From assembly GCF_002104515.1 (NCBI RefSeq), contig NZ_NBOE01000012.1, forward strand, positions 1-64,000: a stretch of 64,000 bases of DNA. The letters are read 5' to 3'. A model generated the notes under the pieces. That model did not search any database, was not told where the DNA came from, and saw nothing but the letters and a program-made list of their open reading frames with translations. Position numbers and translations under genes: made by a program. Source of the DNA: Colwellia polaris (GTDB lineage Bacteria; Pseudomonadota; Gammaproteobacteria; Enterobacterales; Alteromonadaceae). Positions within the stretch are counted from its first letter, which is position 1. Every line of letters starts with the position of its first letter. This document shows, in pieces, positions 1-64,000 of the stretch.

Positions 1-105
1 CATCTGATCCCATTCCGAACTTAGAAGTGAAACGTGTTAGCGCCGGTGGTAAAGAGCGTGTGGGTGTTCTTCTCTTTTATGTGAGAGTAGGACATTGCTA
101 GGCTT
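1..105 (+). rRNA. rrf: 5S ribosomal RNA, 3' part
   Basis: The window opens inside a 5S rRNA. The first base corresponds to about nucleotide 28 of the E. coli molecule, and the conserved stretches CCGAAC, AGAAGTGAAACG and GAGAGTAGG are all present. Compared with E. coli, the remaining part is about 12 nt longer. The extra length lies in the helix IV/loop D hairpin around 51-80, where AAAGAG (51-56) can pair with CTCTTT (72-77). The rest of the rRNA operon lies upstream of the window. Confidence 0.93.
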
Positions 106-117
106 CTATTGAGAAGA

Positions 118-145
118 GCCCGTTACGTAAGTGACGGGCTTTTTG
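118..145 (+). terminator. rRNA operon terminator
   Basis: A GC-rich stem (GCCCGTTAC / GTGACGGGC, one G-U pair, loop GTAA) is followed directly by a T-run. It sits just after the 5S gene and fits an intrinsic terminator of the rRNA operon. Confidence 0.85.
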
Positions 146-164
146 CTGTCTAAAATCCGCAAAA

Positions 165-316
165 GATAGCTATCAGTTTTGAGCTGTCAGCTGTCAGTTT
201 CAAGACTAAAGTTACTAAAAGATTTTTACTGAAAGCTGACAGTTTAGAACTTACAGCTTTGACTGCAGTTACTAAAAGATTTTTACTGAAAGCTGACAGC
301 TTAAAACTTACAGCTT
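165..316. repeat. Tandem intergenic repeat, 57-bp period
   Basis: Two nearly identical copies of about 50 bp lie at 210-259 and 267-316. Both begin AGTTACTAAAAGATTTTTAC and continue through AAAGCTGACAG to ACTTACAGCTT. Partial versions of the AGCTGTCAG motif precede them at 175-200. No coding capacity was seen. The stretch between the rRNA terminator and cysJ (146-512) holds this repeat, the direct repeat at 400-486, and nothing else I can name. Confidence 0.8.
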
Positions 317-399
317 CCCTTCTACCTGATAGCTTCTCGTAAATTCAACTTAGTTAAGAAAATAAGCTGTAAACTTAGCTTTAAAAATCTTTTATGGAT

Positions 400-486
400 C
401 CGCTAAAATCCCTATATTCTATTTTTGTATAAAAAAGCCGTTTCTATTCTTTTTCTTTCCGCTAAAATAAGCTTATTCTATCTCTA
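400..486. promoter_or_regulatory. Direct repeat upstream of cysJ (possible CysB-type site)
   Basis: The string CCGCTAAAAT occurs at 400-409 and again at 459-468. Each copy is followed by an AT-rich stretch containing TATTCTAT, giving a 59-bp period. Paired sites just before a sulfite-reduction operon would suit an activator such as CysB, but I cannot recognise a firm CysB consensus. The assignment is inference. Confidence 0.3.
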
Positions 487-512
487 TAAATTAGTAATGG
501 GCGTATATTCGA

Positions 513-2324
513 ATGTTGCCGGAACAAAAAAAATTAAACCAAACCATGCTAGATACCAATCAATTGGCTTCTTTAAAGCAAAGCATTAATGATCTGTCTC
601 CGCTTCAGTTAGCGTGGGCTAGTGGTTATTTAGCTGCAAAAGCTGAAAACCCTGAAAGTGGTGTTGCTCAAGTAGCTGTTTCCAGCGAACCGGCACCTAC
701 GTTAACCATCTTGTACGGTTCGCAAACGGGTAATGCTAAGGGTGTTGCTAAAAATTTAGCAGCCCAAGCAACAGCTGAAGGCTTAACCGTAGAATTAAAA
801 AGCATGGGTGAAATAAAACCTAAAGCAATTAAAAATATTACGCACTTGCTTATTGTTGCAAGTACAAATGGTGAAGGCGAAGCGCCTGACGATGCTATTG
901 CATTGCATGAGTTTTTAGCTTCTAAAAAAGCACCGAAATTAGAGCACTTGCAATACAGTGTTCTGGCTTTAGGCGACACTAGCTATGAATTCTACTGCCA
1001 AACTGGTAAAGATTTTGATCTTAATCTTGAAAAGCTAGGCGCGAAAAGAATTACAGCACGTGTTGATTGCGATGTTGATTACGAAGCTGATGCAAAGGCT
1101 TGGTCTGATACTGTGATTAAACAAGCTAAAGATCTGTTGGCTAGCGAGACTACTACTAACAATGTTGTCGCGTTATCTAATGCTTCAACGGCTGAAGACT
1201 TATATACCAAACAAAGCCCTTACTCTGCAGAGTTGCTAGTTAGCCAGAAAATTACCGGTAGAGATTCAGCTAAAGACGTTCGACACATTGAAATTGATTT
1301 AGGTGAATCAGGTTTAACGTATCAGGCTGGTGATGCATTAGGTGTTTGGTTTGAAAACTCTACTGCTCTTGTAGGTGAACTTATTACAGAGCTTGGATTC
1401 GATGATCAAGAACAGATTAAAGTAGCAGATGACAGTATAACTCTTGTTGAGGCATTAAAAACCAAGTTTGAGATCACACAAACGTCAATTCAATTTATTG
1501 AATTTTGGGCAAATAAATCACAAGCAGCTAATTTATTAGCTTTACTTAAAGATAAAGCGGCGCTACGTGATTATGCAGCAAATCATCAAGTTGTAGATGT
1601 AGTTAAGTCTGCACCGTTAGCAAATGAAACGAAAGTAAGTGCACAAGACTTTATTGAAGCGCTAAGAAAAATAACGCCTAGACTTTACTCTATTGCTTCA
1701 TCTCAAAGTGAGGTGGAGGAAGAGGTACATTTAACTGTCGGCCTTGTCCAGTATCAAGCTGGTGATGCTAACCGTCAAGGCGGTGCATCTGGATTCTTAG
1801 CCAACGGAATAGATGAAGGTGGTGAAGTTAAAGTGTTTGTTGAACATAATGATAATTTCCGTTTACCTGCAAACAGTGAAACGCCAGTAATTATGATCGG
1901 GCCTGGTACTGGTGTTGCACCTTTTAGAGCCTTTATGCAGGAGCGTGAAGCGACTGAAGCTAGCGGTGATAATTGGTTGTTTTTTGGTGATCAAACATTC
2001 ACACAAGATTTTCTTTATCAAGTTGAGTGGCAAGGATATTTGAAGTCGGGATTACTGACCAAGATTGATTTAGCTTTTTCTCGTGATCAAGCTGAAAAAA
2101 TTTATGTTCAAGATAGATTGTTAGAAAATGCGGATGAAATATTTGCTTGGCTAGAGCGTGGCGCACATATTTATGTGTGTGGCGATATGAGCCGTATGGC
2201 GAAAGATGTTGAAGCAGCGTTGTTATCGATTATAGCGACCAAAGGCCAATTATCTGAAGAACAAGCAACTGAATACTTAAAAGATTTACGTAACGCTAAG
2301 CGTTACCAGAAGGATGTATACTAA
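513..2324 (+). CDS. cysJ: Assimilatory sulfite reductase (NADPH), flavoprotein alpha subunit
   Basis: This is the electron-input subunit of sulfite reductase: it takes electrons from NADPH through FAD and FMN and passes them to CysI, which reduces sulfite to sulfide in cysteine synthesis. The 603-aa length is normal. A flavodoxin domain with the FMN loop YGSQTGN is at residues 68-74, with [14 protein letters not shown] after it. The FAD motif RLYSIASS is near 390, the NADPH motif [12 protein letters not shown] near 465, and the protein ends in the typical KRYQKDVY. Homologues begin nearer the Met at residue 12, so ATG 546 is an alternative start; neither has a strong ribosome site. Its stop overlaps the cysI start as TAATG. 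Confidence 0.97.
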
Positions 2325-4066
2325 TGACTGACTTAACCAATAAAGATCAGGCAAATGGCCCTTTAATTGTCGAAGGTAAGCATGCTGATAATGAAAGATT
2401 AAAAGCAGAAAGTAACTACTTACGTGGCACTATTGCAGAAGATCTGAAAGATGACGTTACCGGTGGTTTTACCGCTGATAACTTTCAGCTAATCAGAACG
2501 CATGGTATGTATCAGCAAGATGATCGTGATATTCGTAACGAACGTGCTAAACAAAAGCTTGAGCCATTACATAATGTAATGCTTCGTGCTCGTATGCCTG
2601 GCGGTATTATTACACCAACGCAGTGGTTAGCAATCGATAAGTTTTCTCGTGATAAAACTAGTTACGGCAGTATCCGTATCACTACGCGTCAAACTTTTCA
2701 GTTTCATGGCGTACTAAAGCCTAATATTAAATTAATGCATCAAACATTAAATGAATATGGTATCGACTCTATTGCAACAGCCGGTGATGTAAACCGTAAT
2801 GTGCTTTGTACAACTAACCCCGTTGAATCAGAGTTGCATCAAGAAGCGTATGAGTGGGCTAAAAAAATTAGTGAACACTTATTACCTAAAACACGTGCTT
2901 ATGCAGAAATTTGGTTAGATGGTGAGAAAGTTGAAGGTGGTACAGAAACTGGTGAAGTTGAGCCAATTTTAGGATCAAATTATTTACCACGTAAATTTAA
3001 AACAACCGTTGTTATTCCACCGCAAAATGATGTTGACGTACATGCAAACGACTTAAACTTTATCGCGATTGCCGAAGCAGGAAAGCTGGTTGGCTTTAAT
3101 GTATTAGTAGGTGGTGGCTTAGCCATGACCCATGGCGATAAATCTACTTATCCGCGTAAAGCGGATGATTTTGGCTTTGTTGCGTTAGATAAAACACTTG
3201 ATGTTGCTGCTGCTGTTGTTACGACCCAACGTGACTGGGGTAATCGTGTTAATCGTAAAAATGCGAAAACAAAATATACCTTAGATCGTGTAGGTGTCGA
3301 CACGTTTAAAGCTGAAGTTGAACAACGTGCAGGTATTACTTTTGCCGAAAGTCGCCCTTATGAGTTTACCAGTCGTGGTGATCGTATCGGTTGGACTGAA
3401 GGGTTTGATGGTAAGCACCACTTAGCATTATTTATTGAAAATGGTCGCTTACTTGATAAGCCAAACTTGCCGTTAAAAACTGGTGTTGCTGAAATTGCTA
3501 AAATACATAAAGGTGACTTTCGTATGACGGCAAACCAGAATTTAATTATTGCGGGTGTTGCTAAAGAAGATAAAGTTGAGATTGAAAGATTAGCGCGCGC
3601 TCATGGCTTAATGGCTGATGATGTATCTGTTCAACGTAAAAACTCAATGGCTTGTGTAGCATTTCCTACCTGTCCACTTGCAATGGCTGAAGCCGAGCGT
3701 TATTTACCTGGATTAGTTAGCAATGTAGAAACGATATTAGCTAAGCACAATGTAGCAGACGAAAGTATTATTTTGCGTGTTACAGGTTGTCCAAATGGTT
3801 GTGGTCGCGCAATGTTGGCTGAAATTGGCTTAGTTGGTAAAGGTCCAAGCAAATACAACATGCATTTAGGTGGCAATATCGCAGGTACGCGTATTCCTAA
3901 AATGTATAAAGAGAACCTCAACGAGGAAGATATTTTAGATGAAATCGACAGTTTAGTTGCCCGCTGGGTTGCAGAAAGAAACACAGCTGAAGCGTTTGGC
4001 GATTTTGTTATTAGAGCTGGTATTATTAAAGAGGTAATAGTCAGCAAGCGAGATTTTCATGACTAA
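2324..4066 (+). CDS. cysI: Sulfite reductase hemoprotein beta subunit
   Basis: CysI carries siroheme and a 4Fe-4S cluster and performs the six-electron reduction of sulfite to sulfide with electrons from CysJ. The four cluster cysteines are visible as C444 and C450 (CVAFPTC) and C489 and C493 (GCPNGC). This spacing matches E. coli C434/C440/C479/C483 with a constant offset. The siroheme-binding arginine stretch [12 protein letters not shown] and the [10 protein letters not shown] motif are also present. The length (580 aa) is usual. It overlaps cysJ by 1 nt and cysH by 8 nt, so the three are translationally coupled. Confidence 0.97.
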
Positions 4067-4820
4067 TATTATTCAAGCGAGTAAACCGCCCGTAATAAAC
4101 AATAAATTCCCTGCATCGTTACCAGAGCCTTGGTTAAAGCAGTGGAATGAATTGTTAGAAAAACAGTCGGCTACTCAACGTGCAGAATGGGCGATGGAAA
4201 ATTTACCATCGCAATTTGTACTATCGTCTAGTTTTGGTATTCAATCTGCGGTGATGCTACATATGCTAACGCAAATTGATCCTAATATTCCGGTATTGAT
4301 AACTGATACAGGACATTTGTTTCCTGAAACTTATCAGTTTATTGAACAAATGACTGAGCGATTGGACCTAAATTTACAAGTTTATAGCGCTAAAGAAAGT
4401 GCGGCATGGCAACAAGCAAAATATGGTGAAGAGTGGTCGAAAGACGAGACTTCTTTAAAAGCTTATAACCGTCGTAATAAAGTTGAGCCATTAGAGCGTG
4501 GTTTAAGTGAACTACAAGCGGGTACATGGTTCTCAGGTGTACGCAGGCAGCAATCAAGCCACCGTGAAGGTTTGTCAGTCGTTAGTATTTTACGTGGGCG
4601 ATTTAAAGTACACCCGATTATTGATTGGACAAATAAAGATGTTCACCAATATTTAACTAAACATAATTTGCCTTATCACCCATTATGGGATGAAGGCTAT
4701 GTATCTGTTGGCGATGTACATAGTACGCGCCCATTATCGGCAGGTATGGATGAAAGTGATACACGCTTTTCAGGTATGCAAAGAGAATGTGGTTTACATA
4801 CTGATGGTGATGGTATTTAG
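4059..4820 (+). CDS. cysH: Phosphoadenylyl-sulfate (PAPS) reductase
   Basis: This enzyme reduces PAPS to sulfite and adenosine 3',5'-bisphosphate, the step before CysJI. The PP-loop-like motif [13 protein letters not shown] is near residue 53, and the catalytic cysteine lies in the C-terminal ECGLH (C244). There is no CysCys pair of the APS-reductase iron-sulfur type, so PAPS rather than APS is the expected substrate. It closes the cysJIH operon. The siroheme synthesis gene and sulfate activation genes are not in this window. Confidence 0.96.
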
Positions 4821-4830
4821 TTTAGATAAT

Positions 4831-4856
4831 AAAAAATGCGCTAGTCGCATTTTTTT
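4831..4856 (+). terminator. Terminator of cysJIH
   Basis: The stem AAAAAATGCG / CGCATTTTTT with loop CTAGT ends in a T-run, 10 nt after the cysH stop. Confidence 0.8.
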
Positions 4857-4905
4857 GTTTAAAAATTCTTGTAGATCATATTTCGCCATTAATATTCACA
4901 TCAAT

Positions 4906-5814
4906 TTAGCTGCTAATAGAAAAATTTTCTGAAAGTCCTGTTTTTAAGTTCGACAGATAAGTTTCATTTATATTGTCGTTAATCAAATGTGCGAGTTCAG
5001 TACCAATTGGCGTGAATTTGTAAAATGTTAAAATGCAATCGGCTTTCTTCGCAACAAAGCTTACCGTTTTACCATTAAAGTTGAACTGAATTTTTTCACC
5101 ATTAGCTAAAGGGTGGCTTTCTGTTTCTTGTTCAAACATTAAATGGTTGTCGGCTAAGGTTAAAATATCTGCGTAACTGAGTCCAACCTGATTCAGATCT
5201 ACTTGTTGTTGTCGCTGTTTATTAAAAAAGTTAAACAGCTTAGGAATTTGATATGCGCCACTAATAACACGGATATTTTTTTTACGCGTATCCGACATAG
5301 CTAAACTGCAAGCTTTTGCCAGTAATTTAGCTTCTGTTATGCTCATCGTTCGAAATGTTTGTAATGTTTTGAGGGAAAAAGAGCCAGGTTGGGATACTTC
5401 ACCTGCTAAAATTTTCGCCCATAATTCTTGCATACTTTTATTGCTAATGCCTTCGGCTAATGTAATAAAAGAACTAAACCAATCTTGGTCGGCTCTATCT
5501 GTAATATTTTCATCAGAACAATATTGAATAGCGCGCAAAACTATAGCTTCCATGTTTTGTTGTTTACGTAATTCATCAATTTTTTTACGTTTTAAAGCTC
5601 TATCTTCTATCGGAGCTTGTTTAATTTCAGGCAGAAATGCAGCATTAAGTGAGAATTTTTTAGCTAAAAGTAAAATTTGTTTTTGTGAAGAAGCATTTGC
5701 GGTTGAAGTAGAATTTTTATGCGCGGTAGCCTTACCATCGTGCTCTAAAATAACGGAGTTATTTTGCTCGCTAGCATGCTCAATTATTTTATTTTCATCT
5801 GCTGAATTAGACAC
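4906..5814 (-). CDS. TIGR03899/DUF2806-like conserved hypothetical protein
   Basis: This 302-aa soluble protein has no signal peptide or membrane segment. The first 50 residues are polar and low-complexity. The core contains LWAKILAGEVSQPGSFSLKTL at about 135-155, which I recognise from the gammaproteobacterial TIGR03899/DUF2806 group of unknown function. The start is a GTG preceded by AAGGGG about 8 nt upstream. It stands alone, convergent with cysJIH, and no partner gene suggests a role. Confidence 0.7.
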   Translation of the reverse strand: MSNSADENKIIEHASEQNNSVILEHDGKATAHKNSTSTANASSQKQILLLAKKFSLNAAFLPEIKQAPIEDRALKRKKIDELRKQQNMEAIVLRAIQYCSDENITDRADQDWFSSFITLAEGISNKSMQELWAKILAGEVSQPGSFSLKTLQTFRTMSITEAKLLAKACSLAMSDTRKKNIRVISGAYQIPKLFNFFNKQRQQQVDLNQVGLSYADILTLADNHLMFEQETESHPLANGEKIQFNFNGKTVSFVAKKADCILTFYKFTPIGTELAHLINDNINETYLSNLKTGLSENFSISS

Positions 5815-6174
5815 TAAATGGCCCCTTGAAAACTAAAAATTTGTTATCGAACCAACATAACATCGCCGACAAATTAATCATAGTGTAAAAATTAATGATT
5901 CCTACTAGATTTAAATTTTCATAATACTTTACAAACGCTAAAATATTATCTTTAATTTATAAGCATTTAAGTTTTATTGTATGTTAATTGATGTGTTTTT
6001 GAATGATTTAGTATCTATACTGCATGTAAATGATAATATTATTAAAACTAAAATGAATTATTGAATAATCTTAACCCTAAATTTATTATATACTTATTAT
6101 ACGGTGACAATTTATAATGAGACCGATGTTCAAAAATTCAGCTAGTTGTTGTTTACTAGTGCATTGAGGATGAT
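5815..6174. other. AT-rich gap between divergent genes
   Basis: This is very AT-rich DNA separating two divergently transcribed genes. It must hold both promoters, but no operator or hairpin stands out. A good ribosome site (GAGGA) lies just before the ATG at 6175. Confidence 0.5.
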
Positions 6175-8403
6175 ATGCAAGTTTCCGAAAATACCAACGA
6201 CGATTTTTTGTTTATCGATGATAGCGATGAAGATGAAATATTTGATCCCGCTATAACAGATACATGGAAAGTGTTAATTGTAGATGATGATCCTGAAATC
6301 CATTCAGTAACTCAGCTTGCCTTATCAGATCTTGTCGTTTTAGGTCGCCACTTAGAATATATACACGCTTACTCAGGCCAAGACGCTTGTAAACTAATTG
6401 AAGAACACAACGATATTGTCTTGGTTTTACTCGATGTTGTTATGGAAAGCGACGATGCAGGTCTTGTTGTTGTTAAGCATATACGTGAGCAATTAAAACG
6501 TGATGATATTCGTATTGTATTACGCACCGGACAACCAGGTTATGCACCTGAAGAAAGTGTTATAAAAGACTACGATATAAATGACTACAAAACTAAAACA
6601 GAATTAACCCGCCGCAAATTGGTAACTACAATTTATGCTGCTATTCGTTCATACCAGCAAATCGAGTCGGTTACTAAAAATAGACAAGGTTTGGAAAGAA
6701 TTATTGGTGCTGCTGGTACTTTACTTGGGCAACATACTGTTCATGGTTACGCTAGTGGTGTTTTAGCTGAATTTAACATGTTAGTTGATAGTAACAGCAG
6801 TGTTTTTTGCTCGCGAGGGCAAGGTATCATTAATGGTGCTGACGATTTAAGTTTGTACATTTTAGGGCAATCTGGCTTGTCTGAAGCAGCTATAAACACA
6901 AAATTATCTACTTTAGAAGATAAAGATGCTAATCGCCAAATTTCCCGTTGTTTTCAACAGAAAAAGCATTTTTTCGACTCTGAGTCTGCAACATTTTACT
7001 TCTCAAGTGGAGGCTTTAGAGCCGTTATTCACTTGGCGTTAAATAAAGCCTTAACAACAATAGAAGTTCAACTTATTGAAGTCTTTTTAACTAATATAGC
7101 TACAGGTTATGAAAATGTTCATCTTTTTCAAAAACTGCGTAACGCGGCTTATAAAGATTGGTTAACAGACTTACCTAATCGTTTAGACTTTGTAAATTTG
7201 CTTGATGATTTTTGTCAAAGTGATAACGATGAACTCGTCACTGCACTCATAGATATTAATCACTTTAGCGATATTAATGACGGTCTAGGGCAAGATATTG
7301 GTAACCAGCTATTAATGGCGGTATCAGCTCGCATTCGTACTTTGAGCGAAAAAAATCATTTGGCCAGAATTGGAGCCGATGTTTTTGGTATTATTGGCCC
7401 TAAAGAATGGGTGAACCCAGAAGCATTGACTGCGCTGTTTAGCCAACCTTTTTCAGTTGGTGAGCAAAACTTATTGATTAATGCTTGTTTTGGATTTTGT
7501 GCAAAAAATTCAGCGGGCTCTCGCGGTGTTAAAGTACTTAATCAAATAAATATTGCGCTTAATTTAGCCAAAAAATCATTACATGAACCTTATGTTTATT
7601 ATCACCAAGAGATGGAAGATAAAACACTGTGGCGCTTAGGGATGATCAGGCAATTACGTACTGATTTTGCGGATAATCGTTTAGAGCTTTATTATCAGCC
7701 ACAATTAAGTTTGGCTTCTGGAAAAGTTATTGGGGCAGAAGCACTTTTACGCTGGAAAACAGCAGAAGGTAAGTTTATTTCACCTGCTGTATTTATTCCA
7801 TTAGCCGAATATTCAGGTTTAATTATTGAAATTGGTAATTGGGTTGTTGAGCAAGCGTGCCAACAACTTAAAAAACTAGCAGCCAGCAAGTTTAATGATG
7901 TCAGCATTTCGGTTAATGTTTCTATCCCGCAATTTAAGCGTGATAATTTTGTTGATACAGTAATAGAAATAGCAAAACTTAATCAAGTAGATACCAGTAA
8001 ACTAGAGTTAGAAATTACTGAAAATGTATTGATGGATGAACCTCAAGTTATAATTGATGCTTTAATTAAATTAAAGGCACAAGGTATTAGTATTGCGCTT
8101 GATGACTTTGGTACAGGTTTTTCTTCTTTGAGCTACTTACAAAAGCTCCCTCTAGATCGTTTAAAGGTCGATAGAGCTTTCGTTAGTGATATTGTGATGC
8201 CAGGAGGCTCAATAATTGCCGATACTATTATTAATCTTGGTAAGCAAATGAGTTTAAACGTAGTCGCTGAAGGCATAGAAACGTTAGAGCAAGAAGTAGA
8301 ATTGAAAAGGCTAGGCTGTGATGAAGTTCAAGGCTTCCATTATGCGAAACCTATGCCAGCAGATGAGTTCTTCAGCTTTTTAGAGAAAGTAAATAGAGAG
8401 TAG
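6175..8403 (+). CDS. Response regulator with DUF3369, degenerate GGDEF and EAL domains
   Basis: This is a predicted c-di-GMP phosphodiesterase under phosphorelay control. An N-terminal receiver domain has the acidic triad start D37-D39 and likely phosphoacceptor D87 (LLDVV). It is followed by a DUF3369-type sensor region (from about residue 165) containing GLERIIGAAGTLLGQHT. The GGDEF domain is degenerate: the signature reads GADVF near residue 400, so cyclase activity is not expected. The EAL domain keeps EALLRW (about 521), DDFGTGFSSLSYL and VAEGIET, consistent with an active phosphodiesterase. No histidine kinase gene is adjacent. Confidence 0.92.
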   Translation: MQVSENTNDDFLFIDDSDEDEIFDPAITDTWKVLIVDDDPEIHSVTQLALSDLVVLGRHLEYIHAYSGQDACKLIEEHNDIVLVLLDVVMESDDAGLVVVKHIREQLKRDDIRIVLRTGQPGYAPEESVIKDYDINDYKTKTELTRRKLVTTIYAAIRSYQQIESVTKNRQGLERIIGAAGTLLGQHTVHGYASGVLAEFNMLVDSNSSVFCSRGQGIINGADDLSLYILGQSGLSEAAINTKLSTLEDKDANRQISRCFQQKKHFFDSESATFYFSSGGFRAVIHLALNKALTTIEVQLIEVFLTNIATGYENVHLFQKLRNAAYKDWLTDLPNRLDFVNLLDDFCQSDNDELVTALIDINHFSDINDGLGQDIGNQLLMAVSARIRTLSEKNHLARIGADVFGIIGPKEWVNPEALTALFSQPFSVGEQNLLINACFGFCAKNSAGSRGVKVLNQINIALNLAKKSLHEPYVYYHQEMEDKTLWRLGMIRQLRTDFADNRLELYYQPQLSLASGKVIGAEALLRWKTAEGKFISPAVFIPLAEYSGLIIEIGNWVVEQACQQLKKLAASKFNDVSISVNVSIPQFKRDNFVDTVIEIAKLNQVDTSKLELEITENVLMDEPQVIIDALIKLKAQGISIALDDFGTGFSSLSYLQKLPLDRLKVDRAFVSDIVMPGGSIIADTIINLGKQMSLNVVAEGIETLEQEVELKRLGCDEVQGFHYAKPMPADEFFSFLEKVNRE

Positions 8404-8444
8404 GTTTAATTGTCTGCGTTATACTGTTCTTAAACTCTATTTTT

Positions 8445-8472
8445 AAAGCACTTGCTAGACAAGTGCTTTTTC
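8445..8472 (+). terminator. Terminator of the EAL regulator gene
   Basis: Perfect 10-bp stem AAAGCACTTG / CAAGTGCTTT with loop CTAGA, followed by TTCTTTT. It overlaps the last codons of the convergent MFS gene. Confidence 0.75.
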
Positions 8473-9639
8473 TTTTCTACGAAACTCAACATTTAGCTTT
8501 GGCACTAAAGGCATAAAAAAGGTCAACAATAACGAGCAACAAGCAAAACCTGCTCCAATATAAAATACCCATGACGCGTTTACCAACCAAACCATGCCCA
8601 ATAACGCAGGAATAACAACTGCTGCAATATGGTTAATGGTAAAACTAACACCGGCACTTGCAGCTATATCTTCTGGTAACGCTATTTTTTGAAAGTAAGT
8701 TTTTATGGCAATGGCGAGTGCGAAAAATAAGTGGTCAACTACGTATAAAATGGCCGCAAGGTCTGCGTTATCAACCACACCATAAAGCACAAATAAAATT
8801 GTTAATCCAATATATTCAAACCTGAGAACATAGCGCTCACTAACTTGACCAATAAACTTGCCAATTTTTGCAGCAAACAACCAATTAAAGACATAATTAA
8901 TCATAAACAGTGCACTAACATCTGCCACGCTATAATTAAATTTTTCTACCATTAGAAAACCTGCAAATACGACAAAAATTTGTCTGCGAGCACCACTAAA
9001 GAAAGTTAATGCATAATAGAGAAGGTATCGTTTTCGCAAAATTAAACGACGCGATTGCTCAACAGGCGCAGCAAAAGATGGAAATGATATGGCCAACGCG
9101 ATAGTAAAAACTAAAGCAATACCACCGAACAATAAATAAGTTGCTTTATAACCCCATGAAAACTGCTCCATTAATATCCATATGCTGCCAAAAGCAAGTA
9201 AGGAAGCTATAGATTTTACAGATAAAGCTCGGCCTAAAAAGTGTGCGGTATTCTCTTTTTTGATCCACTGTAACGTAAGTGATTGATTAACCGTTTCAAA
9301 ATAATGAAAGCCAACTGACATAATAATTGTAGTAAGGTATAAACCGACAATCGATGGGAAAAAGCCTGTAGCTGCAACGCCTAGGCTCGTTAGGCCGAGT
9401 GAAAGTAAAGCTAATCTTTGCTCTTTAATTAGTAATAAAACATAAATAGCAGTAAAGGCAAGAAACCCAGGTATTTCCCTTAAACTTTGCAGTATACCTA
9501 TTTCTATACCGGTAAAGTTCGCCCGCTCAATAACAAAATTATTTAACATTGCCATCCAAACAGAAAAGACTAGAGGCATAATAAATGCCATCGCTAATAG
9601 TAAATTCTCTGGCGAGCGTAATTTTGTACTTGTCGGCAT
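8455..9639 (-). CDS. MFS transporter, unknown substrate
   Basis: This 394-aa membrane protein has the spacing of hydrophobic segments expected of a 12-TM major facilitator permease (for example LLLAMAFIMPLVFSVWMAM near the N-terminus and paired helices throughout). It is typical of the family in length. The conserved loop 2-3 motif is weak, and nothing in the neighbours indicates a substrate. It is probably monocistronic and convergent with the EAL regulator gene. Confidence 0.85.
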   Translation of the reverse strand: MPTSTKLRSPENLLLAMAFIMPLVFSVWMAMLNNFVIERANFTGIEIGILQSLREIPGFLAFTAIYVLLLIKEQRLALLSLGLTSLGVAATGFFPSIVGLYLTTIIMSVGFHYFETVNQSLTLQWIKKENTAHFLGRALSVKSIASLLAFGSIWILMEQFSWGYKATYLLFGGIALVFTIALAISFPSFAAPVEQSRRLILRKRYLLYYALTFFSGARRQIFVVFAGFLMVEKFNYSVADVSALFMINYVFNWLFAAKIGKFIGQVSERYVLRFEYIGLTILFVLYGVVDNADLAAILYVVDHLFFALAIAIKTYFQKIALPEDIAASAGVSFTINHIAAVVIPALLGMVWLVNASWVFYIGAGFACCSLLLTFFMPLVPKLNVEFRRKEKALV

Positions 9640-9789
9640 GTTAATTTCAGTTTTATAGTGTTGATGGGCAGGTTATTGTAAGTTAATTACGTAGGAAATA
9701 CATAATGAAAGCTGCATATAAAAGCATGTTAATTCTGTTTTTAAAATCCACATAAAACCAATTGGAACAAAGTTACTATTGAGGCATTA

Positions 9790-10074
9790 ATGAACATTAA
9801 CAAGATAGCAGAACTCAACTATGAATGGGTCGAACGTATGGGGTGGCATAATAAAACTACCCTAGAAGCACTAGCTTTGGTGGCTTCTGAAGTAGGAGAG
9901 GCAATTAATGAATGTCGTGGTGAAGAACCAACTCACGACTTTGCTGAAGAGCTTGCCGATATTGTCTTACGCGTGTTAGATATTGCACATTGGCACGGCA
10001 TAAATATAGAGCAAGAATTATTGAATAAAATGAAAAAAAATGAGCAAAGAGGGACCCGCGGACGTATTAAGTAA
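9790..10074 (+). CDS. MazG-like nucleotide pyrophosphohydrolase
   Basis: This small (94-aa) all-helical protein of the MazG/all-alpha NTP pyrophosphatase superfamily probably hydrolyses a (d)NTP or nucleotide analogue to the monophosphate. The metal-binding pattern is visible as SEVGEAINECR at about 36-46 and EELADIVLRVLD at about 57-68, giving the ExxE...ExxD arrangement. The length fits the short single-domain members rather than full MazG. A good start ATG follows GAGGC. It is a stand-alone gene. Confidence 0.85.
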   Translation: MNINKIAELNYEWVERMGWHNKTTLEALALVASEVGEAINECRGEEPTHDFAEELADIVLRVLDIAHWHGINIEQELLNKMKKNEQRGTRGRIK

Positions 10075-10372
10075 TTACTCGCTGGCAGGTGATTGTAACC
10101 GATTTATGTAACTGCTTAGGTTATATCAAATTTAAAATAAAAACGTGCAAGGAGTCTGTTGCAGGCTCACACGTTTTCGAGTTATGAATAAATTCTAAGG
10201 CCTCATTTCGGGCTATATTTCACAGTGGGACTTACGTAGATATTGTTACAAGGGCATTTAAGCTGACACAGCAATTAAAACGTCCTACCATAAATCGAGT
10301 AAAGGTATGTTAGCGCACCAATTACTCGACTTTGTCATACTAAACTCAATAGCGAAGCTTAGTTTAGAGGGC
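10075..10372. other. Intergenic region between convergent genes
   Basis: Besides the terminator at 10133-10177, this region has an 8-bp inverted repeat (TCGAGTAA at 10295-10302, TTACTCGA at 10322-10329) of unknown meaning. No gene was seen. Confidence 0.5.
10133..10177 (-). terminator. Terminator of the YfiR-like sensor gene
   Basis: On the minus strand, arms AAAACGTG and CACGTTTT (10140-10147 and 10170-10177) enclose a second short stem (GAGTC/GGCTC) and are followed by TTTTTATTTT. It lies about 200 nt past the stop of the minus-strand sensor gene. Confidence 0.6.
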
Positions 10373-12229
10373 TTAAGGTAAGGTAATAGTAACGGTTGTT
10401 CCTTTACCCTCTTGGCTATCTATTTTAATATCAGCAGCTAATTTATTCTTAACTAAGTTATATGTTGTACTCATACCAATACCGACGTATCCACGGCTAC
10501 TTTGAGTGGTAAAGAAAGGGGTAAATACTTGCTCTAATGTTGCTTTATTCATTCCTTTACCATCATCAGAATAAGTTATTCTAGCGCCGCCTTTAAGCCC
10601 TTTTTCAACTTTTAGCGCTATTTTGCCATTACCATTGTTATTAAAACCGTGCTTTAAAGAGTTATTAACTATATTCAACAATATCAGTGCGATATAACTC
10701 GGTACTGATTTGATGTTTAGCGCTTTCTCACCCGAATAATTATAAACAATGTCACTTTGGCTAAATTCAAATTCATAAAGCATCATCATTTTTTGGATGT
10801 AAGCGATAACATCAAAGCTTTGAGGGCTAGTGTCATCTTGGTCTGCTGCAATTAAATTAAAATTCGTTAGTAAGGTCACAATGGGTTTAAGCGTTTCTGT
10901 ATTGTTAGTATCGCCTGCAGTCTCAAGTTTAGCTTGTAAATCATCTAAAGATAAACCTACAGCGTAGGTAATATCAGAAGCGATATATCCTATTGCGGCA
11001 AAATTTTCTGATTTGATTAACTGTTCTTCTCTTGCTACTAACAATTGACTGTCTTCATTTTTTGAAGGTACAGTAGCTTGCGACGCTGAATCTTTAGCTT
11101 TTTTCCACATCATATATGCCGCGATTAAAGCAATAATGGCAATGATAAGGAAAACATAAAACAGCATTTTAAAGCTTGTTTGGCCTTTACTTTCCTCAAC
11201 TGCTTTAGTTAAGGCTATAACGCTACTGTTTTGTATTTTATTTTGTTTTTTAAGTGCTTGATTTTGCTTTTCAAGCGCTTCATTTTGTACTTGAAGCTCA
11301 TCATTTAGCTCAGTGGATAGTTCAATGGGTGGCGTATCGGTTTCTTCATTATTGCCATCAACTTCAGTCGCTGAAACTTGCTGATTTTGTTCTAATAGTT
11401 CTTTTTGCTCATTAAATTGAGTTTCTAAACGCTTTAATTTTTCATCTATAGACTTAATTTTTTCACTTTTTTTAGCGTTGTCTTGTTGGACTGCTTCTAA
11501 GCGTTCTTCCTTCTGTTGTAAAGCAATGTAATATTTTTGGGAGCTTTCTTTACTTAAAGTTAAAGTTTTATTAAGTTCGCTTAATGTCGATTCTTGGCGC
11601 TCTATTTTACTTTTAAGTGATGATAATTCTTTTGCTCTTTGACTTTTTAGTGCAAAAGTAGGACTGACTGAAAGTACTTCACCACTCTCTTTGTTATCTG
11701 CCAAATATGATAAATCAGGCATTGTTAATTTAGCATCAAGAATATTGGCTTCAACAACTTTAAAATCAATTTTAGACTCTTCTTTGTCAAGTGAAATATC
11801 AACCATAGTCAAAGGCAGATTGATAGAGTCTTCGGTGATAAGTAGAACGGGGGAATCACCAATAAGTCTCTCTATTAAGTTTAATGATCTTTTTTGATTC
11901 GGTGATGATACATATAAAATATGCACGTTTTTGGCATCACTAAGCGTGCTTACTGCACGTACGGAAATGTCTTTACCTTTAACGCCTTTATTTTCAAAAA
12001 AGTTAGTGAAATATTCATATTTCTCTTCATCTTTGTAGACACCGATAACAAAATTACGTTGTTCAGCTTTAGCAGGCCAACCAACGTACTTTGCTAACTT
12101 ACTAATTAAAATAGCTTTTTCATCTTCTATCGTTTCAGCTTGTGCCAGAGTTTGCCCTCCTATAATTAGGCCCATGCTAAAAATAAATAACATAAAACTT
12201 GATTTTAATCGTACAAACATCGCTTTCAT
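10373..12229 (-). CDS. YfiR-like periplasmic domain fused to a histidine-kinase ATPase, lacking the His
   Basis: This 618-aa membrane sensor has a signal peptide (cleavage near TLAQA, residue 32) and a YfiR/DUF4154-like periplasmic domain (about 35-170, starting AILISKLAKYVGWP). A long coiled coil (about 195-340), one TM helix (about 353-376) and a C-terminal HATPase_c domain follow. The ATPase boxes are intact: NIVNNSLKHG, DDGKGM, FTPFFTT and GYVGIGMS. In the place of the dimerisation H-box (about 405-430) it reads AAIGYIASDITYAVG, where a kinase would have a His before E/D. Phosphorylation on this protein is therefore doubtful. YfiR itself senses redox and controls a cyclase. Confidence 0.85.
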   Translation of the reverse strand: MKAMFVRLKSSFMLFIFSMGLIIGGQTLAQAETIEDEKAILISKLAKYVGWPAKAEQRNFVIGVYKDEEKYEYFTNFFENKGVKGKDISVRAVSTLSDAKNVHILYVSSPNQKRSLNLIERLIGDSPVLLITEDSINLPLTMVDISLDKEESKIDFKVVEANILDAKLTMPDLSYLADNKESGEVLSVSPTFALKSQRAKELSSLKSKIERQESTLSELNKTLTLSKESSQKYYIALQQKEERLEAVQQDNAKKSEKIKSIDEKLKRLETQFNEQKELLEQNQQVSATEVDGNNEETDTPPIELSTELNDELQVQNEALEKQNQALKKQNKIQNSSVIALTKAVEESKGQTSFKMLFYVFLIIAIIALIAAYMMWKKAKDSASQATVPSKNEDSQLLVAREEQLIKSENFAAIGYIASDITYAVGLSLDDLQAKLETAGDTNNTETLKPIVTLLTNFNLIAADQDDTSPQSFDVIAYIQKMMMLYEFEFSQSDIVYNYSGEKALNIKSVPSYIALILLNIVNNSLKHGFNNNGNGKIALKVEKGLKGGARITYSDDGKGMNKATLEQVFTPFFTTQSSRGYVGIGMSTTYNLVKNKLAADIKIDSQEGKGTTVTITLP

Positions 12230-12630
12230 AACATCCCTTACTAAATATTATTATTATGACTATATAGTACGTTGAATTTATCTTAAATCAATAAGCTTAT
12301 TAATAAGTTAACTACAGGGGAGGTTAGTTCGATTCAGAACATACCTTGGACTCATTAAAAACAGGAGATACAAACAAATCGAGGGCATAAAAATTTATTA
12401 AGGTAATTATCATTTTTATTATTTTAAGCTGAAATCAATATTAATACACTTAATTAAAACGCTTGTTTAAAAAAGTTTGCTTTCAAGCATTTTTCAAGGC
12501 AAACTCAGGGCACTTTATTTCTTTTACTCCTTAATTAAATTTAAGGTGTAAGCTAAATATTCACACGCTCGGTAGTAGTCTATGATTACGTATTACCATT
12601 GATAGACCCACAAAAGTCAGGAGAGTAGGC
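12230..12630. promoter_or_regulatory. fadBA upstream region with PsrA-like box
   Basis: This is the promoter-bearing gap between the divergent sensor gene and fadB. AAAC-N4-GTTT at 12457-12468 resembles the core of the PsrA fatty-acid repressor site (AAAC, short spacer, GTTT). A further inverted repeat GTTTGC/GCAAAC lies at 12475-12504. I see no clear FadR site. A strong ribosome site (GGAGAG) precedes the fadB ATG. The link to PsrA is inference. Confidence 0.35.
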
Positions 12631-14793
12631 ATGTTATTTCAAGGCAAAAGCCTTTCTGCCAAGTTGTTAGATGATGGCATTGTCGAATTTAAATTCGATG
12701 CACAAGGCTCAGTTAACAAGTTTGATCAGGCAACGTTTAAAGAATATATCGCTGTAGTTGATGCGATTAATAATTGCAGTGAAGCAAAAGGAGTACTTGT
12801 TACTTCTGGTAAGTCTTCTTTCATCGTTGGTGCTGATATCACCGAGTTTTTAGAAATATTTAAAAAGCCAGAAGCTGAATTAATGCCTTGGATAAAACAA
12901 GGTTCTGACGTTTTTGACTCATTTGAAGATATAAATTTACCTACTATTGTTGCTATTAATGGCTTTGCGTTAGGTGGTGGTTGTGAAATGAGCTTAGCTT
13001 GTGACTACCGTATTGCTGATACAACATGTTCAATCGGTTTACCCGAAGTAAAATTGGGTTTAATACCTGGTTTTGGTGGCACCGTGCGTTTACCACGTGT
13101 TATTGGTGCTGATAATGCTGTTGAGTGGATGTCGACAGGTAAAGCTTTTAAAGCTGAGCAAGCAATGGCTGTAGGCTTAATTGATGCAGTAGTAGCGCCA
13201 GAGCATTTACGTGAAGCGGCATTAAAAATGTTAAATCAAGCGATTGCAGGCAAATTAGATTGGCGTGCTAAACGTCAGCCTAAGCTAGAAGCATTAAAGC
13301 TTTCTCCAGTAGAAGCTATTATGACCTTCAACACCTGTAAAGGTATGATCGCCGCAAAAGCCGGTAAACATTACCCAGCGCCTATGGTGATGGTTAAAAC
13401 CATTGAAGCAGCTGCTGGTTTAGACCGTGCTGGCGCAATGGCATTAGAAAATGCAGGTTTTGCTAAATTAGCAAAAACTGACGCAGCTACAGCACAAATT
13501 GGCCTGTTTATGGCAGACCAAGTAGTAAAAGGTAAGGCGAAAAAAGCCAGCAAACAAGCAACAAAAGCAGTTAATAAAGCAGCTGTGTTGGGTGCCGGTA
13601 TTATGGGCGGTGGTATTGCTTACCAGTCAGCCTATAAAGGCACACCAATTATCATGAAAGATATTAATGACCAAGCGCTTGATTTAGGTTTAACAACAGC
13701 TGCCGGCATTTTAAGTAAGCAAGTTGAACGCGGCCGTATGAATGCTAAAAAAATGGCAGGCGTGCTAAATAATATTACACCTTCATTAAGCTATGACAGC
13801 GTGAAAGATGTTGATATTGTTGTTGAAGCCGTAGTAGAAAATCCAAAAGTGAAAGCCATGGTTTTAGCTGAAGTTGAAGGTTATGTCGGCGAAGACGCTA
13901 TTGTGACTTCAAACACTTCAACTATTTCAATTGATTTACTCGCGACAAGTGTAAAACGCAAAGACAAATTTTGTGGCATGCATTTCTTCAACCCAGTAAA
14001 CAAAATGCCACTAGTTGAAGTTATACGTGGTAAAGAAACTTCAGATGAAACCGTTGCGGCTGTAGTTGCTTACGCAGCTAAAATGGGTAAATCACCTATC
14101 GTAGTTAACGACTGTCCTGGTTTTTATATCAACCGTGTTTTATTCCCTTACTTTGCCGGCTTTAGCCAATTAGTACTTGAAGGTGCTGATTTTGTTGCTG
14201 TTGATAAAGTAATGGAAAAACAATTTGGTTGGCCAATGGGCCCTGCATACTTACTTGATGTTGTGGGTATTGATACGGCTGATCACTGTACGGGCGTTAT
14301 GTCTGCTGGTTTCCCAACACGTATGACTAAAATTGATAATGACCCAGTAAGTGCTTTATATAACGAAAAACGTTTAGGCCAGAAAAACGGTAAAGGCTTC
14401 TACGATTACGGTAAAGATAAGCGCGGTCGTCCAACGAAAGTTGCAGCACAAGCGGCTTATGACTTATTTGCAGGCGTAGATAAAAAAGACTTCACTCAAG
14501 ACGAAACTATCGCTCGCTTGATGATCCCTATGGTTAATGAAGTGGTGCGTTGTTTAGAAGAAGGTGTAGTTGATACTGCAGCTGAAGCTGACATGGGCTT
14601 AATTTACGGTTTAGGTTTTCCGCCATTTAGAGGAGGTCCAATTCGTTATTTAGAAACCTTAGGTTTAGATAACTTTATAGCAATGGCAGATAAATACGCA
14701 CACTTAGGCGAGATATACCAAGTTACTGATGGTATGCGCGCAATGGCTAAAGCAGGCCAATCATATTTCACTACAGACGTAAAAACAGCTTAG
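12631..14793 (+). CDS. fadB: Fatty acid oxidation complex, alpha subunit
   Basis: FadB is the multifunctional beta-oxidation enzyme. The N-terminal enoyl-CoA hydratase/isomerase domain (1 to about 190) has the oxyanion-hole and catalytic region [18 protein letters not shown] and [13 protein letters not shown]. The 3-hydroxyacyl-CoA dehydrogenase part starts with the NAD motif [15 protein letters not shown] near 320. The dehydrogenase signature [15 protein letters not shown] follows, with the C-terminal domain at GFPPFRGGP. The length (720 aa) is standard. It forms an operon with fadA 15 nt downstream, together making the alpha2beta2 complex. Confidence 0.97.
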
Positions 14794-15972
<1,179 letters not shown>

Positions 15973-16030
15973 TTATTACTTATCACTTTTGATGAGAAAA
16001 TTTAATTAACTTTTCTAGTTGAATTATTTA

Positions 16031-16056
16031 AAGCCCAACGTTTGTTGGGCTTTTTT
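16031..16056 (+). terminator. Terminator of fadBA
   Basis: Stem AAGCCCAAC / GTTGGGCTT with loop GTTT, followed by TTTTTG. Confidence 0.9.
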
Positions 16057-16118
16057 GTTTCTCTCGTGATTTTGTCTTGAAATGTCTATATACAGTGTTA
16101 CATGAGGCGTTAAGAGGC

Positions 16119-16153
16119 AAAAAAGCCAACTACTGGAGAATAGTTGGCTTTTT
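16119..16153. terminator. Bidirectional stem-loop ending the sRNA candidate
   Basis: Arms AAAAAGCCAACTA (16120-16132) and TAGTTGGCTTTTT (16141-16153) form a perfect 13-bp stem with an 8-nt loop, with A- and T-runs on the two flanks, so it can work in both directions. Confidence 0.85.
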
Positions 16154-16293
16154 AATTTAAATAACGCTATCAAGTTATTTATTTGGTTAAGTATGTCGCT
16201 TAGTTGAAACACGTCCTAATTCATAACAACTAAGCTCCACACTTTTATCAACATTAGTCTAAGTAGTAGTGCGCCCACGTTGACCAAGAAGAT
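16119..16293 (-). ncRNA. Candidate Fur-repressed small RNA (about 175 nt)
   Basis: This is a leftward transcription unit with no convincing ORF. On the minus strand a near-consensus promoter (TTGACA, 17-bp spacer, TATCAT) predicts a start near 16293. It ends about 175 nt later in a strong intrinsic terminator: perfect stem of at least 12 bp (AAAAGCCAACTA / TAGTTGGCTTTT) followed by a run of T. An internal hairpin pairs CTTAGTTG with CAACTAAG (plus-strand 16200-16235). A perfect Fur palindrome covers the -10 region. The architecture is that of RyhB-type iron-sparing sRNAs, but I see no RyhB core sequence, so function is inference. Confidence 0.5.
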
Positions 16294-16297
16294 AAGT

Positions 16298-16318
16298 AAA
16301 TGATAATGATTATCATTT
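16298..16318. promoter_or_regulatory. Fur box
   Basis: AAATGATAAT-G-ATTATCATTT is a perfect 21-bp palindrome around one central base and matches the classic Fur operator. It overlaps the -10 hexamer and spacer of the leftward promoter. No protein gene lies downstream in that direction before the terminator. Confidence 0.8.
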
Positions 16319-16328
16319 AATGTGTCAA
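16300..16328 (-). promoter_or_regulatory. Sigma-70 promoter of the sRNA candidate
   Basis: On the minus strand, TTGACA (16323-16328) is separated by exactly 17 bp from TATCAT (16300-16305): six of six and five of six consensus positions. Confidence 0.7.
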
Positions 16329-16532
16329 TCGGTTATTTAAAAATAATGACATTATTTAATTAACTTGCCTATCATGGTTGTTGCTTTAACTAATACCAAC
16401 AGGTATAAGCCAAAAGCAGCAGGTCGCTAAAGCACAATTCATTATATTGCGACTTAGGTGGAGTTTCATCACAAGAGGCGGTTCCACAATACCAAATGGA
16501 GAGTTGGCTACGTTTTATAAGCTTTAAAATAT

Positions 16533-16558
16533 AAAGTAGTGCTTCATTACACTACTTT
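16533..16558. terminator. Stem-loop after the GNAT gene
   Basis: Perfect 9-bp stem AAAGTAGTG / CACTACTTT with an 8-nt loop, just past the minus-strand GNAT stop. The T-runs are modest. Between it and the Fur box (16320-16530) I see no gene. Confidence 0.5.
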
Positions 16559-16568
16559 GTTATCATTT

Positions 16569-17111
16569 TTAGGTGTTTTGCATGCTGTATAACACAACAG
16601 CTAAATCGCCAAGTTGTGAATCAGAATGTGTATAGGATTTTATATATTGCATCCCCATTTTTTTCATTACTGCAATTGAAGCTAGATTATCTTTTACAGC
16701 AATAGCACTAAAGCATTCATTTTCTGGTTGCTTGGCAAGTGCTTGTTGAATATGAATTGCAGCCTCAGAAGCATAACCTTTTCCCCAAGCCGATTGCATA
16801 AATCGCCATCCTAGTTCTATATCATGCCAAACAGGTTGGTCTGAGAAAAAATTCATTGGGCGCACTAAAATCCAGCCAATATCTTGCTGCGTTTCTATGA
16901 CTTTTACTTTCCATAAACCCCAGCCTTTAGCAATATTTTTATAGGCGTTAATTCTTGGAATAAATAATGTGTTGATATCTTCCTGGGGTGTCATTTTACC
17001 GCCATTAATATAGCGCATAACTTCTGGATCTTGATCTAACTGGAAAAGAAACACGCTATCGCTTACATCAATAAGTTGATAAGCAAGTCTGGCTGAATTT
17101 TCAATATGCAT
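16569..17111 (-). CDS. GNAT family N-acetyltransferase (RimJ/RimL-like)
   Basis: This 180-aa acetyltransferase belongs to the Acetyltransf_3 type, which transfers acetyl from acetyl-CoA to an amine such as a protein N-terminus or small molecule. The family pattern is seen in DPEVMRYINGGKMT near the start, IELGWRFMQSAWGKGYASEA (about 100-120, the CoA-binding turn) and NLASIAVMKKMGM (about 145-157). It is a single gene. The substrate cannot be told from the sequence. Confidence 0.88.
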   Translation of the reverse strand: MHIENSARLAYQLIDVSDSVFLFQLDQDPEVMRYINGGKMTPQEDINTLFIPRINAYKNIAKGWGLWKVKVIETQQDIGWILVRPMNFFSDQPVWHDIELGWRFMQSAWGKGYASEAAIHIQQALAKQPENECFSAIAVKDNLASIAVMKKMGMQYIKSYTHSDSQLGDLAVVLYSMQNT

Positions 17112-17276
17112 ATTTAAATTATTTTATTTAGGATTTTTAATAACTTAATCATAGTGCTTACGTGTTAAAGTTTCATTACTTTTCTGGTGTAAGCAAGTCG
17201 ATGTGGTGGACATAAATTATCGCCTGTCATATGATTGCTAACAAAATATTAACAATTTAATTTTCCTTGGTAAATT

Positions 17277-19448
17277 ATGAATTCTAAAAAATTAGTTTTA
17301 AGCTCTGCAGTGTTGATCGCCATGTTCGGCCTGCTAGGTTGTAGTCAAAATACAGTGAGCAGTGCAGCGGCTGATAAAGTGTCTAGTGCCGTCGAAAGTA
17401 CGGGTTTAACGTATCCAATAACGCAAAAAAAACCGGTTGTTGATGAGTACTTTGGGACTAAAGTAACCGATAATTATCGTTGGTTAGAAGATGACATGAG
17501 TGCTGAAACTGCCGCTTGGGTTAAGGCGCAGAATAAAGCTACTCAAGGCTACTTAAAGCAAATTCCTTACCGCGATAAAATTAAATCCCGCCTTGCAACA
17601 TTGTTAGATTATGAAAAAGTAGGCATGCCTTTTATTGAAGGTGACTATAACTATTTTTATAAAAATGACGGCTTACAAAACCAATATGTTTTATATCGCC
17701 AAAAAGGAGATGCCCCTACAGAGGTTTTCTTAAACCCTAATGAGTTTAGCGAAGACGGTACGGTATCGTTATCGCAAATTGAGTTTAGTGAAGACGGTTC
17801 ACTCGCCGTGTACTTGATCTCAGAAGGTGGTAGTGACTGGCGCAAAGCGCGAGTAATTGATACTAAAACCAAAGAAGTGATAGAAGCTGAATTAGTCGAT
17901 ATTAAATTCAGTGGTTTGTCTTGGGTCGGTAATGAAGGCTTTTATTATTCAAGCTATGATAAACCTAAAGGTAGTGAACTATCGGCTAAAACAGATCAAC
18001 ACAAGCTTTATTACCACAAGCTAGGCACTCCACAATTAGAAGATGTATTAGTTTTTGGTGGAACGGATGCTGAAAAACATCGTTATGTTGGTGGTGAAGT
18101 GACTCAAGATGGTAAATATTTATTGGTCTCTGCCGCGGTTTCAACATCGGGTAATAAATTATTTATTAAAGACTTAACAAAAGCTGATTCGCCATTGGTG
18201 ACGGTTGTCGGCAATACCAACTCAGATACTATCTTAGTGAGCAGTAAAGGTGATGACTTGCTGTTTATTACTAACATGGACGCGCCTAATAAACGCGTAG
18301 TGAAGGTAAATGCTCAGCAACCTACAGCTGAAAACTGGCTAGATGTTATTCCTGAAACTGAAAATGTGTTGTCAGTTTCTACCGGCGGCGGCTACTTATT
18401 TGCTCAATATATGAAAGATGCCACGTCGTTTATTCAACAGTACGAACTTAACGGCAAAAAAGTGCGTGATATTGCTTTACCAGAAGTAGGAACAGCTGGT
18501 GGTTTTAGCGGTAAAAAATCTCAAACTAAACTTTACTATGCATTTAGTAACCAAAAAACGCCTTCAACTACTTTTAGCTTAGATCTTAAATCTGGCGAAT
18601 CTAGCGTGCACATGAAGTCGAAAGTTAAATTTGATAGCGATAACTTCGAATCAAAGCAAGTTTTCTATACGTCTAAAGACGGCACTAAAGTACCGATGAT
18701 TATTACCCACAAGAAGGGTTTAGTGCTTGATGGTACTAACCCAACCATTCTTTATGGTTACGGCGGTTTTAATATTAGCTTACAGCCACAATTTAGTTCA
18801 ACACGTGCTGCATGGTTAGAGTTAGGTGGTGTTTACGCTGTTGCTAACTTACGTGGTGGTGGTGAATACGGTAAAAAATGGCATGACGCAGGCACACAGC
18901 TGAAAAAACAAAATGTTTTTGATGACTTTATTGCCGCTGCAGAATACTTAATTGCCGAAAAAGTAACGTCTTCAGATAAGCTTGCGGTAATGGGCGGCTC
19001 TAATGGTGGTTTATTAGTTGGTGCGGTAATGACGCAACGTCCTGAACTATTTAAAGTAGCACTGCCAGCCGTTGGTGTGCTTGATATGCTACGCTACCAC
19101 ACGTTTACCTCAGGTGCTGGTTGGGCTTACGACTATGGTAAGTCAGATGATAATGCTGAAATGTTTAACTACTTACTAGGCTACTCGCCAGTACATAATG
19201 TTAAAGCGGGTACGCATTATCCAGCAACTATGGTAACAACGGGTGATCATGATGATCGCGTAGTGCCGGCGCATTCATTTAAATTTGCTGCTGAATTACA
19301 AGCGAAACAAGCTGGCGTTAATCCGACATTAATTCGTATTGAAACCGATGCCGGACATGGAGCAGGTACACCAATCAGTAAAACCATTGATCAATATGCC
19401 GATATTTACGGTTTCACTTTATTTAATATGGGCGTGAAAGATATTTAG
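17277..19448 (+). CDS. Prolyl oligopeptidase family serine peptidase, lipoprotein
   Basis: This 723-aa S9A peptidase cleaves short peptides, typically after proline. It has a lipoprotein signal peptide with lipobox LLGC (Cys22), so it is predicted to be anchored to an envelope membrane on the periplasmic side. The N-terminal beta-propeller (about 90-440) begins after [22 protein letters not shown]. The alpha/beta-hydrolase domain has the nucleophile S575 in GGSNGG, the acid in GDHDDRVVP and the His in DAGHGAG. Length and motifs are complete. Confidence 0.95.
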
Positions 19449-19474
19449 TTTTTGGTGCCTATACCCTTTATACC

Positions 19475-19499
19475 AAGCCCAGCAATGCTGGGCTTTTTT
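19475..19499 (+). terminator. Terminator of the prolyl oligopeptidase gene
   Basis: Perfect 9-bp stem AAGCCCAGC / GCTGGGCTT with loop AAT, then TTTTT. Confidence 0.88.
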
Positions 19500-19534
19500 A
19501 CGCTTGTTAATGCTATAAACATACAATAACAAGA

Positions 19535-20410
19535 CTACAAGCGATTACGTAATAAACTTCTCAGGGTTTTAAAAATGGCTAAGTCACTATGTCTTTGATG
19601 CTGTAATACGTCAACATTCGCCTGCCAACCCATTTCTTCAAACTCTAAAGGCAATTTTACTATCTCTGCTGATTTTATTGAGTCGGCGGCGACATGATTT
19701 GGCAACAAACACCAACCATGCCCTTGTATAACTAACTCTAGCAGTAAAAAATAATTGTCTGCAAACCAAACATCAGGACTAATTTTTAATTGGAAACTAC
19801 TGGTTTGGGTATTACGAGAGCGAATAAGTAACTGACGGTGCAGCCTTAATTCATCAATATTTTTGCATTTTAACTGCGTTAATGGGTGTTTTTTCGCGAC
19901 ATATAAATCAAACGTTACCGTACCAATACATTCAAAGTCTAAATAGGTTGGCATGTTGAGCTCGCTAAAAATAATTCCTGTTAGCGGCTGCTCAGTTTTT
20001 AGCATGTCAATAATATCGAAGCTTGAGGCACTTAAAAATTCCAAAGTTACATTCGGGTATTGGCTTTGAAGTTGGTCAATGGCGGCTGTGATACTGTTAA
20101 ATGGTATACCTTCATCAAGTGCAATGGTAATTTCGCTAGGCGTATTGTCGTTTAATGCAAGCGCAGAGTTTTGCAGGCGTTGATGCTGATTTAGTAATGC
20201 CTGAGCATGCGATAATAATTTTTGCCCCGCGTGCGTTAATAATGGGTAGCGGCCTGAGCGATCGAACAAGGCGGTATTGCAGTCTATTTCGAGATTTATA
20301 ATATGTTGACTAATAACCGACTGCGCTTTATTTAATTGCCGTGCGGCAGCTGAAAATGACCCCGTTTCTACCGTTGTTACAAAAGCTTGGAGTTGATCAA
20401 TATTAAACAT
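19535..20410 (-). CDS. LysR family transcriptional regulator
   Basis: This 291-aa regulator has the LysR N-terminal winged HTH (MFNIDQLQAFVTTVETGSFS, then AARQLNKAQSVISQHI) and a C-terminal effector-binding domain. It is divergent from a PACE-type efflux gene, an arrangement like that of the aceR-aceI pair of Acinetobacter, so control of that gene is likely. The 86-bp gap contains the interrupted repeat GATAC (20423-20427) and GTATC (20442-20446). Confidence 0.9.
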   Translation of the reverse strand: MFNIDQLQAFVTTVETGSFSAAARQLNKAQSVISQHIINLEIDCNTALFDRSGRYPLLTHAGQKLLSHAQALLNQHQRLQNSALALNDNTPSEITIALDEGIPFNSITAAIDQLQSQYPNVTLEFLSASSFDIIDMLKTEQPLTGIIFSELNMPTYLDFECIGTVTFDLYVAKKHPLTQLKCKNIDELRLHRQLLIRSRNTQTSSFQLKISPDVWFADNYFLLLELVIQGHGWCLLPNHVAADSIKSAEIVKLPLEFEEMGWQANVDVLQHQRHSDLAIFKTLRSLLRNRL

Positions 20411-20496
20411 ATCGTTTTTTCCGATACTACCTGACTGTAATGTATCCTTATTTTGAATGAAAATAGCCTTGTCGTCACGAATTAAAGAGTTAAATT

Positions 20497-20925
20497 ATGA
20501 AAACAATTGAGCGGGTATTTCAGGCTGTATTTTTTGAAGTTTGCATGTTGGCAATTATGGTACCTTTGTCAGCCATAATTACCGGTTTTAGCGCCGGTAA
20601 AATGATCACGGTGAGCATTGCGTTATCTATTTTTGCTATGTTGTGGAATTATATTTACAACATAATTTTTGATAAGTTAATGGGCGGAAACCGCATTGAC
20701 AGAAGCGTCGTTGTAAGAGGTATACACGCCAGCGGTTTTGAGTTCGGTATGGTGATCATTACGTTGCCGGTTTTAGCTTGGTATTTAAAAATATCTTGGT
20801 TAGCAGCGATTACTTTAGAGGCCGGATTTTTAATCTTTATATTACTTTATACGTTTGTTTTTAATTGGTTATACGACAGGTATCAGCCCTATAAAAGGTG
20901 GTTCAGCAAAGAGGCAATGGGGTAA
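20497..20925 (+). CDS. PACE family efflux transporter (AceI-like)
   Basis: This 142-aa inner-membrane protein has four predicted helices forming two tandem bacterial-transmembrane-pair repeats. The first repeat carries the conserved glutamate in VFFEVCMLAIMVP (E15, equivalent to the proton-coupling Glu of AceI) and the motif MLWNYIYNIIFD. The second has ASGFEFGMVIITLPV and FVFNWLYDRY. Known family members export biguanides and other cationic compounds or polyamines by proton antiport. It is divergent from a LysR gene. Confidence 0.92.
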   Translation: MKTIERVFQAVFFEVCMLAIMVPLSAIITGFSAGKMITVSIALSIFAMLWNYIYNIIFDKLMGGNRIDRSVVVRGIHASGFEFGMVIITLPVLAWYLKISWLAAITLEAGFLIFILLYTFVFNWLYDRYQPYKRWFSKEAMG

Positions 20926-21113
20926 TTAAACACATAACTAAAAGCATAAATTAAAACAAAAATATATTTTTTTGAGAGCAAGTTGGTTTATTTTTAGCTT
21001 ACTTAAACGAGTGATTAAAAATGCTTTATTACGTTGTTCATTCAGGAAAGTTCTACCGGTAATTAATCTCAGTTAGAAATAATAAGCGAAACGTTCTCAG
21101 AGTCTGTGTAATT

Positions 21114-21139
21114 AAAAAAGCCTGACGATTGTCAGGCTT
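21114..21139 (-). terminator. Terminator of ppaC
   Basis: On the minus strand, stem AAGCCTGAC / GTCAGGCTT with a 4-nt loop is followed by TTTTTT, just after the pyrophosphatase stop. Confidence 0.85.
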
Positions 21140-21174
21140 GATAATTGTATAACTGCTTAGGATATTATTGCTGT

Positions 21175-22101
21175 TTACTTAGCAAAAGTGTTTTGCAGTG
21201 GTGGTACAACTTGCTTTTTACGACTCATTACACCTGGTAACCAAGCTTTGCCGTCAACAAGCGTTATATCATAAGCTTTTTCAATAATGTTAGTATCGTC
21301 ACTCACAACGAGTAACTCAGAGCCTTCTTGCATAATGTCAGTAAGTAATAACATCACAGTATGACGATTACCTTCTTCTTTAACTGCTTGTAAGTCAGCG
21401 TACAAATCTGCTTTCATTTCGTCAAACAAAGCTAAGTCAATAACTTCAAGTTGGCCAATGCCAACAATGTTATCGCTCATATTGAAATCTTTAAAGTCAC
21501 GTAATACAAGTTCACGTACTGGCGTGCCAGCAACCGATGACTTAACCGTGAACATCTCCATACCCATGGCTTTGTAATCTTGAATACCGGCAATTTCAGC
21601 CAAAGCTTCAACACACTTAATGTCAGCCGTAGTACAAGTTGGCGATTTAAAAATTACGGTGTCAGATAAAATTGCACACATCATAGCGCCAGCGATATTT
21701 TTAGGAATTTCAACACCATGAAAGTCATACATCATTTTAATAATGGTATTAGTACAACCAACAGGGCGAACCCAAATTTCTAAAGGCGTAGACGTTGTAA
21801 TATCACCCAATTTGTGGTGATCAATAATGCCGAGAACAGTTGAATCGTCAATGTCATCAGGGCCTTGAATGCGGTCTGAGTGATCAACAACGTAAATACC
21901 GTCGGTGTCAGCATAGCTCAATTTAAGTTCAGGCTGATCTAGGCCAAACTTTTCTAAAATGAATGCAGTTTCAGGTGAAAGTTCACCTAAACGTGCTGGT
22001 CTCACATCTTCACCAATAGTGGTTTTTAAATATGAAAGCGCAATGGCTGAACAAATTGAATCTGAATCAGGTACTTTGTGACCTACGGCATAAGCTGGCA
22101 T
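21175..22101 (-). CDS. ppaC: Manganese-dependent inorganic pyrophosphatase (family II)
   Basis: This enzyme hydrolyses pyrophosphate to two phosphates. The 308-aa protein has the DHH-superfamily metal motifs VGHKVPDSDS (8-17), VVDHSD (about 70) and IIDHHKLGD (about 90-98). The C-terminal DHHA2 domain has the substrate-binding SRKKQVVP near 292-299. It is unrelated to the family I enzyme (Ppa). A ribosome site GGAG is upstream. Confidence 0.95.
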   Translation of the reverse strand: MPAYAVGHKVPDSDSICSAIALSYLKTTIGEDVRPARLGELSPETAFILEKFGLDQPELKLSYADTDGIYVVDHSDRIQGPDDIDDSTVLGIIDHHKLGDITTSTPLEIWVRPVGCTNTIIKMMYDFHGVEIPKNIAGAMMCAILSDTVIFKSPTCTTADIKCVEALAEIAGIQDYKAMGMEMFTVKSSVAGTPVRELVLRDFKDFNMSDNIVGIGQLEVIDLALFDEMKADLYADLQAVKEEGNRHTVMLLLTDIMQEGSELLVVSDDTNIIEKAYDITLVDGKAWLPGVMSRKKQVVPPLQNTFAK

Positions 22102-22301
22102 AAATTGCTATCTCCAAGCTCTGCTAAGTTAATAACGGAGCGAATAAATGAGTTCTGTCTAGAATATGGCGCGTATTCTAGCAAAAATTATCAGTGATAG
22201 CCTAGTGACTATTTGCACTCTTTTCATACAGTTTTATATGCTTTGCTTTACCTTTTAACTTAGTGACTACGTTTAAAGGTTAAGATTAGCTAAAAATTTT
22301 C

Positions 22302-22350
22302 ACTACCAGGCTTAGTGTTTAAGGTTTGTAACCAGGCCTGGTAGTTTTTT
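22302..22350. terminator. Stem-loop downstream of cydB
   Basis: Perfect 10-bp stem ACTACCAGGC / GCCTGGTAGT with a 24-nt loop. A T-run follows on the plus strand and an A/T-rich tail on the minus strand. It may end the cydAB transcript, although its best T-run points the other way. Confidence 0.45.
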
Positions 22351-22387
22351 ACTCGTTAAGTTTGCACGTTAAGTTTAGTCGCTAGGC

Positions 22388-23389
22388 TTAATAGTTGAGC
22401 TTGGTAGTTTTACCCCAAAACACTTTATAAGAAAATATTGTGTAGCCAACGATCATAGGTAATACCACCGCAGCGCCAACGAAGATAAACCATAACGACT
22501 CTCTTGAGCTTGCTGCTTCAAATATTGTTAAATGAAAAGGCACTATATAAGGGTAAAAACTATAACCCAAACCACAGAAGCACAGAATAAATAACAAAAT
22601 AGCGGCTAAAAATGGCAACCAACAACCTAGATCATTCTCCATAGGCACTTTACCTAGGTATCGATGTACGGTAATAAAGGTAAAGCCAAGTAAAAATGTT
22701 AATGGCACAATTAATATAGCTTGAATACCACCTAACCATTTGTCCATAATTTGTTGATCAATTAATAAATTGGTTATACATACAGCAATAATTCCAAAGG
22801 CCATTAATACGTTGGTATATTTTGCCCACTTTGCGGCTTTACGTTGTAATTCACCTTCAGTTTTCATAACCAACCATGCTGCGCCAATAAAACAATAACC
22901 TGCGGTAACACAAATAGCTGATAAGGCAGAAAAACCGAATGATAACCAGGTATCTTCAAATGATGTAATATATCGCCCTAGCATATAACCTTGAGACAAT
23001 GTGGCTAGTAAAGAGCCAAATTTAAACGCTAGGTCCCACTTTTTCTTATCGTGACTTGGTGCTTTAGTACGAAAATCAAATGAAACCCCACGTAAAATTA
23101 ATCCCGCTAACATTAAAGCTGTAGGTAAATACAAGGCCTGAAAAATAATAGAGTGTGCTTTTGGGAAAGCAATTAGCAATAAGCCAATAGCCATAACTAA
23201 CCAAGTTTCGTTAGCATCCCAAAATGGCCCAATTGAATAGATCATGGTATCGCGTTGTTCTTGGTTATCTAAGGGTAATAAAACCCCCACGCCCAAATCA
23301 TAACCGTCAAGTATCGCGTAAATTAAAAACGAAAGGCCCATTAAGCCGACAAAAACGATGGGTAGCCAATCTATTGGTGTAGCTGTCAT
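22388..23389 (-). CDS. cydB: Cytochrome bd-type quinol oxidase subunit II (cyanide-insensitive type)
   Basis: This is subunit II of the bd-type terminal oxidase, with eight or nine membrane helices in 333 aa. The characteristic GPFWDANETWLVM is at about 52-64 and YAILDGYDLGVGVLLP at about 24-39. Its start overlaps the stop of cydA as TAATG. With the short Q-loop partner it belongs to the CioB/CydB group. It supports respiration on quinol at low oxygen without proton pumping. Confidence 0.94.
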   Translation of the reverse strand: MTATPIDWLPIVFVGLMGLSFLIYAILDGYDLGVGVLLPLDNQEQRDTMIYSIGPFWDANETWLVMAIGLLLIAFPKAHSIIFQALYLPTALMLAGLILRGVSFDFRTKAPSHDKKKWDLAFKFGSLLATLSQGYMLGRYITSFEDTWLSFGFSALSAICVTAGYCFIGAAWLVMKTEGELQRKAAKWAKYTNVLMAFGIIAVCITNLLIDQQIMDKWLGGIQAILIVPLTFLLGFTFITVHRYLGKVPMENDLGCWLPFLAAILLFILCFCGLGYSFYPYIVPFHLTIFEAASSRESLWFIFVGAAVVLPMIVGYTIFSYKVFWGKTTKLNY

Positions 23390-24792
23390 TATTTCGCTCC
23401 TTCTTCAGTTAAGGGAACTTGCGGCTCAATAGAAGAACCTGACTCGGTTAATGTTGCATTTGATTGCTCTAATATTACAGCTCGGTTTGCCATAACAAAT
23501 AAAGTGCGAATATAGGCAATCAATAAAAAGCTATAGATCACCAAATATAAAGTTAAAGACATCACGATATTTTCGGGTGGCGTAGTGGTTACCGCGTCTT
23601 TTGTGCTTAATACCCCAGTAACTAAATAAGGTTGTCGACCAATTTCAGTGACATACCAGCCGGCAAGTGTGGCGAACCAGCCAGAAAATGTCATGGCAAC
23701 ACCTGCCTTTAATAGCCAAGTGGGGTAGCGTTTTTTAATAACATATTGGTAAGTAGCGAACCAAGAAAATAGCAGCATTAATACGCCAACACCTATCATT
23801 ATTCTGAAGCTGAAAAATACCGGCGCAACAGGAGGATGTTTATCTACAAAGCTATTCAAGCCCTGTATTTCGCCTGCAGAATCATGAGTTAGAATAATAC
23901 TCGCCATATTAGGCACTTTAACTTCAAAGTGATTCTCTCGAGTTTCTTCATCTGGCAAAGCAAACAATAATAAGGGAACATGGGTTTCTGTATCCCAAAC
24001 ACCTTCCATCGCGGCAATTTTTGCCGGTTGATTTTTAAAAGTATTTAAGCCGTGTAAATCACCAACAAAAATTTGTATTGGAATTAAAACAGCGGCCAAA
24101 ACCACGGAAAAATTTAGCGCTTGTTTAACCGACTTTTTATTATCGCCTTTAATCAGCCTGTAAGCTGAAATACCAGAAATTAGAAATGCTGTTGTTAGCC
24201 CTGAAGCGAGCAGCATATGCATAAAACGATAAGGCATAGAAGGGTTAAATATTACTTCAAGCCAGCTTGTTACATGCGCCACGCCATCAATCATCTCGAA
24301 TCCTGCGGGGGTATGCATCCAAGAGTTTAGCGATAAAATCCAAAATGCTGATAACGTAGTACCAAAAGAAACTAATACCGTAGCTATGGTGTGAACACGA
24401 TTAGACACTCGGTCCATACCAAAAAGCATAATGGAAAGAAAAGACGCTTCTAAAAAGAAGGCTGTCATTACTTCATAGCCAAGCAAAGGACCTGCGATAT
24501 TGCCGACGGTTTCCATGTATCCCGGCCAATTGGTACCAAACTGGAATGACATGGTAATACCGCTAACCACACCAATACCAAAGGTTAAGGCAAATATTCT
24601 GACCCAAAATCGATATACACGTAACCAACTATCGTCTTGAGTTTGATTAAAACGGATTTTGAAAAACAACAATACCCAGCATAGTGCAATATTGATGGTA
24701 GGAAATAAAATATGAAAACTAATATTGGCAGCAAATTGGATGCGAGAAAGCATGAAACTTGTGTCATTAGCAATTACAGATGCATCTAACAC
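23389..24792 (-). CDS. cydA: Cytochrome bd-type quinol oxidase subunit I (cyanide-insensitive, CioA-like)
   Basis: Subunit I binds the b and d hemes and oxidises quinol. Conserved segments are LSRIQFAANISFHILFP, FGTNWPGYMETVGNIAGPLL, NSWMHTPAGFE, VGDLHG and GWYVTEIGRQP. At 467 aa with a short Q-loop (about 255-320) it resembles the cyanide-insensitive oxidase CioA rather than E. coli CydA. The start is GTG with GGAG 8 nt upstream; an internal ATG at residue 14 is less likely. It is transcribed after the GbsR-like gene, with about a 120-nt gap. Confidence 0.94.
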   Translation of the reverse strand: MLDASVIANDTSFMLSRIQFAANISFHILFPTINIALCWVLLFFKIRFNQTQDDSWLRVYRFWVRIFALTFGIGVVSGITMSFQFGTNWPGYMETVGNIAGPLLGYEVMTAFFLEASFLSIMLFGMDRVSNRVHTIATVLVSFGTTLSAFWILSLNSWMHTPAGFEMIDGVAHVTSWLEVIFNPSMPYRFMHMLLASGLTTAFLISGISAYRLIKGDNKKSVKQALNFSVVLAAVLIPIQIFVGDLHGLNTFKNQPAKIAAMEGVWDTETHVPLLLFALPDEETRENHFEVKVPNMASIILTHDSAGEIQGLNSFVDKHPPVAPVFFSFRIMIGVGVLMLLFSWFATYQYVIKKRYPTWLLKAGVAMTFSGWFATLAGWYVTEIGRQPYLVTGVLSTKDAVTTTPPENIVMSLTLYLVIYSFLLIAYIRTLFVMANRAVILEQSNATLTESGSSIEPQVPLTEEGAK

Positions 24793-24912
24793 TTGATGTA
24801 CTCCATTAGGTTAAGCTATATAGTTAGCGTGATAATAAATAGTGTAAGTTAAATTTTTTAAGTAAAGAAAAGCTCTTAAACGCGAAATAATCGCTAGGTG
24901 TTGTGCTGAAAA

Positions 24913-25455
24913 TTACCTGAGTAATAGTTTGTCTTTTACATCTAAGATTTTACTAATACCTTCACCCATTTTTAGTAAAGTGGCGAGTTTCTCTGACGAC
25001 ATACCTTGCATTTCATTTGTCCAAAGTGTGACCATTTCCATTAAGTCATGCATTTGTTTTACACGCATTTGAGTATATTCATCAGACTCGTTACTCGGTT
25101 GCTCCATCAGTGCATCACGCAACGTTGAAAGAGTTGGATCTAGTTCGCGCTTTCTGCGTTCAACAACTAATGTTCGAGCTATCTCCCAAATATCGCTTGG
25201 TGCTGAAAAGTATTCTTTTCGGTCGCCTGGAATGTGCTGCAATTTGATCAGGTTCCATGATTTAAGCTCTTTTAAGCCCATACTGACATTCGAACGTGAT
25301 ATTTGTAACGCTTCACTAATTTGGTCAGCATTAAGTGGTGCTTCTGTCAGTACAATTACAGCGTACATTTGGCCTAATGTTCTGTTTAATCCCCATCGTG
25401 AGCCCATTTCGCCAAAATGCAAAACTAACGATTGTGTCATTGCAGTAATTTTCAT
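24913..25455 (-). CDS. GbsR/MarR-like winged-helix transcriptional regulator
   Basis: This 180-aa DNA-binding protein has a winged HTH at about 30-80 (LNADQISEALQISRSNVSMGLKEL) and a helical C-terminus. The N-terminal HFGEMGSRWGLNRTLGQMYA is typical of the GbsR group. It lies directly upstream of cydAB in the same direction, so it is a good candidate regulator of the oxidase. The effector is unknown. Confidence 0.87.
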   Translation of the reverse strand: MKITAMTQSLVLHFGEMGSRWGLNRTLGQMYAVIVLTEAPLNADQISEALQISRSNVSMGLKELKSWNLIKLQHIPGDRKEYFSAPSDIWEIARTLVVERRKRELDPTLSTLRDALMEQPSNESDEYTQMRVKQMHDLMEMVTLWTNEMQGMSSEKLATLLKMGEGISKILDVKDKLLLR

Positions 25456-25645
25456 TTTTTTGTATTTTCTGAATTTTCAGTAATTTGTGAAAATTGTAAG
25501 CTCTTTTTGATTTAAGTCAAGTTTTTAAGGATAAATAAAAAATATTAATCAGTTTTATTATTTTAAAAGGGAGGTGTTTAATATCTTTGAAAGCAGGGTG
25601 CTACGCTGAAGAATTACCAAGTATGCTATATTTTTGATGAGCAAT

Positions 25646-25676
25646 AAAAAATGGCTACACAGGAAGCCATTTTTTA
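25646..25676. terminator. Terminator of the aerotaxis receptor gene
   Basis: Stem AAAAAATGGCT / AGCCATTTTT with an 8-nt loop, near-symmetric, with T-runs on both strands. It sits 30 nt past the stop of the minus-strand chemoreceptor gene. Confidence 0.8.
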
Positions 25677-25706
25677 TTAATAAGTACCTTGGTAGTGATG
25701 GCGATA

Positions 25707-27245
25707 TTAACTGAAGTTAGTGCTAAGTTCTTCAATAGCATCGGCATTTTTATTAACTTCTATGCTTTTGCTAGACACGGCTTCGGCTAGCAGGGTATTG
25801 CGCTGAGATATACTGTCAATGTTGTGAATACCATGAGTAATTTGTTCAGCAACCGTTAATTGATGTTCAGATGCTATGGCAATTTGTGCCGTCATATCAT
25901 TAACATTCTGAATATTATCAATAATATCTTGCATGGCATTTTTTATGGTTTTTGATTCAATAGAGCATTCATCAGCATTGGTTTTATTTGACAACATGAC
26001 TTGATTCCAAGCCTTTAACGTACGTTGTAACTCAGTTACTGATAATTGAATTTGTTCTGTGGCACTTTGTGTTCTACTGGCTAAAGTTCTTACTTCATCA
26101 GCAACTACGGCGAAACCTCTACCTTGCTCTCCGGCTCTTGCTGCTTCTATTGCTGCATTTAATGCCAGTAAGTTTGTTTGATCGGCAATACCTTGAATTT
26201 CACTCATTACTGTTGATATTTTATCAACGTCTGCCACCAATTCTGTGGCGTTATTTGCAGCATTCTCAACGTCAGTAGCTAGTTGGTCTATCTTTGTTTC
26301 AGAACTTTCAATAGTGGCTATATTTTGTAGGCAATCAACTTTAACTTGTGCAACTTTATCATTTGTTAATGATGTGCTTTCGCTCACTTCGTTTATGGTT
26401 TTACTCATTTGCGCTATGTCTGAAGAAAACTGGTTAATATATTCATTTTCTTCTTTGATACCGCCGAGCATTTCATTTGATGTTTGAGCAAGTTCATCTG
26501 CGAGCTTGGCTAATCTTCTGCCTGAGTCATTACTGCGGCCTAATACGGTCTTTATTTTGGCTTTATATAGCTCTGCAGGATAGTTAATTATATTAAGAAT
26601 GCCTTTGCCTAAATAGACATGGCGTGAAGGGCTATCAAACATTGCTTTTGTTTTACTTAAATGCCCCGGTATTTTTATTAATTCTTCGGAAAATATAACG
26701 ACAATTAATGCGATACAAGCTAGCAGTATAAGCGATGAGGTTAAGCTGCCAGAGATCAGCAAGTTTGTTGCTATTGCTGCGACCACACAAATAAGTGCAG
26801 CAAGCCGTTTAAGTGGAATGTTAGCATGCAAGTCTACAATAGAATTATTACTGTTTAGCGTGTCGTAAAGTGATTGAGCTTCTTTTTTTTGCTGAACCGT
26901 TGGAAAAGCACGAACTGATTGATAGCCAGTAATTTTTCCTTTATTGAGTAAAGGAGTTACATAAGCGTCTACCCAGTAATAGTCACCATTTTTACAACGG
27001 TTTTTAACCATGCCACGCCATGAGTCTCCCCGTTTTAATTTTTCCCATAAATCTTTAAATGCAGCCTTTGGCATATCAGGATGACGAACAACGTTATGAT
27101 GTTGGCCGATTAATTCTTCAAGGCTGTAACCAGCAACTTCACAAAATTCAGGGTTAGCATAGGTAATAATACCGTTTAAATCGGTTGTGGAAACTAGTTG
27201 CTCTTGTTCGGTAAAGGTACGTTCTACATTGGTGATATGACTCAT
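25707..27245 (-). CDS. PAS-containing methyl-accepting chemotaxis protein (Aer-like aerotaxis receptor)
   Basis: This 512-aa receptor has an N-terminal cytoplasmic PAS domain (about 8-120) with the Aer-type segments [34 protein letters not shown] and [12 protein letters not shown], which bind FAD in Aer. A short double membrane segment follows (about 147-190). The C-terminal signalling domain carries the hairpin tip [20 protein letters not shown] and [15 protein letters not shown]. It lacks a periplasmic ligand domain. Lying near the bd-type oxidase and its regulator, it suits energy or oxygen taxis. Confidence 0.93.
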
Positions 27246-27397
27246 TATTCCATCGTCCTTGTGAAGGTTTATTCATAACTTTGAAGTACTACTATAAATA
27301 ACAATAGACTCTTTTTTAGAATTAACAATAGAAAACTGTAGTTTAGTGTTGTAACAAATTGTTTTGACTAGTTTAGGGTAAGGGTATAATAAATATA

Positions 27398-27428
27398 AAT
27401 AAAAACACCTGATGGATTCAGGTGTTTT
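27398..27428 (-). terminator. Terminator of fbp
   Basis: On the minus strand, AAAACACCTGA / TCAGGTGTTTT, 11-bp stem, followed by TTTTTATTTAT. Confidence 0.85.
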
Positions 27429-27469
27429 AAGGTTTATTTTGCGCTTATAACTATCAGGTAGCTTAAACT

Positions 27470-28438
27470 TTATTGGTAGTAGGCTAAACAGGCTTGCACT
27501 TCATTTTTCGAGCCCATAATAACTTCAACTCGTTGGTGAATATCTGTCGGCTGTATATCCATAATGCGACCTTGGCTGGTCATAGCTAAGCCACCGGCTT
27601 GTTCAATTAAGAAGCTCATTGGGTTGGCTTCATACATTAAACGTAATTTAAAAGGTTTTTCTGGATTTTTATTATCGGCAGGGTAAGTAAATAAACCGCC
27701 TCGTGTTAATACACGATGAATATCGCCAACCATAGCGGCAATCCAGCGCATGTTGAAGTTTTTACCGCGTGGCCCGGTATCACCTGCAACTAAATCGTTG
27801 ATATAATTTTGCATAGGCGCTTGCCAAAAGCGTTGGTTAGACATATTAATCGCAAACTCTTGCGTATCTTGTGGCACCTGCACATTACGCTCGACCAGAG
27901 AAAATCCGCCGTGCGTTCTATCTAAAACATAAAAGTGCGTGCCTTTACCTGTGGTCATTACCAACATGGTTGCCGGACCATAAAGTACATAGCCTGCACA
28001 AATTTGTTTAATACCTGATTGTTTAAACATATCAGGATCACTTGCAGCCATATCAACAGGCGCTTCATGAATAGAGAAGATAGTGCCAATTAAAGAGTTA
28101 ATATCGATATTTGAACTGCCATCTAGTGGATCAAATGAAACAATAAATTTACCGTTTGTTTCGCCAGCGACAGAGGTATCTTCTTCTTCTGACGATATCG
28201 CTTTAACTAAGCCGGACTCTAATAAAATATCTTTAAATAAGTCGTTGGCAACGACATCCAGTTTTTTCTGTACCTCACCTTGAATATTTTCATCAACGGT
28301 TGAGCCCATAACATCACTTAAGTGAGACTGACTAACAAGGAAAGAGATCTCTTTTGTGGCCGCTAAAATGGTTTCTATCAATGAAATTAAATCTGCTGGA
28401 ACTTTATCTTCACGTAAGGTGGGAGCTAATCGTTGCAT
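27470..28438 (-). CDS. fbp: Fructose-1,6-bisphosphatase class I
   Basis: Fbp removes the 1-phosphate of fructose-1,6-bisphosphate in gluconeogenesis. The metal-binding signature [20 protein letters not shown] is at about 106-125, with the SSEEE stretch (about 85) before it. The substrate-binding region [21 protein letters not shown] and the EQAGG of the family are present. At 322 aa it is of normal length. It is a single gene; fits a bacterium that grows on peptides and fatty acids. Confidence 0.96.
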
Positions 28439-28698
28439 AGGGTTACCTAATTACTTTAGAGTCATACTCTTATGGCAGAGCATATTGTATTTAATTTTCG
28501 ACATTTTGCTGTATTATCAAAGCATCGAAAGTGCTATTTAATATCCACTTAACCATAATTTACCTGATAATTAATCAAGTGGGTGTTTGGCAATTATAAC
28601 AATAATAGGCCGCTATTTAGTACCTCTTATCATTTTAATTTTAGCTCAGGGCTTGGTTTATCTAACGCACTTAGTTTGACTCAAAACAAGGATAAAAA

Positions 28699-31134
28699 AT
28701 GAAGTTTTTCATTAAGCTGTTGGTGATTATTACATTTGGCGGTTTTTTAGCACATGCTCAGGCTGAAGCTAAAACCAGTTACGCTGAATTTGTTAAAGGT
28801 AAACAAGCGCAACAAGGGTACTTTTCTTTTTATCTCGACGATGAAACAGCTAAGGTATACTTGGAAATTGAGCAGTTTGAACAAGAGTTTTTATTTCAGA
28901 GTGCCTTGCCACATGGCATTGGCTCCAATGATATTGGCTTAGACCGCGGACAACTTGGCGAAACGAGATTAGTGCGTTTTGAGCGCGTGGGCAATAAAGT
29001 TTTTCTGCGACAACTCAATACCTATTTTCGAGCCAATACAAACAAGCAGCTAGAACAACAAGCTGTTGATGAAGCATTTGCAAGCTCAATTATTTGGGGT
29101 TTTGACGTAAGTTACTCCAATGCAGATAACAGTAAAACGCTAATTGATTACACGCCTTTTTTATTATCAGATATACATAATTTATCAGCACAATTACAAC
29201 GTACTAAGCAGGGGAGTTATGCGATTGACTCTTCTCGAAGCGGTGTTTATAAAAAACGCACAAAAGCTTTTCCAAATAACACTGAGTTAGAAGCAACACT
29301 AACCTATAAGGGCAGTAAAGCTGGTGAGTATTTGCGTTCAGTAACTCCCGATGCATCTGCCGTTACCGTGAACTTGCACCATTCGTTGATTAAGCTACCT
29401 GACGATAATTATAAAACCCGCGAATTTCACCCTTACAGCGGCTTTTGGCAACATGCTTATGCCGATTATGCTAGCGCAATTGATGAACCTTTGATTAAGC
29501 GCATTATTCCACGTCATCGCTTAAGCAAGAAAAACCCGCTTGCTAAGGTGAGTGAACCTGTAGAGCCCATTATTTATTATTTAGATGCTGGCGTACCAGA
29601 GCCAGTAAAAAGTGCCTTGTTAGATGGTGCTCGTTGGTGGGATCAGGCCTTTTCTGCTATTGGTTATAAAAATGCGTTTCAAGTGAAGATGCTACCTAGT
29701 GACGCCGACCCGATGGATGTTCGATACAATGTTATTCAATGGGTACACAGAGCTACGCGCGGTTGGTCTTATGGTGCTTCGGTTATTGATCCTCGCACCG
29801 GCGAAATTATCAAAGGTCATGTAACTTTGGGGTCTTTGCGTGTTCGCCAAGATTACTTAATTGCCTTAGGATTAACATCTCCGTTTAAGGATATTGATAC
29901 TGATACTTCTGCCATGAAAGAAATGGCTTTAGCACGTATTCGTCAATTATCAGCCCATGAAGTTGGACATACTTTGGGGATAGCACATAATTTTGCCGCG
30001 AGTGTAAATGATCGTGCCTCAGTAATGGATTATCCGCACCCGTTAATCACCCTTGATAATGGCATTATTAGTTTAGACGATGCTTACGCAACAGATATTG
30101 GAGAGTGGGATAAATATGTGGTTGCTTATGGTTATGCCGACGTAGCACCCTCAAAAGAAACTTCATTTTTGGCTGAATTGGTGACTAAAACTCAACAAAG
30201 TGGTTTGCAATATGTTTCAGACCCAGATGCAAGATCACAATCAAGCGCTCATGCAACAGGGCACTTGTGGGATAACGGTGAAGATGCAGCAGCAGAGTTA
30301 ACACGGGTACTCGAAATAAGAGCGCAAGCACTTGCTAATTTTGGTTTAAATAGTATAAAAATAAACACGCCTATGTCTGAACTTGAGCAAGTGTTGGTGC
30401 CTATTTATAATTTTCACCGCTTTCAAGTACAAGCGGCAGCGAAGCTTATCGCGGGTGTCGATTACGGTTATCAATTACGTAGCGAGCAATTTACTAATCA
30501 ACAAAAAATGGTTTCGGGTAAGGCGCAACTTGCTGCTCTTGACGCATTAATAGCTACCATTTCAACAAAAACATTAACCTTACCCGCGAGAATAACGGCA
30601 TTAATTCCGCCAAAAGCATACGGTTATAGCCGAAATAGAGAAAGCTTTATTAGCCAAACAGGCTTAACGTTTGATGCCATTAGTGCAGCTCAAGCAAGTG
30701 CCAAACATACGCTTTCGCTATTACTTAACGCTGAACGATTAGCGCGCTTGCAACAACAAACCATGCTTGATGAAGATATTCCATCTGTTGGCTTTGTCTT
30801 GGATAAGTTAGCAAAAAGTACTGTGATGTCAGCACCTAAAACCTCAACCGAGCTTTTAGTGCAACAACGTGTAAATCAGCAGTTTATTGAGCATTTATTA
30901 GCACTTTGGCACAATACAAATGTAGTGCCAGAAGTTCGAGCTGAAGTGTATTTAACATTAACAAACCTTAGCCAGTGGCTATCTGATAAACGCAGTACGC
31001 GAAAATATAAAGGCTACAAAGCTCACTTTTTGTTATTAACACAACAAATAAATTATAGTTTAGCGCATGATAAGTCGTTTACGCCGGCGTCAAAAATAAC
31101 CTTGCCACCAGGTTCGCCGATAGGTGGCTATTAA
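28699..31134 (+). CDS. Secreted zinc-dependent metalloprotease (DUF5117/DUF4953 type)
   Basis: This 811-aa protein has a Sec signal peptide ending near AHAQA (residue 22). The catalytic zinc site is HEVGHTLGIAH with H420, E421, H424 and H430, the long metzincin form. The N-terminal part with FLFQSALPHGIGSNDIGLDRG corresponds to the DUF5117/DUF5118 region, and the C-terminal half to DUF4953. The family is common in marine bacteria and annotated as zinc-dependent metalloproteases. The protein is probably periplasmic or exported and helps in peptide use. Confidence 0.88.
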   Translation: MKFFIKLLVIITFGGFLAHAQAEAKTSYAEFVKGKQAQQGYFSFYLDDETAKVYLEIEQFEQEFLFQSALPHGIGSNDIGLDRGQLGETRLVRFERVGNKVFLRQLNTYFRANTNKQLEQQAVDEAFASSIIWGFDVSYSNADNSKTLIDYTPFLLSDIHNLSAQLQRTKQGSYAIDSSRSGVYKKRTKAFPNNTELEATLTYKGSKAGEYLRSVTPDASAVTVNLHHSLIKLPDDNYKTREFHPYSGFWQHAYADYASAIDEPLIKRIIPRHRLSKKNPLAKVSEPVEPIIYYLDAGVPEPVKSALLDGARWWDQAFSAIGYKNAFQVKMLPSDADPMDVRYNVIQWVHRATRGWSYGASVIDPRTGEIIKGHVTLGSLRVRQDYLIALGLTSPFKDIDTDTSAMKEMALARIRQLSAHEVGHTLGIAHNFAASVNDRASVMDYPHPLITLDNGIISLDDAYATDIGEWDKYVVAYGYADVAPSKETSFLAELVTKTQQSGLQYVSDPDARSQSSAHATGHLWDNGEDAAAELTRVLEIRAQALANFGLNSIKINTPMSELEQVLVPIYNFHRFQVQAAAKLIAGVDYGYQLRSEQFTNQQKMVSGKAQLAALDALIATISTKTLTLPARITALIPPKAYGYSRNRESFISQTGLTFDAISAAQASAKHTLSLLLNAERLARLQQQTMLDEDIPSVGFVLDKLAKSTVMSAPKTSTELLVQQRVNQQFIEHLLALWHNTNVVPEVRAEVYLTLTNLSQWLSDKRSTRKYKGYKAHFLLLTQQINYSLAHDKSFTPASKITLPPGSPIGGY

Positions 31135-31200
31135 TTATTGACTTACTAATTATGAATTAGTTACCTATACAGGCTAATCGTTAACCGTTGTACAGCGATA

Positions 31201-31234
31201 GAGGCATTTTCAAATGAAAAATAGAAAATGCCTC
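31201..31234. promoter_or_regulatory. Perfect hairpin upstream of the ureohydrolase
   Basis: GAGGCATTTTC (31201-31211) and GAAAATGCCTC (31224-31234) form an 11-bp perfect stem with a 12-nt loop. There is no T-run. It may be a weak terminator of the protease gene or an mRNA leader structure. It covers an upstream ATG (31228), which makes that start unlikely. Confidence 0.45.
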
Positions 31235-31284
31235 AGCCTAAGCTACATTTTGTGTTAGCTCAAAAGCTTTTCCAAGGTGAAAAT

Positions 31285-32103
31285 ATGACAAACCATTCAA
31301 ACTTTAATGTTGCGCTGCTCGGTATACCATTTGATGATAATTCTTCTTTTGAACGCGGCCCAGCACTCGCGCCCGAAAAAATTCGTGAAGTACTTAATAA
31401 TGGTTCACTTAATGGCGCGACAGAGTTAGGCGTTAACCTGCGAGAGTCAGCATTTTGGCTTGATGCGGGCGACGTTAACATTGCAACTGCAAGTGATTTT
31501 ATCGACAATATTGAACAACGCTGTGATGAATTATTGACTCAAAATACTCGATTGTTAACCTTAGGTGGCGATCATAGTATTAGTTATCCAATATTAAAAA
31601 GTTATCGAAAATTTTTCGATAAATTATCGATTTTACATATAGATGCTCATTCAGACTTATATGACTCTTTCAAAGGTAATCGCTACTCTAACGCTTGCCC
31701 TTTTGCTCGTGTGATGGAAGACGGTTTATGCGATCGTTTAGTACAAGTAGGTATTCGAACCTTAAATTTGCATCAAAATGAGCAAATAAAAAAGTTTAAT
31801 GTTGAGTCTTTAGAAATGAGAAACTGGCCACTAGCTGAACCTTTGGTGTTTGATCACCCCGTATATTTATCTTTAGATATTGACGGTATTGACCCCGCAT
31901 TCGCACCTGGCGTATCACACAGAGAGCCAGGCGGTTTAACAACTCGTGAAGTCATTAACTTGATCCATCAAATTAATATGCCACTAGTCGGCGCTGATAT
32001 TGTTGAATTTAATCCAAATAAAGATATCGACAATATGACCAGCCAATTAGCCGCAAAATTAGTAAAAGAAGTTGCAGGTAAAATGCTGCAGGCTAATGCT
32101 TAA
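31285..32103 (+). CDS. Arginase/agmatinase family ureohydrolase
   Basis: This is a binuclear-manganese ureohydrolase that splits a guanidino or formimino compound. The metal-ligand motifs are all present: GGDHSISYP, HIDAHSDLYD and SLDIDGIDPAFAPG. The exact substrate (agmatine, arginine, formimidoylglutamate or other) is not fixed by the sequence. I chose the ATG at 31285 because AAGGTG lies 6-8 nt upstream and the family begins near NVALLGIPFD. An in-frame ATG at 31228 would add 19 residues but lies in a hairpin and has no ribosome site. Confidence 0.9.
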   Translation: MTNHSNFNVALLGIPFDDNSSFERGPALAPEKIREVLNNGSLNGATELGVNLRESAFWLDAGDVNIATASDFIDNIEQRCDELLTQNTRLLTLGGDHSISYPILKSYRKFFDKLSILHIDAHSDLYDSFKGNRYSNACPFARVMEDGLCDRLVQVGIRTLNLHQNEQIKKFNVESLEMRNWPLAEPLVFDHPVYLSLDIDGIDPAFAPGVSHREPGGLTTREVINLIHQINMPLVGADIVEFNPNKDIDNMTSQLAAKLVKEVAGKMLQANA

Positions 32104-32181
32104 GTGCTGTTGTAAACCTGTACACCTGTAAATATTAAGTTGGCTGTCTTTTTAGTAAAAAAATAACCTTCAAATCTCTAG

Positions 32182-32218
32182 TATTAGCAGCAACACTAAA
32201 TACGTTTTGCTGCTAATA
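32182..32218. terminator. Stem-loop between convergent genes
   Basis: Perfect 12-bp inverted repeat TATTAGCAGCAA / TTGCTGCTAATA between the ureohydrolase and the S9 peptidase. There is no good T-run, so its role as terminator is tentative. Confidence 0.4.
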
Positions 32219-32225
32219 GCATTTA

Positions 32226-34130
32226 TTAGTTAAGTAAATGTTTCTCTAGAAAACTTTCTATCGACCTTAAGGTATTTAATCTGTTTTTTTCAATACTCAA
32301 ATAGTGATTACCATTCTCAAGTTCAATATACTCCACTTCTTTATTTTGCTGCGTTAACGCTTGATACATTTTCTGACTGTGCTCTACCGGCACTACTGTA
32401 TCAAGATCACCATGAATGAGCATGACAGGAATATTTATGCTCTTGGCAAAGTTAATGGGGGAATTTTTTTCGAGCACGTCAGCATCATCACCAATTTGTT
32501 TTTCTACTACTTTATTATTGGTAAAGTTTCGTGATTTTCTAACCAAATATTCTAAGTCAGATACGCCTGCAAAGCTGACAGCACATTTAAAAATACTTTG
32601 TTGTGTAGCCGCTGCCATTAGCGCAGCATAACCACCGTAGCTAGCGCCAACTATGCAAATATTATTTTTGTCAACTTGATAGTTCTTATTTAACCAGAGT
32701 GCAGCGTCAGCTAAGTCAGTTTGCATCGCACCACCCCAACTTTGTATAGCGGCAGTTTCAAATTTGAATCCATAACCAGAAGATCCCCTAAAATTAGGCT
32801 CTAATACTAGATAGCCACGACTAGCAAAAAATTCAGAAAACCAATCGAAATTTCCATAAGTTCGGCTCATGGGACCTCCGTGAGGAATAATAATAGCAGG
32901 GCGATTTTTTTCGGCTAAGTGCTCTGGTAATGTCAAATAAGCTTCTATTGTTAAGCCATCGCTGGCTTGGTAGGTTTTTTTAGTTTTTCCTCTTAGGTTG
33001 GTGTGGTTTAACTGAGGGTATTGATAGATAAGTGGTTTTAGCTTTCCAGAGTTTCGATCACCAAAATAGTATCTACCCGCAGACTCCAGACTAGATGTGT
33101 GCAATATATATTGGCGCTCATTTTCACTGAAGCTAGTAATGTGTGTGCTTGAATTTGGAAATGCCTGATTTAATGCTTGTTGAAATTTTTCATAATCAGG
33201 GGTGAAGTAAATTTTATTATCTTCAGACTCGCCATGATAAACACCGACCACATCGTTACTCAAACGTGAGTATATTAAAGCACCTTCAATGTCGTAGTCT
33301 TTATCCGCATAAACTAGAGTGCGGGGTAAATCAACTTGGCTAAGATCAACGGTAAATATGGCATAGCGGCCTTGATGATCTGCTCTTATATAGAGTTCAT
33401 CAGGGTTTAAACCAAAGCCCAGGGGGGTAATGTCTGGCGCATCAAAAATCTCATAATCCCATATTCTTCGCCATTTTTTACTTTTTAGATCAAAGAGAGA
33501 GTAAAAAATACGTGTTTCATCAATACCAAAACCTAATCTGACCCTATGTTGTTGATCCGTCATCCAATGAGTTATGTCATTCCTGCCACGCACGAGTCGT
33601 GATCTTGAGTTTTTTCTCTCTAAATTAATTTTATATACATCGGGAAAATTACCATTTTTATAATCAATTTCCATTAAAATATGATTAGGATCATTAGGTA
33701 AAATATCTATTATGGCGTTTTGGTATTGCGCGAATCGTTCTCCGTTTTTAGGAATGCTGACTTGGCGCATTTTTTCTGAGCCATCAATCTTTATTTTATA
33801 TAAACGTGCTTCTGTATACTTTCGATGCATACGATGAACTGGATAATGTGCACTAATAAGTAACATTTCGTTATTCGCCCAACGAAACCAATCAATTTTA
33901 AATTTTTCATTGTCTGTGTAAGTAATAAAATTTGTAGTTTTCCTCAGTCGGTCAGTTACACCTATATAAGTTGCACCTTCATGATGGCGTATAAATGCAA
34001 TAAAGTTACCGTCTGGAGATAGTCTCATTTGAGTTGCAGCAGGTAATTTACCATAGACTTCGAGTGGTGTTTTTTCTGCAAAAGCAGCAAAGCTGATATA
34101 CAGCGATATCAATATTATTATGCGGTTCAT
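32226..34130 (-). CDS. S9 family peptidase (prolyl oligopeptidase/acylaminoacyl type), exported
   Basis: This 634-aa serine peptidase has a signal peptide (ends near FAAFA, residue 18). It has a TolB-like beta-propeller N-terminal half (from LPAATQMRLSPDGNFIAFI) and a C-terminal alpha/beta-hydrolase. The catalytic Ser is in VGASYGGYAAL, the Asp in HGDLDTVVP and the His in ENGNHYLS. The oxyanion region HGGPMSR is also seen. This is the second S9 enzyme in the window; it has no lipobox, so it is probably soluble in the periplasm. Confidence 0.93.
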   Translation of the reverse strand: MNRIIILISLYISFAAFAEKTPLEVYGKLPAATQMRLSPDGNFIAFIRHHEGATYIGVTDRLRKTTNFITYTDNEKFKIDWFRWANNEMLLISAHYPVHRMHRKYTEARLYKIKIDGSEKMRQVSIPKNGERFAQYQNAIIDILPNDPNHILMEIDYKNGNFPDVYKINLERKNSRSRLVRGRNDITHWMTDQQHRVRLGFGIDETRIFYSLFDLKSKKWRRIWDYEIFDAPDITPLGFGLNPDELYIRADHQGRYAIFTVDLSQVDLPRTLVYADKDYDIEGALIYSRLSNDVVGVYHGESEDNKIYFTPDYEKFQQALNQAFPNSSTHITSFSENERQYILHTSSLESAGRYYFGDRNSGKLKPLIYQYPQLNHTNLRGKTKKTYQASDGLTIEAYLTLPEHLAEKNRPAIIIPHGGPMSRTYGNFDWFSEFFASRGYLVLEPNFRGSSGYGFKFETAAIQSWGGAMQTDLADAALWLNKNYQVDKNNICIVGASYGGYAALMAAATQQSIFKCAVSFAGVSDLEYLVRKSRNFTNNKVVEKQIGDDADVLEKNSPINFAKSINIPVMLIHGDLDTVVPVEHSQKMYQALTQQNKEVEYIELENGNHYLSIEKNRLNTLRSIESFLEKHLLN

Positions 34131-34213
34131 AGAGACTGAAATTGTAATTATTTTGTTAATAGCGTACCAGAAAATATTTATAAATTACTACCTTTGATTG
34201 ACTTTAAGGCAAT

Positions 34214-34250
34214 AAAAAAACGGCACAGAATAGGAAGGTATTCTGTGCCG
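34214..34250 (-). terminator. Terminator of the DMT permease gene
   Basis: Perfect 12-bp stem CGGCACAGAATA / TATTCTGTGCCG with a 6-nt loop, followed on the minus strand by seven T, about 120 nt past the permease stop. Confidence 0.85.
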
Positions 34251-34373
34251 CTGTGCAAATAGTAAATACTGTGAAGTTAACCGCGCACAAAAATTTAATC
34301 GTTAAAGCTAAGTTAAGACTTAGTTAAAGCCGAGTAACCAAAACTAAGTAGCCTACACTTAGTAGCCCAAACG

Positions 34374-35369
34374 TTATAAACGTTGTGTCTTTAATGGCGT
34401 ATCGTGAATAGCTAATTGTTCAGTTTCTTTATGATCTGCTGCGCTATCTTCAGTTTTGTATTGCTTATCATTGATCTGCTCAATATTTACTAATGGTTTT
34501 TTTAATCGCATTAGCACTACTAGGTTACCCACTAAGATGAATAGCAAACCAACCATGGTATAGGTTGTCCAAGCGAAATTTTCTACAATTGTTGAAATAA
34601 TCACGGCAACCGCGGGGAACATAACTGATGCATATGACGCTTTATGCGCGCCAATACGATTGAGTAAGGTTAAATAACTAGCAAAGGCGATTACTGAGCC
34701 AAAAATAGCTAAGTAGAGTAATGAAATGATATACGAGAAGGTATAGTCAAAGCTGAAACTTTTACCTTGTAAGATAAAAATTACTGCCATAGAAATTGCT
34801 CCGTAAGCCATGCCCCAAGCCATAGCCGGTAGAAGTGGTAAGTTTTGCTTTTGATTTCGCATCGAAATCATGTTGCCAGTAGAGGCAACTACAGTCCCTG
34901 TTATACAAAGCCCCAAACCTAGTAAGGTTTCTGCACCTAATTGTGTATCACTTATTTGTGGCCAAAAGAGCGTAATTATACCAAATAAGCCGAGCGCGCC
35001 ACCAAGGTATACTCGATGAGTTATTTTAGTGCCATACCAAATACGTGCATTGAAAACATTAAAAAACATGATCATAGAAAAAGCGATACACGTTAGTGCT
35101 GAGTTAATATGCTGTTGTGCTGAGTAGAGCAAATAATAATTAAAGCTGAATAGCGTTAATCCAAAAAAGAAAAATTGCAGATGATTACGAAATGAAAAAT
35201 TTACAGTTAGGCCTTTAACTTTACAGTAAGAAAACAAAATAATCGCAGCCAGTGCAAAACGATAAACGATAGAAGCTTCGGGTGCTACATTGCCAAGTTG
35301 GTAATTAATAGCGATCCAAGTTGAGCCCCATATCAACACGGTGATTAGGTATAAAAATGTGTTGTTCAT
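34374..35369 (-). CDS. EamA/DMT superfamily permease
   Basis: This 331-aa protein has ten predicted membrane helices in two EamA repeats (TVLIWGSTWIAINYQLG at the start, then FASYLTLLNRIGAHKASY in the second half). It ends in a polar tail of about 35 residues. The family exports amino acids or other metabolites. It is divergent from a MocR-type regulator with 168 bp between them, a common pairing, so it is likely under that regulator's control. Confidence 0.88.
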   Translation of the reverse strand: MNNTFLYLITVLIWGSTWIAINYQLGNVAPEASIVYRFALAAIILFSYCKVKGLTVNFSFRNHLQFFFFGLTLFSFNYYLLYSAQQHINSALTCIAFSMIMFFNVFNARIWYGTKITHRVYLGGALGLFGIITLFWPQISDTQLGAETLLGLGLCITGTVVASTGNMISMRNQKQNLPLLPAMAWGMAYGAISMAVIFILQGKSFSFDYTFSYIISLLYLAIFGSVIAFASYLTLLNRIGAHKASYASVMFPAVAVIISTIVENFAWTTYTMVGLLFILVGNLVVLMRLKKPLVNIEQINDKQYKTEDSAADHKETEQLAIHDTPLKTQRL

Positions 35370-35537
35370 TTGTAATTCCTCAGCATTATTAGCTGCAAAG
35401 TTTTAGTGAAAAAACTAAGTAAGACGAAAATAGCTATTTGTTTTATAAATAACTAATAATTAGCAAAGCGTAGACATTTTACCTTTTTGTTGTTGTAATA
35501 ACATGTACAGAAAAATGAAAATGAAACCTATACAGTT

Positions 35538-36989
35538 ATGCGACTAATTGACAAATCTTCTTCCGACTTTTTATATCAGCAGGTTATCGAATTCGTTGAG
35601 CAACAGGAAAAAACGGGTGCTATTCGCCCAGGAGATAAGTTACCTAGCTTACGTAAACTGAGCCAACAATTTGATATAAGCGTACCTACCGTTAAACAGG
35701 CATACCTTGAGCTTGAACGCCAAGGAAGTATTTATGCACGCCCGCAATCTGGATACTATTTACAGGCTAAGCAAGCACGAACTTTAATGCCTATGCGCGC
35801 TAAGTGGGCAGGTGGTGAACCTACAGAAATATCATGTCGAAGCTTAATCGAGCAAGTTTATGATGCTGTACATATGCCAGACTCGGTCGCTTTAGGTATT
35901 TCAAATCCGGTTAATGCACACCCACCAGATAAAACGCTGGCGAGATTAATGCGCTCTGTACTGAGTAAGGTTTCTGAAAAAGCAGTTAGTTATGGGCCAA
36001 TTAACGGTGATCCTAAATTACGTTTAAATTTAGCTTTTCGTTATCAAGAACAGGGTGTATCGGTTAATCATGAAGATTTAATTATTACTAATGGTGCACA
36101 AGAAGCGCTATGTATCGCTTTGCAATGCGTGGCTGAGCGTGGAGATGTTATTGCCGTTGAATCACCTTGTTTTTTTGGACTAATTGAGCTGATAGAAAGT
36201 CTTGGTATGAAAGCATTAGAAGTTTATACCTGTACAGAAGAAGGTGTTTGTGTAACTGAACTCGCTAAGGTAATTAAGCAACACTCAATTAAAGCCTGTT
36301 TATTTTCAACGGCCATTAGTAATCCACTAGGGTCAATGATGACCAATAACCAGCGACAAACCATGGTAAGGCTACTGGAAAGCAATAATATCGCGTTAAT
36401 AGAAGATGAAGTTTATAGCGACTTATACTTTACTGAGCATCGACCTGTACCTGCACAGTTATATTCAGAAAAAGGCTTAGTGTTAACCTGTTCATCTTTC
36501 TCAAAAACGGCTGCGCCGGGCTATCGAGTTGGTTGGTTATTACCGGGTAAGTTTGAAGAAAAAGCTAAGCGTATAAAGCGAGCGCAATCGTGTTCAACGT
36601 CAATGCTACAACAGTGGACAATCAGTGATTATTTAATGACAGGGGAATACGACCGACACTTGCATGTACTCAGGAAAACCTTGCGATATAACTGCGAACG
36701 TATGCGCGCATTAATTGCTCAGCACTTTCCAGAGCAGGTGTGTATTTCAAAACCTAAAGGCGGCAGTGTGTTATGGGTTAGGTGTCGTTCTCATGTTGAT
36801 ACCCGCCAGTTATTTAACCAAGCCATTTCACAAGGTGTTAATTTTGCACCCGGCGAAATTTTTTCGCCCTCAGGCAAATATAATAACTATATGCGTATTA
36901 GTTATGGTGTGCAGTGGAGTGATAAAATTGAACATGCAGTGCAAGCACTTGGCAAACTCGTTCATGAATATCCTGAAACTGAAATATAA
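35538..36989 (+). CDS. MocR-type GntR/aminotransferase transcriptional regulator
   Basis: This 483-aa regulator joins an N-terminal GntR winged HTH (GDKLPSLRKLSQQFDISVPT, about 30-50) to a class I aminotransferase domain. The PLP lysine is in SFSKTAAPGYRVGW at about 323. It probably senses an amino compound or a B6 vitamer and acts on the divergent DMT gene and perhaps the downstream MFS gene, 15 nt after its stop. Confidence 0.93.
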   Translation: MRLIDKSSSDFLYQQVIEFVEQQEKTGAIRPGDKLPSLRKLSQQFDISVPTVKQAYLELERQGSIYARPQSGYYLQAKQARTLMPMRAKWAGGEPTEISCRSLIEQVYDAVHMPDSVALGISNPVNAHPPDKTLARLMRSVLSKVSEKAVSYGPINGDPKLRLNLAFRYQEQGVSVNHEDLIITNGAQEALCIALQCVAERGDVIAVESPCFFGLIELIESLGMKALEVYTCTEEGVCVTELAKVIKQHSIKACLFSTAISNPLGSMMTNNQRQTMVRLLESNNIALIEDEVYSDLYFTEHRPVPAQLYSEKGLVLTCSSFSKTAAPGYRVGWLLPGKFEEKAKRIKRAQSCSTSMLQQWTISDYLMTGEYDRHLHVLRKTLRYNCERMRALIAQHFPEQVCISKPKGGSVLWVRCRSHVDTRQLFNQAISQGVNFAPGEIFSPSGKYNNYMRISYGVQWSDKIEHAVQALGKLVHEYPETEI

Positions 36990-37004
36990 GAGGAAAAACC
37001 AGCC

Positions 37005-38192
37005 GTGACCGAACACAGCACAAAAATTTCATTAGGTTTAATTTTACCCTTACTTGCCGCTATTATTGCTGTTTCTCCTTTGGCTATCGATATGTATCTT
37101 CCTGGTATGCCAGAAATTGCTGAATATTTTTCAACAAAAATGCCATTAGTTCAAAACAGTCTTAGCGTTTATTTACTCGGTTACGCTGTTGGCTTACTTG
37201 TATTTGGCCCTATGGCAGATAAATACTCACGCAGGCGATTAGTAATGATAGGCTTGCTTGGTTTTATTTTGACGACCTTAGCGTTAACCTTCGCACAAAA
37301 TATTGAACAATTTATTGCATTACGCTTTATGCAAGCCTTTATCAGTAGCGCTGCGACTGTAGTTGTACCAGGTATTATTCGACAACTTTACGGTAAAGAT
37401 ACAGCCAAAGGTTTGTCTTATGTTAGTATGATCATGATGTTGGCACCTATGATTGCACCAAGTATTGGCAGTTTATTGCTGATCGATAGTTGGCAAATGA
37501 TTTTTTATGCCTTAGCAACTTATGCAACGTTAATTTTTATTTGCAGTTATTTCTATTTACCTGATGTTAAAAGCCTTAAATCAAGCGTGAATTATAGCAT
37601 TGCTAAACGTTATAAAATTGTTTTTAGTCATCGTGCTGCACGATTTGATCTGCTAAGTATCGTATTAATATCATTAGCATTTTTTAGTTATATAACCGCT
37701 ATTCCCTTTGTATATTTAACGGTGTTTGAGGTGTCTGAGTTCGAGTTTAGTTGGTTATTTGGGCTTAATGTTTTTGGTTTAATGATCGCACACTTTATCA
37801 ATACGCGACTAGTGAGCAGAATGGGCTCGAGGAAAATGCTTTACAGTGGTGTTGCTCTATCAGTGTTAGCTGCTACTAGCTTATTAATCGCCTATGTTTT
37901 TTCGTTATCGTTAATGTATTACGTTTTGTCTGTTTTACCGTTAATGGCAAGTTTATCGATGATTTCGGTTAATGCTGATGCACTGGTTTTACAAGAATTT
38001 GCCGAACATGCTGGTACTGCTACTGCGGTAAATGGTACTTTGCGCTTTGGTATTGGCGCATTAGCGGGGCCAATTTTAGCGCTGTTTTACGATGGTAGCA
38101 CTTTACCTTTTGTATTATTAATGGTGGTGCCAGTTTATTTGGTCTTGATATGTCAGTTACTTCAAAATAAGAGAAATAAAGCCATAGTCTAA
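37005..38192 (+). CDS. MFS transporter, Bcr/CflA-like drug exporter
   Basis: This 395-aa permease has 12 predicted TM helices. The segment SPLAIDMYLPGMPEIAEYF at the first periplasmic loop and GPMADKYSRRRLVMIGLLGF at loop 2-3 are typical of the Bcr/CflA subfamily (DHA1), which exports bicyclomycin, sulfonamides and other compounds. The start is GTG with GAGG 11 nt upstream, 15 nt after the MocR gene, so the two are probably cotranscribed. Confidence 0.9.
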   Translation: MTEHSTKISLGLILPLLAAIIAVSPLAIDMYLPGMPEIAEYFSTKMPLVQNSLSVYLLGYAVGLLVFGPMADKYSRRRLVMIGLLGFILTTLALTFAQNIEQFIALRFMQAFISSAATVVVPGIIRQLYGKDTAKGLSYVSMIMMLAPMIAPSIGSLLLIDSWQMIFYALATYATLIFICSYFYLPDVKSLKSSVNYSIAKRYKIVFSHRAARFDLLSIVLISLAFFSYITAIPFVYLTVFEVSEFEFSWLFGLNVFGLMIAHFINTRLVSRMGSRKMLYSGVALSVLAATSLLIAYVFSLSLMYYVLSVLPLMASLSMISVNADALVLQEFAEHAGTATAVNGTLRFGIGALAGPILALFYDGSTLPFVLLMVVPVYLVLICQLLQNKRNKAIV

Positions 38193-38296
38193 AGTTACAC
38201 TCAAACAACTTAACAGGCCTTGCTGAATAACAATAAAAATAACAAGGTTTAAGCTAATATTTTAAGAGAAATACAGACATTAAGTCGAAGATTATC

Positions 38297-38539
38297 TTAA
38301 ATAACCTGAACTCTGGATAATGAGTGCTTGAAACTCAAGTGAACCAAAAGCTTAGGTAATAAAGTGAATGCTATAGCCAGGTGAACATCACGAATAGATA
38401 TCATCAATGCTTCATTTTATGCCATTTCCAAGGCAAAACGTTTATGAATAGCGCGCTATTTATCGACGTTTTAACGCAGAAAATGGCTTAAAAGGGAGCA
38501 TTGAGCAAGTGCTGCTTATCCAGAGTTCAGGTTAAATAA
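38297..38539. mobile_element. Fold-back MITE, 227 bp, with 8-bp target duplication
   Basis: Terminal inverted repeats CCTGAACTCTGGATAA (38305-38320) and TTATCCAGAGTTCAGG (38516-38531) are perfect over 16 bp. Each end is bordered by the same 8 bp, TTAAATAA (38297-38304 and 38532-38539), a target-site duplication. Inside, a second imperfect inverted pair (TCAATGCTTCATTTTATGCC and its near-complement ending GGGAGCATTGA) surrounds a centre with AAAACG/CGTTTT and the palindrome AATAGCGCGCTATT. The whole element can fold back on itself. It encodes no protein, so a transposase must act in trans. Confidence 0.85.
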
Positions 38540-38626
38540 CAATTGAAATGAACATTCAAAATAGTGGTATTTAAGCTGTCTTCTTTACGCTTTAGTACTT
38601 AAGTTTTCACATTTAAGTTTTCACAT

Positions 38627-38800
38627 TTAGGTTTTCGAGTGTAAATTATTGCTTTTTTCTGCCGCCTTTAATTCAACTTGTTGTAAGCGCCACTTCTTTC
38701 GCTCGGCGTAATAATGGTCCCAAACACAAGGGTTACATGCTCCGCCGCCACAACAATCGTCGTCAGCAGGTGGGGTAGGTTTTTCGAATAATTCAGTCAT
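38627..38800 (-). CDS. Small oxidoreductase-like (PF09791-type) protein
   Basis: This 57-aa protein contains DDDCCGGGACNPCVWDHYY (about 13-31), the Cys-rich motif of the oxidoreductase-like N-terminal family PF09791. A basic, helical C-terminus follows (AERKKWRLQQVELKAAE). Four cysteines in CC-x5-C-x2-C spacing suggest metal or cluster binding, but no activity is known to me. It has its own ATG and sits downstream of accC in the same direction. It is easily missed because it is short. Confidence 0.78.
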   Translation of the reverse strand: MTELFEKPTPPADDDCCGGGACNPCVWDHYYAERKKWRLQQVELKAAEKSNNLHSKT

Positions 38801-38840
38801 TACTTTTTCGTTTGAGTACAGATTTGGAATGATTATAAAT

Positions 38841-38870
38841 AAAAAAAGCCCTGCACGCAGAGCTTTTTGT
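38841..38870 (-). terminator. Terminator of the aroQ-accB-accC operon
   Basis: Imperfect stem AAAAAGC-C-CTG / CAG-A-GCTTTTT with a tetraloop and A/T-runs on both sides, about 20 nt past the accC stop. Confidence 0.65.
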
Positions 38871-38889
38871 AAAATAAAAAACTAAATTT

Positions 38890-40236
38890 TTATTCGTATT
38901 CAGAAAGCTTCTTCTCAAGATAGTGGATATTGGCACCACCATTGATGAAGCCTTGATCGCTTAAAATATCTTGATGTAAAGCGATGTTAGTTCTAATGCC
39001 GTCAATAACCAACTCGCTCAATGCGTTACGCATACGAGCAATAGCGACATCACGATTATCACCCCAAGTGATCAATTTACCGATCATAGAGTCGTAATGT
39101 GGCGGTACTGAATAATCAGCATAAATATGCGAGTCCCAACGAACACCTAAACCACCTGGCGAATGAAAACGCGTGATTTTACCCGGCGATGGAATAAAAG
39201 AACGCGGATCTTCTGCGTTAATTCGACATTCAATTGAGTGGCCCGATACTTTTATATCGTCTTGCGTATATGACAAAGGTTGGCCAGCTGCAACACGCAG
39301 TTGCTCTTTAATTAAGTCAACACCGGTAACCATTTCTGTAACTGGGTGCTCTACTTGAATACGCGTATTCATTTCAATGAAGTAGAACTCGCCATTCTCG
39401 TATAGAAATTCGAACGTTCCCGCACCACGGTAGTTAATTTTGATACAAGCATTACAACAACGCTCGCCAATTTTTGCACGCATTTCAGGTGTAATACCTG
39501 GTGCTGGTGCTTCTTCAACTACTTTTTGGTGACGACGTTGCATTGAACAATCACGTTCGCCTAAGTGAATTGCTCCACCTTGGCCATCAGCCATTATTTG
39601 AATTTCAACGTGACGTGGGTTTTCAAGGAATTTCTCCATGTAAACCATATCATTATTGAAAGTAGAACGAGCTTCAGATTTTGTTAACTGAATTGCTTCA
39701 ATTAACTCTTCTTCGCTGCGAACTACACGCATACCACGACCACCACCACCACCAGAGGCTTTGATAATAACCGGATAACCAATGCGTCGACCATGGGCTA
39801 AATTAGCTTCATCATCTGAAGTCAAAGGACCATCAGAACCTGGTACACAAGGAACACCTGCAGCTTTCATTGCTTTAATGGCAGAAACTTTATCACCCAT
39901 TAAGCGAATACTTTCTGCCTTAGGGCCAATGAATGCAAAACCAGATTTTTCAACTTGCTCAGCAAAATCTGCATTTTCTGCAAGGAAGCCATAGCCTGGG
40001 TGAATAGCTACAGCGTCAGTAACTTCGGCAGCAGTAATAATAGCAGGAATGTTTAAGTAACTATCCATTGCTGAAGGCTTACCAATACAAATGGTTTCGT
40101 CAGCTAATAGCACGTGTTTAAGGCCTTTATCAGCTGTTGAATGCACAGCAACCGTTTTAATACCAAGCTCTTTACAAGCGCGTAATATTCTTAAGGCAAT
40201 TTCGCCGCGATTGGCGATAACAACTTTATCTAACAT
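38890..40236 (-). CDS. accC: Acetyl-CoA carboxylase, biotin carboxylase subunit
   Basis: AccC carboxylates the biotin on AccB with ATP and bicarbonate, the first half of malonyl-CoA formation. The 448-aa ATP-grasp protein begins [20 protein letters not shown]. It has the glycine-rich loop [14 protein letters not shown], the [14 protein letters not shown] signature and the active-site [16 protein letters not shown]. Length and motifs match E. coli AccC. It is the last gene of the operon, 23 nt after accB. Confidence 0.97.
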
Positions 40237-40259
40237 GAAAATACCCTTAATGGTTGGGC

Positions 40260-40718
40260 TTATTCAATGATGAATAGCGGTTGATCAAATTCAATAGCGT
40301 CTTCGTTTACTGCTAAAATTTGCTTGATAACACCTGATTTATCGGCTTCGATTTGGTTCATCATTTTCATCGCTTCTAGAATACATAAAGTATCACCAGC
40401 GTTAACATGTTGACCTACTTCTACAAACGCTGGAGCGTCAGGCGATCCTGCAGAATAAAAAGTACCAACCATTGGAGAGCGCACAACGTGGCCTGTTACT
40501 ACCGGAGCCGCAGCTTCTGCAGAGGCAGTTGGTGCTGCAGCTGCAGCTGCAGCTACAGGAGCTTGAGCTACCGGAGCGGCTTGCATCATAGGCGCAGCTT
40601 GCATAACTGTGCCACCACGACTAATACGTACTGACTCTTCGCCTTCAGAGATTTCTAGCTCGTTGATGCCCGACTCTTCAACTAGTTCTATTAATTTTTT
40701 TATTTTACGAATATCCAT
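40260..40718 (-). CDS. accB: Acetyl-CoA carboxylase, biotin carboxyl carrier protein
   Basis: AccB carries the biotin shuttled between AccC and the transferase. The N-terminus is [16 protein letters not shown], as in E. coli. An Ala/Pro-rich linker (about 45-75) follows, then the biotinyl domain with the modified Lys in EAMKMMN. I start it at 40718 because AAAGG lies 7 nt upstream and the sequence then matches homologues; a further in-frame ATG 24 nt upstream has no support. Confidence 0.95.
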
Positions 40719-40788
40719 TTGAATACCTTTTTTGATCGTCATTAAAATTATGTGTGAAAACTCAAGTGCATTAAGGCACTTATAGCTG

Positions 40789-41241
40789 CTATTTATTTTT
40801 TTCCAAAAAATCTGTTGCTGCTGCTAAAGCATATTCATAACCCTTAGCACCTAAACCGCTAATTACGCCTACAGCAATATCTGACAAATATGAATGTTGT
40901 CTAAAAGCCTCACGAGCATGTACATTTGATAAATGCACTTCAATAAACGGTATGTTTACTGATAATAATGCATCTCTTAGCGCCACACTTGTGTGAGTGA
41001 ATGCTGCGGGGTTTATAATAATAAAATCTACTTTTTCAAAACTGGCATGTATCTCATCAAGCAACGTATGTTCAGCATTTGACTGTTTATGACTTAAGCT
41101 CACATTTTTCTCATTTGCAATGTCAGTTAAGCTTGCCATAATTTCAGCAAGAGATAACGAACCATAAATAGCAGGTTCACGCTTACCTAACATATTTAAG
41201 TTAGGACCATTCAGGACTAAAATGTTAAACTTTGTAGTCAT
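40789..41241 (-). CDS. aroQ: 3-dehydroquinate dehydratase, type II
   Basis: AroQ makes 3-dehydroshikimate in the shikimate pathway. The type II signature [20 protein letters not shown] is near the N-terminus, with the loop arginine and tyrosine. [17 protein letters not shown] and the His region [14 protein letters not shown] are also present. I place the start at ATG 41241 (150 aa) by homology, with AAAGGTG 12 nt upstream. A GTG at 41256 would add five residues. The order aroQ-accB-accC is common in gammaproteobacteria. Confidence 0.94.
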
Positions 41242-41563
41242 CTTCGGCAAAAACACCTTTATTGTTGAGTAATGATAGCATCATGTCATATTTTATCTTG
41301 AGATTGTATTAAAATTGGTCTAAAACCAAAATTAAACTCATTTGACGATTATTATAGTGTTTTCGCAGAATATAGCAGCAAAATACTGGTCTAATGACTT
41401 ATGAGCTAAAAAAAAGTTATAAATATTAGGTAAGTTGTAATAAATTTACTAAAATAAACGCAATAGGAAATTTAATTAATTCATTGATTTAACTCGGTAC
41501 TGCTCTGGAAACTGTGAGTTAAATGTTGTCGTGTTCTCTCCTGTTGATCACAAGGAAGAAAAT

Positions 41564-41983
41564 ATTAAAACCATATTTAGTTATATTATTGTCATTACTT
41601 TGTTGTTTAGTTCCAAAGTGAGTGCAATAAATATTATTTCAAACTTAACGGCTGATACCACTTCATTGTCGGTTGCCCAGTTGCGTCGCATTTATTCAAT
41701 GAGGCAAGCACATTGGCATAATGGTATTCCTATAGTCGTTTACGTTTTAGCAAGTAAAAACCCCCTTCATCAACAATTTTGTAGAGAGCAGTTACGTTTA
41801 TTCCCTTACCAGCTTGATCGAATATGGCACAAGCTAACCTTTTCTGGCTATGGTGTAGCGCCTATCGAAGTGGATACACAGCAAGCGCTTATCGAAGCTG
41901 TTAAAACCACTAAAGGTGCTATTGGTTACGTGGAAAATATATCGGAGGTCAAGAATGTTAACATCATTAAAGTTGAGGATTAA
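41564..41983 (+). CDS. PstS-like periplasmic substrate-binding protein, short form
   Basis: This 139-aa exported protein resembles the short phosphate-binding (PBP-like) proteins found before porin or sensor genes. The mature part has the family pattern in SVAQLRRIYSMRQAHWHNGIPI and ends with IGYVENISEV. The likely start is unusual. AAGGAAG lies 5 nt before an ATT codon at 41564, which opens a perfect signal peptide (KTIFSYIIVITLLFSSKVSA). The only upstream standard start, GTG 41531, has no ribosome site. It is the first gene of a three-gene operon and overlaps the next gene. Confidence 0.75.
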   Translation: MKTIFSYIIVITLLFSSKVSAINIISNLTADTTSLSVAQLRRIYSMRQAHWHNGIPIVVYVLASKNPLHQQFCREQLRLFPYQLDRIWHKLTFSGYGVAPIEVDTQQALIEAVKTTKGAIGYVENISEVKNVNIIKVED

Positions 41984-43184
41984 AACAGCTCATTTTAATC
42001 AATCCATCTTTATTTCAGCTTGTAGTTTATGTTTTTCAGTCGGCCTTAATGCTGCTGAGGTTAACGTTGAACCTTTGCAGGTTCATGGCTTTGTGGCACA
42101 AGGAATTATTGATGTAGATCATAGTAACTTCGTTAACGAGAGTGAGAATATTTCATTAGAATTAACAGAAGTGGGTATTAACGCTTCATATCAACTCAAT
42201 GACGACTTTCGCCTTGCTGGACAGGCGGTTTATTTAAATGGTGGTAATAGATATGCAGCAGGTTCAAGAATTGATTACTTACTTCTAGAATGGGATGCTG
42301 CACATAACGAAAATTGGCAAACAAGCTTTTATTTTGGACGAGTAAAGAATAATCATTGGCTCTATTCGAGCGCTCGCGATATTCCTTTCGCGCGACCTTC
42401 TATTATTATTTCTCAAGTGACTTATTTTGATGGTTTGCGTGATCTAGCTGTCGGTGGTGATGGCGCAGCAGTTAAAGTGAAATATAATAATGACGAATTA
42501 GGTGAGTTTGATCTTAACTTTAGTCGAGGGAAAAGTCCTATTTCAGGTAAGCAGGTCGACATAATTGCAGGAAAGCAAGCGCAAGGCCAACTGAAACATG
42601 ATTTAGATGCGCAATTAAGCATTTATTGGCGTCCGAGTTTTTCGGCTTGGCAGTTTGGTCTGTCTGCTAATGATGCTTCGTTTAGCTACCACTCTGCACA
42701 GATGGATGCATACGTTAATAGTGATTTTACTTTACAATTTTATACCGCCAATGCTCTTTATGAAGGGGAGTTCTGGCAATTAAGTGCAGAAATTATTCAA
42801 GAAAGACTTGTAACACAAGGGTTTTATTTTCCTGGTTTTCACCGAGATCAAATAGGTCAAGGTTATTACTTACAGGCTAGGTATCAAGTAGATAACGACT
42901 TATCTGTTCAGCTTAGAACTGAAAGGTACTATAGCAATAAAGATGATAAAAATGGGAGTAAGTTAGCGCAAGTTTCTGGCGGGTTAGTTCCATCTTACTT
43001 TGCCTTTCACAATGATTTAATGCTTGGGATGTCTTACGATTTTACAAATAATTTTCGAGTAAATGCTGAATATCATTGGGTAGAAGGCACAGCGAGGTTA
43101 TCGCCCATTGTCCAACCTGATCCTATCGCCAACAATAGCAAAAACTGGCAGGTTTGGGCTATTCAACTTATGTATTGGTTTTAG
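41955..43184 (+). CDS. Porin-like outer-membrane beta-barrel protein
   Basis: This 409-aa protein has a signal peptide (cleavage after LNA, about residue 33). Alternating hydrophobic beta-strand patterns run throughout, and it ends with the aromatic barrel signature QLMYWF. I choose ATG 41955 because GGAGG lies 7 nt upstream; an earlier ATG at 41916 is inside the previous gene without a ribosome site. It lies between a PstS-like protein and a GGDEF-EAL protein, overlapping the first. Ligand or transported substrate is unknown. Confidence 0.82.
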   Translation: MLTSLKLRIKTAHFNQSIFISACSLCFSVGLNAAEVNVEPLQVHGFVAQGIIDVDHSNFVNESENISLELTEVGINASYQLNDDFRLAGQAVYLNGGNRYAAGSRIDYLLLEWDAAHNENWQTSFYFGRVKNNHWLYSSARDIPFARPSIIISQVTYFDGLRDLAVGGDGAAVKVKYNNDELGEFDLNFSRGKSPISGKQVDIIAGKQAQGQLKHDLDAQLSIYWRPSFSAWQFGLSANDASFSYHSAQMDAYVNSDFTLQFYTANALYEGEFWQLSAEIIQERLVTQGFYFPGFHRDQIGQGYYLQARYQVDNDLSVQLRTERYYSNKDDKNGSKLAQVSGGLVPSYFAFHNDLMLGMSYDFTNNFRVNAEYHWVEGTARLSPIVQPDPIANNSKNWQVWAIQLMYWF

Positions 43185-43186
43185 TG

Positions 43187-45625
43187 ATGAAAATGAGCTT
43201 TGTAAGTGTAAGTGTTAAGCTATTCGCACTCGTTGTTAGTGCTTTATTATTACTGAGCTTATCTATTTCTGTATTATCAGTTGCTAGGTTAGATCAAGAG
43301 TTTTCTCAATATCAAAGTAATAAATTACGCCAAGGTCATGTTCAGTTTGAAACACAAAGTAAACTTGTTAGAGAGCAAATACGAAGTTGGTTAGAATCTT
43401 TCACTGATCTTATTCAGCTTAAAAATCAAAATAACTTTGACCGTGCAGCTCAAGCGCTAGAGCAGCAGTTTGATGCTCTACAAATTAACCACAACGTTGA
43501 AAATATATGGTTAATGTCAGCTGAATTACAACCTATCTATCAATCTGCTCCATATACTCAACAAGTTATGCATAGCGTCAAGAACGTTCAAGAAACTTAT
43601 GCGCCAGTTCATTACTTAAGTTGTGTAGAGCAATGCCAACAGTTAGTGTCGATTCCTATATTGAATGCTAAAGGAGATATGGCAATTGTTACTATGGCCA
43701 TATCTTTGGTAGATGTTGTGTATGCGATTAATCAAGCGCTTGAAAACCAAGTTGCCATCGTTGCTTTTAATAAGTCACAAGATGTAACTTTAGCGCAAGC
43801 CAATATTATAACCTCGTCGGCTACAAATCTCATGTACGCACTATTTAGATTAAATGAACCCTCTGACTTGTTAGCGACAGTAAAAGAATCAGGTTTGCAA
43901 GTTGAGTATCAACAAAATAGCTATTTAATTAATATGTTGGAATTAGCGTCTTCACCGTCGCAAGATTTCTATATGGCACAAGTTGATAATGTCAGCTCTT
44001 TTACAGATAAATATCAGACTTATCGCATGCAGTTTATATTATCTACGCTAACCATTTTTATTATTCTAGCGCTATTAGTAAATTTTGTGGCTGGGCCTTT
44101 TACTAAAAGACTATTAATACTGTCAGATATACTGCCATTACTTGCACGCAAAAAATTTGACCAATTTCGGGCTGTTCAAATAACTCAATCAAAAGTTTTT
44201 CCTGATGAAATTGATGTATTAATTAATGCCACAACCGATTTAAGCTATGAATTAGAACAGTTAAATATTGAAGTAACACAAAAAACTAAGGAATTAGAGA
44301 ATATTGCTATGTATGACCTGTTAACAGGCTTACCTAATCGAAATATGCTGAATTTTCAATTACGCAAACAATTAAATAACAAAAGCAGTAATAATGTTAA
44401 TGTCGGGATTTTATTTCTTGATTTAGATGACTTTAAGAAAGTGAACGATAGTCATGGTCATGGCGAAGGCGATAAGTTATTGGTTGAAGCGGCCAACAGA
44501 ATAAACCTCAGTGTATCAAATATTGGTATGTCTTGTCGGTTTGGTGGTGATGAGTTTGTTGTTTTATTAAATGAAAACACCTCTAATGAAGTGGCAGAAG
44601 AGTTAGCTAAAGCAATTTTGAAAAGCTTTCAAGCACCAATAAAAGTAAACTCGGCAATGTTTTATGTAACTTGTAGTATTGGGATTGCCATGACTGAAGG
44701 GCTCGATATAAAAGCGAGTGAGCTTGTAAGCCATGCCGATATTGCTATGTACGAAGCCAAAGAATATGGTGGAGATCGTTACTTTATTTATCATGGAGAT
44801 ATGTTCCAACGTGTCGCTCATCGCGTGATGATGGAAGGGGAAGTTAAACAAGCACTAGCGAAAGGGCAATTTAGTTTAAGTTTGCAGCCTCAATTAGCAG
44901 CCAAAACTAACAAAGTACATGGTTTTGAAGCCTTGTTGCGCTGGAAACACCCTGAGCGTGGAATGGTATCACCTGACGATTTCATTCCATTGTTAGAAAA
45001 CTCAGAGCATATGATCGATCTAGGTTATTGGGTTATTCGACGCTGTTTTGAACTTTATGATGAAATGCGAGCGGCAGGGCTTGGCGATATCATTATTGCT
45101 ATCAATTTGTCTGCAGCCCAATTCGCTGATGTAAATTTACATCGCTTCCTAGAAGATTTACTCGAAGAATTTAAATTAAATGCAGAAAACTTTGAACTTG
45201 AACTGACTGAACATACCTTGGTGAAAGATATTGATAAAGCTATTGTGACCATGGATGCGCTTAGAAGCATCGGTTTTAGTTTTGCTATTGACGATTTCGG
45301 TACGGGCTATTCATCATTAACTTATTTAAAACGTATGCCTGTTGACGTGATTAAAATAGATAGAAGCTTTATCGTTGGCATGTTAGAAAACCATGCTGAT
45401 TTTCAAATTATTATGTCAACAATTGCTATGGTAAAAAACTTAGGTTTAACCGTTATTGCTGAAGGCGTAGAAACACAAGCTCAGTTACGCACCTTAACAG
45501 AAAATGACTGTGATCTTATTCAAGGTTATTACTTTTCAAAACCTATACCTGAAGCAGACTTAATCGAATTTATTAATCGAGAAATTATTGATGGTAATTG
45601 GCGAGTTAATGTAAGTACAAGCTAG
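43187..45625 (+). CDS. Membrane GGDEF-EAL protein with periplasmic sensor domain
   Basis: This 812-aa c-di-GMP enzyme has an N-terminal TM helix, a periplasmic Cache-like domain (about 35-275) and a second TM helix (about 285-307). A HAMP-like linker, GGDEF and EAL domains follow. The cyclase signature RFGGDEF is intact near 450, without an obvious RxxD inhibitory site just before it. The EAL domain keeps EALLRW (about 580), DDFGTGYSSLTYL and IAEGVET, so both activities are possible. The start ATG 43187 is 2 nt after the porin-like gene stop. The periplasmic domain probably reads a signal linked to its two operon partners. Confidence 0.92.
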   Translation: MKMSFVSVSVKLFALVVSALLLLSLSISVLSVARLDQEFSQYQSNKLRQGHVQFETQSKLVREQIRSWLESFTDLIQLKNQNNFDRAAQALEQQFDALQINHNVENIWLMSAELQPIYQSAPYTQQVMHSVKNVQETYAPVHYLSCVEQCQQLVSIPILNAKGDMAIVTMAISLVDVVYAINQALENQVAIVAFNKSQDVTLAQANIITSSATNLMYALFRLNEPSDLLATVKESGLQVEYQQNSYLINMLELASSPSQDFYMAQVDNVSSFTDKYQTYRMQFILSTLTIFIILALLVNFVAGPFTKRLLILSDILPLLARKKFDQFRAVQITQSKVFPDEIDVLINATTDLSYELEQLNIEVTQKTKELENIAMYDLLTGLPNRNMLNFQLRKQLNNKSSNNVNVGILFLDLDDFKKVNDSHGHGEGDKLLVEAANRINLSVSNIGMSCRFGGDEFVVLLNENTSNEVAEELAKAILKSFQAPIKVNSAMFYVTCSIGIAMTEGLDIKASELVSHADIAMYEAKEYGGDRYFIYHGDMFQRVAHRVMMEGEVKQALAKGQFSLSLQPQLAAKTNKVHGFEALLRWKHPERGMVSPDDFIPLLENSEHMIDLGYWVIRRCFELYDEMRAAGLGDIIIAINLSAAQFADVNLHRFLEDLLEEFKLNAENFELELTEHTLVKDIDKAIVTMDALRSIGFSFAIDDFGTGYSSLTYLKRMPVDVIKIDRSFIVGMLENHADFQIIMSTIAMVKNLGLTVIAEGVETQAQLRTLTENDCDLIQGYYFSKPIPEADLIEFINREIIDGNWRVNVSTS

Positions 45626-45660
45626 TAGTTAAGCTAGTTTGCCAGATTCTGCTATTTAAA

Positions 45661-45687
45661 ATAAAAGCGCCAATTGGCGCTTTTATT
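45661..45687. terminator. Bidirectional terminator
   Basis: Perfect 11-bp stem ATAAAAGCGCC / GGCGCTTTTAT, loop AATT, between the convergent GGDEF-EAL and dsbD genes. Confidence 0.82.
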
Positions 45688-45744
45688 TGGGGGTTTTATA
45701 AAGTATTACCTTACAAGTGAAGACTTAACGCTTAAGTTTGTTAA

Positions 45745-47607
45745 TTAAAATGCAAAGGTTTTATTTACATGAGCAGCAAACTCTTCGGCAGCCATAAACC
45801 CTGTCACCCTACGTTGCGGTAATTCGTTAGCGTTTAAGTCAAAGAATAAAATTGATGGTAAGCCAAAAACATCAAAGGTAGACATCAACTCTATACTATC
45901 TTTTGAGCCCGTATCGGTTAAATCAACTTGTAATAACACTGAGTTAGAAAGTGCTTTTTGCACATTACTTTCAAAAAAAGTATATTCTTCAAACTCTTTA
46001 CAAGCCACACACCAGTCTGCATACAGGTCAACCATTACGGTTTTCCCTTGTGCATTGGCTTTTGCAATTGCTTGATTCATTTCAGCTAAGTTTTTAACAT
46101 GCTCAAATTCAATAAGGTGAGCTTGCTGTGACATAGCTATATTTGTTGTTGGATAAGCTAGTTGATAGGCTTTGTTTGCTCCAATAAAGAAGATTAAAAA
46201 GATTAAAATACTGCGCAGACCAAAGCCAAAGGTTTTTTTCGTATCTTGATTAACCGTATAAAAATAACCTGCGGTTGCTAAAATAAGTACCGTCCACAAT
46301 ACGTTGATAATAATTACAGGTAAAAAACGTTCAAGTAAAAATATTGGTACGGCGAGTAGTAGTAAGCCAAAGATGTTTTTAATTACAGTCATCCAATTAC
46401 CTGCTTTAGGTAACAGTTTGCCGCCCGAGCTTCCTAATACAAGCAGAGGTAATCCCATACCTAAACTCAACGCATAAAGCGCTGATGCGCCCAGTAATAT
46501 ATCGCCTGATTGAGAAATATATAACAAAGCACCTGTTAGCGGCGCTGTCGTGCAAGGTGAGGCAACCAAGCCTGAAATAGCCCCCATAACAAGTACACCA
46601 AAATAAGATCCACCTTTTTGATTGCTGCTTAATTGGTTTAACTTATTTTGCCAACTACTTGGCAATGCTAAATTAAATAGTCCGAACATAGAAAGTGCCA
46701 AAAATATAAACAATACACTTAACACGATAAGTACAATCGGGTGCTGAAACATCGCTTGAAATTGCGCACCAGCAATGGCGACAACAATACCGAGTAAAGT
46801 ATAAGTAACTGCCATGCCTTGCACATATGCAAAAGATAAAGCGAAAGCGCGTTTTGTTGAAAGCTTGTTACCTTGGCCGACAATAATGCCGGTTAAAATC
46901 GGATACATAGGGAAAACACAAGGGGTAAAAGATAACAGTAACCCCCCAATAAAAAATGCCACGAGTGTTAGCCAAACACTGTCACTTTTTAACATGTCGA
47001 CTAATTGATGTTGCTCGCTGCTATCAGCTGAACTATCAACTGAATTACCTGCTAACGCATTAACCGTTTCGGCGTTTGGGCTGTTAAGTGCCGACAAAAT
47101 ATTTTCTGCGCTAGTGGTAGAGTTTGTAAAAGCAGTTGTTAATTCAACCTCACTTAAATCAAGCGTTTTCTTTGTTGGTGGATAACATAAGCCTTTATCA
47201 GCACAGCCCTGATAACGAATGGTAATATTTGCATCGCTTTTAGCTTCAGTAATATCAATAGTAAAGTCTAGTTGGCCGGTGAATATCTGTTGCACACCAA
47301 AAAACTCATCTTCATGATGCTCACCTTCAGGCAATATAACCGGAATAATGGTGGCGTTTTCGGTGGTAAACTTGAACTGATGACGATACAAGTAATAACC
47401 TTCAGCAATATTAAAGCTAACTTGCAGCTTGTTTTTTTGTTGATGAAAATCAAAAATAAACGCCTTATCAATTTTTAAAAATTCATCATCATTGCTGAAA
47501 AGTGAGGCAGGAGAGCTAAAAATAGATTCCTGAGCATTTGCAATGGGCGACATAGCAAAAGAAAAGCTTGTAAGGATTAACCAAAGAACAGTAACTACTT
47601 TTTTCAT
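45745..47607 (-). CDS. dsbD: Thiol:disulfide interchange protein DsbD
   Basis: DsbD moves reducing power from cytoplasmic thioredoxin across the inner membrane to periplasmic partners such as DsbC and cytochrome c maturation. The 620-aa protein has a signal peptide, then the periplasmic alpha domain with the redox Cys pair in QGCADKGLCYPP. The membrane beta domain (about 205-460) has Cys in FTPCVFPM and ASPCTTAPL. The C-terminal thioredoxin-like gamma domain has WCVAC near 532. All six redox cysteines are present. Confidence 0.96.
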   Translation of the reverse strand: MKKVVTVLWLILTSFSFAMSPIANAQESIFSSPASLFSNDDEFLKIDKAFIFDFHQQKNKLQVSFNIAEGYYLYRHQFKFTTENATIIPVILPEGEHHEDEFFGVQQIFTGQLDFTIDITEAKSDANITIRYQGCADKGLCYPPTKKTLDLSEVELTTAFTNSTTSAENILSALNSPNAETVNALAGNSVDSSADSSEQHQLVDMLKSDSVWLTLVAFFIGGLLLSFTPCVFPMYPILTGIIVGQGNKLSTKRAFALSFAYVQGMAVTYTLLGIVVAIAGAQFQAMFQHPIVLIVLSVLFIFLALSMFGLFNLALPSSWQNKLNQLSSNQKGGSYFGVLVMGAISGLVASPCTTAPLTGALLYISQSGDILLGASALYALSLGMGLPLLVLGSSGGKLLPKAGNWMTVIKNIFGLLLLAVPIFLLERFLPVIIINVLWTVLILATAGYFYTVNQDTKKTFGFGLRSILIFLIFFIGANKAYQLAYPTTNIAMSQQAHLIEFEHVKNLAEMNQAIAKANAQGKTVMVDLYADWCVACKEFEEYTFFESNVQKALSNSVLLQVDLTDTGSKDSIELMSTFDVFGLPSILFFDLNANELPQRRVTGFMAAEEFAAHVNKTFAF

Positions 47608-47859
47608 AACCGTTATTTTAAAACTCGTTGATCCAGTTTACATAAAGATAACCACCTTGCTGGATGTTCAAAGTGATAACGTCAAGAAAGTTGCATAACC
47701 GAACAACTTTAATTTTATTAGTTTACGCTAATATTTTTCATTGAGTAAGGTGTGAGTATAAAGGATACAAACCCAATGAAAACAGTTAAAAAGCTTACTT
47801 GCTTGAAAAAGACCCGATAACCCCCATATTAGTTTCATTAAAGATTTTTAGGAGCGCTC

Positions 47860-48369
47860 ATGTTTCGCCTGTTATTTATATTTTTTATTATTATTCCTAT
47901 TATTGAAATCACTGTTTTAATGCAGGTTGGAGCTGTGCTAGGTGTTTGGCCAACTATTGCCATTGTTATTTTAACTGCATGGGTAGGGGCGAAGTATGTT
48001 CGACAACAAGGCATAGCAACCTTAAATTCGGTTCAAACAAAAATGGCTCAAGGGCAAATGCCATCTGATGAAATTGTTACTGGCTTAGTATTATTAGTTG
48101 CCGGCGTGTTATTAGTTACACCGGGTTTTGTTACTGATTTTCTTGGTTTGAGTTTATTAATTCCCGCGGTGCGACAAACTATTGCAGGCAGTGTTAAATC
48201 ACATATAAACACTAACAGTGCCCAACAGCAAAGTTTTCACTTTAATGACCAAGGTAACGTTTATGAACATGAAGACGTTGCTGACCAGAAAGATAGTCCG
48301 TTTCAAGCGCATATTCAGCCACCCCACAAAGCACAAACGTTAGATGGTGAATTTGAGCGTAAAGATTAA
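47860..48369 (+). CDS. fxsA: FxsA family membrane protein
   Basis: FxsA is a small inner-membrane protein; its overexpression relieves exclusion of phage T7 by the F plasmid in E. coli. The 169-aa protein has helices at about 2-20, 25-45 and 75-105, with the conserved FIIIPIIEITVLMQVG and GLVLLVAGVLLVTPGFVTDFLG. It has a longer polar C-tail than membrane parts need. It lies immediately before groES, as in many gammaproteobacteria. Confidence 0.92.
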   Translation: MFRLLFIFFIIIPIIEITVLMQVGAVLGVWPTIAIVILTAWVGAKYVRQQGIATLNSVQTKMAQGQMPSDEIVTGLVLLVAGVLLVTPGFVTDFLGLSLLIPAVRQTIAGSVKSHINTNSAQQQSFHFNDQGNVYEHEDVADQKDSPFQAHIQPPHKAQTLDGEFERKD

Positions 48370-48387
48370 AAAATATAACCCGATGGG

Positions 48388-48415
48388 CTTGTGAAGTTTT
48401 ATTTAATCCCCATCT
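48388..48415 (+). promoter_or_regulatory. Sigma-32 (heat-shock) promoter of groESL
   Basis: CTTGTGA (48388-48394) and CCCCATCT (48408-48415), separated by 13 bp, closely match the RpoH consensus CTTGAAA / CCCCATnT. It lies about 60 nt before the groES ATG. No CIRCE inverted repeat was seen. Confidence 0.75.
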
Positions 48416-48477
48416 CTGAAACAACAAAATTAAAACCCTAAATTTAATTATTAAATTGAACATCTCAGGAGATAGAA

Positions 48478-48768
48478 ATGAGTATTCGTCCATTACACGA
48501 TCGTGTGATCATCAAACGTAAAGAAATAGAGTCAAAGTCTGCCGGCGGTATCGTATTAACAGGTAGTGCGGCTGAAAAATCAACACGTGGTGAAGTAGTT
48601 GCTGTAGGCAAAGGTCGTATGCTAGAAAACGGCGATGTGCGCCCATTAGATGTAAAAGTTGGCGACCAAATAATCTTCAGTGAAGGTTACGGCATGAAAA
48701 CTGAAAAAATTGACGGTGAAGAAGTACTAATTTTGTCAGAGTCTGACATTTTAGCCATCGTTGAATAA
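48478..48768 (+). CDS. groS: Co-chaperonin GroES
   Basis: GroES is the heptameric lid of the GroEL folding chamber. The 96-aa protein starts [14 protein letters not shown], has the mobile loop [24 protein letters not shown] and ends with ILAIVE. AGGAG lies 6-7 nt before the ATG. It is the first gene of groESL under a sigma-32-like promoter. Confidence 0.98.
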
Positions 48769-48827
48769 TTAATAATTTTCTACTCATTTTATTGTACGGA
48801 TTAAGTTCGGTACAAAACAGAATATAA

Positions 48828-50498
<1,671 letters not shown>

Positions 50499-50545
50499 AA
50501 ATAGATTTTTAACTCTATTTTTGTAACCCGAACCTAATAGTTCTA

Positions 50546-50576
50546 AAAAGCCCGAACAGCAATGTTCGGGCTTTTC
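50546..50576 (+). terminator. Terminator of groESL
   Basis: Perfect 12-bp stem AAAAGCCCGAAC / GTTCGGGCTTTT with a 6-nt loop. Confidence 0.9.
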
Positions 50577-50620
50577 TGTTTAATAGAAGAAGTCATTTCC
50601 AAATTAGAGATACACTTAAG

Positions 50621-50673
50621 GTTCACTATTTGTAAACTTTTTATTGGGGTGTTATAGTTTACATATTGTGAAC
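50621..50673. promoter_or_regulatory. Paired operators of the higBA promoter
   Basis: GTTCACTATTTGTAAAC (50621-50637) and GTTTACATATTGTGAAC (50657-50673) are inverted relative to each other with two mismatches. Each is itself nearly palindromic. They flank the promoter region just before higB, as expected for autorepression by the HigA antitoxin. Confidence 0.65.
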
Positions 50674-50688
50674 AGAAGTGGTTTGAAA

Positions 50689-50988
50689 ATGCACTTAATA
50701 TCAAGAAAACCATTTAATGACGCTATGCGTAAATATCCGAACGATGCAAGTGCTATTGAAGACATGTTTAAAGTCTTAAAAAATGGGATTTATCACACGC
50801 CGGAAGAATTAAGAAAAGTTTTTGGAACATTAGATAACTTTAAGTACAAAGATAAATGGTGGGTTATTGATATTGGTGGTAATAATTTAAGGTTAATTGC
50901 TTTTATCGAATTTCAAGATAATCGGATGTATGTGAAACATATATGTTCTCATGCCGATTACGATAAAATTTGTAAAAAGTACTCATAG
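50689..50988 (+). CDS. higB: HigB-type toxin of a type II toxin-antitoxin system (YgjN-like)
   Basis: HigB toxins are ribosome-dependent mRNA endonucleases with a RelE-like fold. This 99-aa protein aligns by eye with E. coli YgjN: MHLISRKPFNDAMRKYP, LDNFKYKDKWWVIDIGGNNL and HICSHADYDKI. The start ATG 50689 matches the family; earlier in-frame TTG codons fall in the operator region. The antitoxin gene follows 11 nt downstream. The toxin-first order is typical of HigBA. Confidence 0.92.
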   Translation: MHLISRKPFNDAMRKYPNDASAIEDMFKVLKNGIYHTPEELRKVFGTLDNFKYKDKWWVIDIGGNNLRLIAFIEFQDNRMYVKHICSHADYDKICKKYS

Positions 50989-50999
50989 AGGACTTATTG

Positions 51000-51416
51000 A
51001 TGAATGTAGCTATGTTAAAAGAGCAGGCAAAAACATTGTTTTCAAGTGCAAGCTTTATTACACATATTTGTAATGAACAAGATTATGAATCGGCTTTAGA
51101 ATTAATGGATGAGTTGATTGAAGATTATGATGAACAAAAGCCCTTGATTGAAATTCTTTCTATTTCTATTGAAAAATGGGAGGAAGAGTCAGCGGAATTT
51201 TCTGAATTTAATGCCCAAATTGAATCCTTAGATTGCGGCCTTTCTGTTTTAAGAGTTTTAATGGATCAACACAAACTTAATACGACTGACTTTAAAAATG
51301 AAATTGGTGGAAAGAGCATGGTGTCGATGATCCTAAACAAAAAAAGAAAACTATCACTTGAGCACATTAAAGCACTGGCCAATAGATTTTCGATATCTCC
51401 ACATCTATTTATCTAA
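51000..51416 (+). CDS. higA: HigA-type antitoxin (YgjM-like)
   Basis: This 138-aa antitoxin and autorepressor has an N-terminal toxin-binding region (WEEESAEFSEFNAQIESLD, about 58-77). A C-terminal XRE-type HTH follows (LMDQHKLNTTDFKNEIGGKS, then MVSMILNKKRKLSLEHIKAL). It resembles E. coli YgjM across its length. AGAGGA lies about 7 nt before the ATG. Confidence 0.92.
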   Translation: MNVAMLKEQAKTLFSSASFITHICNEQDYESALELMDELIEDYDEQKPLIEILSISIEKWEEESAEFSEFNAQIESLDCGLSVLRVLMDQHKLNTTDFKNEIGGKSMVSMILNKKRKLSLEHIKALANRFSISPHLFI

Positions 51417-51444
51417 AATTCAAGAGGTTAGGGTTATAGCTAAA

Positions 51445-51611
51445 TCTTAAGAGTATAATGTGGGATGTTAGTGATTGGCCCATGTAAAAAGTGCAATATT
51501 AAACAATGAGATAGTTTATTAATGGGCAGCATGATGTAGTAGATTTTAAATCTATTAGCTTAGCTCTAACCTGTAAAACAAAAGCCTGTATAGTGATATT
51601 CAGGCTTTTTA
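51445..51611. repeat. groEL-tail repeat copy B
   Basis: GGCAGCATGATGTAG (from 51524) copies the groEL end GGCGGTATGATGTAA. It is followed by TAGATTTTAAATCTATT and a stem-loop terminator (AAAGCCTG 51581-51588 / CAGGCTTT 51601-51608), as after groEL. The similarity to copy C (about 56372-56537) extends upstream through AACAATGAG and the AATGTGGGATGTTA stretch. There is no open frame. It separates higBA from the LysR/MFS pair. Confidence 0.7.
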
Positions 51612-51672
51612 GTTAATTGTGCCTTTCAACAACCATTTAATAATGACAACTGCCAGACAAACACACCTACTA

Positions 51673-52560
51673 TTACAATCTTAATCTTGGCCTAATAAAA
51701 TCAATAAATGCAGTAACTCTTTCAGCAACTGAAGAAGATTTATAGTAAACGGCATTTACTAATTCACGATCAGTACCCATTAGCCTGTAAGACTCAAGCA
51801 ATGAGATGAGTCGTCCTGATTCCATATCTGTTTTAACCATAAAACTAGATAAACATGTGATACCACTTCCAGCTAAAGCGAGCTGGCGAATAGTTTCTCC
51901 GTTACTAGCTGTTATCGTCGGGTTTACGGTATGCAAACCTTTAATAGGCCATTGGTTAAGTGATTTAATATTTGAGAAACCAATTAATCTATGATTTTTA
52001 AGCTCGTTAGGTGTTTTTGGCAAACCATTTTGTGCGATATATTCAGGTGATGCGACAATAAAAAGAGGGCTTTTACCTAAGGCGCTAGCGTGTAATGTAG
52101 AATCTTCTAATTTTCCTATTCTTATTGCAAGATCAGTGCGTTTTTCAATTAAATCAACAATACCCTCGTTCGAATTAAGCTCAATCTCTATTTCAGGATA
52201 AGCCTTAGTAAATGCATTTATATGGGGAGCTAATTGATGAAAAATAAATGGGCTAGCGGCGTCTACACGCAATTTTCCTTGGGGCATTTTACCGGTAGCA
52301 ATAATATCTAATTCGGCATCTTTGATATGTTGCAAACCAATGCTTATCGAATCGATAAACCTTCTACCATCATCTGTTAGCATTACCCGCCTAGTGGTTC
52401 TAATTAGAATAGTGGTGTTAAGCGCCTTTTCAATTTTAGCCACAGAGCGTGATATGCGTGCAACCTGTATATTAAGTGCATCGGCAGCAGCAGAAAATCC
52501 GCCAAACTCAATAACCGCTAATAAAAGTTCTAAGTCATCTGATCTTGTTTTTAAACTCAA
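51673..52560 (-). CDS. LysR family transcriptional regulator
   Basis: This 295-aa regulator has the N-terminal HTH (DDLELLLAVIEFGGFSAAAD, then ALNIQVARISRSVAKI) and an effector domain. I put the start at TTG 52560 because GAGG lies 6 nt upstream and the HTH then begins at the usual distance; a TTG 33 nt further upstream has no ribosome site. It is divergent from an MFS exporter, which it probably regulates. Confidence 0.88.
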   Translation of the reverse strand: MSLKTRSDDLELLLAVIEFGGFSAAADALNIQVARISRSVAKIEKALNTTILIRTTRRVMLTDDGRRFIDSISIGLQHIKDAELDIIATGKMPQGKLRVDAASPFIFHQLAPHINAFTKAYPEIEIELNSNEGIVDLIEKRTDLAIRIGKLEDSTLHASALGKSPLFIVASPEYIAQNGLPKTPNELKNHRLIGFSNIKSLNQWPIKGLHTVNPTITASNGETIRQLALAGSGITCLSSFMVKTDMESGRLISLLESYRLMGTDRELVNAVYYKSSSVAERVTAFIDFIRPRLRL

Positions 52561-52697
52561 ATTAACCTCATTTATTACAAAAGTAATTTGCAAATGGTAC
52601 TATTTATCACAAAAGTTTATCAGTTAATAATGGCATCAACAAATAAAGTAAGCGCTTTAATTTAACGCCTTACACTATATCTATTAAATAAACTTAT

Positions 52698-53888
52698 TTG
52701 GAGATCATCATGGCACTTGCATTGATAGCATTAGCGCTTAGCGCCTTTGCCATAGGAACAACAGAATTCGTAATTGTTGGATTATTGCCAACAATGGCAC
52801 AAGACCTTAATGTATCAATACCGTCAGCGGGTTTATTGGTAAGTCTTTATGCTTTAGGTGTAGCTATTGGCGCACCTGTGTTAACAGCGCTAACCAGTAG
52901 ATGGAACAGAAAACATGTGTTGCTATCGGTTATGGGCTTGTTTGTTATTGGCAACTTAGTGGCTTGGCAAGCACCAAGTTTTGAAGCGCTGATAATAGCC
53001 CGAATGCTAACAGGGTTAGCACATGGTGTTTTCTTTTCAATAGGTTCGACCATTGCGACAGGCTTAGTACCTAAAGAAAAAGGCGCAAGTGCTATTGCCA
53101 TTATGTTTACAGGGTTAACGGTAGCTTTAGTCACAGGAGTTCCTTTAGGGACTTATATTGGTCAAGTGTTTGGTTGGGAAGCGACTTTTTTAACCGTAGC
53201 TATTTTAGGTTTATTAGCCATGATTGGTAGTGCGATATTAGTGCCTAATAATTTAAAACAAGCTAAGCCGACTAAGATTACAGCACAGTTAAAAGTATTA
53301 ACTCACCCTAGATTATTATTAGTTTATGCAATTACGGCCATTGGTTACGGTGGAACTTTCATCGCATTTACTTACTTAGCTTCGATTCTAAATGAAGTGA
53401 GTGGTTTTGATTCAAGCTCTGTTGCTTTGATACTTTTAGTTTATGGTGTGTCAGTTGCTGTCGGCAATATCTGGGGCGGTAAAATGGCTGATAATTATGG
53501 TCCAATTAAAGCCTTAACAATTATTTTTTCAGGTCTTTCAGGCATATTATTTATGCTGAACTTTACCGCTTACAACCCAATTACGGCTGTGGTTACTATT
53601 TTGGTTTGGGGGGCATTTGCTTTTGGAAACGTACCCGGCTTACAGGTATACGTAGTTAAGTTAGCCGAAACGCACACGCCAGATGCAATAGATGTAGCAT
53701 CAGGGTTAAATATTGCTGCTTTTAATGTTGGTATTGCAATTGGCGCATGGGGAGGAGGTAGTATTGTTGCTGAATATGGCTTAATGAACACACCTTGGGT
53801 CGGCGCTATTGTTGTTTTAGTGGCCCTTATTTTAACACGCTATAGTGGAATGCTTGATAGAAAAAGGACAAGTTTAAGTTTTAGTTAA
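52698..53888 (+). CDS. MFS transporter, DHA1 family (AraJ/YdhP-like)
   Basis: This 396-aa 12-TM permease has the DHA1 pattern FAIGTTEFVIVGLLPTMAQD, and SLYALGVAIGAPVLTALTSR at loop 2-3. GLAHGVFFSIGSTIATGLVP follows in helix 4-5. The family includes sugar and purine-ribonucleoside exporters, and antibiotic efflux pumps; the substrate is not clear. GGAG lies before the ATG. It is divergent from the LysR gene at 51673-52560. Confidence 0.92.
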   Translation: MEIIMALALIALALSAFAIGTTEFVIVGLLPTMAQDLNVSIPSAGLLVSLYALGVAIGAPVLTALTSRWNRKHVLLSVMGLFVIGNLVAWQAPSFEALIIARMLTGLAHGVFFSIGSTIATGLVPKEKGASAIAIMFTGLTVALVTGVPLGTYIGQVFGWEATFLTVAILGLLAMIGSAILVPNNLKQAKPTKITAQLKVLTHPRLLLVYAITAIGYGGTFIAFTYLASILNEVSGFDSSSVALILLVYGVSVAVGNIWGGKMADNYGPIKALTIIFSGLSGILFMLNFTAYNPITAVVTILVWGAFAFGNVPGLQVYVVKLAETHTPDAIDVASGLNIAAFNVGIAIGAWGGGSIVAEYGLMNTPWVGAIVVLVALILTRYSGMLDRKRTSLSFS

Positions 53889-53899
53889 CGTTTAGAGGA

Positions 53900-53936
53900 G
53901 TAAAGTGGGGTATCCCACTTTACAGATTTTATTTTT
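53900..53936 (+). terminator. Terminator of the MFS gene
   Basis: Perfect 10-bp stem GTAAAGTGGG / CCCACTTTAC, loop GTAT, then a T-rich tail. Confidence 0.82.
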
Positions 53937-54063
53937 CGACATAACAGTGAGCTATCTACAAATTTATTGGTAAGCTGTATGACAAAATCACCTCTTAGTC
54001 AGTTTGAATATGTATCATCAAGCTGTATGTTGAGGTTTATAATCAGGGTAAGTATTCGCAAAA

Positions 54064-56205
54064 TCATACAGTATTTCTTTGTAGTATTGGTCCTTGGTTC
54101 CTTATTGATCTGAGCTGCCCCATACTTTTTTCAAATTGCTTAATGAGTGCCGAATCACATTTAAAGGTTTCCTGCATTTTACGCACGCCGCGCAACACTT
54201 CATGTTCATTAAAGGAGGCATGCGACATAGCACGGACTTCACAAACTTCCTGACACAAACCAAGTAAATCGCTAGGAATTTTGAAGTGCTCAGTGTAATT
54301 ACGACCTTCTGCAATGACTCTTGAATTTCCAAAACTATCAACTTCAAGTACCGTGTCAGAACTTCCATGGGCAGTATAAGTTGAAGTTCCAGCCATACAC
54401 TCTCTATCGTTATTCTGGTAATTGAATAAATATTCTTTTATCGCGGCATTCGACATACTCATATTCATATTCATTTTTCCTCCTGTAGCTTCAACTAACT
54501 CTTTAAGAGGGTTGTTATTCATGAACGTTTGAAGTTTTCCTAAATACTGTGCATCTAATTTACTTATCGTGGCGGTGTCAGTACGTAGCATTGCATCTAA
54601 ATACTCGCCACCCGGTAAATTACATAGTTCCTTGTTTTCGCAGCGCTTAGTTAATTGGTTTGCATTTATGGTTGTCTGGGGCGCCAATTCGTTAAAAAGC
54701 GCTATGGCGACTTTTTCACTTTGTGTTAAATACATCATTCGCATTTTATTTGCAGCGAGGGGAGATTTACGTAAGCACTTTTCAGTGGCGTCATTTTTAC
54801 CAGCGACCCATTCAATACAAAGGGCTTGATTAGGCTGTGTATTACCCGACTTATCAATTACCTGGTACCGACTAGACTGCCATACAGGGTGAGAGTGTTG
54901 CTGGCTGGTATTTTTACTGAACTTAAAAGTAGTATTTGTCGCGCCACCTTCAATATCACGCGTAATATTGCCGGTTTCGGTATTTTTCATGGTATTTCTG
55001 ATTAACAACTTTTGTTGCTTGCTGTCCCATATAGTATATCGTGTTCTGTCACTAGGGTTGTAAGCGTTAGTTTTACCATACACTCTAATGGCAACTGATT
55101 GCTTAAAGTCAGTGCCGTTGAAAGGAATTTGATCTACGCCACTTGAGTCGACTAAGTAAAAGCGAGTTAAATCCTTAAGTTTTTGTTCTTTATCAATTTG
55201 AGAGGGTAAATTGACAACAAGTTGCGATAAATCGACTTTTTTATCACTAATCAAGCTAGTTAACATAAAAGCATTTTTAATAGTTTCACAATCTGTTTTG
55301 TCTGGATGCTCATAGATATTGCCATACTTATAGATGTCATATTGTAAATTCTTAATATTGACATTAGATGGCAAAGGCTGACGATATTCCGTTGGCCCTC
55401 GTCCACTTCTTCCTCTTTTGGTCCCTACGAGAATATCTTGCTGCGGCGAAGACTCTATATGCAAGAGATCAAAAGGGAATACCTTTTTAATTTGAACTTT
55501 GATATCGGCTAACTCACCAAAATACATTGCGCAAGTTGCTGGCACTTTCGTTAAAGTATCGGCCGTCACATTCTGAGGTTTTTGTATAATGGCAAGTTCA
55601 ACAGCAGTGGGTTTACCGCCTGAATATTCTTTAATCATCTGATTTTGCGCATCACTGGGTTTCACTCTAGTGAGCTCTACAAGTTTAAATCCCATAATGA
55701 TAGACATATTGCCGGTCATTTTAACGGGAGCAACAAAAGATTTTAAATGGAGAAATTCCCATATCCTTTTGCATTTTTTAGCTTGCGCATGATCCTCATC
55801 ATTTTTCCTATACCTTCCAACACTTTTTGGAATCATTAACTTAAAAGCTCTATTGCGACTATCAATGTCTTTCTTTTCACCTACTTGTCTTGCCACCCAC
55901 AAATCGTTTTGGCGTAAAGGAAATGCCACATTAGTATTGCATTGCGGTTGCTTAGCAAACGATATCACGCCCTGCAACACACCTACACTGCGAAAATCTT
56001 GAGACCACCTTGTATCGTGCCATAAAGTTAACTCTATCATACCCAGATTACTTTTAGGAAGTGCCCAATTACCCACTAATTTTTGTGAATGTAGCACTTG
56101 TGAGTAAGCTGGTGCTTGAATACCAACGAGCAACAACAAAGTAAGAATGAAAATAGATTGCGCAGAAGTCCGTCGCGCATTAATAAATAACGATTGGCTA
56201 CTCAA
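54064..56205 (-). CDS. Secreted protein of unknown function
   Basis: I do not recognise this 713-aa protein. It has a signal peptide (SIFILTLLLLVGIQAPAYSQ) and no other membrane segment. The mature part is polar, with scattered cysteines (for example CEVCEV-like LCQEVCEV, about 665-672) that could form disulfides in the periplasm. Low-complexity KMNMNMSMSN lies at about 600-610. I choose TTG 56205, where AAGGA lies 6 nt upstream and the signal peptide is compact; an ATG at 56265 would add 20 residues before it. It is convergent with the MFS gene and lies between the two groEL-tail repeats. Confidence 0.65.
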   Translation of the reverse strand: MSSQSLFINARRTSAQSIFILTLLLLVGIQAPAYSQVLHSQKLVGNWALPKSNLGMIELTLWHDTRWSQDFRSVGVLQGVISFAKQPQCNTNVAFPLRQNDLWVARQVGEKKDIDSRNRAFKLMIPKSVGRYRKNDEDHAQAKKCKRIWEFLHLKSFVAPVKMTGNMSIIMGFKLVELTRVKPSDAQNQMIKEYSGGKPTAVELAIIQKPQNVTADTLTKVPATCAMYFGELADIKVQIKKVFPFDLLHIESSPQQDILVGTKRGRSGRGPTEYRQPLPSNVNIKNLQYDIYKYGNIYEHPDKTDCETIKNAFMLTSLISDKKVDLSQLVVNLPSQIDKEQKLKDLTRFYLVDSSGVDQIPFNGTDFKQSVAIRVYGKTNAYNPSDRTRYTIWDSKQQKLLIRNTMKNTETGNITRDIEGGATNTTFKFSKNTSQQHSHPVWQSSRYQVIDKSGNTQPNQALCIEWVAGKNDATEKCLRKSPLAANKMRMMYLTQSEKVAIALFNELAPQTTINANQLTKRCENKELCNLPGGEYLDAMLRTDTATISKLDAQYLGKLQTFMNNNPLKELVEATGGKMNMNMSMSNAAIKEYLFNYQNNDRECMAGTSTYTAHGSSDTVLEVDSFGNSRVIAEGRNYTEHFKIPSDLLGLCQEVCEVRAMSHASFNEHEVLRGVRKMQETFKCDSALIKQFEKSMGQLRSIRNQGPILQRNTV

Positions 56206-56371
56206 AATAAATCCTTGTTTAGATGTAGTAACCTGACAGTAGCATAGGCTGTTTATGTATTTCAATTTGACGTAACCTTTAATCGTGGTAAATACACGGC
56301 AAGATCATTATATTTTGAACACATGAAAAGATGGTTTCATTTAAATTCAATAAGTTAGATTACATGCTGGC

Positions 56372-56537
56372 TTTTAGGGAGCAAAGTGGGGTGTTACTAC
56401 TAATAACCTTATTACTAACCTAATAAAAACAATGAGTTAATATTTGCATAGGCAACATGATGTCATAGGTTTTAAATCTATTACATCAGCTTTAACCATT
56501 TAAACGAAAGCCTGAATAGTGATATTCAGGCTTTATA
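56372..56537. repeat. groEL-tail repeat copy C
   Basis: This is the second copy of the groEL end and terminator: GGCAACATGATGTCA (from 56451), where even the stop codon is lost. GGTTTTAAATCTATT and a perfect 12-bp terminator stem AAAGCCTGAATA / TATTCAGGCTTT (56507-56534) follow. It is closer to copy B than to groEL. The gap 56266-56647 holds nothing else I can name. Confidence 0.7.
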
Positions 56538-56647
56538 TTTTGAACTGTCTTTGTTAAAGATTGCTGGAGCTGGTTGCAGGCCATAAACCACAGGCTCGCG
56601 GCATTCACTCATTCGCTATTAGATAAAAAAGCGGTAACGATAAGCAC

Positions 56648-57539
56648 CTAAGCCAGTTTCGAGTGCCAATCAACAAGTGCTTCACCTATCAACTCAGGAC
56701 TGTCTTCTTGAACATAGTGCAGACCTGGCACGGTTACTTCGGTGATATTTGGCCATGAGCGAACATAATCTTCCACCTCACCAGCGATCATTACGCCGGG
56801 CTCTGCGTTAACAAAAAGTTTTGGAATTTCTGTTTGTGTTAGCCATTGGCTGTATTCACCAATAATTTTCACCACATCTTCAGGCTCTCCAGCTATCGGG
56901 ATTTGGCGCGGCCACGTTAGGGTTGGACGTCGGTCTTCACCCGCATTCAAGTAAGGGCGTTTGTATTCAGACATCTCAGCATCAGTTAAATCCCTTAATA
57001 TCGAGTTTGGTAGTACTTGCTCTACGAATACATTGCCTTCAAGTATTAGTTTTTCACCGGCGGGTGAACGGAATGCCTGAAACAATTCTCTGGCGCCTTC
57101 AGCAAATCCATCCCAGCTGGGAATAGGTGCTACGATCGCTTCCATAAAGGCAATACCTTTAACAGCATCTGGGTGTTGATGCGCCCAATGAAAACCAAGG
57201 CCTGATCCCCAGTCGTGAATGACTAAGGTTACATTTTTGTTTACCCCCAAGTTCTTCTAATAAACGAAACAAATACTTGCGTTGTTCAGTAAACGTATAG
57301 CTATCTGCATTGCTGTTATCGAGTTTTTCAGAATCGCCCATGCCAATTAAATCAGGGGCGATGAGCCTTCCTTTATCTTTCATAAAGGGCATGATATTGC
57401 GCCATAGATAAGATGACGTTGGGTTACCATGTAGAAAGACGATCGGGTCACCTTGGCCTTCGTCAATATAAGCCATTTGCTTACCGTGAATACTCTTGTA
57501 CTTTTTTGTGTATTGGGATTGTTCTGTAGCTTGTGACAT
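56648..57539 (-). pseudogene. Haloalkane dehalogenase, interrupted by a frameshift
   Basis: Two reading frames together make one alpha/beta-hydrolase of haloalkane dehalogenase type, about 295 aa. The N-part (57159-57539) has the oxyanion motif [17 protein letters not shown] and [10 protein letters not shown]. The C-part (56648-57250) has the nucleophile Asp in [16 protein letters not shown], the cap domain, and the His in VPGLHYVQEDSPELIG. The frames meet at a run of five C (plus strand 57244-57248). With four, LLEELG would continue into VNKNVT as in homologues. Either a real inactivating insertion, a slippery site or a sequencing error is possible. It is followed upstream by an SDR gene in the same direction. 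Confidence 0.88.
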
Positions 57540-57594
57540 TGTTAGCTCCGGGGCTTAGTATTTAAGTTAATGATTTTACGAATTTATTGAACGC

Positions 57595-58335
57595 TCAAAA
57601 TTCTTGTACGGTCGGGCGTAAAACAATTTCATTAATATCCACATCATCTGGTTGTTCAATCGCGTAAGCGACAGCTTTGGCAATAGATATAGGTGAAATA
57701 GCGTCTTTATATACATCTTGAACAAATTGAGACGTCGCTTCGTCTGAGCTACCTAATTTCAATTCAGAATCGATTAACCCAGGAGATAAAATAGTGGTTC
57801 GTATGTTGCCGCCTACTTCCATTCTAAGGCCTTCGCTTATGGCTCTAACCGCAAACTTTGTTCCTGCGTATACTGCACTGCCTTGTGAGACTTTATGACC
57901 AGCAACAGATGACAAGTTAATAAAATGACCATTGTTTTGTTTTTGAAATACAGGTAATGCGGCGGCAATACCATAAAGAACGCCTTTAATATTGACGTCT
58001 ATCATTTGGTCCCACTCGTCGACCTTGGTCGCTGCTAGTGGTGCTAATGGCATGATGCCAGCGTTATTAACTATCACATCTATTTTACCGAAGCTGCTAA
58101 TGGCTTTTTGAACTAAGGCTTGTACATCCGCAGCCTTACTTACATCAGTTGCTAGTATAGCCACTTTGCCGCCTTCTTTCGTGATATCTGCGGCAATGCT
58201 TTCAAGTTTATTTAAACGACGAGCGCCTAATACAACAGAGGCTCCTTTTTGTGCTAAGTAACGAGCCGTTGCTTCACCAAGCCCGCTGCTAGCACCTGTA
58301 ATAACCACAACTATATTTTCAATGTTTTTGCTCAT
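57595..58335 (-). CDS. SDR family NAD(P)-dependent oxidoreductase
   Basis: This 246-aa classical short-chain dehydrogenase has the cofactor motif TGASSGLG at 13-20 and NNAG near 90. The catalytic Ser is in NLSSVAG and the Tyr-x3-Lys in YAGTKFA (about 155-159). The substrate is unknown. It is divergent from a TetR regulator and lies 55 nt upstream of the dehalogenase gene in the same direction, so the two may be one operon. Confidence 0.94.
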   Translation of the reverse strand: MSKNIENIVVVITGASSGLGEATARYLAQKGASVVLGARRLNKLESIAADITKEGGKVAILATDVSKAADVQALVQKAISSFGKIDVIVNNAGIMPLAPLAATKVDEWDQMIDVNIKGVLYGIAAALPVFQKQNNGHFINLSSVAGHKVSQGSAVYAGTKFAVRAISEGLRMEVGGNIRTTILSPGLIDSELKLGSSDEATSQFVQDVYKDAISPISIAKAVAYAIEQPDDVDINEIVLRPTVQEF

Positions 58336-58410
58336 AATATAAACCTCTGTTAGTTATTCTGCACTCGTAATTTTTTCATATTTTAAGTGTGATTTATTTG
58401 CTTAAAACAA

Positions 58411-58503
58411 ATCACTACACACGAAGTGATTGTAACAATACAGTCGTAGTGTTATTATGTCAACCTAGTTTATTAAAATAAAATTATCACATGTAGTGTT
58501 AAC
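58411..58503. promoter_or_regulatory. Repeated TetR-type operator elements
   Basis: ATCACT-N8-AGTGAT at 58411-58430 is an inverted repeat. The related half-site GTAGTGTTA occurs at 58446 and again at 58493, the latter in CACATGTAGTGTTAAC. They lie between the divergent SDR and TetR genes and are the natural candidates for TetR binding. Confidence 0.5.
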
Positions 58504-58520
58504 AAGAAGTGACGTTGACT

Positions 58521-59123
58521 ATGGCCAGACAGAAAAGCTATGACCGAGAAGAAGCAGTTATCAAAGCCACCAATGCTTTTAGAGAGCATGGTTATCAAAA
58601 TTTAGGTATTAGAGCGATTGAAGAGTTAGTGGGTATTGGCCGGTTTGCTATTCGAACAGACTTTGATGGTAAAGAGGGGTTATTTAAAGAAGCATTGGCG
58701 ACTTATACAAAAGAGTATACTGAACTTGTGATTCAGCCTATTCGAGAAGCAGATGATATAAGTGCGCTTGAAGGTTTTTTTGAACGCTCAGCAAGCGAAG
58801 AATATGATGCACGACTAAACCATGGTTGCCTACTTGTAAATACCATGATTGAAACCCCGACTTACCAATATCCTGAATTTAATGCATATACTCAGCCCCA
58901 TTTTGACAGCCTAAAAGAGGCTGTTTTTGAGCTGGTCAATAAAGCTAAAATTAATGGCACGGTAAAAGAGTCAGTAAACGCTACTCACGCAGCAGAATTT
59001 ATAAATGGAGCAATAATCTCGATGAATGTCATGAACCGTGATGCAAATAACATAAAAGGCACTGAGGGTTACGCTGATATGGTGTTAGCAACAATTGCTT
59101 CATGGAAAACAAACGCTAAATAA
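58521..59123 (+). CDS. TetR family transcriptional regulator
   Basis: This 200-aa repressor has the N-terminal HTH (AFREHGYQNLGIRAIEELVG, then IGRFAIRTDFDGKEGLFKEAL) and a helical ligand-binding domain. I choose ATG 58521; a GTG 12 nt upstream is in frame but without better support. It probably represses itself and the divergent SDR-dehalogenase genes. Confidence 0.9.
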   Translation: MARQKSYDREEAVIKATNAFREHGYQNLGIRAIEELVGIGRFAIRTDFDGKEGLFKEALATYTKEYTELVIQPIREADDISALEGFFERSASEEYDARLNHGCLLVNTMIETPTYQYPEFNAYTQPHFDSLKEAVFELVNKAKINGTVKESVNATHAAEFINGAIISMNVMNRDANNIKGTEGYADMVLATIASWKTNAK

Positions 59124-59300
59124 CTCAATAAATGCGTAGCGATAAAATTTCACTGCTACCTAATAATGACTTGTTGAGAGCGCACTAATAATTAAAGAGA
59201 CGCTATTGAGCATAAAATTAAAAATTAAAAACTAAATAGCGTTTGTCGAGTATCTATTTATGGCAAAGTTTAACAAAGAACCGAATGCACACTATGGAGG

Positions 59301-59642
59301 TTACATTAACTGAATGTCTACTGAGTATTGCTGTCCATTTTCTTGTTTAAATTGAAAATTTACCATGGTGCCTATAGGTTGAGATATATGTGCTTTTGCT
59401 GTGCTTGCCGGACAGCTTGGTATCTCGCAACCATTGATAGCAAGTAATTGGTCTCCCGCTTTCACGCCTTCAGATTCGGCTAATGTACCACTTCTTACCG
59501 ACTTCACGGTGGCTTGTTTCACCTCAGGGGAGAAAAAGCCTTGAACAACTACATCTAACTTAAAACCAAGATCACGTTTTTCGGCAGCGAAACTCGGATT
59601 AATAAATAACATTAAAAACAATACCGATAAATACTTATACAT
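59301..59642 (-). CDS. Small exported PDZ-domain protein
   Basis: This 113-aa protein has a signal peptide (LSVLFLMLFINPSFAA) and a single PDZ-like domain with SGTLAESEGVKAGDQLLAING at about 55-75. A Cys pair (EIPSC, and CEIP just before) may form a disulfide. I choose ATG 59642 because GGAGG lies 5 nt upstream; an ATG seven codons earlier is less likely. It has no protease domain. It is transcribed in the same direction as the acyltransferase upstream, with a 90-nt gap, so it may be outside that operon. Confidence 0.82.
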   Translation of the reverse strand: MYKYLSVLFLMLFINPSFAAEKRDLGFKLDVVVQGFFSPEVKQATVKSVRSGTLAESEGVKAGDQLLAINGCEIPSCPASTAKAHISQPIGTMVNFQFKQENGQQYSVDIQLM

Positions 59643-59735
59643 AAAACCTCCAACTATTATCAATTATATATTTGATAATGAATACTGTGTAATTAAAAAT
59701 GTGCAAGTGCAGTTCATAAACTAAAAATTATTTTG

Positions 59736-60707
59736 TTATTTGTTAAAATCAACATGACTATTCGCGACATTCAACGCACTTTTAATTGAAGCGGTCTCTA
59801 ATTGTAAGCTGTTTGCTAGAGCAAGTATTTTATGTTTGCTCATAGAGAAACTAGGTTGCTCAGGTAGCGGCAAGCCTAGTCGGTTATTTAATTGTCTTAG
59901 GTAAATCCAATGTTGTGGTGCATGGGCTAACTGCTGTTCGATTGATTTAAACAAATGACTTGTTAGGTCGTAGGTGTCTTGTTCAAAATCATCTGTGCTT
60001 TTAAACTGAAATGGTTTATGAAGAATGCATTTAACACCGCCATTGTTATCAGGTACACAATACGCTTGCATGATCAGAGCATTAGTTTTAAGTGCTAAAA
60101 ATGCTGTACCTGCCATTGCTGTAGTAAAGTGACCGAAAAAAGGAATTGAAATAGACTGCCCAGACAAGTCAAATACATCAGGCATCATTGTTAATATCTG
60201 TTTGTTTTTAAGACACTTTAAAGCCCTGACTAAGCCCCGATTGTCATTGAATATTGGATTGAACTTGTCACCTAAACTACTTAAAACCTCTTTATAAACC
60301 GCTGTGGTTGGATTCTTTTCTGGAGGATCATAAAAGGCATTGACAGTTTTATTTTCACCCATATCAAGCACAGCCTTTAAGCAGCCAATTGCAAAAGGTC
60401 CATAATGTGGTGTAACAAAAATAACGGGCCCATCAAAGGTATGCGCCTGATGCCAATATTTAGGTTTGTCTACCCAAACTTTAGCGCTAATGAAGTGCTT
60501 TAAATTTTCACGAGTACTAGATAAACAAAAGTTATTTAGTTCATCTACTCGGGCCATTGATTGAAAGTGTTGATATATTTTTAAGTGATTAAACTTAGGA
60601 TTAATGCGTTGCAAAGATTGCTGTAATTGTTGTCGAGTTTCTTGATCAGTAACAAGCCTTGTAAAAGCATTCAGCTGTTGTGAGAGACGCTGTGTAATCG
60701 GTAACAT
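59736..60707 (-). CDS. LpxL/HtrB-like (LPLAT superfamily) acyltransferase
   Basis: This 323-aa soluble protein resembles the lipid A acyltransferase family: VIFVTPHYGPFAIGCLKAV aligns with the HxxxxD/E catalytic block. MMPDVFDLSGQSISIPFFGH and TAMAGTAFLALKTNALIMQA match the later conserved blocks. The catalytic acid after the His is missing (HYGPFA). There is no N-terminal TM helix, unlike LpxL. It starts 2 nt after the preceding gene. In this setting an acyl transfer to a peptide or a changed function is possible, by inference. Confidence 0.75.
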   Translation of the reverse strand: MLPITQRLSQQLNAFTRLVTDQETRQQLQQSLQRINPKFNHLKIYQHFQSMARVDELNNFCLSSTRENLKHFISAKVWVDKPKYWHQAHTFDGPVIFVTPHYGPFAIGCLKAVLDMGENKTVNAFYDPPEKNPTTAVYKEVLSSLGDKFNPIFNDNRGLVRALKCLKNKQILTMMPDVFDLSGQSISIPFFGHFTTAMAGTAFLALKTNALIMQAYCVPDNNGGVKCILHKPFQFKSTDDFEQDTYDLTSHLFKSIEQQLAHAPQHWIYLRQLNNRLGLPLPEQPSFSMSKHKILALANSLQLETASIKSALNVANSHVDFNK

Positions 60708-60709
60708 AA

Positions 60710-61558
60710 TTATGATCTGTTCCTTTGTAGTACGACTGTTTTCTGGTGCTTAATTGCTGCAAATGTAGGTTGTAAATCAGTAGATTCTAACCTAGGCCTT
60801 AAATGCCTGAGTAGCGCTTCTAATTGATTAACTTGAGAAATAAACACTTTTTCTAATCGCTCTACTTTATGATTTTTTAGCCTACTCCAGCTATATATGC
60901 TGCCATTTGGCGATTGATAACTGAGTGACAAGTCTTTGTACATATCACTTGGGTGTTTTACTAAGACTAAATTTTGTTCCACATTAAGGAAGTATGATGG
61001 AAGATTTTTTTTAGCACTAAGTAACCAAGAATATGTCGAGAACATGCAGGCATGTCCATGAATATACGTTCTATACTCACTGGTTAAGCTTTTCGGATGA
61101 AACTCAGGAACACTGATAAATATTTGTGTTTCAGAAGGTAGTACAGGCAAGGGGTTTAATGCTTTTTGATGGTTTATTAAAGTAATACGCGATAACGAGA
61201 GCAGCCTTTTTAAATAAGGTAATACTTCAACCTGATCCATAATCAAGTAAAAATGAAGTGAAGGGTTACAGTACATTTTTGCGATTAGCTCAATTAAGGC
61301 ACTACCATACGCAGCGTTGATAACACTGGCTTGTTCAAAAGGTATAGGTTTTTTATAATTCGACTGAGAAGTTTTTTTGCTGGTATACATTGAAATATTA
61401 TTATCAACTTTCTCCATTGCCGCTAAATGATGAGGGCTATTTTTTTCGTTAACTGTTGTGGCATTTGAGGCACAAAAAACTCCTAGCTGTTTATTTTGTT
61501 CCGTCAATAATAAAAAATCTTCATTCATATTTAAAAATTTAGATAAGAAAAATTTCAT
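60710..61558 (-). CDS. Unknown protein of the peptide/M50/acyltransferase operon
   Basis: I do not recognise this 282-aa protein. It has no signal peptide or TM helix. Visible segments are AYGSALIELIAKMYCNPSLH (about 95-114), ETQIFISVPEFHPKSL (about 157-172) and a basic C-terminus. The middle part has an alternating strand-helix look similar to an LPLAT fold, but that is weak. It overlaps the M50 gene by 4 nt and is 2 nt from the acyltransferase gene, so it certainly works with them. Confidence 0.6.
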   Translation of the reverse strand: MKFFLSKFLNMNEDFLLLTEQNKQLGVFCASNATTVNEKNSPHHLAAMEKVDNNISMYTSKKTSQSNYKKPIPFEQASVINAAYGSALIELIAKMYCNPSLHFYLIMDQVEVLPYLKRLLSLSRITLINHQKALNPLPVLPSETQIFISVPEFHPKSLTSEYRTYIHGHACMFSTYSWLLSAKKNLPSYFLNVEQNLVLVKHPSDMYKDLSLSYQSPNGSIYSWSRLKNHKVERLEKVFISQVNQLEALLRHLRPRLESTDLQPTFAAIKHQKTVVLQRNRS

Positions 61559-62787
61559 TTATTGCTCGCCTTTACATTGTTATTGACCAATAAGTTTTTA
61601 ATACGCTTTAAATAAAAAGAAAGTAGTAATGTGAATAGCGCTGCCCACATTAAGGCTTTTAGCAATGAAAGTAAGGTACCTTGCTCTAGCATTAGGTCAA
61701 TATTGCTAAGTAAACTACTATTGGGCAGAGAAAAGATCACAGCAGCAATTTCTTGCCCCGTTTGCCAAAGCTTACTACCTAGAAAGGTTGCAATATAGGT
61801 AAAAAATAACATTGCCATTAAGCTATAAGGTACTAACAAGTATAGCGTTTTGTCATTTTTAAAGTTCAGTGGCGTACCTTTGAAAACTTTATGTTTTATG
61901 CGATTTAGCGCTGTGCGCATTTTGTCATGAAGGTTAGTAATACCACTGAGGTCACTGAGCAACCAATAACCATCAAATTTAAAAAAGGGATTGAGGGTAT
62001 GTAGCATTGTTAGGGTGATTGTCCAAGATAAGACATAAGCAAACTGGCTTTCATAGAAAAAGGCGTAGCAATCAACAACAATCAGCAGTATTAATTGAAA
62101 ATATATCCCACCTAAATCAACAACAGCACGCTGTTTTTGTGATAATCGCCATGCTTTAGAAACATCAGCATAAAATACAGGGAACACTATGTATATACCA
62201 AAACCTATGCTGCCGTGCGGACAATTGAAGCGTTTACAAGCAGTTATATGGCCAAGTTCGTGAATAAAGTAACTCATTAGCATTGCCAGTAGAAACATGG
62301 GGATGGTAGACATCGATATGCCGAGTGTTGCTGCATGGCTAATATTAGCGAAAAGCGAAAAGTGAACACAGATAAAAACAAGGGCGAGGGCTGCACTTAG
62401 CCACTTATTAAATAATGGGGTCAATAAAACAGATAAGTACTTTAATATATACTCAGGTAACAGAGTCATACTAAATATAAAAGGGTTTCGTTGCGGAGGA
62501 AGCTCCATATCTGCAAACAGCTCTTCGGGAATATGTTGGCGAGCCAGCGCGATAATGTCTTCTTCAGTAGCCTTGTAGCGAGTTTTTATAAAATAACTTT
62601 CAACCAATGATTGACTCGAATTTTGATAAGTAAGTAAACTCTCAATTAATGATTTTACAGGTGCTGATACCACAAAGTTAAGATGTTCACATTGGATTAG
62701 AAATTTATTGTTTTTCTCTTCTGGCGATGAAGCTGTCGTCAAAATAAATTCGCTAATTTCAATGTTTTGATGAAGTTGAATAGGCAT
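61555..62787 (-). CDS. M50 family membrane metalloprotease with RRE/PqqD-like N-terminus
   Basis: This 410-aa protein has a soluble N-terminal region (about 1-100) resembling a PqqD/RiPP-recognition fold. Several membrane helices and an intramembrane zinc protease site HELGH follow (H176, E177, H180), with the second M50 motif LNPFFKFDGYWLLSD near 265-280. Such peptide zinc metalloproteases occur in RiPP clusters, where they process or export a precursor. A small precursor-like gene lies just upstream. It overlaps the next gene by 4 nt. Confidence 0.82.
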   Translation of the reverse strand: MPIQLHQNIEISEFILTTASSPEEKNNKFLIQCEHLNFVVSAPVKSLIESLLTYQNSSQSLVESYFIKTRYKATEEDIIALARQHIPEELFADMELPPQRNPFIFSMTLLPEYILKYLSVLLTPLFNKWLSAALALVFICVHFSLFANISHAATLGISMSTIPMFLLAMLMSYFIHELGHITACKRFNCPHGSIGFGIYIVFPVFYADVSKAWRLSQKQRAVVDLGGIYFQLILLIVVDCYAFFYESQFAYVLSWTITLTMLHTLNPFFKFDGYWLLSDLSGITNLHDKMRTALNRIKHKVFKGTPLNFKNDKTLYLLVPYSLMAMLFFTYIATFLGSKLWQTGQEIAAVIFSLPNSSLLSNIDLMLEQGTLLSLLKALMWAALFTLLLSFYLKRIKNLLVNNNVKASNK

Positions 62788-62815
62788 ATTAAGTTAATCA
62801 GTAAGTGACAAAATT

Positions 62816-62835
62816 GAGAGGGGGCGACCCCTCTC
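62816..62835 (-). promoter_or_regulatory. Hairpin between the small peptide gene and the M50 gene
   Basis: GAGAGGGG / CCCCTCTC, a perfect 8-bp GC-rich stem with a 4-nt loop, 9 nt after the peptide stop. The following sequence has no long T-run, so it is at most a partial terminator or an RNA-stabilising structure. This is common after RiPP precursor genes. Confidence 0.6.
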
Positions 62836-62843
62836 GCTTTAAA

Positions 62844-62978
62844 TTACCAAGTAACTTTACATTCGCAGCTTCCATCTGTTTCAGCGCCGCCATCATCAAC
62901 GACTGCTTCCATTTCAAAACGTGCTTCTAAAGCTTCTACAGTATATTCAGTGTTTAGCTCATTTTTATCATTATTCAT
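62844..62978 (-). CDS. Small peptide, probable RiPP precursor
   Basis: This gene encodes a 44-aa peptide with a textbook ribosome site (AAGGA, 7 nt before ATG). It has an acidic, helix-prone leader (TVEALEARFEMEAVV, residues 13-27) and a Gly-Gly at 30-31. A short C-terminal part, DGSCECKVTW, with two Cys in CxC spacing ends in Trp. It is the first gene before an M50 protease with an RRE-like domain, an unknown protein and an acyltransferase. Function as a modified peptide is inference from this layout. Confidence 0.68.
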   Translation of the reverse strand: MNNDKNELNTEYTVEALEARFEMEAVVDDGGAETDGSCECKVTW

Positions 62979-63600
62979 GTGACTTTCCTTAATTTATAAT
63001 AATTTTAAGTTCATCGAAACGTCATTGCCTCGACCAAATTATGATTGCATCACGACAGAATAAAAAAAATAGTAAAAACACGCCAAGCCCTTTAAAAAAT
63101 GAGTCTGGCGATAAATTACAAGTAACAGTCAGAAAAATATTAGCTTTGTTAGGCAGCTATATTATTTAATAGCGCTAAGGATTTTTCGAATGTAAAAAAT
63201 TACAATCATATTTTTTACATATTTAATTTGAGCTGATGAAATGACCTTACTTTTAGACTTAGGAAATGAAATTCTTTTTCAAAAACTTATATTCTATTCA
63301 ATTAATATCTAGGTAATTAAGTGATTGCTGTGCATATTTATAATGAGGTTCTTGACAGAATTTTATAAACAGTGAGTTTTAGAGGTAATCTTATTAATAT
63401 ATAAGAGCCGATTTTTTTAAGCAGAAAAAACACCTTGGTAAGTGGTATTACTTGAGCATATTCTTTGTTTTCTTTGGTCGCTTTATTTATCGTAATAACA
63501 AGCTATACCTAACGATGAGTGCGGTTAAATAAATACGTTGTTGAAAACTTCTATCAAACTTAATGCATTTTTATACTTAGCCTTAATGGCACAATAGCGT
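62979..63600. other. Upstream region of the peptide operon
   Basis: This is a long AT-rich gap between the peptide operon and the AraC-type gene. It holds the inverted repeat TGTAA-AAAA-TTACA (63191-63204) and nearby TTTTTTACAT, which could be regulator sites. No further gene has good support. Confidence 0.4.
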
Positions 63601-64000
63601 TTATATTAATGTTGTCGATTTGGGGGGATTTTTATTGTTTTTAACTAAGTACTCAGAAGGGGTACACCCGTAGTGCTCTTTAAAGCACTTACAAAAATAT
63701 GATGCCGATGAAAAGCCGCTCTCAAATCCAACTCTTTTAATTTGGAGGTTAGCATTCAGTCCTGTAACTGAGTGTTTTAGGCGTGATTTTTTTATTTCTT
63801 TACTTGGCGATGATTGATATGTTGCTTTAAATTTTCGTTGTAAACTACGTGGGCTTGAATTCAGCATAAGTGCAAGTTTTTCGGTGTTAAATTGAGGGTC
63901 ACAGTAATGCTCTGAAATCAAGACCATTGCAGCTTTAGTCAGTATTAAATCCTGTTCGCGCTCTTGGGTTAATTTATTATTCGATCTTTTAAAAAAGGTC
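63601..64000 (-). CDS. AraC family transcriptional regulator, C-terminal part (runs off the window)
   Basis: The frame is open to the window edge, so the start lies outside. The C-terminal ~105 residues form the AraC double HTH: LALMLNSSPRSLQRKFKATY, then a second helix pair ending VGFESGFSSASYFCKCFKEHYG and CTPSEYL. The part before it (FFKRSNNKLTQEREQDLILT) looks like the linker of a larger sensor-type protein. It is upstream of the peptide operon and in the same direction, so it may regulate it. Confidence 0.85.
   Translation of the reverse strand, partial: TFFKRSNNKLTQEREQDLILTKAAMVLISEHYCDPQFNTEKLALMLNSSPRSLQRKFKATYQSSPSKEIKKSRLKHSVTGLNANLQIKRVGFESGFSSASYFCKCFKEHYGCTPSEYLVKNNKNPPKSTTLI

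Follow-up and report, generated by a model that had tools for sequence, protein, structure and literature searches.

The window analyzed here is a 64,000-nucleotide stretch of Colwellia polaris DNA (positions 1 to 64,000 of contig NZ_NBOE01000012.1, assembly GCF_002104515.1). Near its end lies a cassette of four genes that all run in one direction on the minus strand, between 59736 and 62978. The first-pass annotation had described four tightly packed, co-directional genes, and it was right in the coordinates and in both junctions: the M50 and 282-aa genes overlap by 4 nt, and 2 nt separate the 282-aa gene from the LPLAT gene. The spacer between the precursor and M50 genes is 56 nt long and contains a stable hairpin. 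A PDZ gene lies downstream of the cassette and an AraC gene upstream. The features of the locus are these.

62844..62978, minus strand: precursor peptide of 44 aa, with the leader motif YTVEALEARFEMEA and the C-terminal sequence DGSCECKVTW (evidence: relatives, purifying selection)
62816..62835, minus strand: RNA hairpin in the spacer that separates precursor gene and M50 gene, from folding a probable attenuator or processing element
61555..62787, minus strand: M50 site-2 protease of 410 aa, with an N-terminal PqqD/RRE domain (about 1-90) and an S2P domain (about 105-409)
60710..61558, minus strand: divergent LPLAT-fold protein of 282 aa that lacks the catalytic His and is probably a non-catalytic partner
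59736..60707, minus strand: LPLAT (PF03279) of 323 aa, with H101 and D177 and no HX4D/E acid; presumed peptide acyltransferase
59301..59663, minus strand: small secreted PDZ protein (PF00595), accessory
63601..64000, minus strand, continuing past the end of the window: AraC-type regulator
G000:C4:64116-64984, just outside the window: HTH_26 and DUF2975 genes, next after the AraC gene and upstream of the cassette

The genes scanned in the 19 kb around the cassette were five from the cassette region, three for regulators and ten of their neighbors. No exporter was recognized directly beside the cassette; the nearest transporter-like genes, an MFS protein and a MacB/FtsX-like permease, are several kilobases from it. 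None of the four cassette genes had a match in PHROGs.

The 44-aa open reading frame is preceded, about 5 nt upstream of its ATG, by AAGGAAAG, a good ribosome site, though not the perfect one that had been claimed at first. Relatives of the cassette were sought by scanning genome contigs of 84,980 species with the M50 alignment. The best 80 of 81 relatives were kept, and 15 of these 80 M50 loci had an LPLAT match above 80 bits. These 15 cassette relatives belong to Colwellia (4), Thalassotalea, Shewanella, Pseudoalteromonas, Massilia (3), Duganella, Pseudoduganella, Janthinobacterium (2) and a Burkholderiales MAG (1), so that sets of precursor, M50 and LPLAT range over Colwelliaceae, Shewanella, Pseudoalteromonas and Oxalobacteraceae/Burkholderiales. 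A precursor lies upstream of the M50 gene in every one of them (14 found by pattern, that of L101 by eye), and the first-pass reading had been made to depend on just such conservation. For the three same-length pairs (window, L028, L029), dN was 0.05-0.07 and dS was 0.58-1.02. Since dN is well under dS and a precursor precedes the M50 gene in all 15 relatives, the peptide frame is not a chance one. We conclude from these substitution rates that it is a gene under purifying selection.

The window and its relatives supplied 17 precursors from 16 cassettes, with two in the Shewanella cassette (L036). Comparing these small peptides, in line with a check proposed along with the original annotation, revealed a conserved leader with the motif E-x-LEARFEME, E-x-LExRFEM or a close form, divergent in L073, L078 and L101. 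Behind the leader follows a short acidic stretch that varies from one precursor to the next, save for a Cys that all 17 have at a distance of 5 to 11 residues from their C-terminal end. These are gene-encoded precursors with a conserved leader and a C-terminal core, as expected of a RiPP. Gly-Gly, considered as a processing site, follows the leader motif in only five of the 17, namely four close Colwellia/Thalassotalea precursors and that of L101. We therefore rejected both Gly-Gly processing and membership in the double-glycine leader class.

The M50 protein has the intact HELGH reported earlier, and H176, E177, H180 and D272 were invariant among 55 aligned sequences. It combines HExxH, the conserved Asp of the third motif and the S2P fold of an M50 site-2 protease. 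The first-pass annotation had also proposed that residues 1-100 resemble PqqD/RRE domains. Profile comparison by hhalign agreed: this segment matched PqqD with a probability of 88.7 % (E 2.5e-6), compared with 0.1, 1.0 and 0.3 for three control segments, and its predicted structure has three strands and then three helices, plus an extra short helix after strand 1. Four of the 55 M50s, not including the window protein, matched PF05402 itself at E <= 0.1, the best of them at 1.6e-4. On these comparisons the M50 carries a PqqD/RRE domain at the N-terminus of a site-2 protease, and the cluster therefore has a protein with this RiPP hallmark. At E <= 0.001, all 55 M50s also matched two protease models, that of daptides and that of YydH/LiaK; we take YydH to be the same protein as EpeP. 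The window M50 scored 108.9 on NF041824 (the MpaP model; cut-off 300) and 57.9 on NF058609 (the YydH/LiaK model; cut-off 225).

Perhaps the locus makes no product at all, and a stress-related site-2 protease shares an operon by chance with a lipid acyltransferase, the small frame encoding a regulated substrate? Site-2 proteases do cleave membrane regulators, and the downstream PDZ protein would suit an envelope-stress system. However, this explanation does not fit the N-terminal RRE on the M50, whose closest named models are RiPP proteases, or the variable core behind a fixed leader, or the tandem precursor copies at L036 and other loci. We find it scarcely credible. Among the 15 other cassettes, the three closest (L028-L030) have a PDZ homologue after the LPLAT; none was found at the Colwellia loci L073 and L078.

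The LPLAT had been called LpxL-like, and its family was named correctly: it matched PF03279 with 54 bits, against a curated cut-off of 22.3. Its active site is not that of a normal LpxL, since H101 is present while position +5, the acid of HX4D/E, is A. Reading the alignment, we found D or E at this position in none of 23 RiPP-associated LPLATs, other phyla included; A, T, P, S, Q and others replace it. The genome's own LpxL retains HYLSAE. All 23 do have the His together with the block 3 Asp, and T99-P100-H101 and P176-D177 were invariant among 12 cassette LPLATs. D177 aligns with the PatA Glu numbered E200 (by counting from PatA His126), and H126 and E200 are given as the catalytic pair of PatA in the accessible part of PMC4792965. 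The window LPLAT thus resembles PatA and LpxM (5f2t, 5kn7) in sequence family or fold, catalytic His and block 3 acid, and differs from them in having no HX4D/E acid and in having a RiPP protease as its genomic partner. That the missing acid matters in a related enzyme follows from the title of LpxM structure 5knk, 'catalytic residue substitution (E127A)', E127 being the Glu of HX4E. Judged by the residues that it keeps, the enzyme may well be active despite this loss. Since the block 3 acid is retained, we provisionally set aside the alternative of an inactive enzyme.

The 282-aa protein had gone unrecognized in the original annotation. Sequence-only profile comparison did not link it to the LPLAT, and Foldseek alone gave no match at E <= 0.001. 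Structure comparison, however, gave it the LPLAT acyltransferase fold, without the catalytic His, and so it cannot be filed as an unknown protein without relatives. Its modeled fold suggests that it is probably a non-catalytic partner of the LPLAT.

In a survey of 196 genomes of the family, 15 had an M50 match at E <= 1e-10. The 282-aa profile was positive in five of the surveyed genomes (the window's own, G101, G143, G189 and the divergent G150), and the LPLAT profile matched these same five genomes with E values below 1e-100, beside the M50. Six more genomes reached the LPLAT profile only with E values between 3e-11 and 1e-8. In the ten remaining genomes with an M50 match, the two profiles found no 282-aa protein and no strong LPLAT; one of these genomes, G027, has an LPLAT gene that is more distant. 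In the wider contig scan, the 282-aa protein occurs in 14 of the 15 cassette relatives, in L031 by six-frame search, and was not found by such a search in Janthinobacterium sp. K2E3 (L101). In this last strain the M50 and the LPLAT are fused into one protein of 649 aa, and in the Duganella cassette (L032) a single open frame covers both the M50 and the 282-aa protein. Because of these two fusions, we conclude that M50, LPLAT and 282-aa protein belong to one pathway. The pairing with an LPLAT, pointed out as unusual at first pass, recurs in 15 other genomes, in one of them as a single protein. Plasmid searches gave partial, distant matches for the M50 (75 records) and 12 records for the M50-LPLAT fusion, none covering 80 % of the query in either case.

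The fusion also bears on whether the LPLAT pair works on the peptide. The cassette could make a RiPP while the pair modifies a membrane lipid of the producer as a means of self-protection, or works with a different acyl-like donor, for instance an aminoacyl group. The LPLAT does fall in the lipid-A acyltransferase family, and immunity genes are frequent in such operons. Moreover, the core offers no conserved nitrogen acceptor: Lys or Arg follows the leader motif in 14 of the 17 precursors and is missing from three, so no single side-chain nitrogen is conserved. Set against this are the M50-LPLAT fusion and the finding that, across the 196 genomes, strong LPLAT homologues occur only beside the M50, both of which tie the LPLAT to the peptide-processing step. 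We regard a lipid substrate or a different donor as rather unlikely.

Gene content in distant relatives points the same way as the fusions. L022 has an M50, an LPLAT, a peptide arginase, a ketosynthase and a PPTase, and L087 has precursors, an M50, an arginase, an LPLAT, FabA and ketosynthases. A peptide arginase makes the ornithine of selidamides, and arginase, ketosynthase and PPTase are as expected of a pathway that is fed by ACP and yields acyl-ornithine. Fusions, co-occurrence and this gene content all agree in favoring acylation of the peptide, and from the sequence evidence we lean towards the view that the LPLAT acylates it.

A different use of the conserved Cys was also considered. 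The peptide might be a signal in which this residue forms a small ring or bears a short acyl group, sensed by the AraC and HTH_26/DUF2975 regulators. The last Cys is at -5 in 11 of the 17 precursors and at -6 in three, an arrangement that, we presume, recalls thiolactone autoinducers. DUF2975 homologues were present at eight, and HTH_26 homologues at seven, of the 15 cassette loci, and neither was found at any of the 65 other M50 loci. However, we recognized no AgrB-like enzyme and no follower sequence, and in the three remaining precursors the last Cys is at -8 to -11. Hence we think a signaling peptide of this kind improbable. As to orientation, DUF2975 runs opposite to the M50 in five of the six DUF2975-bearing Oxalobacteraceae/Burkholderiales loci and in the same direction in L029, L030 and L032.

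The spacer hairpin is not peculiar to the window. We folded the intergenic regions of six of the 16 cassettes, and all six contained a hairpin (z -2.0 to -4.4); in L029 and L030 the stem sequence was altered yet still paired. Because the stems change and stay paired, and every folded region has one, the hairpin likely serves as an attenuator, with the abundant precursor on one side and its enzymes on the other.

We return to the reading of the locus as a RiPP-type cassette, which is very probably correct. It is supported, together with the LPLAT pairing, because the peptide is conserved by the M50 and M50 residues 1-100 match PqqD, and the two fusion proteins strengthen it; the original RiPP reading has thus held up. 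Sequence or predicted fold shows the conserved precursor, the RRE, the S2P active site, both LPLAT folds, the conserved His/Asp pair, the co-occurrence and the two fusions, and from these we infer leader binding, acylation, acceptor site, chain, donor, order of steps and bioactivity. In the proposed pathway, the PqqD/RRE domain of the M50 would bind the LEARFEME motif of the precursor leader at the membrane. The LPLAT, aided by its His-less LPLAT-fold partner, would then attach a fatty acyl group to the C-terminal core, with acyl-ACP or acyl-CoA as the donor. The likely acceptor would be the conserved Cys, mostly five or six residues from the end, a neighboring Lys or the new N-terminus. The intramembrane M50 protease would finally cut off the leader and release a short acylated peptide. 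Since no arginase, acyl-carrier or lipid-synthesis gene was recognized among the scanned neighbors adjoining the window cassette, it would draw on the cell's own acyl-ACP or acyl-CoA. Several findings count against the proposal: the absence of the HX4D/E acid from 23 of 23 LPLATs; the absence of recognized acyl-carrier or lipid-synthesis genes next to the window cassette and of an exporter directly beside it; the three precursors that have no Lys or Arg behind the leader motif; the failure of sequence-only comparison and of Foldseek alone to place the 282-aa protein; and the L101 system, which works, if at all, without a 282-aa protein. Taken as a whole, it seems to us somewhat better than an even proposition.

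Parts of this scheme have counterparts in known systems. In daptides, the RRE-dependent intramembrane peptidase MpaP cuts the leader away, according to the accessible text of PMC10036551, and the M50 shares this architecture of RRE and intramembrane peptidase (NF041824). The present precursor, however, ends in W and not Thr, and no oxidative decarboxylase, aminotransferase or methyltransferase of the daptide kind was recognized among the scanned genes. The epipeptide system YydFGHIJ/EPE, with YydH/LiaK (NF058609), likewise has a short precursor and a membrane-anchored peptidase in the part of PMC12871923 available, but the window cassette has no radical SAM epimerase or exporter gene, and no radical SAM gene was seen among the genes scanned in the 19 kb around it. 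Selidamides, which are acyl-ornithine RiPPs, and other GNAT-lipidated RiPPs receive a fatty acyl group from a dedicated maturase, a GNAT, as far as the available portions of PMC13060382 and PMC12703449 describe them. The distant relatives of the window locus share with them the peptide arginase as well. Here, however, the acyltransferase is an LPLAT (PF03279); none of the scanned genes matched GNAT (PF00583), and no lanthipeptide synthetase was recognized in the cassette or the scanned neighbors. We therefore rejected filing the cassette as a daptide, epipeptide or selidamide, whose defining enzymes were not found among the scanned genes. No description of it appeared by title or abstract start among the matches listed in the open-licence literature, and it is apparently undescribed so far. 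Daptides already offer a precedent for the protease architecture; what is new is the LPLAT pair as the proposed maturase. If this is true, then beside GNAT, as the accessible text of the selidamide papers presents it, LPLAT would be a second, unrelated fold for ribosomal lipopeptides and would widen the chemistry to mine and engineer. The cassette is small, at four genes, and conserved from marine Colwelliaceae to Oxalobacteraceae.

Opinion is evenly poised on the widest claim, namely that lipidated RiPPs include a new class whose Cys-bearing core is acylated by an LPLAT/LpxL-fold enzyme with a His/block-3-Asp pair, itself paired with a His-less LPLAT-fold partner, on a general platform of RRE-site-2 protease and LExRxE leader that several phyla reuse with different modifying enzymes. 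Searching for such leaders beside RRE-site-2 proteases is also a simple way to reach many unassigned clusters. Among the best 80 of 81 relatives, short [LVIM][ED]xRxE frames lay within 5 kb of the M50 on the same strand at 54 of 80 loci, against two of 80 on the opposite strand. At other M50 loci, radical SAM (L065) or arginase (L087) genes replace or accompany the LPLAT. Hence the LExRxE leader is tied to the RRE-protease and not to one modifying enzyme.

In one Duganella genome (locus L032, 6866-9070), a single 735-codon open frame spans both the M50 protease and the LPLAT-fold partner. From its sequence, this reads as a second fusion, besides that in the Janthinobacterium locus L101, where M50 and LPLAT form one protein. 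Within the family of the window's own genome, the RRE-site-2 protease of L022 (G027:C5:258001-278000) adjoins a peptide arginase, an LPLAT, a ketosynthase, and a phosphopantetheinyl transferase; this locus looks like an additional lipid-RiPP hybrid cluster.

In Shewanella and Pseudoalteromonas, the gene after the LPLAT encodes an alpha/beta hydrolase of lipoprotein-like character instead of the small secreted PDZ protein:

L036 4382-5422, lipoprotein-like alpha/beta hydrolase (Shewanella)
L039 9758-10837, lipoprotein-like alpha/beta hydrolase (Pseudoalteromonas)

Near the window cassette, another alpha/beta hydrolase gene (56648-57539, minus strand), which resembles haloalkane dehalogenase, appears split into two overlapping ORFs, each matching PF00561, as if a frameshift had broken it. 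In Alteromonadales and Burkholderiales, the cassette is accompanied by HTH_26 and DUF2975 gene pairs in differing orientations:

L029, L030, L033, L034, L037, and L038, HTH_26 + DUF2975 pairs
G000:C4:64116-64984, HTH_26 + DUF2975 pair in the window's own genome

In Bacteroidota loci (L043, L045, L047, L049, L054, L057, L061, L084, L085, and others), the M50 genes have Cys-rich precursors nearby, whose leaders carry LExRLETDP. Those of L049, L054, L057, and L084, the four compared with NCBIfam models, gave no match at E <= 0.1. In Chryseobacterium (L087, L095, and L098, at about 5600-7750), several near-identical 45-46-aa precursors stand in tandem before the M50 gene; in L087, arginase, hydrolase, and LPLAT genes then follow, and FabA and ketosynthases adjoin.
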